From: Struthio camelus
Taxonomy: Eukaryota; Chordata; Aves; Struthioniformes; Struthionidae
Assembly (NCBI RefSeq): GCF_040807025.1
Contig: NC_090964.1
Span: forward strand, 5,890,001 to 5,954,000
Direction: 5' to 3'
DNA length: 64,000 bases
Shown: positions 1-64,000 of the stretch, one piece after another
Layout of the letters: each line of letters begins with the position of its first letter
How positions within the stretch are numbered: the first letter of the stretch is position 1
Translations under genes and position numbers: made by a program
Notes under the pieces: generated by a model
Told to the model about the DNA's origin: nothing
Databases searched by the model: none
The model's input: the letters and a program-made list of their open reading frames with translations, nothing else

Positions 1-2513
1 GTGGTGGGCATTCTTGGGACCTAAAAGCAGCTTTTTCAGCAAATCTGATTTAAGCACTTCCCCCAAGTATTTGCTGCATACTTCTGTTGGGTCTCCTTTT
101 CAGTTGTGCCAGCGTTTGAGTTGACTCAAGTTACCCAAATTATACAAAGTTCTGCTCCAAACAAACTAACAAAAAAAAAGGTTGTTTTAAACTTGGATCG
201 TTTGTGTGGCTCAGGTCATGGTGTGAGCTGTGGCTGTGTTGTGACAGTCGCGTGGGCAATGACCTGCACATGACCGCAATGAGCGGGCAGCCTCCGGCTG
301 TACGGGTTGGGGCTGCCAGATGCCCTCGGCTCAGGCACCAGCCGAAAACGCAAATACAGCTTTTCTGCTTTGGTCTCCAGGTACTCGTGGCATGTGGCTC
401 TGGGTTTTGTTAGCTCTGGCAGAAGGCAAGTGCCGGGAAGCCACAGTATGTCTCTGTGTTAATGAGGACCACACAACTATTCAATGAGTCTGTCTAGATG
501 ATTTTTTGCAACAGTCTTGAACCCATCTCTGTTATGGGTGGAACTGAAAAAGGCCAGAAAACTGGCCCCTGGACCAGACCTGCTCTTCAGGTTTTTCAAG
601 ATATAACTCAGTCCTGGTGCTCTTTCATCGTCTCTGTCCAGGTTTAAACCCAGGCTTGGCTGAGATCCAACGTGCTGGATGCTGGTCGGTGTCCGGCTCA
701 GTTTTTTGGGGCTTGGGAGGGCTGCGGCACTGGCAGCCGGCGGAAGTGCCAGCGTGGGAGCAGCCAGCTGCCGGCAGCGAAAGGCGCCTAGCGCTTCCCC
801 AGCTGGCACGGCGCTTGCGTCCCGTAACTGCAGCCGCTTCCTTGTTCCCATTCCTGCAGGATCCATGATGCTGCCAAGTCACTTGAAGTATCTCCTGGTT
901 TCTTTGAATGATCAGATCTTCTCCGGTGCTTTTCAACCCCTTTGAACAACTTCATGACCCTGAGACTAGACCAACTCTTCCGTGATCTTTATACAGCAGT
1001 TGTTTTTCATCTTTATTCTCTGAGACCTAGGAATTATTTTCCTGCCTCTCCTGGGATTCTCCTGAGTGAACCTTCTCCATTTTTCTCCCCTTTCTGCCTG
1101 GGTTATTTTTCTTCTCCCTTGGTCTCCTTCCTCCTCTGGTTTTTCCTGCCTGCTCCCCCTTCTCTTGCCACCAAAGCTCAGCTCAGCTTTGCTAGGAAAC
1201 CCGTTCCTCTGGCAATCAGTTCTTCACGTGATCAGTTAATTCTGCTGCTCTCTAAAAATCAATTCTCTTCCCTCCCCATCTATGAAAGGTGTGTACACAT
1301 GCATAAACCCATTGGCTTCCCCTTCTCTTCATCTCCATCTCTCCTTTCCCCACCGTCCAACCAGTAGCTGGCCTGTGCTGAGAGGGCTGCAGCAGGTAGA
1401 GGTCAAACACACTCCCTCTGTTCCCTGCCTTGGAGGAAAGCTCCTCTCTGGACTTGCAAGAAAAAAAGGAAGAGAAAGCCTTGTGCAGAGTTGGACTGCG
1501 GTGAAAGGGAGCATCTGACACCTGGTGGCTTCCCCACCACCACTTCCAAATCCCTTTACAAAGCAGGATGCGGATGCTCTCAAACAAACAGCAGCATTTC
1601 CAGCACCAGCAGATGCCCATCTTCCAGCCCAGGCTCCAGTAGGCTGCTGCAGCTCAGAAAGCAAAGAATGAATATGAGCAAACAGCGCCGAGTCTGTCCA
1701 GCCTGAGGGAGACCAGTGAGCAAGGCCTGGGTGCCCAACCGCTGCAGGTAGGAGCAGTGCCAAGCCAGGGCAGCGGCTGCAGGCTGCCGAAACGGGTGCC
1801 GGTTCCCTGTCACTCAAAGGAAAGGCCTCATCTCCCTACGCTTGGGATATTTGTGCACCTATATTGACCACCTAATTCCCAATGAGAGATTGCAGGTTAG
1901 GCTGGAAGGAGAAATATTTGCTGGAGACGCAGCTGGTGCAAGCAGGAGAGAAGTCTTGGCAGCCGCGGCGCAGGCTGCATTCCTCGGCTCTAACAGTTGC
2001 AGCAGCCTTAGCGATAACTCTCCAGGGAAGGCAGTGCTGGAGGGACAGGGAAGCTGGTTTCGAAACATCGCCTCTGTAAATCGACCAAGACGGTTTCAAG
2101 TTCTTCCAAGCCACTTTCTCAGCTTCGCAGAGTTTTGTAAAATCCTGTGGATTAGACTCATTTAGAAGCAAACTGCCCTAAACTCCTGGTGAACCGAACA
2201 ATAAAGGAACAATTTACACTTCAAATAAATACAGCATTTTGGCTTTGGATCAAAACAAAGTTCAATGTTATCAATTTCATAGTGAGTCATTTTTTTTTAT
2301 ACCCAGGCGATGACTCTTATAAAATGTGCATGAGGACATTATGTAACCAGGACAGGAAGCAGGAAGCAGGCTGTATTTTTTGATGTTGCACAGAGTTATC
2401 TCCAAGACAGAGCCATTGAAGTTATTCTCTTGCCCTAAAGCCAGTACTTGTTTATGTCTATTTACAATCAAATCACATTAAACACCCACAGAGATACAGT
2501 GGATAGCACTATT
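1..2513. other. Intergenic, no gene seen
   Basis: I find no recognisable exon on either strand in this stretch. Open frames are short, overlap one another on both strands and show no family motif. An AATAAA hexamer on the + strand at 2200-2205 could be a polyadenylation signal of a gene entering from the left, but nothing else supports that. By synteny with other amniotes SRSF4 would be expected to the left of TMEM200B, and its arginine-serine repeats are not present here. Confidence 0.6.
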
Positions 2514-3250
2514 TCATGTTACCACCATATTTCCATCTCGGTACAGCCAGGGTACTCCGCATCTGCCACAGTCGAATAGAAAACCTTTATAAACTTGGAC
2601 CTGGAGCCGTCTGCTCATGGATCCAGTGACCCTCTTCCGGGTGGGATAAAAGCACAGAGTTTTGCCCTTATAATTGCAAAGAAAGTCTTGGACATCATGA
2701 GCACAGAAGGTGTCAAAAGTGGTCTTGTCCACCTGAGTCTGCAAAGCACCTATACCAATGGTTTGGAGGAGCATAACATGCCAATAGGCTAAGGGACCAA
2801 TATCCACCTCAGCTGAAGGCTCTCGGCATGGTAGAAGCAGCCCGCGCCAAGCCTCGTCCCTTCATCCCGCGTGTGCTTAACTGACACCAAGTGATGGGGT
2901 GTCACCGCCTTCACGGTGAGAAGATGGAGCTTCTGGTAGGTGCTACCGTCTGCATCTTCTTTGGAGGTTTCTAGCCCACAGGTGAGGTGGACGTTATATT
3001 TCTGTATAAGCTTTATCAGGGCACAAAGGTGGGTATATGTACGAACTGCATAAATCAGCTAATGGCATCTTCTGAGAGGAACGAGATATAGCGAAGCAAA
3101 TTCTCAGAGCACCCTTTCATCTTTCAGAGTTTTCAGCCAGAGCAGTAGCATCTGCATCCCTTTAAGAAGACACGTCTGGATAAGATCATCTGCCCTTTGC
3201 TCTGAAACAGGGTTTAAAATAGGACACTTCCCCTTCAAAGAGGCAGTTTT
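2514..3250 (-). pseudogene. Decayed unidentified coding sequence
   Basis: Read on the minus strand, one frame running from about 3250 to 2792 gives protein-like sequence interrupted only by a TGA and a TAG (the TAG is at 3059-3061). The clean part (3058-2792, 89 codons) includes the run HLTCGLETSKEDADG and then TVKAVTPHHLVSVKHTRDEG. Sense then continues in another frame from about 2810 to the stop at 2514, with runs such as DKTTFDTFCAHDVQDFLCNY and YKGFLFDCGRCGVPW. The composition is balanced and unlike the low-complexity shadows elsewhere in the window. I do not recognise the family. The CxxC in the last run and the alternating beta-like pattern might suggest a small zinc-binding or OB-like fold, but that is a guess. 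Two nonsense codons and one frame change in a single uninterrupted block suggest a retro-copied pseudogene. An alternative is two exons of an unknown gene, with the frame change at an intron. Confidence 0.45.
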
Positions 3251-6200
3251 GTTTAGCAATAAAATAGATTAATTACTGGAGGGGATAAAGAAAACAGTCT
3301 TCCGTTGATCCTGCGGTATAAAACCTGTTATGGCAGGGATGCTCTCCAAACCTACCTCCAGATATAATGGACTATTTTACCTCCCATTGCCCTCTTCACA
3401 CTCTTCTTCTCTCAGGCAACAGCCAAACTGCTTTGGCCTGCAAAGGACCATCTTGTACTGCTTTTCCCCGGTTTCATGAGGTAGAACAACAATTCAGGTG
3501 GCAGTATGGCAGCATCGGACATGCGGATCGGTCACCTCGCGTCTGCGGGGAGAGGATAAGGATTCAGCAGGGCAGCGAAGCAGCGAGGCGACGATGTTGT
3601 GTTAGTGCCCCATTAAGATGGGAATGATATGGGAGATCTCCATCATCAAAAGGTTCGTTCAGGTGGAGACCTGTCTGCTGGTAGCTATATTGCTAGAGCA
3701 TCAACTGCTCCGTTCAAGGGCGGGTAAGGACAAGAGTGTGTGCAATCTGCTGCCATCCCTTCACCCTGAACCGTGAAGGAGAGAGGAAATGCAATAGGAC
3801 AGATTTTCTGTGATCTGGTATGGTCCAGAGAGATTTACAGGCCAGTGTAAGTATGATGCATTGTAACTAGCATCTGTCCTCCAGAAGTTAAACATCTCGT
3901 TGGAGTCATCCCAGCTCCTGCGCTGGTCAAGGGAGGAGAGCCCAGCAACTGCAGGAATTAATCAATCCCCCTTCTCATGCCCAGCTGTCTCAGGATGAGG
4001 TATGTGGAGCTGCTGACTTTCCTCTTAAATCTAGGGAGAGCTCAGGGGAGAGTTTAGACATCTGACTTTCAGGCGGCTGAGGTCAGATGCAATGAGTTCC
4101 CTCAGGAACACATTGCATGTGTTCTTATAATCACATGGCGGGATTCTCCTCTGCTCTCCTCTTTCCTTATGGCTGGCTGCATAAGACATCAAAGTGTAAT
4201 TAACCTAGAAAGGCTCTTCCAGGGTTCAGCAAATAGTGATTAATTTTAGGGGACGCGGCCATGAGACTCCGATTGTCCTGGGGAGGTGAGGTGCGTCCCG
4301 TTCTGTGCATTGGGCACGCTTGCCTTTCAGGGCCATCTAGTTCTCTGCTGCTCAGATCAGCTCAGTGTGAACCACCTGATGGAAAAAAAATCAATAGTTG
4401 CACGTGAGATCAAGAAATAGTCCCAGAAGAAAGAAAAAAAAACCCCACTGATACCCCTATAGGAGCTTAGGTTCAGCAGAACTCACAAAGCCACCGCGTG
4501 AGCCCTTGGCAGTGCTAATTATTTTCATGCCTGTTAGAGCTGCATGTGTAATTGCTCTAACATCTGTTAGCAAGGTTAGCGGATTGCTCTCCCAAACGGC
4601 ACCTCCTCCCTTCCCTGTTTTTCATCTAGATACGGTCGTTTGGAGACCTGATCCAATTTTTCTATTTAATGCGGTGTCAAAGATTTTTGCTAAGCAGATG
4701 GTCCCTTTACCCTGGACTGTTCAAGGGTGAGAGGGGAACCCCTTTTATACCATTCAGACACCAAAAGAGCTTGCACCATTGCCTTGGTAGAAGTGCAGCG
4801 TCTGTAAGTCTCTTCATTTATTTCTTATCCAGAAAATCACTACAAATTTCAAATTATCTCTAGAAAGACAACAGCGCATTGAGGAAAGGAACACTCTGAC
4901 AGCTGGAGTTCCCTCTCAGTACTGGATCATTTCTTCCTAGAAATTGCTACTCTCATTAGCTCCCTTAAAGCATGTTTCAGTCCAGGAAATTTGTCCATCT
5001 GCGATCCAGATCTTTGTACTTACTTGCTCAGGGCTAGAGCTGAGGCCCGGGTTGCTGGAGCTGCTCTTCAGCTGCTATGTAATTAGTTCCTGAGTCCCTT
5101 CTTCCTCACTGCTGGAGTGGAATTCTGGATCTACATGAATTAATGATAAAGATCTCAGCCATGGCCCCCTCACAATGCAAATTATGCCACAGCCAAGCAG
5201 ACCTTCAAACCTAGGCCTTCAAGCTCCTGCATGGGCCAAGGAGACTAAGGTTTGCCCTGGGAGCTGACCGGGTGGCAACCGCATCTGGTAGGCTTGCTAG
5301 GGAATCCCCTCCCTTGCTCAGTGACCTTCCCAGGAACCTGACCCTACCTGCCCTGCAGTCCCTGCCTCTGTCCCTGCCCTCACCTCATTGTACATTGTCT
5401 CCTGTTCTCCATTTCTTCTCTGGTTTTGGCACCTAGTCCTAATTTGGTTGTATCTCCTAGGCCCAGCTATCCATGCCTGGGTCTCAATCTCCAGACGACT
5501 GCCCTTACATGGGAGCAGGAGCAAATGGTTCCCATGGGTCAGATGTCTCCTGGAATGGATCATCTCTGAGCTGCGACCACTGAGCTCTGCTGGGCCTCCA
5601 ACATGTGCCACAGTAAGAAGGAAAGATGCTGCTTTTGTTTTTCTAATTGCAACCCCCAGAGATGCACTTAGAACTGAGATTAACTCCTTGACAGGTTTCA
5701 GCTAATAATCACACTCCGGTCTGCCTGCAAATATAATCAGTGGTAAATGCACAGATGTAATAACACCAGAGAAGAGAAGAGGTGCAATTTAGCAGCTCTA
5801 GAAAAGCCCGCAAAGAATCAGCTTTCTTCAGACTATTGGTCCTCAGGGAACACTAGCACATGCAATATTCAGTGGGACATGGAAATCAACAAGGAACGAG
5901 CCATAAATATCTCCTGGAAAAATTACTGATGGAGATTATGAACCTGAAAATGATGAGACGCCTAGAGAGCCTCCTCCATGAGCAGGGGCTTGAGGGACTG
6001 AGTGTTTAGAGAGGAGTGAGGGGCTGGGGACACCAAAGAGCCGTACGGAAAAGTGAGGAGAACCGAGGGCTTGTTTGAGGGCTTCCATCCCTTTGGTGAC
6101 AGCAGGCAGGAGGCAAATTTTAAAAGAGGAAGAAGAAAAAGAGATGTGAAAGAACCATCCCAGCATGGAGAGCCAGGGGACAGCTGTGGGGCAGGATTCA

Positions 6201-9200
6201 GGGAAGGCTGGAGTTGAGCGGACAAAGCTGCTGCAAGGGTTGAGAAGCAAAGTCCAGCAGGTAACGGAGACCCAAGGAGCCTGTCCCTCTCTATCGACCA
6301 CAGAAGGGTGACTATGGCCTTATTTTAATTCCCCGCAGTCCATGCTTAAGGTGGGAGGAACCCATAGCGCTTACCCGAAACTCATCAGCATTTCAGACAG
6401 CGTGAAGGCTCCTGAGCCCTGCAGGCTTCCTCAAGAGCAGGAGAGGCAGGAGGGCAGCGTGCGCGCGTCGTTAGGCTCTTTTCCAGAGGAATGCAATGCA
6501 TAGCTAATCTCATTACAATATTTTCCATAACAGTACAACGCTGACATAATTATTACAGGATTTTCCGTTAGCCGTTATATAATTGAAAACTTGCCGGGGA
6601 GAATAGTGTCAGGTTGCCTCAACGAAAGTGTCCTGACAGATCTGGGAAATGCTTTCTGCTGGGTGCTTTCTTTTTTCTTTTCAAGGCCTTTCTTTAGGCA
6701 GCCCTTTTCCCCTTCCAGCCCGAAGCTCCCCAGTGCCGCCATCCCGCCCCTGTAGTTTCTTGTTGTTTCTAATCGGTAGACCTGCCAGTCCTGGCTTTCT
6801 TTGGCGTGGTTTTCTCCGCTGCTCAGCTGTTAGGTGACCATAAAACATCTTCATTTCTGAAATCAGCTCAGCTTAATCCTCTCCAGGGGAGTTATTGCCA
6901 GCAGTTTTCATGGTTGTCATTGCCTTTACGCTGAAGAAGCCGAAGGCCTTTGAGCTGTGACCCTCTCCAGCGGTGTTTGCAGCGAGTGAATCAGGTGGCG
7001 GTGCCACGCGTGCAGTATTCCTCCATGCTTATAGATTGCCCATTCACGCCAGGATTGCAGCGGGCTTTGCTCGGTGTCCTCTGGCCTATAGAGCAGAGAG
7101 AACTGATGTGCAAAACTCATGCGATTGCTCTAACACCTGTGGGAAGCACTGGGAGAAGAGCCACCTGATGCTCTTTGAATAAGCATGAGAGTCCCTGCCT
7201 GTGAGCACCTCGCGCGTTCACAAGAACTGCGAATACGCCAGTTCTCAAAAGGTGGCGACGCCACTGTTGGGGGCTCCTGGGGCCTCAACCAGGTGCTCCT
7301 GGGCCACGCGAGGTGGTGTGAGCTCCCTGCTGGGATCCCCTGTGCCGCAGCTGGGGCTGGAGCAGGCGTCCTCCCTGCAAGAAGAGACAGGCCCATCTAG
7401 GGCGGACGTGCAGGTCCTGCACACGCCTAAGTTTCCACCTCACCCCTGCTCCCACCATGCCAGAATTTGGGAAGCTTATGGAGGGGGGAGGCCCTATGCA
7501 AAGAAGCTAAAAGTTCTCAGCAGAACACAGGAACTCGGGTTAGTTCACCTCCTGCTTTTCCACGCGTTGCGTGCACTTGCGTACGCCTTCCTCACCTCTG
7601 CTCTGTCTCGTTGGCCCGAGTAGCCAAGTCATTTCTAGTGAGGCTGTTGGTGACGAGGGGGAAAAACTTGCCTGAAGCCAAGAAACTTCAGCCAAGGACT
7701 TTGAAGCTTACCGGAGTCCGGTGACAAGGAGTTGTAATTGAAAGGGTCGGGCAATTTTAATTGCAAACAGCGTTACTGGCTTTGCTTGCGTCTCCGCTGC
7801 TTACAAAAGCGAACCCCGTGCTGCCGCTATTGTGTGTGCTCTCCATCCGGCTCCACCACCACAGCGTCCAAATCTGTCCCAAGCACCCGTGAGCTCACAG
7901 CAGCCGCTCCCCACGTCTGCAGAAGGACGGTTGGCCCTTATCCCTTTGCCGTGGTGGAGAACCAAAGTACGCAGCGCGTTCTGCTGCTTTCGGGGATGGG
8001 AGCTGTGCAGCAAACCCTTCAGGGACGGAGCTGAGACCCCCCAGCTCTGGATCCCCACCGACCTGCTTGCTGCAGGGTGCTGCCACCTCGGAGCGGGTGC
8101 CCTCGCAGGACGCTCTCGGAGCTGCACGCCGGGCCGGGGGCAGGCGCAGGCCCCACGGGCTCCGGCACGGCTGCTCTCTGGGAACAGCAGTGACTGCCGG
8201 CTGGAAGAGTGCCTCACCTCTGGAATGTTTTGTGTCATTTATTCCTGGGTTTTTCGCAGCTCTTTTGGAGGGAAATGCTGAGGCCATGTTTGCGTTGGGT
8301 TAGAAAGAGCTCCGTGCAAACGCTCTCAGCAGGAGGAGGCAGGTTTGCCTTGCAAGCCTGCTCGTTAGCTTCTGCATATGTGGTTCATTACGCAGAAAGA
8401 AGGGCAGGAGGCTGGTGGGGGTAGAGAAAGAGTGTGTGTGTCTGTGCGGTGCAAACTATTCCGGTTGCCGCAAGCAGTAATGATTGCCATATGGAGCAAC
8501 GTGTCTGTGGAAGACTTGACTTGCTGGGAATGGGCAAGAGCCTAATCCTCAGGGTGGGTTTGAGCTGCAAAACAGTCACGCGGGTGGGCACCTCTTCCCC
8601 TGCGCGTGGGAGCCTGGGAACGCGTGCGGAGCTGCTGGTTCAGGGATGGTCAGCCCCATCTCCAGGAGGAGGCGAAGAGAGTTTTGTCCAGCCGTGGGTG
8701 GCAAGCCCAGGGCAAGGCACGGTCCTCCTCTAAATCACATCGGCGAGGGAGCGTAGCTGGAACCGCCTCGGGCAGCGCGGAGTGCGCTTCCTGGCCCCCG
8801 CGCGGGAAATCTGCGGCCGGTGGGGCCGGACCCCGGCTGGGCAGGACTGTGCTCCGGACCCCCCTTCCTCGTACATGTGCTGGTTGTCATTAACCCCCGG
8901 TACCGACCGCTCTCATTCCTTTCATTTCTGAGCAATTTGCTTTGTTTAGAGCTCAGCCAACAGGAGGAAATGTATTAACTGCCCTGAAATAAGTGTCTGG
9001 AGAGGCACCAGCTCCTGACTTAGAGACCATAGAGGAGGCTGAGGTTGGTACCTGAAGAGCTGCAGGGCTGAGGGAGCTCACCAGAAAGGAGAAAGAGCTG
9101 GCTTAATCCATCACACTCCTCTTTTTTTTTTTTTCTTTTTCTTTCTTTCTTTCTTATTTTTAAGGTGAAAAATCGTTCACTGTAAAAATCTTGACTTTAA

Positions 9201-10830
9201 TCTTAATTGCAGCCTTTAGCAAGGAGATGCTCTGGGGTAGCAGGCTCACTGCCAGGGGAATGATTTGCCACTCTGGCGGCCTGAAATTGCATATTTCTGG
9301 ATCATTTATCATCCACTTACTGCCAGCAGTCCTTGCAGCTGCTCTCCCGAATGGGCAGCAAGGAAGGCAGAAGGTGGGAGAAGGTGGTTGCACAAATGCA
9401 AGCGGCTCGCAAGGGCATTAGCACAGCGGGGTGTGAAAAGAGACGTCCAACCTGCCTGTCTTGCCCATGGTCCTGAGCGAAACTTTAGCTACCTGCGCAG
9501 GGAAAGACCTTGCAGTTGCAGGTCCTAAACCATCCTACTTTATTCACAAGCTAACCACCTGTCCCTGGAGTCCTCTTGCTCCGGCAGTTTTACCTGGGTA
9601 AGCTCCAACGGTCGGCTTCATTTATCTGGCCTACGTTAAGTGGCTGGCGGGTTGCATTATTTTTAAGTGCATGATGTTCTTCCAAAATTCATCTTCATCG
9701 GGATGACACGTAGCAGAGAGAGTTCCCGCCAGCTGCGCTGGCCAGAAAGGCAGCTGGTGACGGAGCAAAGAGGGCAGGTGCTCCTGGCAGTTGGCGTATC
9801 CAGAGGCAGTCGGGATAACCACGGCAGGCAGGAGGGTATCCGATGGCTGCTCCTAACTCTCTCCAGGCCATTCTTTGTCCTTGGAGCTGTTCCTTCCCCT
9901 ACCTGTGGCTTTGTCACGTAAAACCCCTTTTCAGAGGGAACGGCTCCTTCTGGCTTGTGTTTCTTTGGCTTGGCAATGCCAGCTGTGTCCTTGCCTTGCT
10001 GGCCATCGGGCGCCAACGCAGACTGTCCCACGGGATGTCTATGGCTAACTAGGGCATCGGGAGAGGGATACCAGTGTCAAAGTCAGTCTGCTTCCTGCCG
10101 GTCACTGGTTCCCAAAGTACAATCTGGAGCAAATCTTGATGCAGCTCTGCAGGTGAGCTGCGCGCTTTAGCAGAGCTCTTGGTGAAAGCCCGATGGATGA
10201 TCATGTCCGTAGTGGATCTGGAGAGCTGGCAGTAGCGAGACGTTGCAGAATCCCGGAGTAGCGTTTCCTAGTGATCCCTCCCAGCAGCGCGTCCTCTGCC
10301 CTGCGGTCACTGCTGTGTATGCTAACATGTCGGCACTGTGGGTTTTCCCGATAACAAAGACGAAGCTGAAGCTTTTGCTATGAGGAATTGTGTTATTACA
10401 GCTTCTCTTGACTGGCTTTTTCTTGTACCCCATCAGCTGTGGGTCTGACTGCTTTTGGCATCACAGAAAACAGTATATTGAAGGTCCATAACTGTTGCTA
10501 ACATATTGCAGCTGAAGTCAAAACACATTCCCCCGTTATATCTTGAGAGGGTCGGGGGAAATCCAGTGAAAAACTTTCCACTCTACTGAAAAATAAATAA
10601 GCAAGTGCAATTATTAGCCAGGGCATCTCCATTTCTGAGTAGCGTAAGCAGGGGGTCAGCGGAGCCGGGAAGCTGGGGATGCTCTGGGCCCCCAGGCCGG
10701 GATAACCCGAGAAACAGCCCCAAGGAGCCCTCAACCCTCGCCTCCCCGTGCGGGTTACATTAGCATTTCCCGAGGGCTAAACTGGCTTTTCCCGGGGTTT
10801 AGGAAGCGATTGGGTCTTCCAGAAGTGAGA
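3251..10830. other. Intergenic, no gene seen
   Basis: No exon with recognisable protein content was found. AT-rich islands at about 4,190-4,245, 4,505-4,590 and 6,480-6,600 carry homeodomain-like TAATTA and ATTA cores in an otherwise G+C-rich setting. They look like possible conserved non-coding elements, which only a multi-species alignment could confirm. A polypyrimidine microsatellite lies at 9,121-9,155. Confidence 0.5.
9121..9155 (+). repeat. Polypyrimidine T/TTTC microsatellite
   Basis: An uninterrupted pyrimidine tract begins as poly-T and passes into TTTC repeats. It is a simple repeat with no associated gene. Confidence 0.9.
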
Positions 10831-10849
10831 GCAACCTCAGAGAGCGAAA

Positions 10850-11500
10850 TGAGGGGTCTGAGCGTGCGGCACGGGAGAGGCAACGGCGACTATTTCAGCA
10901 GCGGGGCCGGGGTCGGAGGCTGAGCCCCCCGCCGCATCCCCCGTGCCGCCGACCTCCCCTGCTGCGCCCCGCGCCGGCCAGAGCCCCCCAGCTTTATCCA
11001 GCCCTGCAAGCCATGGGGAGACGCCGTAAGGCGCAGAAGCCCCTCGGCCCGGCTCTCCCCCCAACCCAGGCTGCATCACGGAAAAAAACGCTCGCAAGGC
11101 TGCAGCCGAGGTCGCTGGCACGGCGCCGCCGAGCCGCTCGGCCGCCGCTCGCCCCCGGGGGACGGGCTGGGAACCGGCGCCGAGCTCCTCCTCCGGCCTG
11201 GCCTCCACGGCGAGGAGGGGGCCGCTGCTGGACGGGCCGCTGCCCCCGGGGCTGCCCCAGCGGCCGGGGCAGACGGGACACGGCCCGCGCCGGGAAGCGA
11301 CGCCGTCGCTGTGCTTCGCAGCGGCAAAGCGCCTTCTCCTCGGCCAGAACCCTCCCGCCCTCCCAATCCAAGACCCCCCGGCAAGAGGGAGTCCTGCCGT
11401 GTCCCCCCTGCCCGGGCCAGAGCCCCGCGGCTCCGGCGCCTGCTGCGTCGCAGGGACAGCACGGCCGCCCGGCCCCTTTGGCTTAATTCATCCAGCAGCG
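10850..11500. promoter_or_regulatory. CpG-island-like patch
   Basis: This stretch is very rich in G+C and in CpG dinucleotides compared with the sequence on both sides. It supports open frames on both strands (for example an arginine- and proline-rich + frame at 11,013-11,486), which are expected by chance in such composition. It could be a promoter of an unannotated or non-coding transcript, or a distal TMEM200B promoter about 8 kb upstream of the main island. No TATA box or exon was identified. Confidence 0.4.
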
Positions 11501-11699
11501 CTAACAAGGACTAGTCCTGCTTGCTGTTTGCTCTCTCCTGAGCCAGCAAACGAACGGCCTTTGCCCGCAGGAGTCGAGATGAGACCACGGTGGCTCCGGC
11601 CCCTACCCCGGCCCTCGCCGGACGAGCAGAGCGGAGGGGTCCCCGGCGACATGACTTCTGTGCTTGTAGGTGAAGGCACCAAATAGTCCCTCTCGTCAC

Positions 11700-14600
11700 A
11701 TGAACGTGCATCGTCTTGAAATCAGCTCCGCTTCTTGGCCCTGCTGCTCCCGGCTGGAGGATCTGGAGATCCTCCTGCTCCTGCTCTGACGGCTGGAAAG
11801 TCGCTTCTGATTTATTCATGGCCACTTCCCAGCCATTAGGTTTAATAGCTTCCCCGTGCTCTCTTTCATCTGTCTAGAGAGCGCGCTCCTGTCCCTTCCC
11901 AGCCGCTGCTTGTCAGGTCAAGCAAAGTGAGATGTTGTAGCCCGAAAAATAATTTCCTGGAAATAACCGGAATGCCGGTTTCTCGTCCTTCCCATCCGAC
12001 CTTTCAAGCAGGGAAGGAAAACAATGCCAGCGAGCGTCCCCTCACTAGCGTCTTCTTCCCTTTGATCTCCTTGCTCAACAGAAGAAATTGCAAAGATGAA
12101 ATGTTTAAGAACTGGTTTGACTTCCTCCCGGCTGCAAAGCTGTCGGGCCGTGCCATACGGCCAAAAAAAAGAAAAAGAAAAGAAAAAGAGAAAAAGCTCT
12201 GCTCTGGCTTGCTGTGGCTGAAAATGTGCCCAGGGGGGTGAATCCCAGCCTTATTCAAACCCACCGGCCGTCGATCGTCATGGGGCTGGTCATGGTGCAC
12301 CCCTGAGTTAAATAAACGCTTGCGGGATTGGAAAATGCATGGCGCGTTTCTCTTGCTTATCAGCAACGCGGGTTTCACGCGCTGCTCCAAGGGATGTCGT
12401 CCCCCGCGTGCGTGCTGGCACGGGGCCGGGGCAGGGAGGGCTCCCGCGCCAGCGCCGCTGCGCGCCCGGGCTCAGCCTGCCCACCCCACCGAGGCGTGCG
12501 AAATCTCCGCGCGGGACTGGCTGGCGATTATCCCGGCGCTGGTCGGCTCTTGCATTGGCCGTACCCCAGGTGGAAGGACCATCGAAGCGTTTTGGGAAGG
12601 GGGCTTTTGGCACTGAACGGCTCTGCGTGCCGCTGGGATGCTCCCGGTTGGGGACCGGGGCTGCAGGGAGCGAGGGGCAGAGGCACGTCGGAGAGGGTGC
12701 GGAGATCGAGAACGGAGAGGGCGATGCCTTTCCGGCGCGCTCTGCCCGTTCAGTCGCTGCTTCGCTAGCTGTAGGCTTCATCTGACTTATCGTGTTCGTT
12801 AGCTGCCGCTGAAGCAAGTCTCCGCGAACGTGAGCGGTCGCCTTTGGAGCCTGCCGGCGGTTCTGCGCTCTCCGACAGCAACGAGGTCCGCAATTTAATT
12901 AAGCACGGTCCGCAAATGCGTTTTCCCCTGCGTGTGTTAAAACGTGGTGCTTGATCGTCTCGTCGGATTTTCCCCCGGATTTCTCTGGTGTCAAGAGATG
13001 TAATGAAGACACCTCGCGCCGCCGTGGTTTTACAGAGCTCTGTTCTAGCCTGCGGAGAGAGGCGAGCCTGTCCCGAGGTGGTTGAAAAGGAGACTCGAAA
13101 ATAAGAATTTCCTTCCCACAAGAAGCAGGTGGAGTCAGAAACGTTATGGCTCATTTCTAAGAGAAGAGGCAATTTCCAAATATTGCGCCTCCATGCAACG
13201 TCCCATCCCAGCTCCCACTGAAGTGCTTCGCTTCAGCTTTCATTTTTGTTACTTGAACGTCAGCGCGTCCTAATGCTTAGTAATTCTGTACGTAACCTAA
13301 ACGTCACACCAAAATATTTTGATGGGTTGGTGGTGAGAAGTTTGACGGTGCCTCTGAGAAACCATTTGCTCTAACTAGTGTTTTTTGAGCAAGCCAAGGT
13401 GTCTGCGCGTGTGTTCACGCATCCGGAGTCATAGCTGCGCTGAACACGGCGGGAGCCTGTACAAAAGCCGGAAAAGGTGCTAGAAGGACATCCATGCTGG
13501 CGTGTTTGAGGATGACTCTTTCTCGAGCATTGCCCCATTTTTGGCCCCTCTTAGTCAGCTCTTGTGGATAGCAGGCAGGGTTTCCCATCCGTCTGGGGAG
13601 GACCGGATCCTGCCAGAGCCCGCTGGCTGCCTCCGCGTGCGTGCGGTGAGTTGGGTTGGATGTGGGCAGGGTGCTGACGTCCCCGGGGAGCCCGAGGAGG
13701 GCAATGGCCCGGGCACCCGAGGGCTGCAAACGCGTGTGGTGGCCTGGGCTGGAGGCAGGGTGGTGAGGGGCGGGTTGTCCGCGTTGTTTCTCCCCAACGC
13801 GTGCCGTGGAGCGGACGGCCTGTAACGCCCCAGCTCCTCCCTGCTCCCCGGGCCAGTCCCTTGCGTGACCAAGTACGTGACGCTTGCAGTCAGCGACAGC
13901 CCTGCCAGGCAGGTCCATGCAGCCGACGTATCTTCTCCAGCGCACAAACCCCTCCGTTGAACACCCCCAGCTGCTTAAAAGTAGGACACGAATCCCCACC
14001 CAGAGCCAGCCCCAAAGGAGGTGGGTACCTACTCGACGGGGGCAAGCTCTGATCCCTCCGGCTTCCCTCCGGCTTCCTCTTCAGTCCATACCGTACCGGA
14101 TGCGCTCTGCTTTACAGAGACGCTGGGCGAGATTAAAAACAGCTCCAGCGCAGATTTCCTCCCCCAGCTTGTCCTACCCCTGTGCCGTCAGAGCGCGAAG
14201 CTAAATGCGAAAAGGGACTTTTGGCTCGCGTCCGTCCCGGCTCCTTGCAGCTCCCTGAGCTCGTTGCTCCTGCCGGGTCTGCAGTGTTTTGCTCCCTGGC
14301 CCTCCCCCTTCAGCGGCCCGGGGAAACGTCAGGAATGCAAACGCAGCAGGCAGCGTTATCGTTTAAAAATATTTTCTGTCAAGCATCCTCCCGCGGACAT
14401 GTTTTTGTGGACCTTTCGGTTGCCTAAGATTTTACAGAGCTCGATTTTGGCCTGAAGTTCTCTCCCTGGTGTTCCCCTCCGTTGGAAGACGTTTCCGTGC
14501 CGCTGTTTGTACGGAAGGCCGCAATTCTTCAGACCTGGTGCAGGATGGGGGTCTGCAATCCGCAGGTCTACTCGGGGGAGGAAATCTGACTTTACTTGGC

Positions 14601-15180
14601 AGCGGAGAAGAGATCCCATAAATCAGAGCAGGAGCATTTTGCATTCGACCGTGTCTCCTGCCCCCCTCTGTAAGAGGGTGGAGATTATGATACAACACAA
14701 GTAAAAGTTTGCAAAACAGGATTAGAAATCGCTCGGAAGGTAAGTGTCGTTTAGCTTAAAGCTTCTGAAACATGTTAAATCAGCTCTGCTCACTCATTTT
14801 GCAAACTTGGCTAACTTGTATTAATCTGTGAAAACGTTCGGCTTTTCTTATGCGTGAAAACGGATGACATTTCCAGAGCTCAAGACTCGAGGCTTTTCCG
14901 AGTTCTTACGGAAAAGTGAGAGATAATTCCTTTTTCCAGGGCCAGACAGGTAATGCCTTCACGTTTACAGGGTGACTCTTTTAGCAGATTTACAGGACAT
15001 GATTAGCAACGAGTCTGTGCGTACGTACAAACCCTTCGCTCGCCTGAAACGGGGCCACTTCGGAAGCAGGACACGGCAGCTGCGGGAGGAGACGGGCACG
15101 CTGCAGCTCCGGATACGCATGGCGTTGGAAAATGAGGCTGAAAGGGACTTTGGGAAGACACTGGCTCATTCCCCGGGGCA
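11700..15180. other. Intergenic, no gene seen
   Basis: Moderately CpG-rich sequence without a recognisable exon. The longest minus-strand open frame (13,415-13,999) is arginine- and proline-rich, lacks any family motif and overlaps open frames on the other strand, so I read it as composition-driven. Confidence 0.5.
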
Positions 15181-15189
15181 GCATCAATC

Positions 15190-15300
15190 CCTTCCTAACA
15201 GAAGTTTGTCCAACCTGCTCTTTAAAAGCCTCCAGTGATGGAGGCTGCTCAGCTCACTTCCAGCCTTCTCCTATCGCTGCCGTCAGGAATGCCGCACGGA
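15190..15300 (-). mobile_element. CR1/L3-type LINE fragment, antisense
   Basis: The segment around 15,203-15,245 (with the core TTTGTCCAACCTGCTCTTTA, then GCCTCCAGTGATGGAG) resembles the reverse complement of the 3' part of amniote CR1/L3 LINE elements as I know them from memory. The copy is short and degraded, with no terminal microsatellite. It agrees with a sauropsid genome but does not prove it. Confidence 0.5.
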
Positions 15301-15711
15301 TAATTGCCGTTGCCCTTACCATCTCTCCTAACGCCGTGCCTAAATCCCCCTGGCTGCCGTGCAAGTCCGTTACTGCTTGTCCTGGCCGTGGCGGACAGGC
15401 GGAACGGTTTATCCCCCTCTCTCTGCACCAACCGCGTACCCTGGGAAGCGTCACCGCGTTTCCCGTTGCCGCCCAGCCATGCGTGGGGCTGCACGGGGAC
15501 TGGTGCTGTTCTCCTAGGGGTCCTTGAAAAAAAAATTAGATAAAAGCACTTGCACCCTACAAACATCCACTCCCAGGAGACGTGCCGTTGTCCGACTCAT
15601 CCGGAGCTGGCTTCCGGCCACCAAACGCTCCTGCGCTTTGCCCAAACCGAGCAGTGTAGGACTTCAGGCCAAGCAACGAGCAAAGGCCGGCAAGAGCCTC
15701 CTTTTACCTCT

Positions 15712-15805
15712 GCAGCTCACTGGCAGGGTGACCGTGAACAAGCCTCATCTCTCCTCTATGCCTCAGTTTCCTCATTACTAAGGAAGATAAATGGATGGCC
15801 GCTTG
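15712..15805 (+). mobile_element. MIR-like SINE remnant
   Basis: The order GTGACC, then CAAGCCTCATCTCTC, then TATGCCTCAGTTTCCTCATT, then GATAAATGGA and a trailing TGGTACCTT follows the MIR/CORE-SINE consensus (GTGACCTTGGGCAAG, CCTCAGTTTCCTCAT, AAAATGGGGATAA). This is an ancient amniote SINE. The call rests on recall of the consensus; RepeatMasker would settle it. Confidence 0.6.
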
Positions 15806-15809
15806 GTAC

Positions 15810-18800
15810 CTTGTACTGCTTGGTGCCGGGCCCTTCGCTACGGGGCTCCAGCCTGGCGCTCTGCCATGGGAGACGCACGGAGCAGGGGCAAAAGGACACA
15901 GCTGAGCCCCCGCACTAGCAGTGCAAGTCCCTCCTCTGAAAGGGACCCTGCCAGTGCCATACTTCAGTGCTAACGCACGGGCGAAGCTGTCATTAATAGC
16001 AGCCGCTGCCCGGGGGCCGAGCGGCTGCCTGGGGGTGCCCGGTGCCGTTGCTTTGCTCTCCCGCTGCCCGAGATACCTCCCCGGGACGCGGCGCAGGGCC
16101 CAGCCGCCGGCAGGCGTTGGCAGACGCCTCCGCCCGATGCGATACGTCGCGGTGGCTCCTCTCTGCCGGCTCTGCTAGCGGGGAAGGTTTCTGCAGCCTC
16201 GGCAAGGCAGTGCCAAAGCCGCGCGCCAACAGCTGCGTGTTCTCCAGCCTGAGTCACTCCCACCCCGAGCTTTCGGCCGCTTCACAACAACATTCCTTCT
16301 CCGTGATCCAACATCCTGGCTGCCATCAGTCGCTGTCTCCTTCTCCTGCCTCGGCCCGCAGGGTTCCTGCTATCCAGCCTCAGTCCCCAAAAGAGGCAGC
16401 AGAGAGCACGGAGCGCTTTGCCAGCATCGCCAGCCACAAGAGCTTAGGAAAGGCGCATTCGGATTCCTCTCCCTCCCCCAAACCAAGGGGGAGGTGCCCA
16501 GCACCAGTAGATTTTTTTGTTTCTCTCTCTTTAAAAAGAGAGACTATGATACAGGGTTTTTTTTTTTTTCCTGTACTGTCTTTTGCTATTGCTCCCTATC
16601 CGGGATGTGTCTGTAGCACCCTCTCCCAAAGCACTGGGAAGTGACCTGAGCCCGTGGTCCTACCATCTCCTGTCCTGCAACGAACGCCAGAGCCTCCTCT
16701 CTCCTGTTGTCCCTCTTTATCCCGGCTTCTTTCTCCCTGTAGCACTTCTGTCCCCAGTGGGTTATTTCCCCCTCTTCTCCTCTCCGTATATCCTGGGGTT
16801 ATCCTATACTCTGCAAAGAGTAAAAGCAGGCGGCAATAGGGCAACTGCGACATCCTCTTCCCCCCTCGGTGGTCTGGGTATCGCAGGAACGGTGGGAGAA
16901 CCATGCTGAGCTCTTCCTCCTCTGCAGGACCTTGCAGCCCCAGCGGTCCCGCTTTAGCGCAGGAGAACTGTAGGCAACTAATACCAGCAGGTCCTCTCCC
17001 CCATGCCTGCCTCCAGGCAGGCTCCAGTTCCCGTCTCCACCACCCTTTATCATGTTAATGGCGGACCCATGGGTAGACTGATGCCCTCGGGGTGCCCTGC
17101 CCAGCTCTGGCACCGGGTGACTCAGAACTGGTAAACTGCTTTTGAGCACGTTCCTCTGTAGTGAATGAGCAGTGATTGCAGGAGTGCAACTGTCCTGTGG
17201 CCGGCTGCGTGTGGCCTGCAAGAATCCCTCCCCTGTCCCACGCTGCGGGGACACATGCTGACAAACGCTCCCTCCCGCGCCGGGACCTCTTGCCACTTCC
17301 ATCTCTCGATCTTTGGCTGGCTACACCTGGGCACAGGTACAGCCCGTGAACAGAAATCAAATCTTTCTCCAAAGCATTAATTGCTCCTGGATCGTGGAGA
17401 GCCCAGATGGCCTCTAGTGGTAGCGAAGGGAGACCTGAATGTGTTGCTGAACAGTGTAAAAAGCCAAAGTCAAATACGATTCCACCCCGAGAAGTCTTGC
17501 TCGTTAGCTCTCCTGGATCACTGGGATGAGCTGGGCACCTCTCCAGTTCAGCAGCGCAGCTGGCACTTTGAACCCTGTGGTTTCATCCCCTTGCCCTTCC
17601 CTAGCACTCGCTGCTCAACAATCTCCCAAGTGTTTCCCAAACGCTGCTTTAATTGAGCCTCGTAGTTCCCAGGGGGTCGGGAAGGTGAGACGAGGGTGAT
17701 GTCAGGAGCACAACCCAGAAGCGGTGATTTTCTCTCTCGTGGTCTGGTCACTGGGTGGTGCTTCCCTGCCAGAGGTGGGCAAGGAGCGCGGCGTCCTGGG
17801 CCCCGGGTCTGCTCGAGCCCTTACAACCCGGCCGTAAGGGCGGCCGACCAGATTCGGCATTTGCCATGACCATTGCACGGTCATTCTGCGTGACTGTGCA
17901 ACACCAGTGGTGTAAAGTCATATAGGGGATTGGAGAGCTGGATTTTGCAGCTCTCCTAGGAGAGCAGGGATCTGATTTGATGTTTTTACATTTGCCACAA
18001 CTGTGGTTAAGAAGAGGAATCCAAGTCTAGCGCCTCTTTCTGCCTGCTGAACCTCGGGGGCGCAGGGCCTCAAGGAGATTCAATCTCCGTGGCGTTGCCC
18101 AGGCTGTTGTGCTGTGGTGCTTGGTGCATCAAGACGTGCCCGAAAGCCGGGATGAACAGCCTGGCCAGTTGTTGCGTGCGTACAGCGGCACGACCCTCAG
18201 CCCTGAACTGAGGGGCTGCGCGCGTCTCTTTACCAAGTTCAAAGGAAGAAAAGCAAACCAGCACGTTCAAAGCCTGCCTCTTTCATGAGCTCTTTTCTTT
18301 GTACCCTACCAGAGGGGAAAGTGCCTTTGCTTTAAACCTGCCTTAAACACTGTCTGCAGGGGAGGGCTATCAAACGGCTTGGCTGCAAAAGTTAACTTTG
18401 GTATCACGCATTTATTCCAAGCGCTGAACTCTCCTGCAACTTCACAGCTGGCAGAGGGAAAGTAAAGGGTGCTGCTAGCACGGTGCCAGTCCCGGCGCAG
18501 GCTAGCCTGGCTGCAAGAAACGGGGTCTGTCTGACTGCGCATCGCAGGCCGTAGGGCTGGGAGCTCTCGGAGGGGCTCCCTCCCCGCGTGATGGGGAGAA
18601 GGGTCTGCCCCACGCGCTCACCCTTCACCGGACTCTCAGCATCTGCTCTCAGTCTCTACCCCGCACACGGGCCGCCTGGAAGTCGGGGTCCCCGTTGTAA
18701 ACGGAGCCTCGCTAGGTGCATTAACCCGCAGCCCCTCTCCCTGCCGTTCCCTGGGGCCGGGGCACGTTGCAGTCCAGTGCAGAGGCAGGGAAATCCCCAG

Positions 18801-18840
18801 CTGAAGCAGCAATAATAAAATCGATACTCCGGAAAGCAAC
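15810..18840. other. Intergenic upstream of TMEM200B, no gene seen
   Basis: No exon is recognised. A perfect 9-bp inverted repeat with a 2-base gap (TCTCTCTTT, AA, AAAGAGAGA) lies at 16,524-16,543, followed by a poly-T run at about 16,557-16,570. The rest is ordinary G+C-rich sequence leading into the TMEM200B CpG island. Confidence 0.5.
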
Positions 18841-18849
18841 GGCAGTTTT

Positions 18850-19330
18850 CCCATGAGCGGCAACCGGCTCCTCGCCCTGCCGGAGCCCGTCTCGCCTGGG
18901 GCCGCTCCGCTCCCCTCTCTCCTCCGGCCGCGCTGGGGGCGAGGAGGCGGCCGAAACGCGGCGCTCCCGGCCCCGCCGCCGCCGCAGCGCCTCCGCCCGC
19001 CGCCGGCTGCTCTCGCCGCGGCGCTGCCCGGCGGGCGGGGGGCGGCGGCGCGGGGAAGGGCGGCGGCGCCGGGCGGACCCGCCGCCTCCCCGCCCGCCCC
19101 GCGCGCGGTCCCGGGCGGCGGCGCGGGGCGCTCGGAGCCGCCCGCCGCTCCCGCCGCTCTCCCATGGCCCGCGCGGCGGCGGCCCCCAGCGCCCGCCGGC
19201 CCGGGCGGAGGCGGCGCGGCCCCGGCCCCGGCCCCGGCCCCAGCCCCGGCCCCGGCTCCGGCGGGAGGCGCACGGCTCGGCGGCCGCCGGTAAGTGGGGC
19301 TGGGGCGGGCGGCCGCGGCGGGACGGGAGG
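18850..19330 (+). promoter_or_regulatory. TMEM200B: CpG island, probable TMEM200B promoter
   Basis: An abrupt, extremely G+C- and CpG-dense block with several GC-box-like GGGCGG motifs and no TATA box has the character of a vertebrate CpG-island promoter. It ends at a consensus donor (CCGCCG, then GTAAGTGGGG, with GT at 19,290-19,291). This is the only convincing promoter upstream of the TMEM200B coding exon and on the same strand, so I assign it to that gene by position. The transcription start cannot be placed from the sequence. The window was inspected by eye; no formal CpG observed/expected ratio was computed. Confidence 0.7.
18950..19289 (+). other. TMEM200B: Probable non-coding exon 1 of TMEM200B
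   Basis: The 3' boundary rests on the strong donor GTAAGTGG at 19,290. The 5' boundary is arbitrary within the CpG island. The TMEM200B coding exon begins 23 bases after a splice acceptor, so a 5' untranslated exon must exist upstream, and this is the best candidate. It would be joined to 28,170, giving an intron of about 8.9 kb. Confidence 0.5.
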
Positions 19331-19344
19331 CGCCGGGGCCGTAC

Positions 19345-20339
19345 GCACACACACACACACACACACACCCCGACACTGACCCCCGGCACATGGCACACAC
19401 ACACCGCAACCCCAACCCCACGCACACAGCACGGCACCACGCACACACACACACCCCGCAACCCCAGCCCCTGGCACACAGCACGGCACCACGCACACAC
19501 ACACACCCCGCAACCCCAGCCCCTGGCACACAGCACGGCACCACGCACACACACACACACCGCAACCCCAACCCCTGGCACACAGCACGGCACCACGCAC
19601 ACACACACACCCCGCAACCCCAGCCCCTGGCACACAGCACGGCACCACGCACACACACACACACCGCAACCCCAACCCCTGGCACACAGCACGGCACCAC
19701 GCACACACACACACCCCGCAACCCCAGCCCCTGGCACACAGCACGGCACCACGCACACACACACACCCCGCAACCCCAGCCCCTGGCACACAGCACGGCA
19801 CCACGCACACACACACACACCGCAACCCCAACCCCACGCACACAGCACGGCACCACGCACACACACACACACCGCAACCCCAACCCCACGCACACAGCAC
19901 GGCACCACGCACACACACACACACCGCAACCCCAACCCCACGGACACAGCACGGCACCACGCACACACACACACCCCGCAACCCCAGCCCCACGCACACA
20001 GCACGGCACCACGCACACACACACACACCGCAACCCCAACCCCACGCACACAGCACGGCACCACGCACACACACACACACCGCAACCCCAACCCCACGCA
20101 CACAGCACGGCACCACGCACACACACACACACACCGCAACCCCAACCCCACGCACACAGCACGGCACCACGCACACACACACACCCCGCAACCCCAGCCC
20201 CTGGCACACAGCATAGGACCGGGCACACACACACACACGCACACACGCACACTCCAACCCCTGGCACACAGCACAGCACCACGCACACACACACACACAC
20301 ATACACACCCCAACCACAGGCACACAGCATAGGACCGGG

Positions 20340-20373
<34 letters not shown>

Positions 20374-20516
20374 CACACACACCCCAACCCCTGGCACACA
20401 GCATAGCACCGGGCACGCACACACACACCCCCCAACCCCACGCACACAGCACCGGGCACACACACATGCACACACGCACACCCCAACCCCTGGCACACAG
20501 CACAGCACCGGGCATG

Positions 20517-20547
<31 letters not shown>

Positions 20548-20600
20548 CCAACCCCCAGCACACAGCACAGCCCCGGGCGCACGCAACACACATAGGGACA
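19345..20600 (+). repeat. CA-rich minisatellite, 52-bp unit
   Basis: After an initial (CA)n run, the landmark GCACGGCACC recurs at 19429, 19481, 19533, 19585, 19637, 19689, 19741, 19793, 19845, 19897, 19949, 20001, 20053 and 20105. That is 14 landmarks at exactly 52-base spacing, then 20159 (+54) and a variant at 20211 (+52), after which the array degenerates into longer (CA)n runs. Each unit joins a CA tract to a C-rich part (GCAACCCCAACCCC or GCAACCCCAGCCCC). Two unit types occur in blocks: CCCCTGGCACACAG mainly first, CCCCACGCACACAG mainly later. It lies about 55 bases inside the first TMEM200B intron. Because 52 is not a multiple of three and the units lack stops, all three minus frames stay open, giving false open frames of up to 805 codons. 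Confidence 0.97.
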
Positions 20601-20964
20601 CCGGACACGCACGGCGACACGCGGACACTGGGTGCACGCACACAAGCAGCCACATGCGGACGCGGGCGCTCGGCGGGGCGCACGCGCACACCCACGCGCG
20701 TGCAAGCACACGGACACGCGCGCTCACGCGGCCCGACCCCGGGAGCGTGTGCCGCGGCCTCGACAGCTCCCAGCGCTTTTTGCCCTTCCCTGCGCGCCTC
20801 GCCGAGCGTTTCGCCGAGGGCTGGTCCCGCGGCTAATCCACGCGTGGGCAGCCTAAGAGGAGGCGTGGGGGGGATTTCGCCGGCAGCCCGAGGGCTGGGC
20901 CAGCCGCACCGCCGCTCCAGGCGGGTCGCATCCTTTTCGTTGCCCTGAGCGTGGGGGCTGGATT

Positions 20965-20983
20965 GGGGGGGGGGGGGGGGGGG
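20965..20983 (+). repeat. Poly-G run of 19
   Basis: Nineteen consecutive G residues lie in a CpG-rich context. Such runs are prone to length errors and may form quadruplex structure on the + strand. Confidence 0.9.
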
Positions 20984-21599
20984 CGCCAGGATCTCGCCGG
21001 CCCCCGCGGCTGCTCGGGGGCCTCTCGGCTCCCGGTGCCTGCGAGGAGGCGAGCGGCACCGGGCCGGTGCCAAAGCCGAGGTTTAGGGACGTGGCGTAAC
21101 CCCGCGGGCTGCCGGGGAGCCCGGGTAAAGCAAGGTCGAAGAGCATGGGAGCTGGGAGGCTTGGAGTGCCGGAGGCAGGAGGAAGCCCCAGGTGGGAATG
21201 CAGCTGGGGACCCCCCTGCCCCGGCAGGCCGAGGTGGAGCGTGCGTATGCGTACCCGCCGGCCAGCTCGGTCCGTGGCTGGGAGCGCTGAGGACTTGGCA
21301 GCCCCCTGGAGTCGGCTCCCTTCCTCCACCCTGGCAGGGATTTCCAAAGGAGCAGAAGGGAAGGTGCCAAACTCAGAAAGAGTTTGGTCCTAATTCCCTG
21401 GAAACCCCAAGCCTACGTGTTTGGTTTTTTTTTTCCTTACTCTTTCCCTTTTTCTTAGCGGTGATGATTTGCTAGTTACGTGCTTGGGTGCAGCCTGCAT
21501 CCCCAGGTACCTCTGTTGCCCCGCGCAGCTTCCCAGAGGTAGGAATTTTCCCAGGAATTCCCTTTGTGCTCCCCGCTCCTCCTTCCCCTTCAAGGAAGG

Positions 21600-21850
21600 A
21601 GTGAAGCTGACATTAGAAATCCATTCTCAGCTTAAATTTAGATGCCTGCATTATCTTGAATTTGGATTTATTAATTATTTGCATCTGGTTCATATCAAAA
21701 AGTTGAGCAATGCAGATGTCCTGGTTTCAGAATCAGCCTGGAGGAGAAACATAAAATTAGCCTGCATTTCTATTGTCTCGTCAAACAATGGACCATCACA
21801 AACGATGAGGAAATGCAAACCGCTTTTAAGGGGCCTGACATGAGTTAAGT
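21600..21850. promoter_or_regulatory. AT-rich candidate enhancer with POU and SOX motifs
   Basis: An AT-rich island in a G+C-rich intron contains a consensus octamer ATTTGCAT at 21,677-21,684 beside TTAATTA. A SOX-type AACAATGG follows at 21,784-21,791, and ATGCAAAC lies nearby. POU and SOX sites close together are typical of developmental enhancers. The assignment is inference from motifs only. Confidence 0.3.
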
Positions 21851-24800
21851 GACCATCTAACTTGCTTGATCTCCTAGCTATGGGTGACCGGAGCTCATTT
21901 CCCAGCTGTAGAGATTAGTCTAATTAGCAGAGCAAATCTGGGTAAGGCGAGCTCCATAATTAGTAATCAGTTGGATGTTTCCACACACTTTGTTTGCCTG
22001 CGGGGTAGAAAGGAAGTTAGCAGGTGGCCCCGATTTGGAGGAGGAAAGATTTTGGAGAAGTCAAGGTGAACGGGGCACGGGGAGCAGTCCCGCAGCAGCG
22101 GGGATGAGGTTGCTCCCAGGACTGCTGGCTTGCCCTTGGTTGAGCGCTTTGCTGGGGTGGGAAGCCGCTTTGCCCACCAGGACCTTCTGCTCTGCTCCTT
22201 CTAGGTCACTCTGCCAGTTGAGGCTGACCTACCCATCGCTCCGTGTCTGCTCTAGTTTTGCTCTGTCTGCAGGCTTCATCCTAGCTGAGAGGTCATTGCT
22301 CAGGGAGCCCAACTCTCCCCCAGGTCCTGCATGGGGCAGAAAGCAAAGGGCTTGCCCCAAGCAGTACACCTGTATCTCCCCCCAAAACCATCACGTTTCT
22401 CCTTTAGGCTGCTATCCCTTACTGTGTTACCAAGCCACAGTGGTGAGCCTGGTGGCTCCTGTCCACTGGCTGCTGGCTGGGACATGAGATCTAAATAGGT
22501 ACAGCCAGCAAGCGGCTTCTCCACCGTTTGGCTTGGCATGGAACGAAGTCTCAGTCAGCGACTGCTGGTGGCCGTGGAGGCGGCAGAGATGGCTGTCTCT
22601 GGAGCAACATGTGCTGTTGCAGACACTGTTAGACTGTCACAGCAGATTAGTCCGTGTATAAATGTCTCATCCATCCCATCCTCTTGCTTGGGAGAAACTG
22701 AGGTCTCAGCTGCTGCAAGTCCTAGAGAAGAAGGGAGAAAAACTAGGGATGTTTCAAACTGATGAGCCATCACTGTTTGGCCACTGGCAGAGGAGAAGTG
22801 GTCGCACCCCGAGTCGCTTGTTCTCCAGCAAAGCCTGGGGTAAAAACATTTTTAAACCTCAGTTGGGAGGAGCTGGCACAAGACCCTCAGCCCAGGACCA
22901 CAAGATGCTGATGGTTCCCGCTGTGAAGGGGGATGATCCGTCCTGAGCTGTGATAAATACTGACGTGCTGTGTTTGTGTGAGGCAACCAAATTAATTACG
23001 ATTGATTAACGGGTGTCCTCAGCAAAAGCCGATGCCAGAAAGACAGATTTTGCCAGTGCATCAGGGAACATGCTGTTATCGTCGTGGGCATGACACAGAT
23101 TTACCTGTAGGGACCAAGCCCGAAAGGGGCTTTGTCTCTTTGGGGTGAGAGCTGCCAAGACGCGCTGAGCAATTAAACAAGTTTTTCTTTTGCTGAGAAA
23201 CACCCTGGAAGATGCCTGTCTGCTTTTTCTGTTTTCTTCTGTTTTAATTTGTAGCCAGTGGGGCTACAGTTTTGAAGTGGACTAGACTAATAAGGAAGGA
23301 GAAGGGATGCTACCGCAGGGTGCAGAGTGACCCGGGAGCACGTTTGTCGTGCTGAGACTCCCGCGCTGAAGGGGGGAGAAACCCAGCCTGAAACCTGGGG
23401 GGCACTGGCGAGATGTGCCGGCGTGCATCGCCGAGGGCAGAAACACCGTCTCGTTGTGTGGAGCAGCATCGCTCGCTCCGCATCCCGGCAGGACCTTCGC
23501 AGGCTCGCGGCGTCCCGAGGCGTTTCTGAGCCGTGCACCAGTGTCAGGACCCCTGCGGCCCCGCAGGTTCCTTTCTTCTCCCTTCGCTGCCAGGCGAGAG
23601 AGGGGATCCTGCGTGCCGGCGCTGCTCCTGCTCCGTGAGAGTCCCTCTTTGCCCCTGTGCCGGGGGCGGCGTTGGAGGTTACGCCGAAAGGGAGCTATTT
23701 TTAACTGGCCCCTCTCGGAGCAGACTGCAATTACCGTTCTCTTTACCTTCCCCGGTGGGCGGCGAAGCCAGGGAGGGTTATTATAGCACAGCTCAGCTGG
23801 GCACGTCCCCGCACCCAAAGGGGCTCGAGATGTTTGGTCCCTCTTTCCCGCTGAGGGAAGGTTTTGGGGAAAACCACTAGCGCAGCTGCAGGTGGGCACT
23901 GGGATCGCAGGAGTTTAAAAGAGGTCTAAATCCTGGATTTTTTCGGCGTGTGGCTGCGCCAGGTGTGCTGCAGGCTCCTCTCCCAATCCTCTTCCGAAGC
24001 CTCTCCTCCAGCCCGGGGTTGCTTTCTTCCCTCTTCCTTTTGCCAGTTAACGGAGCTTCCTGGGTATCGCCTTGCTCCCAGCGAGGTGGCGTTAAGGAAA
24101 GCTCCCAGTCTTGCAAGAGCTGGAAACGCGCACGGGCTGCCGGTGGCTGGCCCGAAAACCGCGCCGTGCCCACGGGGGACGCTCGGGCTGCGACACCCTG
24201 GCAGAAACGGGCTCCCCGGGGCGATGCCGTGCGGGCGGAGGTGTGATACACACCGGAGCCGTAAGTCTCTCCTCTCTGTGAAAGTGCAGATTTTGCCTTC
24301 CGGATCTGCCTGCGCGTCCTGAGCGTTTCCTGCTGCCGGGCCGGGCAGTCAGGAAGGACCTTTTGGAGAAGCTCGGGCAGGCGGCGCGGGGACGAAGAGC
24401 TCCCCGGCTGCTTTGGGCAGAGCAGCTTTGTGGCACGGACGGCAAGCGAAGGCCAGATCTCTCAGCAGCAGCAATAGGAGTCAGAAAATAAATGTGCCCT
24501 TTCGGCTCCAGCTCTGTCCCTGGAGGAGCGTGCTGGGAGGCGGAGAGCGGCAAGGGGCTGGCGGAGGGCTTCAAGCAGAAGTGACAACTCAGTGCCCCAG
24601 AAAAAAAAAAAAAAAAGACCAGCAAAGGAGCCAGCAGGTTGTCCCGGATTTCCTGCAAACCTGTAGATCGCAGTATTACGCTCGCGCCTTTTACTTTGCA
24701 GTTCTTGCAGCTCAGCAGCGGGGGTAAGTCCTGACCGGGGAGTGCTGGGATGGTGCCCTGAGGATGGCGTCGCTTAGCATCTCACCCGTGAGCTCTGGAG

Positions 24801-27740
24801 CTGGGCAGGGGGAGCGACGAGAAGGCTCTCCCTGCCAAGACCCTCTTTTTTAATCCCTGCTGGTGTGCCAGAGTCCTTCACCCTGCCAAAGTCGTTTTGG
24901 TCGCTCGTGGAAAGCTGTTTTATCAGCCCACCAGCGGCATTGCTGGCCGGCTCGCAAGGTGGATAAAGCCCTGCGAGAAGAAGGGAAGGGCCCTGACCTT
25001 GCAAGCGCTTGCTGCTTTTCGTTTTCCCACATCTCCTCCAGTGCCTCCGCAGGGTGGTATTTCTGCAAAAGTCAGCTGCAAAGCGCTGTGCAAGCGGCAC
25101 ATCCATCCGGGCTGCGGGGCTTTCGTTTGGCCCCCGGGAGGTTATCGGGGCTGCTGCGCAGCGCTTTGCAAACTCGAGCAGCCAGCGTGGTGCCCGGGGG
25201 ATGCGGGGACACAGCGAGAGCCGAGAGGGGCCCTTCCCCGAGGCCGTTACGTCCCAGGTCCGGTTTTGTCAGATGCTTTGGGGTTTAGTGTCGAATTTTA
25301 GGCAAGTCTATCTGCAGAGGGTGGGGCCAGCAGTACGCCTTCGTGATGGGGGGGTATTAGAGGAATATTTGCATTTATTTTAGTGACGGGCTTATTGCAG
25401 GGATTGGAAGCTTAACTTTGAAACTGGCAGGCTGGCAGCTGAGCCGTCATCGCACTCTCTAATGCTAATGACATTCACATTTCTATACTGCCGGTGAAAG
25501 GCAGCTGCCTCCGGCGCGGAGGGAGGTCTGGGAGCAGGGACGATGCTGGGGCCACGGGCTGGCACAGCGAGCGGCGGTGGGACGCTGCCCCGGCGGGACC
25601 CCAGGCCCTGCCTTGCTGCTTAGTTCCGTTTAGCAACGCCGCTAAAATATTGCATCCATCGATTCACGTGAGTGTCAGTGTCTGTGAGTTTTAGAGTTTG
25701 ATGGCAACGTTGGATTTTTTTTTTTTAAGCACTTATATAACCTTGGGGATTCTATTAATAAAAATAATAGTTTTGAACTCTGGGAAACAACCATCTCCAG
25801 CGATGAGCAATTAAATGCTCCAACTTGTGAAAACATGCAGCTATCAGGCTTTGGGAGATAAGGGGAGAGGTGCTGGGGGCAGGAGCAGTGGCAGAGGGTT
25901 GGGAAGCAGCAGTGGGGTTTTTGCAGCGGCAGTTTTGGGGTGGCAGCAGAGGGTGAAGAGGATTTCCTGGCTGCATGAAGGGTTTCTGAACTGGCAACCT
26001 GGAGGCTGGTGAGGCCGAAGGCTCAGCCAGCCCTTTCGGGGGTTAGCTGTCCTCTGTCTGCCCCTCCTCATCCCCAGCAGCCCTTCCCGCCCCGCGCTGG
26101 CAGGCGGCCGGGGGAAAGAGGCTCCCGCTGCCTGGAGGGGAAAATGAGATTGTTTCAGGCCCAGCCTGCGGAGTCTGGACCACGTGTGCCAGCACATGGT
26201 CCGGGTCGGGAGGCCGGGGCAGATGGGCAGCATCCATCCGCAGCATCCGCAGCACGCTCCCTCCTTCCCTTCTGCCACGGCAGCTTTTAATAACCCCGTT
26301 TTCCCAAGGCAGCGCTCTTGACCTCATGGAAAACCACATATTCCCGCAGAGCGTGGGAATAACGGCCAGGCATGGCACGAGCCAGGTGACCGCTGCTGGT
26401 CCGCACCCGACGGGCAGCCCTTCGGGGGAGCGAGCGGGGATGATGGCCCACGCTGTTAGAGGCAGTTGCTTTGGGAAGCAGCTGGCCGGCCGTGCCGGCT
26501 CCGCGGGGGGAGCGGAGGGGGCTTAGGGGAAGCTAAACGAGATAGGGATGGAATTAGGTTTTAAAGAGGCACCCTTGAGGCTTGTCGCCAAAAATAGGAC
26601 CTGTCCGCTGCGTGTGTTAATCGCAACTTCAGGAAAGGGGCCATGTGCCCCCGAGGGGTTTACACCTTCCCCCCCTCCGGCAGCCACCGTCAGCATCAAG
26701 GAGCCTTTGCAAAGCTCCTGGGGTTTTGGGGATTCCTTTTATTTTTTAATACCTAAGTTGCCAGCATGGCATTTAAAGGGTCTGATATAACATTTAGGTT
26801 GAATCTAAGATGGTAATCACGGAAAGCTAGGGACATCATCTAAATAAGGGTATTTGGAGGGGAAAGAAATACAGCCTTTAGCAAGTGTTAGATTGCCCAG
26901 TTGTTTCCCTTAGTAGCAAAACGTTTTACAAAACAAAGCAAAACTCAGTTTGTAACTCGAGGGTGACCATCCCATGAGGTAGCTTCTTTAGTGGTGTTTA
27001 TTGCAGCCTCCCCTTGCTATGCAGGATTATCACCTTGTTCGTTTGAAATCGCACCCAGCGGGTGTGCTGTGGGTTTGGATTTTTTTGTTTTTTTGGTTTT
27101 TTTAATCTCCCTCATTCAAATTGTCACAGCTTGACAGCCTTGTGCCAGGAACATGCTGTCATCCTGAAACTCATATCTTTAATTCCTTCCCTGTGATGCT
27201 AATAACACCTTAAGATGATTAAGACTGGAAAAAAGCTTGGTGTCTCCTTTTCCTCCCATTGGTGATGCTGTTTGCTGGCTCTTGGTGCTTCATTCATCCT
27301 GAGGAGTAAAATTAGCCTGGTCGCTGGCCCCCTTCCTTGCCTGCCTTGTGTGCCGTTCGGTTTCTAATCAGATTTAATTTAATGCTGGTGGGTCGCTTTC
27401 ACAAAACACGCTTGCTTCACCATTTGTGATTTAGTGGTGTGGTGACCCCCCTCACATAACCTGCTTTGGACCGTGTCCATACTGCAGTTCCTCTGTCTGA
27501 CCGCCACGGCATGTCCCCATTCATCACCCCATGCGGGTGCTTCTGGGAGCGGTCTGGGCAGGCAGGTCTCTCCTGCCCAGGCTGTGAAATAACAACCCCC
27601 ACTGCGGCCGTGGGAGGCTGCGGCTGGGATATCATGTTTTTACGGTGTTTTCCAGTCTGTGACATGGGGGGGGTGATGTTGCTCACAGCATTTTTCAGCT
27701 CGCTCGCTTTGTTGTTGGAGAACGTGAATAACCCGTGGTA

Positions 27741-27833
27741 GTGAAAGGGCAGCTCCACACGCGCTTGCCATTGGGGGCCTTCTCATAGTGGGCATCTCCG
27801 TTGTCTTGGTGGGCATGATGCTCACCGTCACTC
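27741..27833 (+). pseudogene. TMEM200B: Broken duplicate of TMEM200B first membrane segment
   Basis: This stretch aligns to the TMEM200B coding exon at 28,328-28,421, starting with the identical GTGAAAGGGCAGCTCC and sharing TGGGCATCTCCGT and GTCTTGGTGGGCATGA. By hand count about 80 of 91 aligned positions agree. One base is missing after GGCCTTC, which breaks the reading frame, and several differences are CpG to TpG or CpA, as expected of an unconstrained copy. Homology fades on both sides, so only the part encoding residues of about 46-76 is duplicated, 587 bases upstream of the functional copy. It is followed at once by MIR-like sequence. Confidence 0.85.
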
Positions 27834-27837
27834 TGTG

Positions 27838-27905
27838 GCAGCCTGTCTCCATGCCTCAGTTTCCCCGGTGTAAACGAGGCAGGGTAGTAAACAGCATCTT
27901 CCCTA
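27838..27905 (+). mobile_element. MIR-like SINE remnant
   Basis: The sequence CATGCCTCAGTTTCCCCGGT followed by GTAAACGAGGCAGGGTAGTA follows the MIR core (CCTCAGTTTCC, then GTAAAATGGGGATAATA). It is short and diverged. Confidence 0.45.
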
Positions 27906-28169
27906 GTGGTGTCCCACTGAGCTGGCCAGCATTTGGGGGTCCTTGAGCCAGGAAAAGCATGGTGTGGACTCGGGGTCCTTGCATGGTTGGAGCCTGACCA
28001 GCCCTTCTGCATGTGTACTAAGTCTTGGCGACCTATTTTGTCATTTTGGTCCCTTTACTTTGCTCCCCTGCTGCCAGCACTGTCCCGAGACATGGACCTG
28101 CAGACCTGCTAGTGACGCCTCTTCTTCGCCTTTCTCTCCTCCCTCTTCTCCTTCGTCTCCACCCTGCAG

Positions 28170-28192
28170 GAAGAGCCGGCGAAACGGAGGTG
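28170..28192 (+). other. TMEM200B: TMEM200B 5' UTR part of the coding exon
   Basis: The exon begins after CCACCCTGCAG. Twenty-three untranslated bases precede the ATG at 28,193. The frame is open upstream as far as an ATG at 28,025, but that part is intronic given the strong acceptor, and it has no TMEM200-like sequence. Confidence 0.75.
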
Positions 28193-29539
28193 ATGACTGC
28201 CAAGAGCACCGAAGCCAACGGTCCCATGAGGAGCCAGGATGCTGCAGAGAACAAGCCAGCAGCTCCAGCTGCCCCATCGCGACGCCGCGGGCGCCGGCGG
28301 AGACGCAAGCCACCGCCGGAGGTGACTGTGAAAGGGCAGCTCCGCATGCGCTCGCCGTCGGGGGCCTTCGTCATGGTGGGCATCTCCGTCGTCTTGGTGG
28401 GCATGACGATCGCCGTGGTGGGCTACTGGCCTCACCGGACCTTGGCCGGGGCAGGGGCCAGCTCAGGGAACGCCAGCAACCCAGGGGACATGAGGAAGGA
28501 GGTGGCTCACGCTCGCCACTTCCCTCACAGCGAGAAGCTCAAACTCATTGGCCCCGTCATCATGGGCATTGGGCTCTTCATCTTCATCTGCGCCAACACC
28601 ATGCTCTACGAGAACAGGGACATGGAGACTCGCCTGCTGATGCAGAAGGGCCTCTATGCCATGACTGCGGGCGTCCCCGAGGAGGCCGGTGCTGAGGACA
28701 AGTACTGTCAGAGGAGAGCCAGCCAGCCCACGCTGAAGGCCAACGCTGAGTGCCTGGAGGGCTGCTATGAGGTGGATCTCACCTCCAGTGTCTTCCATAC
28801 GTGCCCCAGCCCCGGGAACAAGTGGGCTGACTGCTACGGACCCAACCGGCTCCAGACCACAGCCCAGCTCCTCCACCACAAAGGGGTGTCCCCATCCATT
28901 TCCCTCCTGAGCGTCCACTCGGGCTCCGGCAACTCCGCAGAGGGAAACCTCAACCTTTCCTTCAACCCTGGAGCTGAATCCTTCATTTCTTCTGCTGCCA
29001 ATGCCCTGGCGCTTCCTGTGATCAAGCTGAACAACTGCCTGTTGGAAACTACAGCCGTGTCCACAGGGGCTGGCGAGAAGGTAGAGGGGAGCCCTGCTGA
29101 GCCCGCTGAGGAAGCCCAGAGACCTTCCTGGGCTCTCCTCTCCCACAGCAGTGGCATCTCCCCAAGGGAACAGGGCCACCAGGGCAGCCACATTGTCATT
29201 AACGTAGACGGTGGCTGCCCGGCTGCTCCTGCCACGGAGACGCTCCTGCCCTCCGAGTGCACTGAGAAGGAGCTCGGCTCGGACTTGCAGCTCCACAACC
29301 CAGGACACTCCAAGTCCCTGGACCTGGGCAGGCCTGGGGTGCTGCTGGTGGCTCCCATCAAAGACCGCAAAAACCGGAGCTGGCCTCGGCTCGACCACCT
29401 CAGCCTGGTAGGTTACGCCAAACTGGAAAGCATGGGCGAGTCCTCCGATCGACTGCTGGACCAAACGGAGCAGCAGAGCAGGGATGAGGCTAGGCCCAGC
29501 TCGTGGGAGGTGGGGATCGAGCAGGGCTCACAGGTCTGA
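28193..29539 (+). CDS. TMEM200B: Transmembrane protein 200B
   Basis: The 448-residue protein is encoded in one exon. Residues 1-45 are basic (an arginine-rich run near 30-39). Residues of about 58-78 form the first membrane segment, introduced by RMRSPSGAF and ending in VVGYWPHR. A short loop has a possible N-glycosylation site (NAS, 93-95). The second membrane segment is at about 118-136 (GPVIMGIGLFIFICAN), followed by TMLYENRDMETR, the family signature. The long C-terminal tail keeps family islands: LPVIKLNNC (274-282), HSKSLDLG (from 372) and SWPRLDHLSLVGYAKLE (from about 396). These match TMEM200 proteins as I know them; the MTA start and GPVIMG form point to TMEM200B rather than A or C. 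Human TMEM200B is, from memory, about 307 residues, so this form is longer and keeps middle islands that I associate with TMEM200A. The molecular function of the family is not established. Convergent position next to EPB41 supports the assignment. The start was chosen because it follows the acceptor and aligns with the family start, with G at -3. Confidence 0.95.
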   Translation: MTAKSTEANGPMRSQDAAENKPAAPAAPSRRRGRRRRRKPPPEVTVKGQLRMRSPSGAFVMVGISVVLVGMTIAVVGYWPHRTLAGAGASSGNASNPGDMRKEVAHARHFPHSEKLKLIGPVIMGIGLFIFICANTMLYENRDMETRLLMQKGLYAMTAGVPEEAGAEDKYCQRRASQPTLKANAECLEGCYEVDLTSSVFHTCPSPGNKWADCYGPNRLQTTAQLLHHKGVSPSISLLSVHSGSGNSAEGNLNLSFNPGAESFISSAANALALPVIKLNNCLLETTAVSTGAGEKVEGSPAEPAEEAQRPSWALLSHSSGISPREQGHQGSHIVINVDGGCPAAPATETLLPSECTEKELGSDLQLHNPGHSKSLDLGRPGVLLVAPIKDRKNRSWPRLDHLSLVGYAKLESMGESSDRLLDQTEQQSRDEARPSSWEVGIEQGSQV

Positions 29540-31930
29540 CACCGGCAAAGCACCAGCACTGTTCTCCTCCCACCCTGCCTCTCCCAGCCCTCTTGATCTC
29601 TTCATCGTGTCCCTTTGGGAGTTGCTGGGCATGGGTTTTGGATTGTTCTTCGTTAAAGCGGACGTTGCAACCCTGGAGGGAGGTCCCTTTGCCAGCGAAT
29701 GAGGCCCCAGCCTGCTGCTCCTTGGGTGAGACTCCACGCAAGGGGGGACATCCTCTTCTCCCCACGGGCAGCTGCTCCCCATTCCTCAACCAGGCTCTCA
29801 GTGGATGCCCTTGGCCTTGCCTTACAAGCCCTTCTCCTGGTGGCTGTTGTGGAGGAAGCCTCACTTGAACCTGAACCCAAGCTGAGACGGGGATGCACGG
29901 TGAGGAATGCCCTGGCAGCCCCTGCAGCACTTTATTTCAGCAGGGTGAGGGTGGGCAGCAGGGAGGTTTGAGGTGGGCTCCTTTGCCCAGCCCACTGGGA
30001 AATTTGCTTGACCAGAGCACGTGAGCCTAACGGGGCTATTAAATGTTATCTCGATGCCATGAGGTACTGACTCAACTCGTAGTCTTGTCTTAAAGCTGCT
30101 GGGGGTGGGGAGCATGGTTCTGCGAAGAGCAGCTGTTCTCCACATGCGTCACCACCAGAAAGTCACTTTTGTGACAGTTGATTTGCTGCTGTGTCGGAGC
30201 GGTGGGACCCCAGGAACAGGGTCAGTGGGAGGCCGGTGAGGTCTCCCTTTGCTGTGGTCAGACACGTTCCCCAAGCCCTATCTGATGCAAGGGTGCCAAT
30301 GCAACGTCTCTGCTTGCGTTAGCTTGCTGGAGCATCACCCATTGAGTGCCAGCTCTGAATTTAGCCTGGAGGCACGTGGAAAAGTGTGCCCGCAAGATGG
30401 ATGGGGAGAGTTTCTCCTGGAGAAAAGCCATGATTTAATTGTGACCAATTTGCAACCTTTGAAAAAGCTCTCCTCTCCCTGAAATGTCTATATTGGCCTC
30501 AAACTCAGGTGCAAACCTGTCTTACCACTAGTTTGCAAAGCTGCTGGAAAAGTCTCTCTCACATGGGCAGCATGCAGAGAAAGCGAGCGTGTCAGCGTGG
30601 ATGACGTTTCCAAAAAAACAGAGACTTTTTCTGAGAGCACAGTTTGGGGTGTGAACATTTTCCATAGGTCAAGTGACACTTTCCCTCCTCTAGTGCCCGT
30701 TCCATAGGGAAGGGCAGAGACTGGTGGTGCCCAGGATGGTGACATTCAGCAGGACACATCATTTGTTCTTAAAGCTTCGTTATCTGAGGAGGGATCCAGC
30801 CACGGCTGCTCCCACCAGCACCAGGCTGGTAACACGTGAGCGGAGCTGGTTTTACCCTGCTTGCTGGCCATCAAAGTGGTTCACTCTCTGCACAGCCTTA
30901 ACCCTTTCCGTTTTCATCCTCTTCTCAGCAGTTAGACTAAGCCGAACCTGGACCAGATGTCTAGTTTTTGTAGCTCTCCAAGGCTTTACCTCCCTTCTTC
31001 CAGGCTCAGGTTGGGAAGATAACCTAGAGGTCTCAGCTCTTTCCAGAGAGAGCCGGAGCTGCTTGTGAAGCTTATGCAATGTGTAAGAACACTGTATAAC
31101 TGCGCTCCACGTGCTTGTAAGAGCAGGTGAGAGGCTCAAGGCTTGTTCTTGCCGTGGAGACACAGGTGAGCACGTGGCCTTGGTGTCTGTCCTGCTCCGC
31201 AGCTGGCCAGGGAGCTCCAGGTAGCCTGTCACTGAGGCATGTTCTGCTGCCCACTGTTGCTGCAACGTTCAACCCGCAGCGGTGGGTGCCAGGGATACAG
31301 CGGGTCCCTGACACCCCAGGAGATGGGGTGAAGACCTGCAGCTGGCCCTGAAGTCCAGCCCCAGCTTTTCACTTCTCTTTCCTTTCTCCTGCGTCTGCTG
31401 AACTTTGGTGCTGTGAGCAGCTTTCGTGGCGGATGCCGTGGCCTGGCCAGAATCTCCAGCAGTCCTTTCTTCTCGGGGTAGAGCACCTTTGTGGGTCAAT
31501 GTTTGTGCTGTTTGCTGCTGGGATGAAGGATGCGAGTAGGTGGAGGAAGGACGCGCTGGGGAAGTGTGAGCAGTGGGAGGGAGGGGGGCGCGGGGAGCTG
31601 AGCATCAGCAGGTGCTGGTTTTGCTCATGCTGCAGGGGTGAGGTGATCCCTGGAGCTAAACTAGCATTATAAGAAAGCCCCCTGTTACTTTAACCAGTTA
31701 AAAAACGTCACAGCCAGCCTAAGTAACCAGCCTTCCTCCTTGCACGAGTGTGTCCCAGGTCCCTGTGTGGACGTTGTCCCTGCCACGGCTGCTGCTGCTC
31801 GCCTGCTTTATCCTCTCCCCGTCTCCTGTCTGGCGCTCAGCTCTCTGGAAAAGCAACCCATGGAGAGAGACGTGCCCACGGATGCCTCTGTAGTCAGAAA
31901 ACATGAATAAAATGAAAAACAGAGACGTTC
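29540..31930 (+). other. TMEM200B: TMEM200B 3' UTR (inferred)
   Basis: The UTR extends from the TGA at 29,537-29,539 to the first canonical polyadenylation signal on this strand. A weaker ATTAAA at 30,038-30,043 could give a short form of about 520 bases. No coding feature was found inside. The end is inferred from the signal only. Confidence 0.5.
31906..31911 (+). terminator. TMEM200B: AATAAA polyadenylation signal, TMEM200B
   Basis: Canonical hexamer in ACATGAATAAAATG, followed about 25 bases on by GT-rich sequence (GCTGGTGGGTGAAGGTG). It is the first AATAAA on the + strand after the TMEM200B stop. Confidence 0.6.
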
Positions 31931-33400
31931 CTGCTGGTGGGTGAAGGTGTCAGGCGCTTCCCGGGCAGGGAGGGTGCAGGCGCAGCTCCCGGGCTTGGAT
32001 TTGCCTTCAAGATTCACATCTGAGTTTGGGTTTCAAAGGCGAGCTGAGTTCAGAGGATGGTGCTGAGAGCTCGAGGCTGTGATCTTCAAAAGAAACCAAG
32101 AGCAAAGGAGCTGAGAGGAGCTGTCTGGGGATCCCCCGTCTCTGCGGGGACACTGGGGCTCACACGTGCTTTACCGGCCGAGGCAGGAGGACCGCTGTGG
32201 CCAGGGACCCACCGGCGCTGAAGGGACTCGGGTTTAATTCCCTGCTGTTCCCCACAGTGTCCTTTGGTCTTAGGATGAACAACGTGGCCACCGCTGGCTT
32301 GTGATGGCCAGCGTCCCCATGTGCCACCACGGATAAGCCTGGAGCAGGATGTGTCTCTTGGTATCCTCTGTTTCTTCAGCAAGGTGGCTGGGAGAAGGTG
32401 GTCCCCTGGGATGCTCGGAGGGTGGTGGTGCATGTGAAGATGCTTTGGAGAGCGTGAGACACTCGGGCCGTATGGCGCTGAGCATCCTGGACTGATTTAT
32501 TCCCAGCTGATGGCTGAGACAAGGGCGGCCCCAGCGCAAGGTTTTTGCCTGGATGACGTTCGCACCCACCACCCCAGGCAGGGAGGAGGTGCTGGGGATG
32601 CGGTGCGCTGCAGGAGTTAGCTGGGATCTGGTCTCCAGAAACAGCTCCATGCTGAACAGCCAAGAGAGGGGAAGTGTCTGCTGCCTGTTTTTTTTTTTTA
32701 TTTTTATTTTTTTTTTGCAAACAAGCAATTTTGCTCCAGCAGTTTCTTCCCAAATCCTTTCACAGAGCTTTTGCCCTGCCCTTATTTACCCTGGGGGGAG
32801 GAGAACCAGGCTCGCAGCTGTGCAACGCACAGCAGAGGGACAATTTGTGCCTCTCCCGAATCCTCGCTCTCATGTAGCAGCCGTGTCACCAAAAATCCCT
32901 CTGAGTCCTGCCTTCGTGTGCTCTGTTCACCGCTTTGGACCCTTGCACACCTACAACCACTGGTTCAGCTCCATTCCCCGCTGAGGCATCCCTGCGATGT
33001 CCCCGGCGGGTGAAGCACCCCAGAGCCCGAGTCACGGTGCAGGGTGGCCCCGTCAGCGCTGCGCTGGCCCCGGCCAGGAGCAGCGTCATCCAGGACCTGC
33101 TGGGCTTCCTGTCTTGGCCTCCTGCTCGGCGCTGCCAAAGCCGCAGCAAGACACGGAGGGGAGCAGGAGCGACCGAGGTGCCGGCGAGGTGCCCGGTGAC
33201 ATCGGCTGTGGCACGGGCGAGGAGGCAGCAACGGCGAGGCCGGGTTAAAAAGGAGCAGGGCTGGAGGAGTGGGGCTGGAGGGAAGTCTTCCAGCTCGGCT
33301 GGAGCATCCCAGCTCTCCCACCAGCTCCGGGAGCCCTTCGGCAAATCCCGCCAACCCTCTGTGCCTCGGTTTCCCCGGGTGAAGAGCAGCTCAGCGCTGC
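31931..33400. other. Intergenic, no gene seen
   Basis: G+C-rich sequence with a T-rich tract at about 32,691-32,717 and a MIR-like remnant at its right end. No exon was recognised. Confidence 0.5.
33300..33385 (+). mobile_element. MIR-like SINE remnant
   Basis: The series CCAGCTCTCCCACCAGCT, then GGCAAATCCCGCCAACC, then CTCTGTGCCTCGGTTTCCCC follows the MIR consensus through its core (GCTCTGCCACTTACTAGCT, GGGCAAGTTACTTAACC, CTCTGTGCCTCAGTTTCC). G+C-shifted but recognisable. Confidence 0.55.
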
Positions 33401-36400
33401 GGTAAGGGCCGCGGGAGCCCTTGGCGGGGATGTGGTGGGGGGTGGATTGCCCTGGGACTCCCAAGAACATCTCCTGGCCTCACCGCTGTGCTTTTATGTG
33501 CTGCCGGATGAGACACTCAAGGAGGAAGGGGCTGGCGCTCCTCCGCACCACCGAGGTGTCGTGGGAGCGCGCCGCTTACCGTATCCCAGCGCGCGCCTAA
33601 AAGAGCTTAAGCGCTAAATATGATACAGCAGGGGACTGTGTACATAATTAAACCTTTAAATTTAGCTTCGAAATGAATGAAAGCGCTGGCCCGCGGCGGG
33701 CCGGCGGCCTCCCGCTGCAGGCTTCCCTCCCGTCGAACCGGCGAGGGCTTCGCTGCGGCCGCAACCGCAGCGCGTGCCCCTTTGAAAGCACATCCCCTGC
33801 AGTGACAACCCAGCCCCGGCGAGAGCGCCGGCCCAGGGCCACCGTTGGCACCGCGGGGACAACATCTTTCTGCTGCCCGAAACATCCCTGCAGAACTCTT
33901 TTGGCTTCAAAACCTGCATATTCTGGCAAAAAAAAAAAAAAAAAAACCATATCCTCGCCCTATTGCTCCCAGCAGCGCCGGCGCAGACGTTGCCCCTCGC
34001 CCGGGGTTGGGACGGGGGCGGCGGGGTGGAAGGAGAGCGTCTCCGGGCCGGTAGCTGTTGGCGTGGGGAAAGATCCCCCCTCCCCAGCCCAGCGCTGTCA
34101 CGCAGAAGCGGCGGCTCGGGGCAGGACGTGAGACGCCGGCGACGGCCGGCCGCGCTGGCGTCGCGGGGGGCTGCTTGCCCGGCTCCCGCCGGCTCGCGGC
34201 AGGAACGGCACTTGGCACCGCCGCTGGGCAAGCGCAGGTTAAAAAGCTCCGCGACACAAAAGCGCCCCGCACTGATTTTAGAAAAGTCAGTGTTTTCCAC
34301 AACATGTTTTGTTCCCTTTGACAACTTGGCATGTTTCGTTGCATTTTTTTTTCTTTTTTTTTCTTTTTTTTTTTTTTGCATTTTAATTTCTATCTATCTT
34401 GTCTTCCAAATAGGAACCATCTCTGCTCCGCACTCTGCTGCCCAGGGCAGATAAACTGGCGCCTTCAACAGGACCGGAGCAGAGGAACAGCTTGCCACCC
34501 AACAGCCACTGACCCCAGGGCCAAACCTGCCTACAGACCCCCCCCCCCCCCGATATAAAAGGCAATCCCAAAACTTGCTCCTGCGCACCTGCACCGTTTC
34601 TTCCGCTTTGCAAGAAAAACCCCGGCTCTAGTCCCGCTGCAACCTCTGCCGGCGAGCTGGGACGGCGGCAACCCCTTCGCCGGGAGGCGCGAACGGCCTC
34701 CAGCACCCAGCCGGCTGCGTGTGCCGCTCGGCCGCCCCGCAGCGGCTTCATCCCCAAATTATTTAGGCACCGGTTCAAGGCAATAAACAGCAGAAGCGGC
34801 CAACCTCTGCGCGGGGCCGGGGGCGGGGGGGGGTCTGCCTCGAAGCAACAGCCCGGGGGCGGGGGGGGGATGTGCCAGGAGGCTGCTTCTAGCCGAAAAT
34901 AACTTTTCATTTGCACTTAACCAGCTGCAGGCAGAGCTGCGGCTGGGCCCCGGGCCCGGGCGGCCAGGCGTCGGAAAGCAGCCGCCAGGAATTTGAGCAG
35001 GAACCGCGGCCAGGAGCCGAGCCGGGGGAGGCTCGGCACGGCTCGCTTTGCCACCGAGGCCATCGCTGCAAGAGTGATTATTTTTTCCCCCCCCCATATA
35101 ACAGCATTTTTTTTTTCTCTTTCCTCGTCCTACTCAGGAACCAGATCTGGTCGAGGGCAGAAAAATTTGCGCTGGGTCGCGGCAAGGTGTAAACTGCAGA
35201 CGACCTGTTGGGCCGTTGTCCCCCTCCAGGGGCCTGGCCCCAGCCCTGAGCTGCCGTCTGCCGGAAGAGATGTACCCAAAAATAAAAAGGGGATACAAAA
35301 AAGGGTTTTCACCCAAAACGGCAGCAAAAGAAAGTCTGCAGGAGGCCCTGGAAACATCCGGGCGTTTCGGGTCGTCTGCCCGCGCCGGGGGCTGGAAGCA
35401 GGGAGGCCGCGTGGGCAGGAGCCTCCGCTTTAATCTGGGACGAAACCGGGGAAAGCGGGTTGGGGGGCAAAAGTAGCCCCGGGGGGGAGAGACACCCCCG
35501 AGGAGGGCACGGACCCGTGAGGCTCCTGCAGCCGCCTTTGGTCCCCAAAGCCAAAACCAGCCCAAAAAAGGGAGAGTCCTGTCCTTTACGGCTTCAGAGC
35601 TAAGGAAAAGGGGCCGGCTGGCCGCGCCGGGCGGTTCGGGGGCCGCTGCGTTATTTAGGCGGCGCGCTCGCCGCTATCAATCTCCTGGGCCGGGCAGCTA
35701 GCGCGCCTCTCTGCATTAACGGGGCAGGTCGGAGCCCAGGGCTCGCGCCGCTCCCCAGACCCAGGGCTCGAGCTGGCACTGGGTTACTTGCTTTTTTAGT
35801 CTGAGGCTCTCGTAGATGACCTAGGGTTGGGGGTACGGGCTGTAGGGCCTCGCAAGACCCCCCCCCCCCGATCCATCAGCCTCGTGCAAACAGCCGTGTG
35901 CGCTCCGCGTCGGTGCCTGCTGCTCCCGGTGCCGGAGAGGCGCTCGGTAGGATGCTTACGGCTTACGAAACTGTGCCCCCCCCCCCCCCCAATTCCGCTT
36001 GTCCTCCAAAGAGCTTAAGCTTTAGTCACTCGAACAAAGCCGGCCCCGTGCTGCCAGAACAGCCTGTCTTCCCCCGGCGGTCGGTACGCTTGGCCCACAC
36101 CGCTGCCTCTGATCAAGTGCTGTCAGCTCGGTAAATGTGCCTTGTACTCATCAGCGTAAGTGAGAGGCAGGCAGCCCTGGGGGAGCCGAGGCAGCGGGCG
36201 CCGGCAAAGGGAGCCGCGCGGGCGTTTCTCTGCCAGGTCGTCCGGGAAAAAGCGGGTATAGAGCTGCCGTTTCCCAGCTCGGGGGTTTTCGGAGGTGGCG
36301 AAGGAGCTGCCTGGAGCGGTGCAGCGTCAGGGCTCCTCCCGGCCAAGGAGGCGAGGGCGGAAGGGAGATGCTGCCGGCGCCCTGCGGGATATTCGGCTTT

Positions 36401-36731
36401 TCCCAGGGCGCTCGGCGAGGGCGCGAGCCCCTGCCGCCCTCCCCGCTGCTGCAGGCCGCCTCTGCCCGGGCTGAGGTTGCCCGTGGCCAGCTGCATCTCT
36501 CTCCCCTCTGTAAGTGGCCTGGGGCCGAGGTGCCTTAAATACCGCCTGGGGCTGGAGTGGGACCCGGAGGGCCGGGGCTGCCCGCGACGGATGCTCCTCC
36601 GGCGGCTCTGGCCGCAGCCCGGGGGAGGCCGGAGCTCTCGAGCACAGGCAGCTGCGGGGTTTTATTTAGCTCTTAATTAAAACGGATGAGGAAAGGGCTA
36701 CTCAAAGCGAAGGGTCTCGCAGCGGTCGGCG

Positions 36732-36823
36732 GGTGGCGCCAGCCTTGCCCCGGTGCAGCCGGGCGCCGCTGCAGCTCCGCTCGCCGGAGCCCCGAGGTCG
36801 CCGGTTCGATCCCCGCCGCTACC
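36732..36823 (+). other. tRNA-like element with B box
   Basis: The B-box GGTTCGATCCC is exact at 36,803-36,813. It sits in a T-arm with four of five stem pairs (GCCGG/CCCGC), followed at the correct distance by CGCTACC (36,817-36,823). That segment can pair over all seven positions, with one G-U, with GGTGGCG at 36,732-36,738. The 92-base span would suit a tRNA with a long variable arm, but I find no consensus A box or credible D and anticodon arms. It may be a tRNA pseudogene, a SINE head or chance in G+C-rich DNA. Confidence 0.25.
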
Positions 36824-37740
36824 GAGCGGCTCGCAGCGATCCCCCCCCGCCGGGCCCTGAGGGCGGCTCTGACCCCAGCGAAACAGAGTGACCTGCCAGA
36901 AAGGGGGGGGGGGAACAAACAACCCCCGCCTGCTCTGGCCTCTGCAACGGGAGGAACAGCCTAAAAATATCCTGCGCTGGAGCTCGCCGTCTGTCCAACG
37001 GGAACTTTCTCCTCCAGCCTTGGCTGGTGCTTTCCAAAGCCGCTCGGTGGGGACGGCTCCTCCTCAGGCTGCTTGGGGCTCTTCCTATTTATTTTTTCCC
37101 CCTCTTCCCCCATCCTTTTTGATGCCGGTTTGGGGAGGAGTGGCGGCGGCTGCGGGGCCGGGAGCGGGCGCCCGCGCGAGCTCCAGCTCCGGGCTTGTTT
37201 TACCGCAGCCGGCCAGACGCAATTCCGGATTTCAGTGCATCTGCTCAACCTTCCCCGTTTCTGATCCCGCCCGGTGAAGGAAGGAGGTTTTTCTTTTCTT
37301 TAAAACCCGCGTGTCCGCGGGGTATCAGCAGAGCCCCTTCGCAGAGCTGCTCTTAGGCAGAGGATGGGCAAAGGCTGTCGGATGAGCTCGGCCAAGAGGC
37401 TCTTGCTGATGCGGGACTGGCAGCCAGAGGGGTGGATTCCTGCACCTGCAGAAAGGAGGAGGGAAGGGAAAGGATGAAAGGAGAAGAACAGAGGGGCAAA
37501 CCTCCTCTTGCAAAAAAAAAAAAAAAAAAAAAACATTGCAAAGAGCAAAGAGCGCTTGATTTTTGGCTTGCAAATCCTTCAGCTTTGCTCCTTCCCTCTG
37601 GTCCGAGCTGCAGGTCCCGTCGTTGCTGTTCTGGTCTCCTGGGGGGCCGAGAGCGTTTGCACGGCGTCACGGGGGCCCTGCGTGTGCTGAACCTGCCTGG
37701 GGCTCTGCCCCTCGTTAGGCTTAATGATGCCGTGCAAGGA

Positions 37741-37775
37741 GCACGCATGCGTGCATGTGTGCGTGCGTGTGCATG
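37741..37775. repeat. Alternating purine-pyrimidine tract (GCGTGCAT type)
   Basis: Thirty-five bases strictly alternate purine and pyrimidine (GCACGCATGCGTGCATG and on), a composition that favours left-handed Z-DNA under supercoiling. Confidence 0.7.
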
Positions 37776-38796
37776 GCAGCTGGGTGGGTTAATTCGGGCA
37801 TTGCTTCACTTCATTGCAAATAGCCCCCCGGGCCGTTGCACAGCCGCCCTCCCGCGCGATTGCTTCGGCCAGGCCGCTTTGCAACGCGCCCCGGTGCAGC
37901 GCGTTCCCCCACGGCAGCTCCCGCGAACAAGCAGCTGGGCCTTCAGCACCGCTCCCTGGGCCGCAGTTATTGCAAGCGCCTTTTGGCGTGCTGGAGTGCA
38001 TCGTGACTCTGATAGGGTTGGACGCAGGCAGGAGCCTGGGGCAGCCCGGGACCTGGCCGTGCACAGGCGCTAGCTCAGCCAACTAACGCGCTTTTCAGCT
38101 TTGCCTCGCTGTACCGAGTAGCTCAAGCTCTTGACATATTACTATTACGGAAGAGCCCGCTCCAGCGGTGGCCGTTACCCAACTATTCGTGGCCAGCTTT
38201 TATGGGTCCTTTTTAAGGTTGCTTGCAGTATGTTAGCATTTACTACTTGGCCGGGCTTGGAAGGCGTAGGTGTTGCACCGTAGGCGAGCGGTGCAGCGGG
38301 GCCAAGCGCGCGATGGCGGCGAGACCCAGCGACGGGTCGCGGGAGCGATTTGACTTAATGCCGCGTTGGGTGGCGCAGCTGGGCAAACAGAGCCGACCGG
38401 CTTTTGCTCCCCTTGGGGTCCCTGTCCGCGCGCCCAGCCGGCTTTCGGGTCCCTCCGTCCCTCGCGCCTGAAGCCGCTGCAGCGCCGGTGCAGAAGCAGG
38501 GCGAGCGGCTCTCCCACGCGCTGGTGAAACCGCGTTCCCGTGGGCTTTGGCAGCAGTTGCTGAGCAGAAAGCGTCACCTGAGCTCACCCCTGACATTAAA
38601 TAGCTCAACGCAGGCTTATTCACTAGTTGTCAAATATAACAACTCGGCCCCGAAGCTTCAGTGAACGACGCACTGCTGCTTTCGCGGAGGCTTTTCCCCA
38701 GGTTCCCTGCTGGTCCGTGCACCCGGCTCGGGTGCTCCGGGGGTGGCGCGGGCCGAGAAAGGTTTGGGAGACGGGGGCGACGGTTTTGTTTGAAAA

Positions 38797-38802
38797 TTTA
38801 TT
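38797..38802 (-). terminator. EPB41: AATAAA polyadenylation signal, EPB41
   Basis: On the minus strand CCAATAAATTTTC is the most distal canonical hexamer before sequence composition changes to the CpG-rich intergenic block. The minus-strand sequence beyond it (CAAACAAAACCGTCGCCCCCG) marks the probable end of EPB41. Proximal alternatives on the same strand are at 39,161-39,166 and 40,794-40,799. Confidence 0.6.
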
Positions 38803-39052
38803 GGAAAAAAAAAAAAGCAATACAAGAAGCAATACTGAACACTTACGTCTGTCTAAATGCTACAGCAACTTTCCCTTTGATTTACTATGGAAGTCCAAAA
38901 TAACAGCTCCTGTCCCTTACTAGTCGGTCTATAAAGATCTGCCAATTTTTTAAAAAGTTCCTATTTTTATAAAGAGTGTATGTAAACAGCTAGCCTAGAC
39001 AATTCACAATTGCCTTAAAAAGATTTTACAAAGCTCCTTCATAGTCTCAACT

Positions 39053-39055
<3 letters not shown>

Positions 39056-39083
<28 letters not shown>
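39056..39083 (-). repeat. 28-base homopolymer (A in the EPB41 transcript)
   Basis: Twenty-eight consecutive T on the + strand, within the EPB41 3' UTR. In RNA this internal poly-A can prime oligo-dT and mimic a poly-A tail, so an apparent 3' end here in cDNA data should be distrusted. Confidence 0.9.
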
Positions 39084-39087
<4 letters not shown>

Positions 39088-42000
39088 GTTTAATCTCTAA
39101 GGTTGGGGACGCTACCATCTCTTAAGGTCATTGTACAATTAGGAAATCAGCAAACCACGGTTTATTAAAACCAGAAATCAGCCAGTCCTTTGATGAAATC
39201 AGCCGTGCTGTTCAGAGATTGCTGTTTGGCAACCGGCGCTGCCGTTCCGCTTCAATGGATGAGACCAGGTCACGAGCTCCTTGCCTTCCTTTCTATAAAA
39301 AACATTCGTTCATATATAAATAGCTTCCATATAATGTGTATTATACAATCAAGACAGTCTGTAGGTGAATTTGTGGACTGGGGAGAGCTGGGAACATTCA
39401 TATAAATAGACCTTATATCGCTGTTTTGTCTCCAGAAATAGGTAACGCGCTAAGAGCCGGGTTTGTTAAGCCCCGCGGCAGAGGAGGGGCGCAGGCGGTC
39501 CCACCGCGGCGGCGCTGGGTGAAGATGCAAGAAGCTACTTATGTTTTTTGGCGCTGGTGCTGCAGAGAGCTCCTGTATCTTCTTCCCAGGCTGCCGCTGC
39601 TTTTTCTCCGGCTCCACGTACACGGCCTCATCCGCTAGAGAGGCTCAGGAGGGCTGGAAATCCCCCGTGGGGTCAGGCAACAGGGTGGCGAAGAGTCACA
39701 GCGATGGGGAGGAGGTGCCTCGGGGAGCAACTCTGCTCCGAGTGGTTTGAAAAAAAAGCAAGAACTTAAACGTAACCAAGGGGAAGCGTGTGAATGAACG
39801 ACCTGGAGACAGCCACCTAAAATCCAGCCAAAAAATATATACATATAGGTAAGGGTTATTTTTTTCCATGGCCCCTTAGGAAGGGGGGGATCCCGCAGTC
39901 CTTTTGGAAAGGAACCACCTCTCACGCCAACAGGTTTCCGAGCCCTAGGAAGTTTATGCATCCGTTACTCGGGACGTTTGGCTCTTTTCAACACGGTCAG
40001 TCCACGCGCTACCTCGACACAGAGGACCACGCTACAGCCTTGCGCCGTGTTCACCTGAGTCTCGTGACTGCCAAGTGCCTTTAAGTGCTACGGAGAAACC
40101 TAATTTATCACACTGGTTTTCTCTGGTAAATCTAAGAAATCTCTGCGTGCTCATTTTCGGATGATTTACCTGCTACAGGGAGAGAACACAAGGAAGGACC
40201 AAGTAGCAAAAACTGAAATTCCCAGATACGGGACATCACCGGACAGATGCTCAGCATGACGGTCGGTTAAGGCAAGCGTTACCCAATGAGGACAGAGAGC
40301 AGAGTCACCCACCCATTAAAGGATCTGCCTTGCAGCCAAAGGAAGGAAAGGGCTGTTCAGACATAAAATAGGAAGACTTCATCTCTACGCTAAAGTCGTG
40401 GAGCAGAGGACTCCCCAAACCCGCAAAGCGGGATGCCAAGAACCAGCCCAAGACCCCGCAGGTGCACGCAAGAGGGCCTGCCACCCGCCTGCAGCGCCTC
40501 CAGGAGAGACCAGCCCCCGGAGCAGCCTGGCGAGGAGCCGCCCATGCCGGAGAGCTGGGCTGAGCCTCACTAGGCTCTGGGAAAAGCAAAACTCCAGCAG
40601 CTCCAGCGTTTTCAGCATCGTCTCCAAACAATACTGACAGCTTAATTAAAATTGCACCTGAATCTGAGAAGCTACACTAGCCCTAGTGTAGGTCAAAGAC
40701 TACTCTCAGCTAAATGGCAAGTCATTGCAGCCTGAGCTAAACCCAGTGACCTCTGAAACACACTATTCAAACCTAAAATAGCAGAAAACTTCTTTTATTG
40801 CCATGTGCTTCCCACCCTCGATGGAAGGGTGGCAGCAGAGCACTCCATGCCCTCAGCTACCTCTGTGCCACGCCATATACAAAATCACAACCTCAAAGTC
40901 CTACTAAAGTGTTCACAAGTGTCTGGGCAGAGTCTTAACACAGCTTTTTCTTAAAAAAACAAACAAACAAAAAAACCCAAAAAAACCCCTACCAACCTGC
41001 TGGAAGGAGAAACCAGGGCATGATCAGAACATTTCCATGAAACTCAAAAAGCAGCCGGGGGAGCTCAGGCCCCGCCGCCGTGAAGGACGTGCACCCAAGC
41101 CTCCGTACAGACGGGGAAAACGGGAGAGTTTTATGGTCATCTCCGCCTAGCCGAAGATGCCTCTTAAAGTACACTTGAGAGGTGACTGCAAGAGGAGGCC
41201 GTAAACTCGTGCAACTGCGGTGACTGGAGTGTCTACAAACAAACTGTACATTATGTGCTTCTTTAAAAAGACATTTTTGATGTGGTCTGTAAGCCAAGCC
41301 AGAAGATGCAGCCACTCTTAGCCCTGGTACTTCATTCCAGCGTGGTGGCCACAAAGCCAAAGCACAGACCCTTGAGCCAGCGCGGGAGAGGGGGTGGCAG
41401 CACGTTCCTCGTGCGCAGTGATGCTCCGCAGATGGCTTGGCTTTATCACAACGAGCAAAACCAAGACACCTCCTACGGTGTCTTGTCCAGCCTCTCCAAA
41501 TACAGCTTCCAGGTCTAAGGATTGTCTAAAGGATTTTAAACTAAATGATAGCAGAATATAACATCTTTGTCCTGATATGTGGGTAATGTATTCAGCACTG
41601 GGAGGGGAAAAAAAAAAAAACCAAACAAACGTGACTTAAAAAAAAAAAACAACCTTCTTTAAAAATCAAGAACACAAACAAGTGGAAAACTATGACACTG
41701 GAAAAGAAAATAATCAGTTACTGTGAATGCTGCATAAGCCTACCTTAATAGCATTCAGAGTCAACACATCTTAAACACACGCTTCTAAGGGCTTTTTAAT
41801 TTAATGGCGTCTAGAAAACACAAACAGGTAAGGTAGCACTAGGCAGAGCTACACAGGAGAAAGGCGAAGGGCCTACCACCGTCCTCCGAAAGCTCTACGA
41901 TTCACAGTATCGGCTACTTGAAGCAACTCTCGGGATTCCTTAAACCTAGCCAACTATTAACATGTGGGTACACGCTTACACCCCGCAACCCGACTGCGTT

Positions 42001-43090
42001 CCAACAGCGCCGGTCGGAAAGCCACAAAGGCGAGGAGACTCAGCCTAAAGGCAGCAGCTCTGCTCTGTACGCCCAGGTATCGCGGCTGGAGACGCCAGCG
42101 CCCTAGAGCTGAAAATCAAGGGGCGACATGAAAGGCTGCACAAGCTGAAGTCCGACTTTTGAAAACTGTCTCTTGTGGCAGAAGGACCCAGCGGTAGCTT
42201 TTTGGGTACAAAGTCTGCTCTCAGAGGATGCACTAATGTGACTTATCTCCATTACGCCTGACAAGGCTGAGGGGGAAAAGACTTATTAAAAAAAAAAAAA
42301 AACACCAAAAAAACCACCCAACCCTTTGAGCCCTTCAAGTTGTGGTTGGGCCTGTATCTGAAGAGGCTATGCGTGAGAGGGAATGCAAAATTGAAAACCT
42401 GTAAAAAATGTTCAGTACAGTTAGAAATATGGCATACTGTTTGTCACAATATAAAAAAAACAACAAAAAAACCCACTATATCCAATAGGATCCATTGGAT
42501 TCTGGAAAAATCCCAAGTAAAACGTCAAAGCGCAACTCCTAATAAATGATATGAATGTTCAGTTTCTGAGTGTAAGTCTGGTAAATCTGAGGTCTTTGTG
42601 CTCCAGGTAGTTTCTTTGTAGTTTTGCTGGGTTTCTTTTCCCCTGTGCTCTGTCTGGCAGGAACACTCCCTAGAAAGAGAGAAATAGGGTAAGTTATAAA
42701 CACTAACTTTCAGTGAAGGAGAGGAACTTGCTTCCCTTATCCTTGAAGTCATCTGCGAAGTGAAGAGAAAAGACGAGCTATCGTCAATGGCATCTATGAA
42801 CCGGGGCTCAGCGCTACGGCCAGGCGTCTGCCGCCAACAACGCCCTCTTCTTTTCCCTAAAGGGCCAATTCCCAGCCTCAGATTCAAGAGCTGCAAGTCC
42901 TCAAACCCCGAGGACAAGTGTCATGTTTAATTAGGTATGGGAGCCTCTTTAATTAACGTGGCACTAAGCCACACATTGGCTTTTTCGTCGGGCCGGTATC
43001 CGTTAAGTAACCTTGCCTGCACGGAGAGGCGAGTCACCTGCCCCGGTGGGAAGCCAGGGCTCGTCGTCCGCGTGCCCTCTCCCTACTTAC

Positions 43091-43198
43091 GTGGCCTTGC
43101 TACTCTTCGGCAATCTCCGTCTCCTGGTGCACGACCACTTTGGTCACCGACATGTCCGGGTGCTGTTCTTTTGCTGCTTTTATGGCTTGTGCTAGAAC
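43091..43198 (-). CDS. EPB41: Protein 4.1R last coding exon
   Basis: The acceptor CTCTTCCAG precedes 43,198. The exon encodes 32 residues in phase 0 beginning VLAQAIKAAKEQHPDMSV and ending HQETEIAEE, with stop TAG at 43,100-43,102. This is the extreme C-terminus of the protein 4.1 C-terminal domain, which binds partners such as NuMA and FKBP13 in the family literature. Nine untranslated bases follow the stop, then a consensus donor (GGCCAC, then GTAAGTAGGG). The 3' UTR is therefore split by an intron; since the stop lies only nine bases from that junction it should not trigger nonsense-mediated decay. Confidence 0.97.
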
Positions 43199-44642
43199 CT
43201 GGAAGAGACCACGTTTCAGTAGACGCGCCGCAGCTTGCGCGCCAGCAAGGATCTTCGCGGCAACCAAAGACTACTTTTGTCTCAGGGGAGAGAAAAAGAA
43301 AAATGAATAGGCTACCGTTGCTCAGTTTGGACGGAAACCTAGTTTTCTACTTAAGCAGGAAGGCCGCATATACTTCACTTCTTCCTAGGAGTAAAAGGCA
43401 TGGCAGGAAGAAATTCTGCACATTATACTGGTGGAGAGTTTATAGGCCCTGAAGACTCTTGGTCCCAGGGGGAACATGAAGCGAAGTGGAAACTGCTGAA
43501 CCAAACGATTTGATAATTTTGGATCCGTGCACAATGACACCAGGTGAATTAAAGCCTGGCTGTAAGGCTCAAGCAGAGGAAACGTGCAATCTGGCTGCTT
43601 GTGGGGAGCCCCAGGCAAGCAGTGGGCCAAGTGCAACCGCAGCACATGCTGGGTACTGGGGAGACAGTGACTTTCAGTGGCATTAAATTATTTCTGAAAG
43701 GAAAGCTGGGTTTCTGGGAATACATCACATCTCCCAGCTGGCCCATACTATAAGATGGATGAGAGCAATTAAGCTTACATAGCATCAGCAAACCCTGTTT
43801 ATCATTCCAGCAAGTGTGACAAGCACATTTCAAACGTGTTCTCGGATATTTTCCATCAGAATTAATAAACTAGTTCTTCTCTTACAAGTAAACTCCAGGC
43901 CCATGATACTTGCAACTAAAATTAAATTGGAAGTATGATTCTCCAGTGACAAAATCATCATTTCCAACACACAAGCTGGAGGCCAGAGAGGCTGACTCAT
44001 CAGAACGGCTTTCGTACAAAGACTGTGAGGCTTACTGCAGGCATTTCCTTTCCAGTGGTAAACATTGGTGGTGCTGAGTGCTAGGAAATGATTTCTGGCA
44101 TTATATTGCAGCAATACAGCTTCAAAGTTAACTGCAGGTCATCCAGACATCAGTGTCTGGATACTTTTATATCACATTTTTGTAGATTAAAAAAAAAAAA
44201 AAATTGGATTTGTCCAAACCAATTCCGGAATCCAAACTTTGTTGCTAATACCAGTGTCAGAAGAGAATTAAGCTACCCTGGCCCAGCTATACAATGTGCA
44301 CACTGTGCAAAAGGCATTTATTACTGAAATCCATTAGGTACATACACAGTGAAAAGTCAGAGAGAATTAATAAGATGTAACCACCCCTTCCCTTGGGGTG
44401 GTTACACTGGTTCTCTGCCACTTCTTTTAGACATAAACCTAAAATGAGGCTGACTACCATCTGCAGATGGAATATTAAAAGTGAATAAAATCACATCTTC
44501 CATAAAGGCATGACGTTTTACTTCTAGCCCAACAGAACTTCCCTAAGTTGTTTTCCGATTAAATCTTCGGAGAGGCAGGCTGACTGTCCAGTTCGTTGTG
44601 CCAGCTCTGAAGAGCTCTTTTGGACAGTACCCAAACCCCTAC
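43199..44642 (-). other. EPB41: EPB41 intron
   Basis: Intron between the 27-residue exon and the last coding exon. It contains a perfect 12-bp hairpin at 44,376-44,406 and a poly-A (+ strand) run at 44,189-44,203. No additional exon was recognised. Confidence 0.85.
44376..44406. repeat. Perfect inverted repeat, 12-bp arms, 7-base loop
   Basis: The arm TGTAACCACCCC, loop TTCCCTT and arm GGGGTGGTTACA are fully complementary. In RNA of either strand this makes a stable stem. It lies 237 bases downstream of the donor of the 27-residue EPB41 exon. It is short for a microRNA precursor. Confidence 0.9.
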
Positions 44643-44723
44643 CTGGTCGTGGTCTACATCTGCATCTCCCGTGATGACAATCCTCTTTTCAATCCGTGTC
44701 TCTGATATGCCACCTTTTACAGT
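44643..44723 (-). CDS. EPB41: Protein 4.1R C-terminal domain exon (27 residues)
   Basis: Exactly 81 bases, phase 0 at both ends, between an acceptor (TTGTACTAG) and a donor (GACCAG, then GTAGGGG). It encodes [19 protein letters not shown] then DADVDHDQ. This is the conserved central part of the 4.1 C-terminal domain and aligns residue for residue with human 4.1R as I know it, with V for I before DHDQ. Confidence 0.97.
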
Positions 44724-45634
44724 CTAGTACAAAGGGAAAACTACGGTTAGTCTCTAAGTGAAGAGTAATTAAGGCGCATTGGGGCTGCCTGTCCAAAGAC
44801 GACATCCAAAAGTAGAGTTACCAAATATTGCTCTCATATCTGAATTATCAGAATCACGGAGGAAAACTGCCACTGACTGTAAAGGAAGACAGTCAAATAT
44901 TCAATGATCTTTTCACAAAACACAGCCAGTGAAGAGTTTCATAAGTCGCAGTGCGTTTCTTTCCTGCTGTCCCACAGGCCAGTTGGTGACAACTACCACA
45001 GGACTCACTCCACTTACTGCCTAATCCAGAGTCTTCATTCAATATGGGCAAATCCAGGCCCTTCACGCTTTGTTTCCAGTATGAGTCACGTTTTTTGAAG
45101 GGAACTGGGATTCAAGCTTTGTTCTGTTGCTCAACTCAGCCTTAAACCTCCCTCACCCCAGCCCGTATGCACGGGGGAGTCATTTTGAGAGCACCCACAA
45201 CCACATTTGCTAACTACCGCACCTTGACAGGCATCAATTAGAGAATTAAAGGCCTGCATTGTAATCCTGAACTAAATTATACTTTTCTTCCGGTTTACAG
45301 GCAAGTTGAGATTTCTCTTTTGCACATTACATAAGATTTCAAAAAAAAAAAAATCCACAAAGTCCTGTAACAACAAATTAAGCAACTATTTGCAAACAGG
45401 CACCAGCAGACTCTGAGCTACTGCTAGACCAACATGAACCTGTCGAGATGAGGATTTCCAAGGGGCACCATACTATCGCTTCAGAATAGCCAAGAAATTA
45501 GGGGGCCCGAGAAAGGCTAAGGAGCAGAAGGGAAAAGACTCCTTCGCCAAGTCTTCAGCCCCCGCAGGGACTCCGCATCAGACCCATTTCAGAGCATCGA
45601 CACAACTTTCCGATTTTGTGAGGTTTCCCGTTAC
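44724..45634 (-). other. EPB41: EPB41 intron
   Basis: Intron between the 34- and 27-residue exons. It holds an A run (45,341-45,353) and nothing else notable. Confidence 0.85.
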
Positions 45635-45736
45635 CTTGGTGATCTGCGTGGTGGTGGTGCTGCTGGTGGTTTCGGAGGTGATGGTCTGAGCAGTCAGCAG
45701 GATGCCGGGCTCCAAGTCTCCGTTGCCGCCATCCGT
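45635..45736 (-). CDS. EPB41: Protein 4.1R C-terminal domain exon (34 residues)
   Basis: Exactly 102 bases, phase 0, after the acceptor GTGTCTCCCACAG and before the donor ACCAAG, GTAACGG. It encodes TDGGNGDLEPGILLTAQTIT then SETTSSTTTTQITK, the serine/threonine-rich start of the C-terminal domain. It matches human 4.1R except for a few replacements in the first ten residues. Confidence 0.97.
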
Positions 45737-47529
45737 CTGTGGGAGACACAAAACACGGCCATCAGTCTCTGTACGCGGCGCGGACAGTAACGGGGGCTGC
45801 TCGTCACAGAGCGCAAAGCAGTCTGAGCTACTTGACATCTGTTTGCAATTCCAAGCAAAGTTTCTTTTGGACGGTCTTTTTTATCCTTCCTCCTTCCTTG
45901 TACAGCACTTGCCTTAAACTCCTCAGCAACGAGGGAAGTCCAGATATCTGCTGAACTAGAAACAAGTTTCTCCAGTTGGTTACTTGGTTGGCATCCTGCA
46001 CAACTCAGCCTTTGAAGGTCTGCCTAGAAACTTAAAATAAATTGTCTTTGCCAGTTGAGCCTGGCTTTGCTGTCCATGTGTCACCTTAGTACAAGCAAAG
46101 ACGATGTGAGGGATGATACCACAGTAACAAACACTGGACAAAGGCCTCGGACCGGGACCAGCACTGCAGCAAGACCCTAATCTGGTGTTACCTCAAGGTG
46201 GGACCAGTTTCCACGGCAATTTTATGGTACATCCTATCCTGGCGTACACACAACTGACTTCACCCTGTCCTAGAGAATCACTTTTAGCTTTCATTTCTCT
46301 TGAAAAGAGAACTCTCCTCTTCATCTACGTTGGGCAACAGGGTAGCACGCGCTCTTCCCTGGTGCATGCTCTACCCTCAGATGTCAGAGAAGATGCTAAG
46401 CAGCCACTGGTGGTAGATATATTCCCCAGGAACATCAGGACTATTGGGAAGTGTAAACGGTATCAGCGTCATACTTTTTTCCACGTTAGGGCTGGGAAGC
46501 TTTTGAACACGTTAAGAGCACAATTTTCGAACCTGCTTGCTGAAGCCAGACACCTCTTCAGGCATCCCGAGAGAGCTGGATCTTCCCAAGGTGCCAGCTG
46601 CTGCTGTTCAGCACAAGGCACGCAATACGCCGCAGACTCTAATGAAATTCTGTGTTCCCAGCCCTGTTTTATTCCTCAGCACAGCTGGGCCTCAGGATCA
46701 GCGTGACAATATTAATCCTGCTCAGGAATCCCATATTATCCAAGCGTGGGGCGCAGGCTATCTGAAGCTGAGCTGCAACACCAGTCACATCCTTCAGTCG
46801 TTAACACTCCAAAACCAGAGTATGGGCTGCTTTTAATAATCGCTGTTCTGACAAACCCAAACTAACAAAGGATCCAAATTCTCCAATATGGAATTAAAAT
46901 CTGATTTTAGATCAAAGATTGATTTTAGCCTCAGTAATGAAACCTGACCTGCGTATGTTGGCATTGCTCCACTAACATTTTAATTTATAGCTTCAAATAC
47001 CTCACAGGTACCCATTCTGATTAGCATTTTATAGAGTATTTTTGGTTTTCGACTTCTGTTTCAGAGTAGTATTCTAGCGGACTACCCTCAGAACAAAGTT
47101 TTCAAACTCGTTAACTAATAAAGTTCTCAAGAGCCACAAACAGGAAGAACTGGGAAAAAACAAGATAATGCATCTCTTGCAAAAAAAAAAAAAAAAAAAA
47201 AGCCAAGTCAGATCAACTCTGTATGGTCTAATCTACATCCTAGAGCCACCAGCGGCTGCACGTCAATTCTGTTTGCACACACATCTTGAAAAGGCAATTG
47301 TTCTTCGGGGATATTATAAACACTGCTATTCTAAAAATATTAGATGCACCTGCAAATATTTGTTAATAACACAACATTTGTTAACTTTTGTGCTGCGAAG
47401 TGGAGAATCTGAGAAAGGCAGATGGTGCCAGATGGCACTGCTGTCTCATTCCAAAGATTTAGAAAGCAAACACTTGTGCTTGGATCAGTTTAATTAAGCC
47501 CCCTGAAAATTAATCGTAACACACCTTAC
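45737..47529 (-). other. EPB41: EPB41 intron
   Basis: Intron between the 43- and 34-residue exons. A + strand poly-A run lies at about 47,180-47,200. The + strand open frame at 46,185-46,706 is antisense, has no family motif and is not believed. Confidence 0.85.
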
Positions 47530-47658
47530 CTGTGCAGCTTCATAGGTGATGGTCTTAGTTTCCGTGTGGACAATGGGAACTTCTTTTGTTGGAATTTCAC
47601 TTTTCACAGCATTGGATACGTCCGAGATGGTGACTGTCTGCGTCTTCACTAGAGGTGG
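47530..47658 (-). CDS. EPB41: Protein 4.1R exon (43 residues)
   Basis: Exactly 129 bases, phase 0, between the acceptor GTTTCATAG and the donor GCACAG, GTAAGG. It encodes PPLVKTQTVTISDVSNAVKS, then EIPTKEVPIVHTETKTITYE, then AAQ. This is the spacer just before the C-terminal domain, nearly identical to human 4.1R. In the core transcript it joins directly to the 60-residue exon at 62,768-62,947. The 15-kb interval between the two contains all the candidate alternative exons described here. Confidence 0.97.
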
Positions 47659-48752
47659 CTATGAAACAGGTTTAAAAAACTCTCAGTAAACACCCAGGTA
47701 GCACTGGCACATAACAACTGCGTTGCTGGCAAACGATCTGACACTGATCTGATAAAAGCACTACGGGAAGCAAGGTCAGCCTGGAAATCTTTGTTTTCAA
47801 GCCTCTGGTACGACACACTTTTCAGAGGTCAAAGATCAGGTGTGAGGATTAAGGAAAGACAGCAGAATCCTCTAGATCTTCCCAAACACTGTGATCTCAA
47901 GTCAGACCAGCAAAGGCATCCAGGGTTTAAATGCTGTGCCAGAATACCATGAGGAAACTGTCTCCACTGATTATCAACTCTCTAATTACTAGAAGCTCAA
48001 TGAGAGCTGCCAGTAAAAGATGACCCTCATTTACCGATATGTCAGGAGTAACAGAGTCTGGATAAATAGAGTTAATCACAGCTGAGAGAAGCTTTTTTCC
48101 TGACTACAAGTGGAACACGCTATCCAAGATTAAAAAAAACTCATCAAATCCTAGGCCTGTAACTTTTATTAAATCAATGTCAGACAAAACAGAAACATTA
48201 CATCTTGAAAGAGAAATGGGGCGGGGGGGGAGGAGGGGGAAGGGGAAGAAAAATCAGTTGTTCCACCACCTGATGATCATCCAGAAGAGGACGGAGTTAG
48301 TTCAGACCCACAAGGTTCTCCCAGATTGCTCGATTTCTGCTCACCTTCCCAAACCTGACAGATGCCACCGTGATTGTTAGCAGGGTAAGTGGACATCTAT
48401 AGGCATGTAAGCAATTAATATTCAGGAACACTGAAGCAGGCAAAAAAAAAGTATCTCCCGTGGCGGGGAGCACAAGGGGACGTCAAAGCCCACGTTGGCG
48501 GTGTCCAAATTTGCTCTGCTGCACCAAGGCTCGGCCTCGCAGTACAGCGCGAGACGGCAAACACCTTAAGGCACAGCACTGAAATCCCACGCCGTTGGAG
48601 CCTAAGCTAATTAGCTCCACGAACGAGTTCAAGCCAAGGAACCGTAACTCCTCGTTCGGGGGGTTGTGGCATCTGCTTGCTGCAGTGTTTGGGGTCCACT
48701 CCAAAGCCAAACAGGGGGAGTGTGGAAGAGCGCAGGCGTTCTGGCTCACTAC
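47659..48752 (-). other. EPB41: EPB41 intron downstream of the cassette exon
   Basis: The sequence carries a strong G-quadruplex motif on the + strand at 48,218-48,245 (GGGG, C, GGGGGGGG, AGGA, GGGGG, AA, GGGG). In the EPB41 transcript it reads as a C-rich tract about 510 bases downstream of the candidate 153-residue cassette. Confidence 0.7.
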
Positions 48753-49211
48753 CTGGAAGCAGCGAAAGACTGCTGGAAGCCCATTATTAACCTTCAAGCC
48801 GCGACACACTCCATTTAGCTTTCTAAACGCTTCTCGCGCCAATCTGTCGTCGCCAGCCTCTGCCACCTCCTCTCTTCCCCAGGGCTGCGGCGGAGGCGCA
48901 GCGGGGATTACCGGGCGCTCCGGCTCAGATCGCTCTGAGTCGGCCGCCTGCTTTTCCGCAGCTGCAAAACCCCCCTTGTCCCATCTCAGGTCCTCCGCGC
49001 TCTCGGGGAGGCTGGAAGCAGCCGCCTCCTCCTCGCTGCTTACGGAGGACGCGCCAAAGTCCCGACTTGGAGCAGGCTCTGAGGCAGGTGACATTTGGGT
49101 CTCACTAAAAGCTACTGACTGCTTTGGGCCCTCCCATTGAAAGGCAGGGTTAACACTTTTCCTCTCTGGCACTGCAGCCACATCCTCTTTGGAGAGAAAG
49201 TCACTCTTACT
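48753..49211 (-). CDS. EPB41: Candidate 153-residue cassette exon of EPB41
   Basis: Between an acceptor (TTCGTTTCTTTTTAG, then AGTAAGAGT) and a donor (CGCTGCTTCCAG, then GTAGTGAGC) lie 459 bases, exactly 153 codons, open in phase 0, the same phase as the exons on both sides. The product starts SKSDFLSKEDVAAVPERKSV and is acidic and serine/alanine-rich (SEEEAAASSLPESAEDLRWD), ending LPAVFRCFQ. It would insert a disordered acidic region between the spectrin-actin-binding part and the C-terminal domain. Paralogues of 4.1R carry long insertions at this position, and mammalian EPB41 has been described with alternative exons numbered 17a/17b here. Whether this is their orthologue I cannot tell. The reading frame runs on past the donor into the intron, so intron retention would give a different tail. 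Confidence 0.75.
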
Positions 49212-49240
49212 CTAAAAAGAAACGAATACACAAAAAGGCC

Positions 49241-49272
<32 letters not shown>
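49241..49272 (-). promoter_or_regulatory. EPB41: (CU)n tract upstream of the cassette acceptor
   Basis: On the + strand this is an almost pure AG repeat (49,241-49,272, with one AAA interruption). In EPB41 pre-mRNA it is a CUCUCU tract ending 30 bases before the cassette exon. CU-rich tracts at this position are classic PTBP1 binding sites that repress exon inclusion. The role is inference. Confidence 0.6.
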
Positions 49273-52200
49273 TTAGGAAGAACAGAAGGTCATGAAGCAT
49301 AAAGACAAAACAACATTGGTCTCTTAGAATATATCACGTCTCCAGTAGTTCATGCAACAGCAGTGGATTTGAACATTTTAAAGCTTGAAAACCTTTGTGC
49401 TATGCAATGTATCCAGCGGTTTTCCTACCACAGTCTTCACGCTAGATTAATAATCCCTGTTCGGAAGGTTTAAAGAATTAAACAACTCTCTCCACTTAAA
49501 TGAAGAACTGCCGTTTAACGCTTTTGGCCCAGTTTGGAAACGGAGGAATAATTTCAGCGTAGCAAGTGGGGACTTGTGCGCACATGCAGAAGCCCGTGTG
49601 CAGCAAAACCCACCGACTATGCCAAAACTGTACACCAATTCTGCTTTTAATTCCTTAAAACGTTTTACTCGGTGTTTTAATCTGCACGTGGAAGTTAAGA
49701 GAATAAGCCCAGAATTACTGTGCGCTACGAATCCCAAGAGCCTACGTCCTAGCACCTGGGAACGTGCACCTCCGAGACCCTTGCTTCTTGCTGCAGTCTC
49801 CAGGAAAGCTAACCACGGACGTGTCTGCAAAAGGTCATAACGGCACTGGTAAAATTATTGTGAGAATATGCACAAGTTAGTATCAAAATCAACTCTTTCA
49901 ATTACCAACAGGCTCCTGAATTGGAAGAAGCCGCCAAATACGATGCGGTCTGGTCATGTGAAAGACTCTGCACTCTTTCTTCCCGACAAACCAGCTCAAT
50001 CAACTCGCACAACTCAGCACAGAACTTTTCAGCTGAGGAATAACACAATGTGGTGCTAACGTGTGCTGACCCCATCATCGCTGGGCATGCACTTTCCCGC
50101 TCAACCACCACGTTGGACCGTTTATTCCAAACTACCGAAATACTTGTAACGTATGTTAGTGCAAAAGCAGTCGGAGCACAGAAACCTTCCCAGTGGCTAA
50201 ACCTCCCGGAGGCACAACAGAACCGGCGTTTGCGGCAGCCCGCTGTTGAGAAGACACGTGATAAAGCCTTCAGAGAAGAAAGCAAGCGTGTCTATGGCAC
50301 CTGGGACACTCGGGAAGACTGTGCCAAGCCGGAGGGTTTAACTAAGGCTGCTGCTAGTCTGCCCTCCGTTCAGCTCGTCAGCAAGTTCTCAGCTAGGTCG
50401 TCTCACAGCTCTGGGAGCCCTCTAGCCCGAAACTTGAAGGAAAGGAACAGCGACAGAAGAGAAGAGTTAAGACATGAACAAGGCAGAAAGCTTCAGCAAA
50501 AATCCACAGTTTGCCCAAATGCCCAGCAAGGGATGGACACTTAATACACACAGTTATTCCTGGAGAGGAGCAATGCTTTAGTCGGGAGCTGTGAACTAAG
50601 GCCACAATCCCATCCTGTCCTCGAAACGCTGTTTCTCTCCTGCCAGAAAGGAAGGGCAGGATAAGCAGTTTCTGGCAGCTGCAATTTTAGACATATCAAA
50701 GCTGCCACCTCACCTGGTGGCAGGTCACAAGGAGGGAAAAAACTCAGGATGCCCCTTAACGCTATTACTATTTCTTCTCAACTGACACCCTCGGTGTTGA
50801 TGTCTAGTAACTTTGGATAAAAACAGTCCTGCATCTGCATGTCCAAAATCATAAACAGTGATTAAATTTTCCTAAAAGTGTGGCAAGCCCGTTGCTGTCA
50901 GCTGTTGTTTTAATTTTGAGGGCGGTATTAAGGTGAACAGAAACCCCCGCATCAATTTCTGTTGAGAAGATTCTCTGGGCAAGCAAAGAACCGGGTCTTG
51001 GACTTACAGTGTGAGGTTTTCGGGGGCCTGTGGGGTATCCGGTATAAAGCATTTTCTGCAGACCAGCAGTTTTCACCCTAATTGACCTCACCTAATGGCA
51101 CAGTTCAGAACTATTTGAAGAACTGTAACTGCTTCAGGCAGAAACAAATACGTGCTCGTTTTTGCATCGCTGCAGGAAGTGACCCTTCCAACGCTCCTCC
51201 CAGGTCTTGGCCAATCCCCGGCTTCGACGTTACAGACAGATTACCTGCAAAATTTCTGTTCGTTACGGCGCCCAGCCTCTTGGGCTTCTCCTAAATTCTT
51301 TGGATATTGCTTCAGGAAACGGCATGCGAGGAGAGTGAAGCGACAGAGATTAGCCCTGCGATCAGGTCAGACCGCAGACATAAGGAAGTGTCCTTTCTGA
51401 TGGCGGCAAACCACTTCCATATGCGCTCCTGCAAACAGCATATATACATACCGCCCTCGTTTTGCCTCATGCAACATACTACACCGTAACGTTTCACAAA
51501 ACAGAGTACGTAACGGAGGTTATCAGCTTTGAATGCCCACGTCTTAATCTTGCTTTAAAACCTAGATTTATATGCTGTCGATATACTGATCTCTCCTTAA
51601 TTATATATGTCAAAGCTTTCAAACTTAATCATGGGATCTTGGGAAGAAGCAGAGTATCTTCTGCACTGTAATGGAAAATGCTTTAGAAGCAGGATTTCCT
51701 TACGTACCGGCTGTGGCATTACTCTGAGCAAGAGGGAGAATGAAATCCACAGATAAAACACAGCAGATTAAGCAGCTGCACAAACACAGGTCGATTTAAG
51801 AGACAAACATTTGTATACAGCAAAAATAACTTCCCAGCTGCCTCTCACATACAGAAAAATAATTTTGCATTTTGGAAGCACCTTGCATGCCGAAAGCATA
51901 AAGGAACAGGAAAGCGTGAATAAAGTCTATGCGGTACATATGCCGGCTTTCAACAGAGCAAAGGGTGGCAATATCCATGCAAACTACAAAGACAGAATGA
52001 AATCCTGATAAGATCAACTGACCAGAAGCACTTTTCGTCTTGCCCTCCTATTCCACCATGTAGAAGTCACACTAATTAAAAGCTATTGCTTTCTCTATAT
52101 AATTATCTATTTACACATGCTTTTGGTTTTTTTATAATGCAACTGTGTTTGTTCCTGCGTTTAAAAACACAATCCGCACCTAGGCTAGAAGAAATCATCT

Positions 52201-52731
52201 TTTTATACAAAAAAAAAATTTAGGAATTTGAATATCTGTTACAAATTCATGATCTTATCAAGATTTTTTTTTTGTTTTTGATTTGCAAATGCAAAAGCGT
52301 TCCTATTTTGGGGCCTCAGATGCTGCAGAGCCCCAAGCTCCGCTCGAGAGTCGAGAAAGTTGGGAAGACCCGGGCTGCAAACCACATAAACTACTCATTC
52401 CCCGAGAAACAAACCCAAACCAGCTACGCCTACATCCAGCCCGAAGCAGACTGCTTGCATAAGCCATACGCAGCGTAAAGAGGACGCAGGACAGGATGCA
52501 GTGCCCCAACAGAAACGAATCGAACCAAATATGAACGCACGTTACCCTGCAGATACAAACTGTTGTGCCCCTTGTTGACTGCGAATACAGCGTCATTTAA
52601 AAGTTTCACTGTAAAAAGTGACACACAGACCGAGAATTCAAATAGGGGATAAATTAATAACAAGATCGTGTAGCTGATATCAGATACTGACGGGATTTTT
52701 TTGAGTGGTTTTGTATAAAAGTATGTTTGCC

Positions 52732-52762
<31 letters not shown>
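52732..52762. repeat. T13-A18 homopolymer palindrome
   Basis: Thirteen T are directly followed by eighteen A, a perfect AT palindrome. A similar A20-T8 pair lies at 54,657-54,684. Both may be cruciform-prone and length-unstable. Confidence 0.9.
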
Positions 52763-54566
52763 GAGAAGTTCCCGTCTTGCAAGAAACGTAAGGACTGATG
52801 AAAAGAAATTCTAGCTAGGTAGTACGTCCAGTCACCTCCTGCATTGGGCGCAGCATTGCCGCAGTCGCATGTTATTAGGTTATCCCCAGACGAGTACGCA
52901 CAGAAGCTAACGGGCTCGGTGTGACCGCCTACGGGTGCACGAGGAGGTGACGTTGGCTTTGCAGGAAACCGCACTCACCGGGAAGAGCTCCCCGATCGCC
53001 CGATGAACGCGCCCTTCTCACCGCTGCCAAAGCGCTCGAGTAAAAAGTATCGCAAAGCGGAGAACAGATATCCTCATTCGACAGTACCAGCTTAAAAAAA
53101 AAAAACTTCTTGGCCTTAAAGATGGTAGTTAAAAAGTTTGGAAGCCGCTCAACAAAACTAAATGGCATTGAAAAACTGGTGGCCTTTGCATTTTTGAACA
53201 AATTTTGTTATTGCCAGCGATCAGACCCCAGCACAGCAGCCAGCCCAGTCACTTCAGAGGGCTAAAAGCCAGTTTGACCAAAGTTAAAGGCAAGGCTAGG
53301 AAAGACATGGCACGTTAAAAGATTAAATTGCCATCACGAACAGGAACCCCGAGGGGTTCTGGGACACGCAGCAGCCACGTCCAACAGGCGAAACGACAGG
53401 CTCGAGATCAAAACCCAAGTTATCAAAACAACATCGCCGAGCGAGATGATTCCAGCAGCGCTTCCTCTCCCTGCTGCCCCGACGCCCTTCCCGGCTCCCC
53501 GCGGGTGCGGAGCGGAGCGCTGCGGGTTTCTTACTCCAAATTGCTTCTGCGGAGGAAAAGCCGCCGTCAGGGCTCAGCCGAGGCGTCGACTGAGCGCTGC
53601 CGCGTTTCGCCCGCTGCTTTTCGGAGGTAATGTAAAGCTCGGCGCCAGGCTCGCCCGGGAGAGCCGCAGCCAGCTTCGCCCACCCCGCGCTTAGGCGGCA
53701 CAGCAGCGAAGGGGCCAAACAACTTAGAGAAAAGCGAACAATCTCTCGGAAAGTTGGGATAAAACCAGTTGGAGTTAACGTTAGGAAGGTCTCCTTACGT
53801 AGCCTCTAGCCTTGGACACGACTTCGGGTAGCATCAACCCGCTAAAACCAGCGCAGAGCCTTGCACTGGATTACCCAGTAGGAAGGCGGTGGTTAACGAA
53901 GAACGTGGGTTTTTTCCATTCATAAAAATAGAAAGGAGCATTTTTGTCCTCAAATTAATACAAGGCGGGAGGGGGGAAAGGCTCTCACAGTTGCGTTTTG
54001 CCGTATGCAGCACATCGCGTTCCCAGAGCGATTCTCACTCGAACGCAGGCACGTTAAACCCTTAACGCTACCGCAGCTGCTGGCGGAGGGGGAGCGCAGC
54101 AGCCGGCAGGCAGAGCCGCAACCTGTAACGCTCCTGCTCTCGGGGGAGATCTTCTGCAAACTATTTTTCCTGACGCTCAGTCCCAGAAGCAAACGTTCAA
54201 TTAAGTAGCTGGTAGAGCGCTGCGCCTTTCCGTCCCTCTGCACGCCTCGCCACGCCTAAACCCAGCCGGATTTAACCTCGAATCGACTTATTTTGAGAGC
54301 GGGTATTGCCTCCAAGGGCAAAACTTGCATGACTCCTCTCCACAAGAGCACGAAACCCGCACCAAAAGGTGTTGAGCTCTACACGGAGCAGCGGCTCCCC
54401 GACCCGCGCGCCGCGTCCAGGGCGGGCAGATGGTGACGCGGGCGTCTGGCGGCGGCTCGTTCCACAAAGCAATACCGAATGTTAGTCCGAGGAAGTCGTA
54501 ACGCAGGTCGTATACGCCTTTTTGTTGTTAATAAGCAGCGGAGGAAGAATCTGATTTGCAATAACA

Positions 54567-54572
54567 TTTATT
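54567..54572 (-). terminator. EPB41: AATAAA hexamer, candidate intronic poly-A site of EPB41
   Basis: On the minus strand ATTAATAAATGTTATTGC is a canonical hexamer in AT-rich surroundings. It is one of three minus-strand AATAAA sites downstream of the tail-anchor exon and could end that isoform with a UTR of about 4.7 kb. Use is unproven. Confidence 0.25.
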
Positions 54573-57500
54573 AATGATAAATGTACATATTTACAAAGAA
54601 AAATCTGAGAAAAATTACAAAACCAAAAAAGTGTTCCAAAAGAGAGCATTTTAGGTAAAAAAAAAAAAAAAAAAATTTTTTTTAGTCCAATGAGACCGTG
54701 TACCACTGCTAGAAGACCACAAACACAAAGTGGCACAAACCCAGGCCACCAAGAAAGCCATTACCCAAAGCCTGCTAGTCCTTCCCTCCAGCTTTATAAA
54801 CCAAGGAAAACGCCAAGAGAGGCACTAGAGAAAACGCTGTAGTCCGGTTCTCCCATGCCACCGGCACTATGAAGCACAGACCCAAGAGTTCCTGACCGAA
54901 TCAGTAACCAACCTTTGAGTTTTTTCGGCAAAGTATCCTGCCTCAGTCTATGTATCAGACCAGGCATGATCCGCTCGTGACCCGCAAGCCTCCAAAGGCA
55001 GGAAAAAAAACCCGACAAACCAATGGGATAATTCTCAGAGTGACAAATTACTAACCTCGGTGTAACGCCAAAGATGCTTTTGCTGTAGCGGTCCTGAGGA
55101 GCCCTGAGGCCACACCAACCCCGCTTGCGGGCACCAGCCCGACTCCTGCGGCGCCACGCCGAGGAGAGCCACCTCTCCTCTTTATTGCAGGATAGAAGGA
55201 CAAATACACAATACCTGCTGCTTCGGGTCATCGCTAACCACTGCACAAACTGCAAGGCAGAGTAAGGAGGCTGAAGGAAAACTGCTCTTAGGCTTAGCTC
55301 TTCCTATGTCCTAACTTAACACTCCCATAGAGAGTCCTCGGTTTGCCTTAACTCACTGGGCAAGGAAAGAGCGACGTGAGGTGCAGGCTATTCCAGCTGT
55401 CTACCCTGATTTACTCGTTCACTTTACTAGAAACAAGAAAATAATGTTTTTGTTTATGCTAACACATCTCTCTTGAGTATCACCAACTACCATCATGGCC
55501 AAAATCCAACACCTAACGCAGCCTCAGAGTTTAGTCCGAGTTTCCAGTAATCAGGCAGGCTCAGCCACGCTTGCCACTTCCAAATACTAACGCCCGCCTT
55601 TTCTTGAAGCATGAAAGCCCAAAACACTATTCTGCGTTTTATGTGGAATTCAGGAAAGCGGACTGCAGGAGGACAAGATTCAGAGCAGAAAGCACAGAGC
55701 CAGCCACCAGCTTCCCGATGCACAGAGCTGGGGGCCTGAGTCTTGAAGAGGCCGCTTTTTCCAACCGCCAACCGAGTCCACCCGCGAGCACCAAAAAGAG
55801 CCTCGCTGCAGCAGAGATTAGATTGCAAAACACTGCAAAAGTCTAAGTAACATCAAAACTGTTGGCAGTCTTCAAGCAGCTAAATCACTGGCATGTCAGA
55901 GTCACTGAAGTACCATTTTCTGCAGCGCTGGAGAATCAGGATTTCTCACGGAAACCCGGCTGAGGTTATACGCTGCAGACATTTCCAGCTTCCCTTTGGA
56001 AGTGATAATTCAGTTCTCCCGCACTCACTGTCAGTGCAACAGGCTGGAATTACCCTGACCACATATACAAAAGCTGCTTTATTCCTTCCCCAGCCAGGAG
56101 CTAGTGGTGATGCTAAGGCAGTCGCCTAGGTGGTTTGTCTGCACTTTGCAGCTCTGTTTGCTCCTGAGTCAAAAAAGGGAGCAAAGTATACTCGTCAGGT
56201 CCTTTATGAAAACCCTGAGACCTCTGCCTTTAAACTAAGCTACAGCATATTAACTCTAACTTCACACACGTACAACGCTAGTAGTCCTGGAACTTACTTT
56301 CCCTTCTGTATCTTGAGTCAACATCAAGCGGAAGCAGTGAAATCGGGAATCAACTGGCCCAGCAAAAACAGATATGAGACACACAATGCCTTGAAAAGAG
56401 GCCCTATCCCAACCACCACGGGGCAAGAAAAAAGAGGGAAGAGAGATGGGCAAAGAGGCTGGAGCACAGCACAGCGATCACATCGCCGCAGACTCCCCCA
56501 AGGGGCATCGCAGCTTTGACCAGATGAGGTTTCCCTTCCCGATAAGCTATAACTTTTCTCTGTCCGGATCAGAAAAGATCCCATCCACCGGAACGAACAT
56601 AGATAAACTCATCTCTAAACTGCCGTAGAAATATAAAGTGTTTGTTCAGTTTCTTTATACACTCTTCAGTGCGAATTGGTATATAAATCCCAAAAATGTT
56701 CCTGAGCATTCTCAGAATGTAAAGTTCAAAAGTTTTTTTTGCTGATGATAACCAGCCTTATTTCAGGATTTAAATTAAAAAAAAAAAAAAAAGGAGAGAG
56801 AGACCGTTTTAATTAGTTTTAAGAAGTTGAAAGGGTTGAACTGAACTGACCAGCAGAGTGCATCTCTCATCACTCTGGGATGAGACATCCTGAGCACTAC
56901 ATTCAAAAATTGCTCTGGGCAAAGATTTTAAACTTCAGGTCCTTTGGATATGGAAGATAGAGCTACAGAAACCATGGCTTTGCAAAAGATACTCGTATGG
57001 CTTCAAAATATTTGTCATCCGTTCGGAGAGTTATCACGCAATAACCTACACTGCGTTGGCTGCAGCGATGCTCCAAAAGCAGCATCGCGACGGCTAACCA
57101 GAGCAATGGCTTTTAAAAGGAAGCAGGAGTTGCACGTTTAAGGAAAAGCAGATCTCCAAGAAACAGGGACAGGAAACGGATGGACAGAGAGACCAAACGG
57201 TCCCCGTTTTCATCACGTCTGCTCCAATTTTGCACAGCTTAAAGCAGCGGTCCGAGCCCAGAAGCGTCTCCACGCTTCTCGCGCTCTGCAGCACCCAGCG
57301 TCGCCACGTCCTTCCCCAGCTCTCCCACCTCCGCTCTCCGCGGCCTGCTTTCTCAAGACAAAAATCTTCCTAAACTTCAGGCTGAGCCCACCGGAGCTCT
57401 TCATCGGTTCGCGTCCCCAGCCCCCGGCGGCGGCTCGCGCCGCTGGCGTCTCTCCCTGAGCCTGGGGGAGCCCGTAGCTGGACGGCGCTGAAGTCTACCA

Positions 57501-59293
57501 GCCGACCGACTTTGGCTATCTCGACAGCTGAAAGAGGAAGACTGTGCATTAAAGGCAGTGTATTAAAAAGGGAAGAATACTTTTCCATGGAAATCGGCAT
57601 TCACACAAACCAAAGTCCTAAAGGCACAAACTGGTGAACTAATTGGAGCGAGTGGGCAAATCGGAAAGGTTCCCGTGAGATTAAAACAAAGCGTTTCACT
57701 AACGACCTCAATTTCTGAGACGGCGTTGAGGGCGCCTCATCCTAGACACCCAGAGTAAGAGATACAGCCCAAGTATTTCACGATTTACTGCTATCCTTCC
57801 GGTCGGACGGCACATGCCAAGTTGTGCACACATCGTTATTTGTCTTTCGTCTTTTCCTGTAGACATATTTTTCTAGCTTCCTAAAGTAACGCTGTTCACA
57901 CAGATACAGATCTATAAACGAATATCAACATATATATTTATATATATTCACACATTTTAGTCCCTGTAATAAAGGGCTGCTCCTTTCTCTTCGTCGCTGT
58001 TGGAGCAGCTGCCAATACCGACGGCACCAGCGGCTGCTCTTGGACGCAATTGTTTCTATACCAATTCTCTAGAGAAAGCAACAGAATGCATACTACTACT
58101 GAAAGAGAAGCGGTTGGCTTAGCTCAGTCCCATAGTTACTATATACAGAAAAGAAACCCCTTAGACACAAAGTCCCATCTTCCCTCCGGCTCCCAAACCA
58201 GCTCCGCTCAGCCCGGCTGAGCGACCCCTCTCGCTTCCCAGCTTGGTCACCTCAACTACCACGTGGACGCGGATAGCCAAAAGCATCATCCAGACATTTA
58301 CATTTGTGCGTAATAAACAACAAGCAGCATGCAACGGTTTCGTCGGAGAAGTCAAAACAACAGATGGCTTTAACGTTAGAACTGTGTCCTGAGCGCGCTC
58401 TTCTTTTTCACACGTTTGGGTAAACTCAACAGTAGTAAAGTCAACGTGCGGACGAAGGAGACATACTTAACAGCAGGTTAGTCCTTTTCTGTGACCTACG
58501 CAAACGTGCTTCAGTGCGTTCCACACAAACACATCGGCAGTGCACCAAGACGTCGAGATTCAGGAAAAAAAAAGGATTCGGTTACGTTACAATAAATATT
58601 TGCTTGTAATGGATTTTCTCCTATAACACGGTGTATTTTCATCGAAACAAGAACAGGGGTGCGAGAGGGAAGCTGTGATGCTTTGCAAAAGGCCTCCCGC
58701 TGGGAAAAGGAAAAGCTGCCTGTCCCTAGCCGTACGTTAACACTAACAGCAGCATTGATGATCAACACTTTTTCTTTAAATGCCAATTTTTGTTTCCTAG
58801 AAAAGGAGTGGTTATGGATTAGATTCGGCGGATTGCCGTGAAGCCTCATCAGGCTTTTGGATCATTATCAGATATTCCTCTGCTTGTGAATAGCTTACAT
58901 TTAAAATAATAAGCTTAGTAAGTCTTCAGCAACTGCTATGTGAAGTCTAAGGGAGCTACAGAAGCAAACATCTCCCATATATGCACATCTCAATCTGCCC
59001 TCTTACAGCTGAAGCCTTTGCAATCAGCAACATGCTTTATACAATTCATTTTTGCTTACAGAGCACTAGGAAACTTCGAAACAGATCTGGCAATCCATTA
59101 CCACTCCCTGCCAGGCCCCAGATTGCAGCTACACAATGAAAAACAGCGGGATCCACACTCTAGTCGACGGGTGTCCCTCCCCGGGACAACAGGCTATGGA
59201 GATCAGAGCCCAGGACAAGGAGGATGCAGCAGAGGCTACGGCCAAGATTTCAGGAGCTTTGGTCTTGAGGTTTCAATAGGACCCTGTTCCCAC

Positions 59294-59548
59294 TCAGAGA
59301 AAGAGCAGCCACCAGACAGTCAGTGCTATGACCACAAGAATAGACATCATAAAGGGAATACGCGAAGAAGGAAAAATACTAGAGTACAGCTGACACTTTT
59401 TGAGCGATTTCTGCTCTTCAGGAATTGGAATAGAAACCTTTGGAAGAGTTTCTTCATTTGCTGGCCGGGGAAAGGCTGTCTCAGTAGGTACCTCCTGCTT
59501 TTTTAGTTTGTCTTCATCCTGTACTAACAGAGGACGTTCCTGTGTCTG
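59294..59548 (-). CDS. EPB41: Candidate alternative terminal exon encoding a tail-anchored 4.1R
   Basis: After the pyrimidine-rich TCTCTGTCTTTCTTGATCTT and the tandem acceptor AAGCAG (a NAGNAG site, exon start 59,548 or 59,545), phase 0 gives an open frame of 83-84 residues ending in TGA at 59,294-59,296. It begins TQERPLLVQDEDKLKKQEVP, continues through a charged, proline-containing linker (PKVSIPIPEEQKSLKK), then CQLYSSIFPSSR. It ends in an uncharged 21-residue segment, IPFMMSILVVIAL followed by TVWWLLFL, right at the C-terminus. That is the layout of a tail-anchored membrane protein: basic residues before the segment, nothing after it. The exon lies in the same orientation and phase as the EPB41 exons on either side, so using it would replace the C-terminal domain by a membrane anchor. 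I know of no described 4.1R isoform of this kind. A separate nested gene is the alternative. No credible internal donor was found. Confidence 0.65.
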   Translation of the reverse strand, partial: QTQERPLLVQDEDKLKKQEVPTETAFPRPANEETLPKVSIPIPEEQKSLKKCQLYSSIFPSSRIPFMMSILVVIALTVWWLLFL

Positions 59549-60321
59549 CTTTCGTGGTAGAAGATCAAGAAAGACAGAGAGAGATGAACAAAAATGACAG
59601 ATGGAAAGTGCCCAAAATGATACTTGGAGGTGTGCAAAGGGTTAGGACAGTCTTCCTGTCAATTTAATAATCAACTGCTCTCAAGAACAGAACCTCTAGC
59701 ACCATCTGAGCTACAAAACATGGTTCTCTCCTCTCTGCGGAGCTCAGGAATCTCTGCATCATGATCATGTGTGTTTGGCAACTGCCTTCCAAGAAAATCA
59801 AACGTTTAAAACCAATAACATGTTTTGGAGTTGGAATGGTTGAGAAAAAAGTTTGTTGTGTTACCAATAGAAATGGCATAGTACAAAACGTGGTCTGTGA
59901 CGACTTCCTATTCTCTACTGCCCCTAAAAATGGTGCTTGTTAAATAACATCTGACATCTAGACTGCAGTGCAGATACAAAACTATTTTTGAAAGTCCTGA
60001 CGACAGTATCAAAATTTCAGTTGTTTTCAAAACTCTATTGTAACGAGCAAAAAATTGTTACATCTTAGAAATCCAGAGTGCGGAACAGGCATGATTGTCA
60101 GTATTAGCGTTCCAAACTTCTTGAAGTTGGCTTCATACGTTAGCACGTTTGTTTCTGGAGTCTGAAGAACGCAAAAACCAGAATGAATAAAACATCACAC
60201 AGGATCATGCGAGGGCTTTAGCACTTTCATCAGAGAAAGAGGAGACTGTAGGAAATATTGCAACCTATCCAGTGCATCTCCACGCCGTCAGTTCACCAGA
60301 CATGGTCAAAGCCAACTGACC
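59549..60321 (-). other. EPB41: EPB41 intron
   Basis: No convincing exon. A stretch near 60,065-60,150 follows a CTTCAG acceptor and is open for about 40 codons, but it lacks a donor and has no recognised content. Confidence 0.5.
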
Positions 60322-60450
60322 CTATGAAAGAAAAAACTTGGCTCTAAGCTCTCTCAGTTGAGCTAGCCTCCTCTGATCAGTGCGGTATTTTGGGACTGGT
60401 TCTTTGCACACCCCTAAGTGATGAGTATCAGGGAGAAAGTAGCTGGGAGA
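60322..60450 (-). CDS. EPB41: Candidate alternative terminal exon (42 residues)
   Basis: An excellent acceptor (TTATATTTTCTTTTGCTGCC, then CAG) is followed in phase 0 by 42 codons and a TAG at 60,322-60,324. The product reads SPSYFLPDTHHLGVCKEPVP, then KYRTDQRRLAQLRELRAKFF, LS. The last half has heptad-like leucines and basic residues suggesting an amphipathic helix. It would truncate 4.1R before the C-terminal domain. The evidence is splice consensus, phase and composition only, and chance cannot be excluded for so short a frame. Confidence 0.3.
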   Translation of the reverse strand, partial: SPSYFLPDTHHLGVCKEPVPKYRTDQRRLAQLRELRAKFFLS

Positions 60451-60822
60451 CTGGGCAGCAAAAGAAAATATAAAATGCAAGAGTAACATGATCATTAAAA
60501 CAAAAACGGAAAGAAAGACAACATAAAAAGAACAGGGTACAGTTAAACTTTCATAATTGCTTTTCTCTCCGAATACACGGTTACATCTTTCATGCAGCTT
60601 TTTCCAACCGGCCATGCACCAAAATAAGCAAACCGCAAGCTGCAAAAGCTGCAGCAGTGCAAAAGTCCTTTAGGTGTTAGGTCTGGAGGCTGTGAGATAT
60701 GAAACTACGTAATGTAGCCAAAAGAAAAATGTCATCCAGCAGCTGCTGTCGAGTTTTTGCTTGGTGCCATTGCAATAGCAAAATCCTGGTTCAGAAGCAC
60801 ATTATCAGAACAGCAGCTTTAC

Positions 60823-60873
60823 CTCAAGCCCACCAACCTGTCTCTCAGAAGATAGGACAGTGACTTTCTTGAC
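60823..60873 (-). CDS. EPB41: Candidate 17-residue microexon of EPB41
   Basis: Between an acceptor (CCCGCTTTGTGTGTCCAG) and a donor (CTTGAG, then GTAAAGCTG) lie exactly 51 bases, phase 0, encoding VKKVTVLSSERQVGGLE. It can be inserted without shifting frame after the 60-residue exon and before either the tail-anchor exon or the core downstream exons. Protein 4.1 genes are known for many small in-frame cassette exons, which fits. I do not recognise this peptide from mammalian 4.1R. Confidence 0.5.
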
Positions 60874-62767
60874 CTGGACACACAAAGCGGGTAAGGTTCA
60901 GTTTTCTTGTAACAGAACATAGAGGAACAGCAGAAAAGCAGCCCCTGGCAGAATACCCTTTTGTCTCTACAGCAGTGTTAAGATACCACCACGAACGACT
61001 GAAATAGGATTATTTTGCATTATGATTTACCATCCTTAAACATTTTACGCTGATGCGCAGGTGAAGTAAAACATCCTTTCCTGTAGGTGCCTTCCCTCTT
61101 GCACGGTCAAGATCCATTTCTGGAAGTTCACAGCACAATGCGTCAACCTCCATCTTGGAGCAAGACCATTTCAAAAATCATATTAAGAGCTACTAGGAAT
61201 TTCCAGAAATGCAAATCAAGAGCTGACACCAATCCTAGCGAGGCGGTGAACCACTGCCTTAGATGGGGAAAGCCCACATCACCCGGTTATCATAAAGAGC
61301 AGGTCCCGAGGACCTCACATGCAGTCACCATGCAAGAATTTCTTCCAAATAACCACGAATGTAATTCTTGAGCTGCAGCTGCTGAGTTTGAGAGCCCCTG
61401 CTCTATTCCACCTGCACATCCCTAAATCACTTGGTACAACGGGAGGAGCTCGACAGCACTCCTCCTGTATCCTGCTGGGCAAATTCCTGCAAAATTTACG
61501 CTAAGACTCAGTAACCAAACAGTGAAGTCCATCCATGCGTTAAATGGGGTAATTCCAAGGATGGCAATCAATCCCAACGAGTTCATTCAGGGCTTTGTTT
61601 TGTTTTTCTGAGGGGGAAATATAAGCTCTATAGTTGTCATGGCTGTTCTCTGTGCCTTGGGGAAACTTTCCTAAACTCGACCACTAAAAGCTTCTTGTGT
61701 CCATTCTGATAACTTTCCGTCCACAGCGAGATAATTCCTGTTTAAAAAGTACCACCTTTGCAATGGGTGGAAGATCAAATGCAAGTTTATCTGCAGAGCT
61801 GTGGGCAGGAAGGGGAGAAGCTAGGGTTAAGTCAGGAGAGATTCTGCCACTATCTTCACGGCAGCCAGGATTTAATTTCTCAGCTTGAAGGAAAATTATA
61901 TTTACTGTTTAAGGGACTGATTTCGAGGAGCTCCTAACTACAGTTTCACTCACAAGCTTCAAATCTGAGCTGGGTAACGGCAGTATTAATATAAACAGAG
62001 CTGTCCGATATCAAAGAAGAAACAAATTGGCAGACAGATCTCTGCTGCTCTGTCTCACTTTCTTAGAAAAGTTATCTTTTTTAGAAAATTAGCAGGGAGA
62101 TGGTGAATGCATGCGGCTACTAACATACCCACAGTGCTTTTGTAACGAGAAAGATTTCCATCAAGTACGAACAACCCTAATTAAACCACAGGAGGAGTCT
62201 CTTTGAAGGTGCCACAGAGTATCCCCATGGGTACATACTAGCAGATCCTAGCGCAAGAGTAAATTCAGCGACATACAGAATTCTCTCCAGCTTAAATAAC
62301 TGGAGAGTAAAGCAACTATTTAAAATTGATACCATCCAAGTATTTCTCCACTGGATTACTTGCGATACTACTTCTGAAGTTACAATTCCCACCAACGTAG
62401 GGACTTTTTTTTCACATGTTGGGGAGACACATTCCCTGCCACCAGGAATAAGCTGGTCCCCAAAACAGGCATACGCTAGAGAAGCATACTCTAACAGCAC
62501 AGATGACAGCAATGCTTAGCAAAGCAGCATCAAAACCAGCTGAAAAACTACTTTACTTTATACCACCCCCTCCCATATTTTTGTGAGCCTAACGTTAAAG
62601 CATTAATATTTTAGGGAGACCACCGTACTTGTTGAAAGTCACGTTAAATACACCCCTAACCAAAAGCGACGGGGAGCCGAGGCTGAATCTTAAGTAGCCG
62701 AGCTGTCCCTCGAAAGTCGCGCACTACTGCACGAAGCGGATTAAGCCCCGCGCCGTAAGGTACTCAC
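60874..62767 (-). other. EPB41: EPB41 intron with paired RBFOX-type motifs
   Basis: In the EPB41 sense two UGCAUG hexamers lie five bases apart, at 61,329-61,334 and 61,318-61,323, about 445 bases before the candidate microexon. UGCAUG binds RBFOX proteins, which are established regulators of 4.1R exon 16 in mammals. Nothing else notable was found. Confidence 0.6.
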
Positions 62768-62947
62768 TCCATCCGCTCCCGTGGGAATCTGCCCGTTGAC
62801 GTTAAGGGTGCGGAAGGGGGAATGGGCGGACAGGCGTTTGTCCCATTCGCTCGGCCGAGGCTCGGGGACGGACTCCATAAAGTTCTTCTTCAGCTCGCTG
62901 ATGTTGGCATGATGCTTCTTTATTTCTTCTTGGGTCTTATCTAGATC
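62768..62947 (-). CDS. EPB41: Protein 4.1R exon (60 residues) before the C-terminal region
   Basis: Exactly 180 bases, phase 0, after the acceptor TCTAATGCCAG and before the donor GGATGGA, GTGAGTACC. It encodes DLDKTQEEIKKHHANISELK, then KNFMESVPEPRPSEWDKRLS, then AHSPFRTLNVNGQIPTGADG. It follows the spectrin-actin-binding domain in 4.1R and matches human 4.1R closely (exon 17 in the usual human numbering, as I recall). The ending GADG replaces GEG of human. This is the most 5' EPB41 exon in the window. The N-terminal headpiece, FERM domain and the exons of the spectrin-actin-binding domain lie beyond 64,000. Confidence 0.97.
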
Positions 62948-64000
62948 CTGGCATTAGAAAAAAGCAGAATGAGCGACGAGACACACGCAGGGGCACCTAC
63001 AATTGCCTACGCGCTGCCACATAGCAAAGCTGCGCTCAGCGGAGTTGTTGCCGACTTCCATCGATCGTGCTCACGCTGTAAACGCTCATGGGGAACCTCC
63101 TCTCTCCTTCTGTTCCCGTCTCGTATTAAGCGGGACACACTGCGACCGGCACGCAGCGGGGTGGCTCCTCCAGGTACGGCATGTGCCATCAGTCATCTCA
63201 AGATACACCAAAAGAGATGACAGCCGAGCTGTAACCTCTGGGGTTTGCTATACAGCAATTTATCTGTTTATTTTTAATGCCGAGGCTACGTTGTTAAGGT
63301 TCTTTGATTTCATGCTTTTAAGTTGGGCACTTCTGCTTTCTTTTCCCCTCTGCATGCCTGAATATTCAAGGGAGACCCAGACATGCAGTTAACGTTTCAG
63401 AAACTTTCCCCCAATTTTACTCATGCTGCTTATTCCTATTCTCTGTCATCTCACCAGAAATTATCTTTGGTCCCACTATACCATTACTCTTTTTTCCTCT
63501 CATCTTATCTCTCCAGGAGCTACCATGGGAGGTTTTAGACTTCTGACCTGAAGATGGGATGACAGCCCTCTAAAATTGAGCTGAGAATTTACTTTATGCC
63601 GGATCAATCAAGAAACTCCTGCTAAAAGCGTTGACCTGAGAAGAGCCAGATTTCTACTCTGTGATGCCAGTTTACAGCATAAACGCACAGACTTCAAGGC
63701 AAGTCAGCTCTGTTCAACTGAATTGTTTAAAAATAGCCTTTCCTTGCAAGCAAAACAGAGTTTTGTTTAGAACAAAGCTTTTGCATAAAATAGGCTTAAG
63801 CCAAACAACAACTTTTCTGGACAGTGCCAAAAAGAAGCAAGCCTCACCCATTACAGAGGGGGAAATTAAAGTCAGTAAAAGCATCACTGGCAGATTTCAC
63901 TCTTTTTGCGCTTTAGCTGTTACGCAGCCTGTCAATTTTATAAGCTGGGAGAGCAAGCCTTTTTCTTTCTTTCTTTTTTCTTTTTTTGAAACAAACGCCT
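62948..64000 (-). other. EPB41: EPB41 intron, continues beyond the window
   Basis: Intronic sequence upstream of the 60-residue exon. It ends in a T-rich CTTT microsatellite (about 63,958-63,988). No exon was recognised. Confidence 0.8.

Follow-up and report, generated by a model that had tools for sequence, protein, structure and literature searches.

A conserved alternative exon of EPB41 that predicts a tail-anchored form of protein 4.1R

We consider it very probable that a conserved exon within an intron of EPB41 is real and under selection, and that its terminal version encodes a predicted tail-anchored protein 4.1R, with the FERM and spectrin-actin-binding (SAB) regions in the cytosol. 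4.1R is a textbook peripheral membrane protein, brought to membranes through partners bound by its FERM domain. The exon lies on the minus strand at 59294..59548 of the window, the whole 64-kb stretch of Struthio camelus DNA analyzed here, and comprises a linker, a juxtamembrane part, a hydrophobic tail, and a TGA stop. Its 84-codon open frame runs from 59548 to the TGA at 59294, and directly 5' of it are a pyrimidine tract and then a tandem NAGNAG acceptor, AAGCAG. Residues 64-84 at the extreme C-terminus (IPFMMSILVVIALTVWWLLFL; 59297..59359, minus strand) form the predicted transmembrane anchor, a segment of 21 residues without charge and with the stop directly after it. The intron that holds the exon spans 15.1 kb on the EPB41 strand, from exon 17 (62947-62768) to exon 18 (from 47658). 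The initial annotation had described a phase-0 frame behind an acceptor, placed in EPB41 orientation between two EPB41 exons and ending in a hydrophobic segment and a stop. Each of these elements was found where it had been placed, and the flanking exons proved to be the SAB exon 17 and exon 18.

Exon 17 (62768..62947, minus strand) is the constitutive SAB exon. It is phase 0 at both ends and has the donor GGA/GTGAGT, where the slash marks the exon end. Its frame matches the Pfam SAB domain with E=1.4e-23, and 55 of 58 residues are identical to the human segment. This exon lies nearby upstream of the tail exon and shares its strand and phase. Downstream, exon 18 (PPLVKTQ...; 47530..47658, minus strand) was located by tblastn, its low end being the end of the match rather than a splice site; it is the first exon of the C-terminal domain (CTD) that the tail isoform lacks. 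Further CTD matches, with approximate edges, were found on the minus strand by tblastn and Pfam 4_1_CTD at 45772-45611, 44723-44619, and 43201-43103. On the minus strand, the pieces of duck isoform P0010 (828 aa) match collinearly between 90748 and 59297, leaving only residues 643-646 uncovered; position 90748 is 26.7 kb past the window edge, with the numbering continued in window coordinates. These pieces place the FERM and headpiece exons upstream of the tail exon on the same strand. The tail isoform is thus a CTD-less product of EPB41, not canonical 4.1R; the gene itself contains the CTD exons.

Between exon 17 and the tail exon lies a small alternative exon, VKKVTVLSSERQ(VGGLE), at 60823..60873 on the minus strand. 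It has donors after 60838 and after 60823, so its length is 36 or 51 nt (60873-60838/60823), and all 17 of its residues are identical in duck isoforms. Its VKK motif follows exon 17 in 110 of the 111 tail isoforms among the matches listed, and exon 17 is joined straight to TQER of the tail exon in the remaining one (1/111). The direct junction from exon 17 that had been proposed is therefore annotated in a single listed isoform, and the usual route is via the 36- or 51-nt VKK exon. To the two starts proposed earlier, 59548 (CAG) and 59545 (ACA), which the tandem acceptor provides, sequence and annotated isoforms add a third at 59518 (GATGAA). The 59545-type start, without Q, accounts for at least 73 of the 111 listed rows, and the 59518-type start (DEDK/DEEK) for 19 of the 111 isoforms. 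The 59548-type start (Q) is found in at most 19 of 111, a Q at the end of the preceding exon being indistinguishable from it. Also between the VKK and tail exons, at 60322-60450 on the minus strand, is a second phase-0 open frame with a stop, SPSYFLPDTHHLGVCKEPVPKYRTDQRRLAQLRELRAKFFLS, preceded on its 5' side by a long pyrimidine tract. This frame could be another terminal exon or could have arisen by chance.

The tail exon also contains an inner 5' splice site, AAG/GT (59436..59440, minus strand), at which the exon part would end at 59438. Its sequence, AAG/GTTTCT, makes it a weak donor because it lacks G at +5. Isoforms that leave the exon here are nevertheless annotated. In turtle the junction reads LPK/PPLVKTQ and leads to exon 18 (P0117-P0119), and in a bird it reads LPK/KMSDLL and leads to a 459-nt exon (P0094, P0095). 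These annotated exits suggest a switch: with the donor used, the product would have the linker and the CTD; with the donor skipped, it would have the linker, the hydrophobic tail, and the stop. The 459-nt alternative exon, which comes after the inner donor in the CTD isoforms of birds, was located at 48753..49211 (minus strand) with a segment from Cinclus (tblastn, E=3e-36), and its splice sites are visible. By its size, it is presumably exon 17B of the mammalian literature; older work reportedly gave exons the names 17A and 17B. The 459-nt exon is only 52% identical to its Cinclus counterpart, whereas the tail exon shows 80-93% within birds, and by this sequence comparison it is apparently evolving unusually fast. 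A bear isoform (P0116, Ursus americanus isoform X7) leaves the tail exon at another point, downstream of KKCRLYS in the juxtamembrane part, and returns to the CTD via a short segment absent from the other CTD-bearing rows compared.

A chance open frame was considered as an explanation. Stop-to-stop frames of at least 45 aa were collected from both strands of 144 kb (the 64-kb window and a further 80 kb upstream of it), and their last 19-residue window was required to have a Kyte-Doolittle mean of at least 2.0 and none of DEKRHNQP. Only 1 of 1,894 frames has such an end, and it is the tail exon. Dinucleotide shuffles of the intron gave no frame of at least 60 aa with a mean of at least 2.3 in 300 trials, and the real intron passes once, with an in-phase acceptor. 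The thresholds of both tests were chosen after the finding was known. Census and shuffles together rule out a chance frame. A retrocopy or repeat as the source of the tail is likewise ruled out, as far as the search reaches, by its single genomic place: no second copy was found in the 1.45-Gb genome (262 contigs), in which the next match has E=2.6.

Annotated relatives of the tail are numerous. A search with the tail exon alone returned 93 proteins, with lengths that fitted whole 4.1 proteins. The turtle tail region as query returned 334, of which the best 120 were used. A third search, limited to the final 49 residues of the turtle sequence, retained 102 of 104 candidates and missed nine known tails. 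All 102 matches of this tail-only search are named protein 4.1, EPB41, or erythrocyte membrane protein band 4.1. At least 111 annotated protein 4.1 isoforms end in the tail, from at least 86 named species; a tally made by hand from the names gives at least 46 birds, 10 turtles, 5 squamates, and 25 mammals. The closest relatives among them are birds, with up to 93% tail identity. Among the matches listed, the squamates comprise a rattlesnake plus four species of lizard or worm lizard, and the mammals include an ape, monkeys, lemurs, rodents, bats, carnivores, hoofed animals, and a porpoise, so the tail is not an oddity of birds. Human is absent by name among the matches listed, and crocodilians, marsupials, and monotremes are absent among the best 120 of 334. 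Amphibians and fish do not appear in the 102 tail-only matches, which come from a 5-residue-word search that recovered 102 of 111 known tails. Because the isoforms were found by similarity to the tail, lineages without it would be missed.

The initial annotation had predicted a 4.1R with FERM and SAB regions and without the CTD, and such a protein is what the annotated isoforms of these 86 or more species contain. In the tail rows listed, the Pfam FERM and SAB domains are present and 4_1_CTD is absent. The SAB string occurs in 110 of the 111 listed tail isoforms, two exact FERM strings occur together in 101, and CTD motifs occur in none. Most of these proteins are predictions already in public annotation under isoform numbers such as X26, and they may in part be propagated by homology. 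Loss of the open frame in close relatives, which was to count against the exon, was not seen, though a similarity search is blind to losses.

Conservation across amniotes was examined in an alignment of the 111 tail proteins and the window exon, with 11 CTD-bearing rows left out (P0094, P0095, P0116-P0124). The stop falls at the same residue in all 111 listed tails, the hydrophobic part is kept in each, and no indel occurs after residue 36. Mean identities were calculated between six birds and nine mammals, five squamates, or three turtles, in rows picked by hand from the 111. Between birds and mammals, identity within the tail exon is 0.53 in the linker (residues 11-37), 0.78 in the juxtamembrane part (38-62), and 0.78 in the hydrophobic part (63-84). 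Outside the tail exon, the values are 0.92 for the FERM core, 0.91 for exon 17, 0.62 each for the headpiece and the small VKK exon, and 0.56 for the U2 linker. The corresponding tail exon values for birds and squamates are 0.48, 0.73, and 0.81, and those for birds and turtles are 0.67, 0.85, and 0.71; with turtles, the hydrophobic part hardly exceeds the linker (0.71 vs 0.67). In the comparisons with mammals and squamates, the better-kept portion is the one that is read only if splicing passes over the inner donor.

The substitutions themselves also bear on selection. None of the 26 distinct substitutions in residues 64-84 goes to D, E, K, R, H, N, Q, or P, as compared to an expectation of 28.7% for these residues or a stop (P ~1.5e-4, assuming independent changes). 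The null consists of single-base nonsynonymous changes of the window codons and takes no account of phylogeny or mutation bias. Applied to residues 38-62, the test gives 10 of 39 (expected 43.7%, P 0.016), and applied to residues 11-36 it gives 30 of 75 (expected 50%, P 0.05), leaving the hydrophobic part as the only one of the three with zero such substitutions. Since the null is undershot in the other two parts as well, part of the effect may reflect a null that is too high.

The hydrophobic segment has the hydropathy expected of a membrane anchor, as had been proposed for a C-terminal stretch of 21 uncharged residues. The last 19 residues have a Kyte-Doolittle mean of 2.55, and the range over 112 tails (the 111 listed plus the window) is 2.31-2.72. 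In the full-length duck isoform the tail window reaches 2.48 and the next best 19-residue window only 1.14, so that, judged by hydropathy only, the protein has no other membrane-grade segment and no signal peptide. SEC61B, VAMP2, emerin, and the KASH forms of nesprins are tail-anchored proteins. Like them, the tail isoform has a single hydrophobic segment at its C-terminus, occupying residues 64-84 of the 84 encoded by the exon, inside the ~30 C-terminal residues where such anchors lie. It is unlike them in that a peripheral skeleton protein would acquire its anchor through alternative exon use and no residue lies past the segment. The best 19-residue means are 2.41 for SEC61B, 2.61 for emerin, 3.36 for VAMP2, 1.71 for CYB5A, 1.37 for FDFT1, and 2.07 for FIS1. 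Hydropathy alone does not separate ER from mitochondrial anchors; by general targeting rules, the ER or nuclear envelope would be favored over mitochondria, since all basic residues lie on the cytosolic side and the segment is not followed by any.

A signal for ending the transcript after the tail stop is less apparent. A hexamer scan to 55000 found no canonical poly(A) signal within 2.4 kb past the stop, the closest ATTAAA being at 56813 and the closest AATAAA at 56083. A weak candidate, the variant signal TATAAA, lies at 59036..59041 (minus strand), ~250 bases past the stop.

The lack of a nearby canonical poly(A) signal is what would be expected if the exon served only as a cassette, with the inner-donor CTD isoforms being the ones that matter and the hydrophobic read-through a by-product of intron retention or premature polyadenylation. 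The annotation of such CTD isoforms in a bird and a turtle also agrees with this explanation. A by-product, however, should not be better kept than the cassette itself, and the part after the donor is better kept between birds and mammals (0.78 vs 0.53) and between birds and squamates (0.73-0.81 vs 0.48), turtles being less clear. The retention of the stop in all 111 listed rows and the weakness of the inner donor argue against it further, and we regard it as unlikely. The exon could instead act as a poison exon, whose inclusion puts a stop before further exons so that the transcript is lost to nonsense-mediated decay. The tail stop does lie upstream of the CTD exons, but decay would not need a conserved protein sequence over 47 codons past the inner donor, and this possibility appears highly improbable.

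A degron is a further alternative, in which the exposed tail would be caught by BAG6-type quality control and the exon would lower 4.1R output. Aberrant products with an exposed hydrophobic C-terminus are established quality-control substrates; a keyword search of open-licence papers on this point returned no match. For a degron, hydrophobicity would suffice, yet the juxtamembrane part is equally well kept, the length of the segment is constant in all listed tails, and no row of the 112 (the 111 listed plus the window) departs from C52, L54, Y55, P65, F66, W79, W80, F83, or L84. These features make a degron quite unlikely.

Our analysis allows a mechanism to be proposed for the tail-anchored form. 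When the weak inner donor is used, the exon would be an ordinary cassette leading to the CTD. When the donor is skipped, the exon would be terminal, the transcript would end 3' of the tail stop, and the CTD would be swapped for the conserved 21-residue hydrophobic tail. The tail would then be inserted into the ER after translation by a tail-anchor route, GET or EMC, with FERM and SAB staying in the cytosol. The resulting integral 4.1R could link spectrin-actin with the ER, the outer nuclear envelope, or membranes accessible from these, and it would lose the CTD functions of binding FKBP13 and NuMA. A 2024 review describes the 22/24-kDa CTD of 4.1R as binding both proteins (PMC10887211). The 135- and 80-kDa isoforms share their gene, strand, and FERM and SAB exons with the tail isoform; according to the same review they end in this soluble CTD (PMC10887211), whereas the tail isoform ends in a predicted membrane segment.

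According to one study, mass spectrometry detects 4.1R at the nuclear envelope, and 4.1R co-precipitates with emerin and lamin A (PMC10830384). We give roughly even chances to a broader proposal, namely that amniotes possess an overlooked integral 4.1R, in which a composite exon toggles between the NuMA- and FKBP13-binding CTD and an anchor, tying spectrin-actin to the ER or nuclear envelope and explaining part of the 4.1R found there. If this proposal is true, the spectrin-actin junction gains a membrane hold independent of partners, and placement of 4.1R at the nuclear envelope becomes testable with an isoform-specific antibody or by deleting the second half of the exon. Antibodies or assays directed at the CTD would have overlooked the tail isoform.

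A keyword search of open-licence papers found no report of a transmembrane 4.1R among the matches listed. The accessible portions of the 2024 review (PMC10887211), of a second article (PMC3166722), and of a paper on camelid 4.1R (PMC9926112) deal with how the headpiece, exon 14, and exon 16 are spliced and with the C-terminal domain, and those portions mention no membrane segment in 4.1R. The earlier statement that no such form is known thus agrees with the papers found; in the databases, the numbered predicted isoforms are already present.

Transmembrane FERM proteins do exist outside this family, FRMD5 being one. FRMD3 is described as a single-pass transmembrane FERM protein (PMC11687992). 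Its combination of a FERM domain and one membrane segment resembles the tail isoform, a likeness by description only. We take FRMD3 to be a distant paralogue without SAB, whose membrane segment is fixed and involves no splice choice. No FRMD name appears among the 102 tail-only matches.

The other 4.1 genes were examined in the same genome. The CTD-exon places on C2, C3, and C18 are taken as EPB41L3, EPB41L2, and EPB41L1; their SAB-like matches have identities of 60%, 74%, and a weak 29%, respectively, and at the C18 place the first CTD exon was also missed by tblastn. Scans of the sense strand over the 30 kb that precede the CTD at each of the three places found no hydrophobic terminal frame of at least 45 aa, and no paralogue is among the 102 tail-only matches. 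A related tail was thus not found in the paralogues, and, as far as one genome shows, the anchor device would be confined to EPB41 among the four 4.1 genes. Elsewhere in the window, at 19394-20354, is a CA-rich minisatellite with a period of 52 and ~18 copies.
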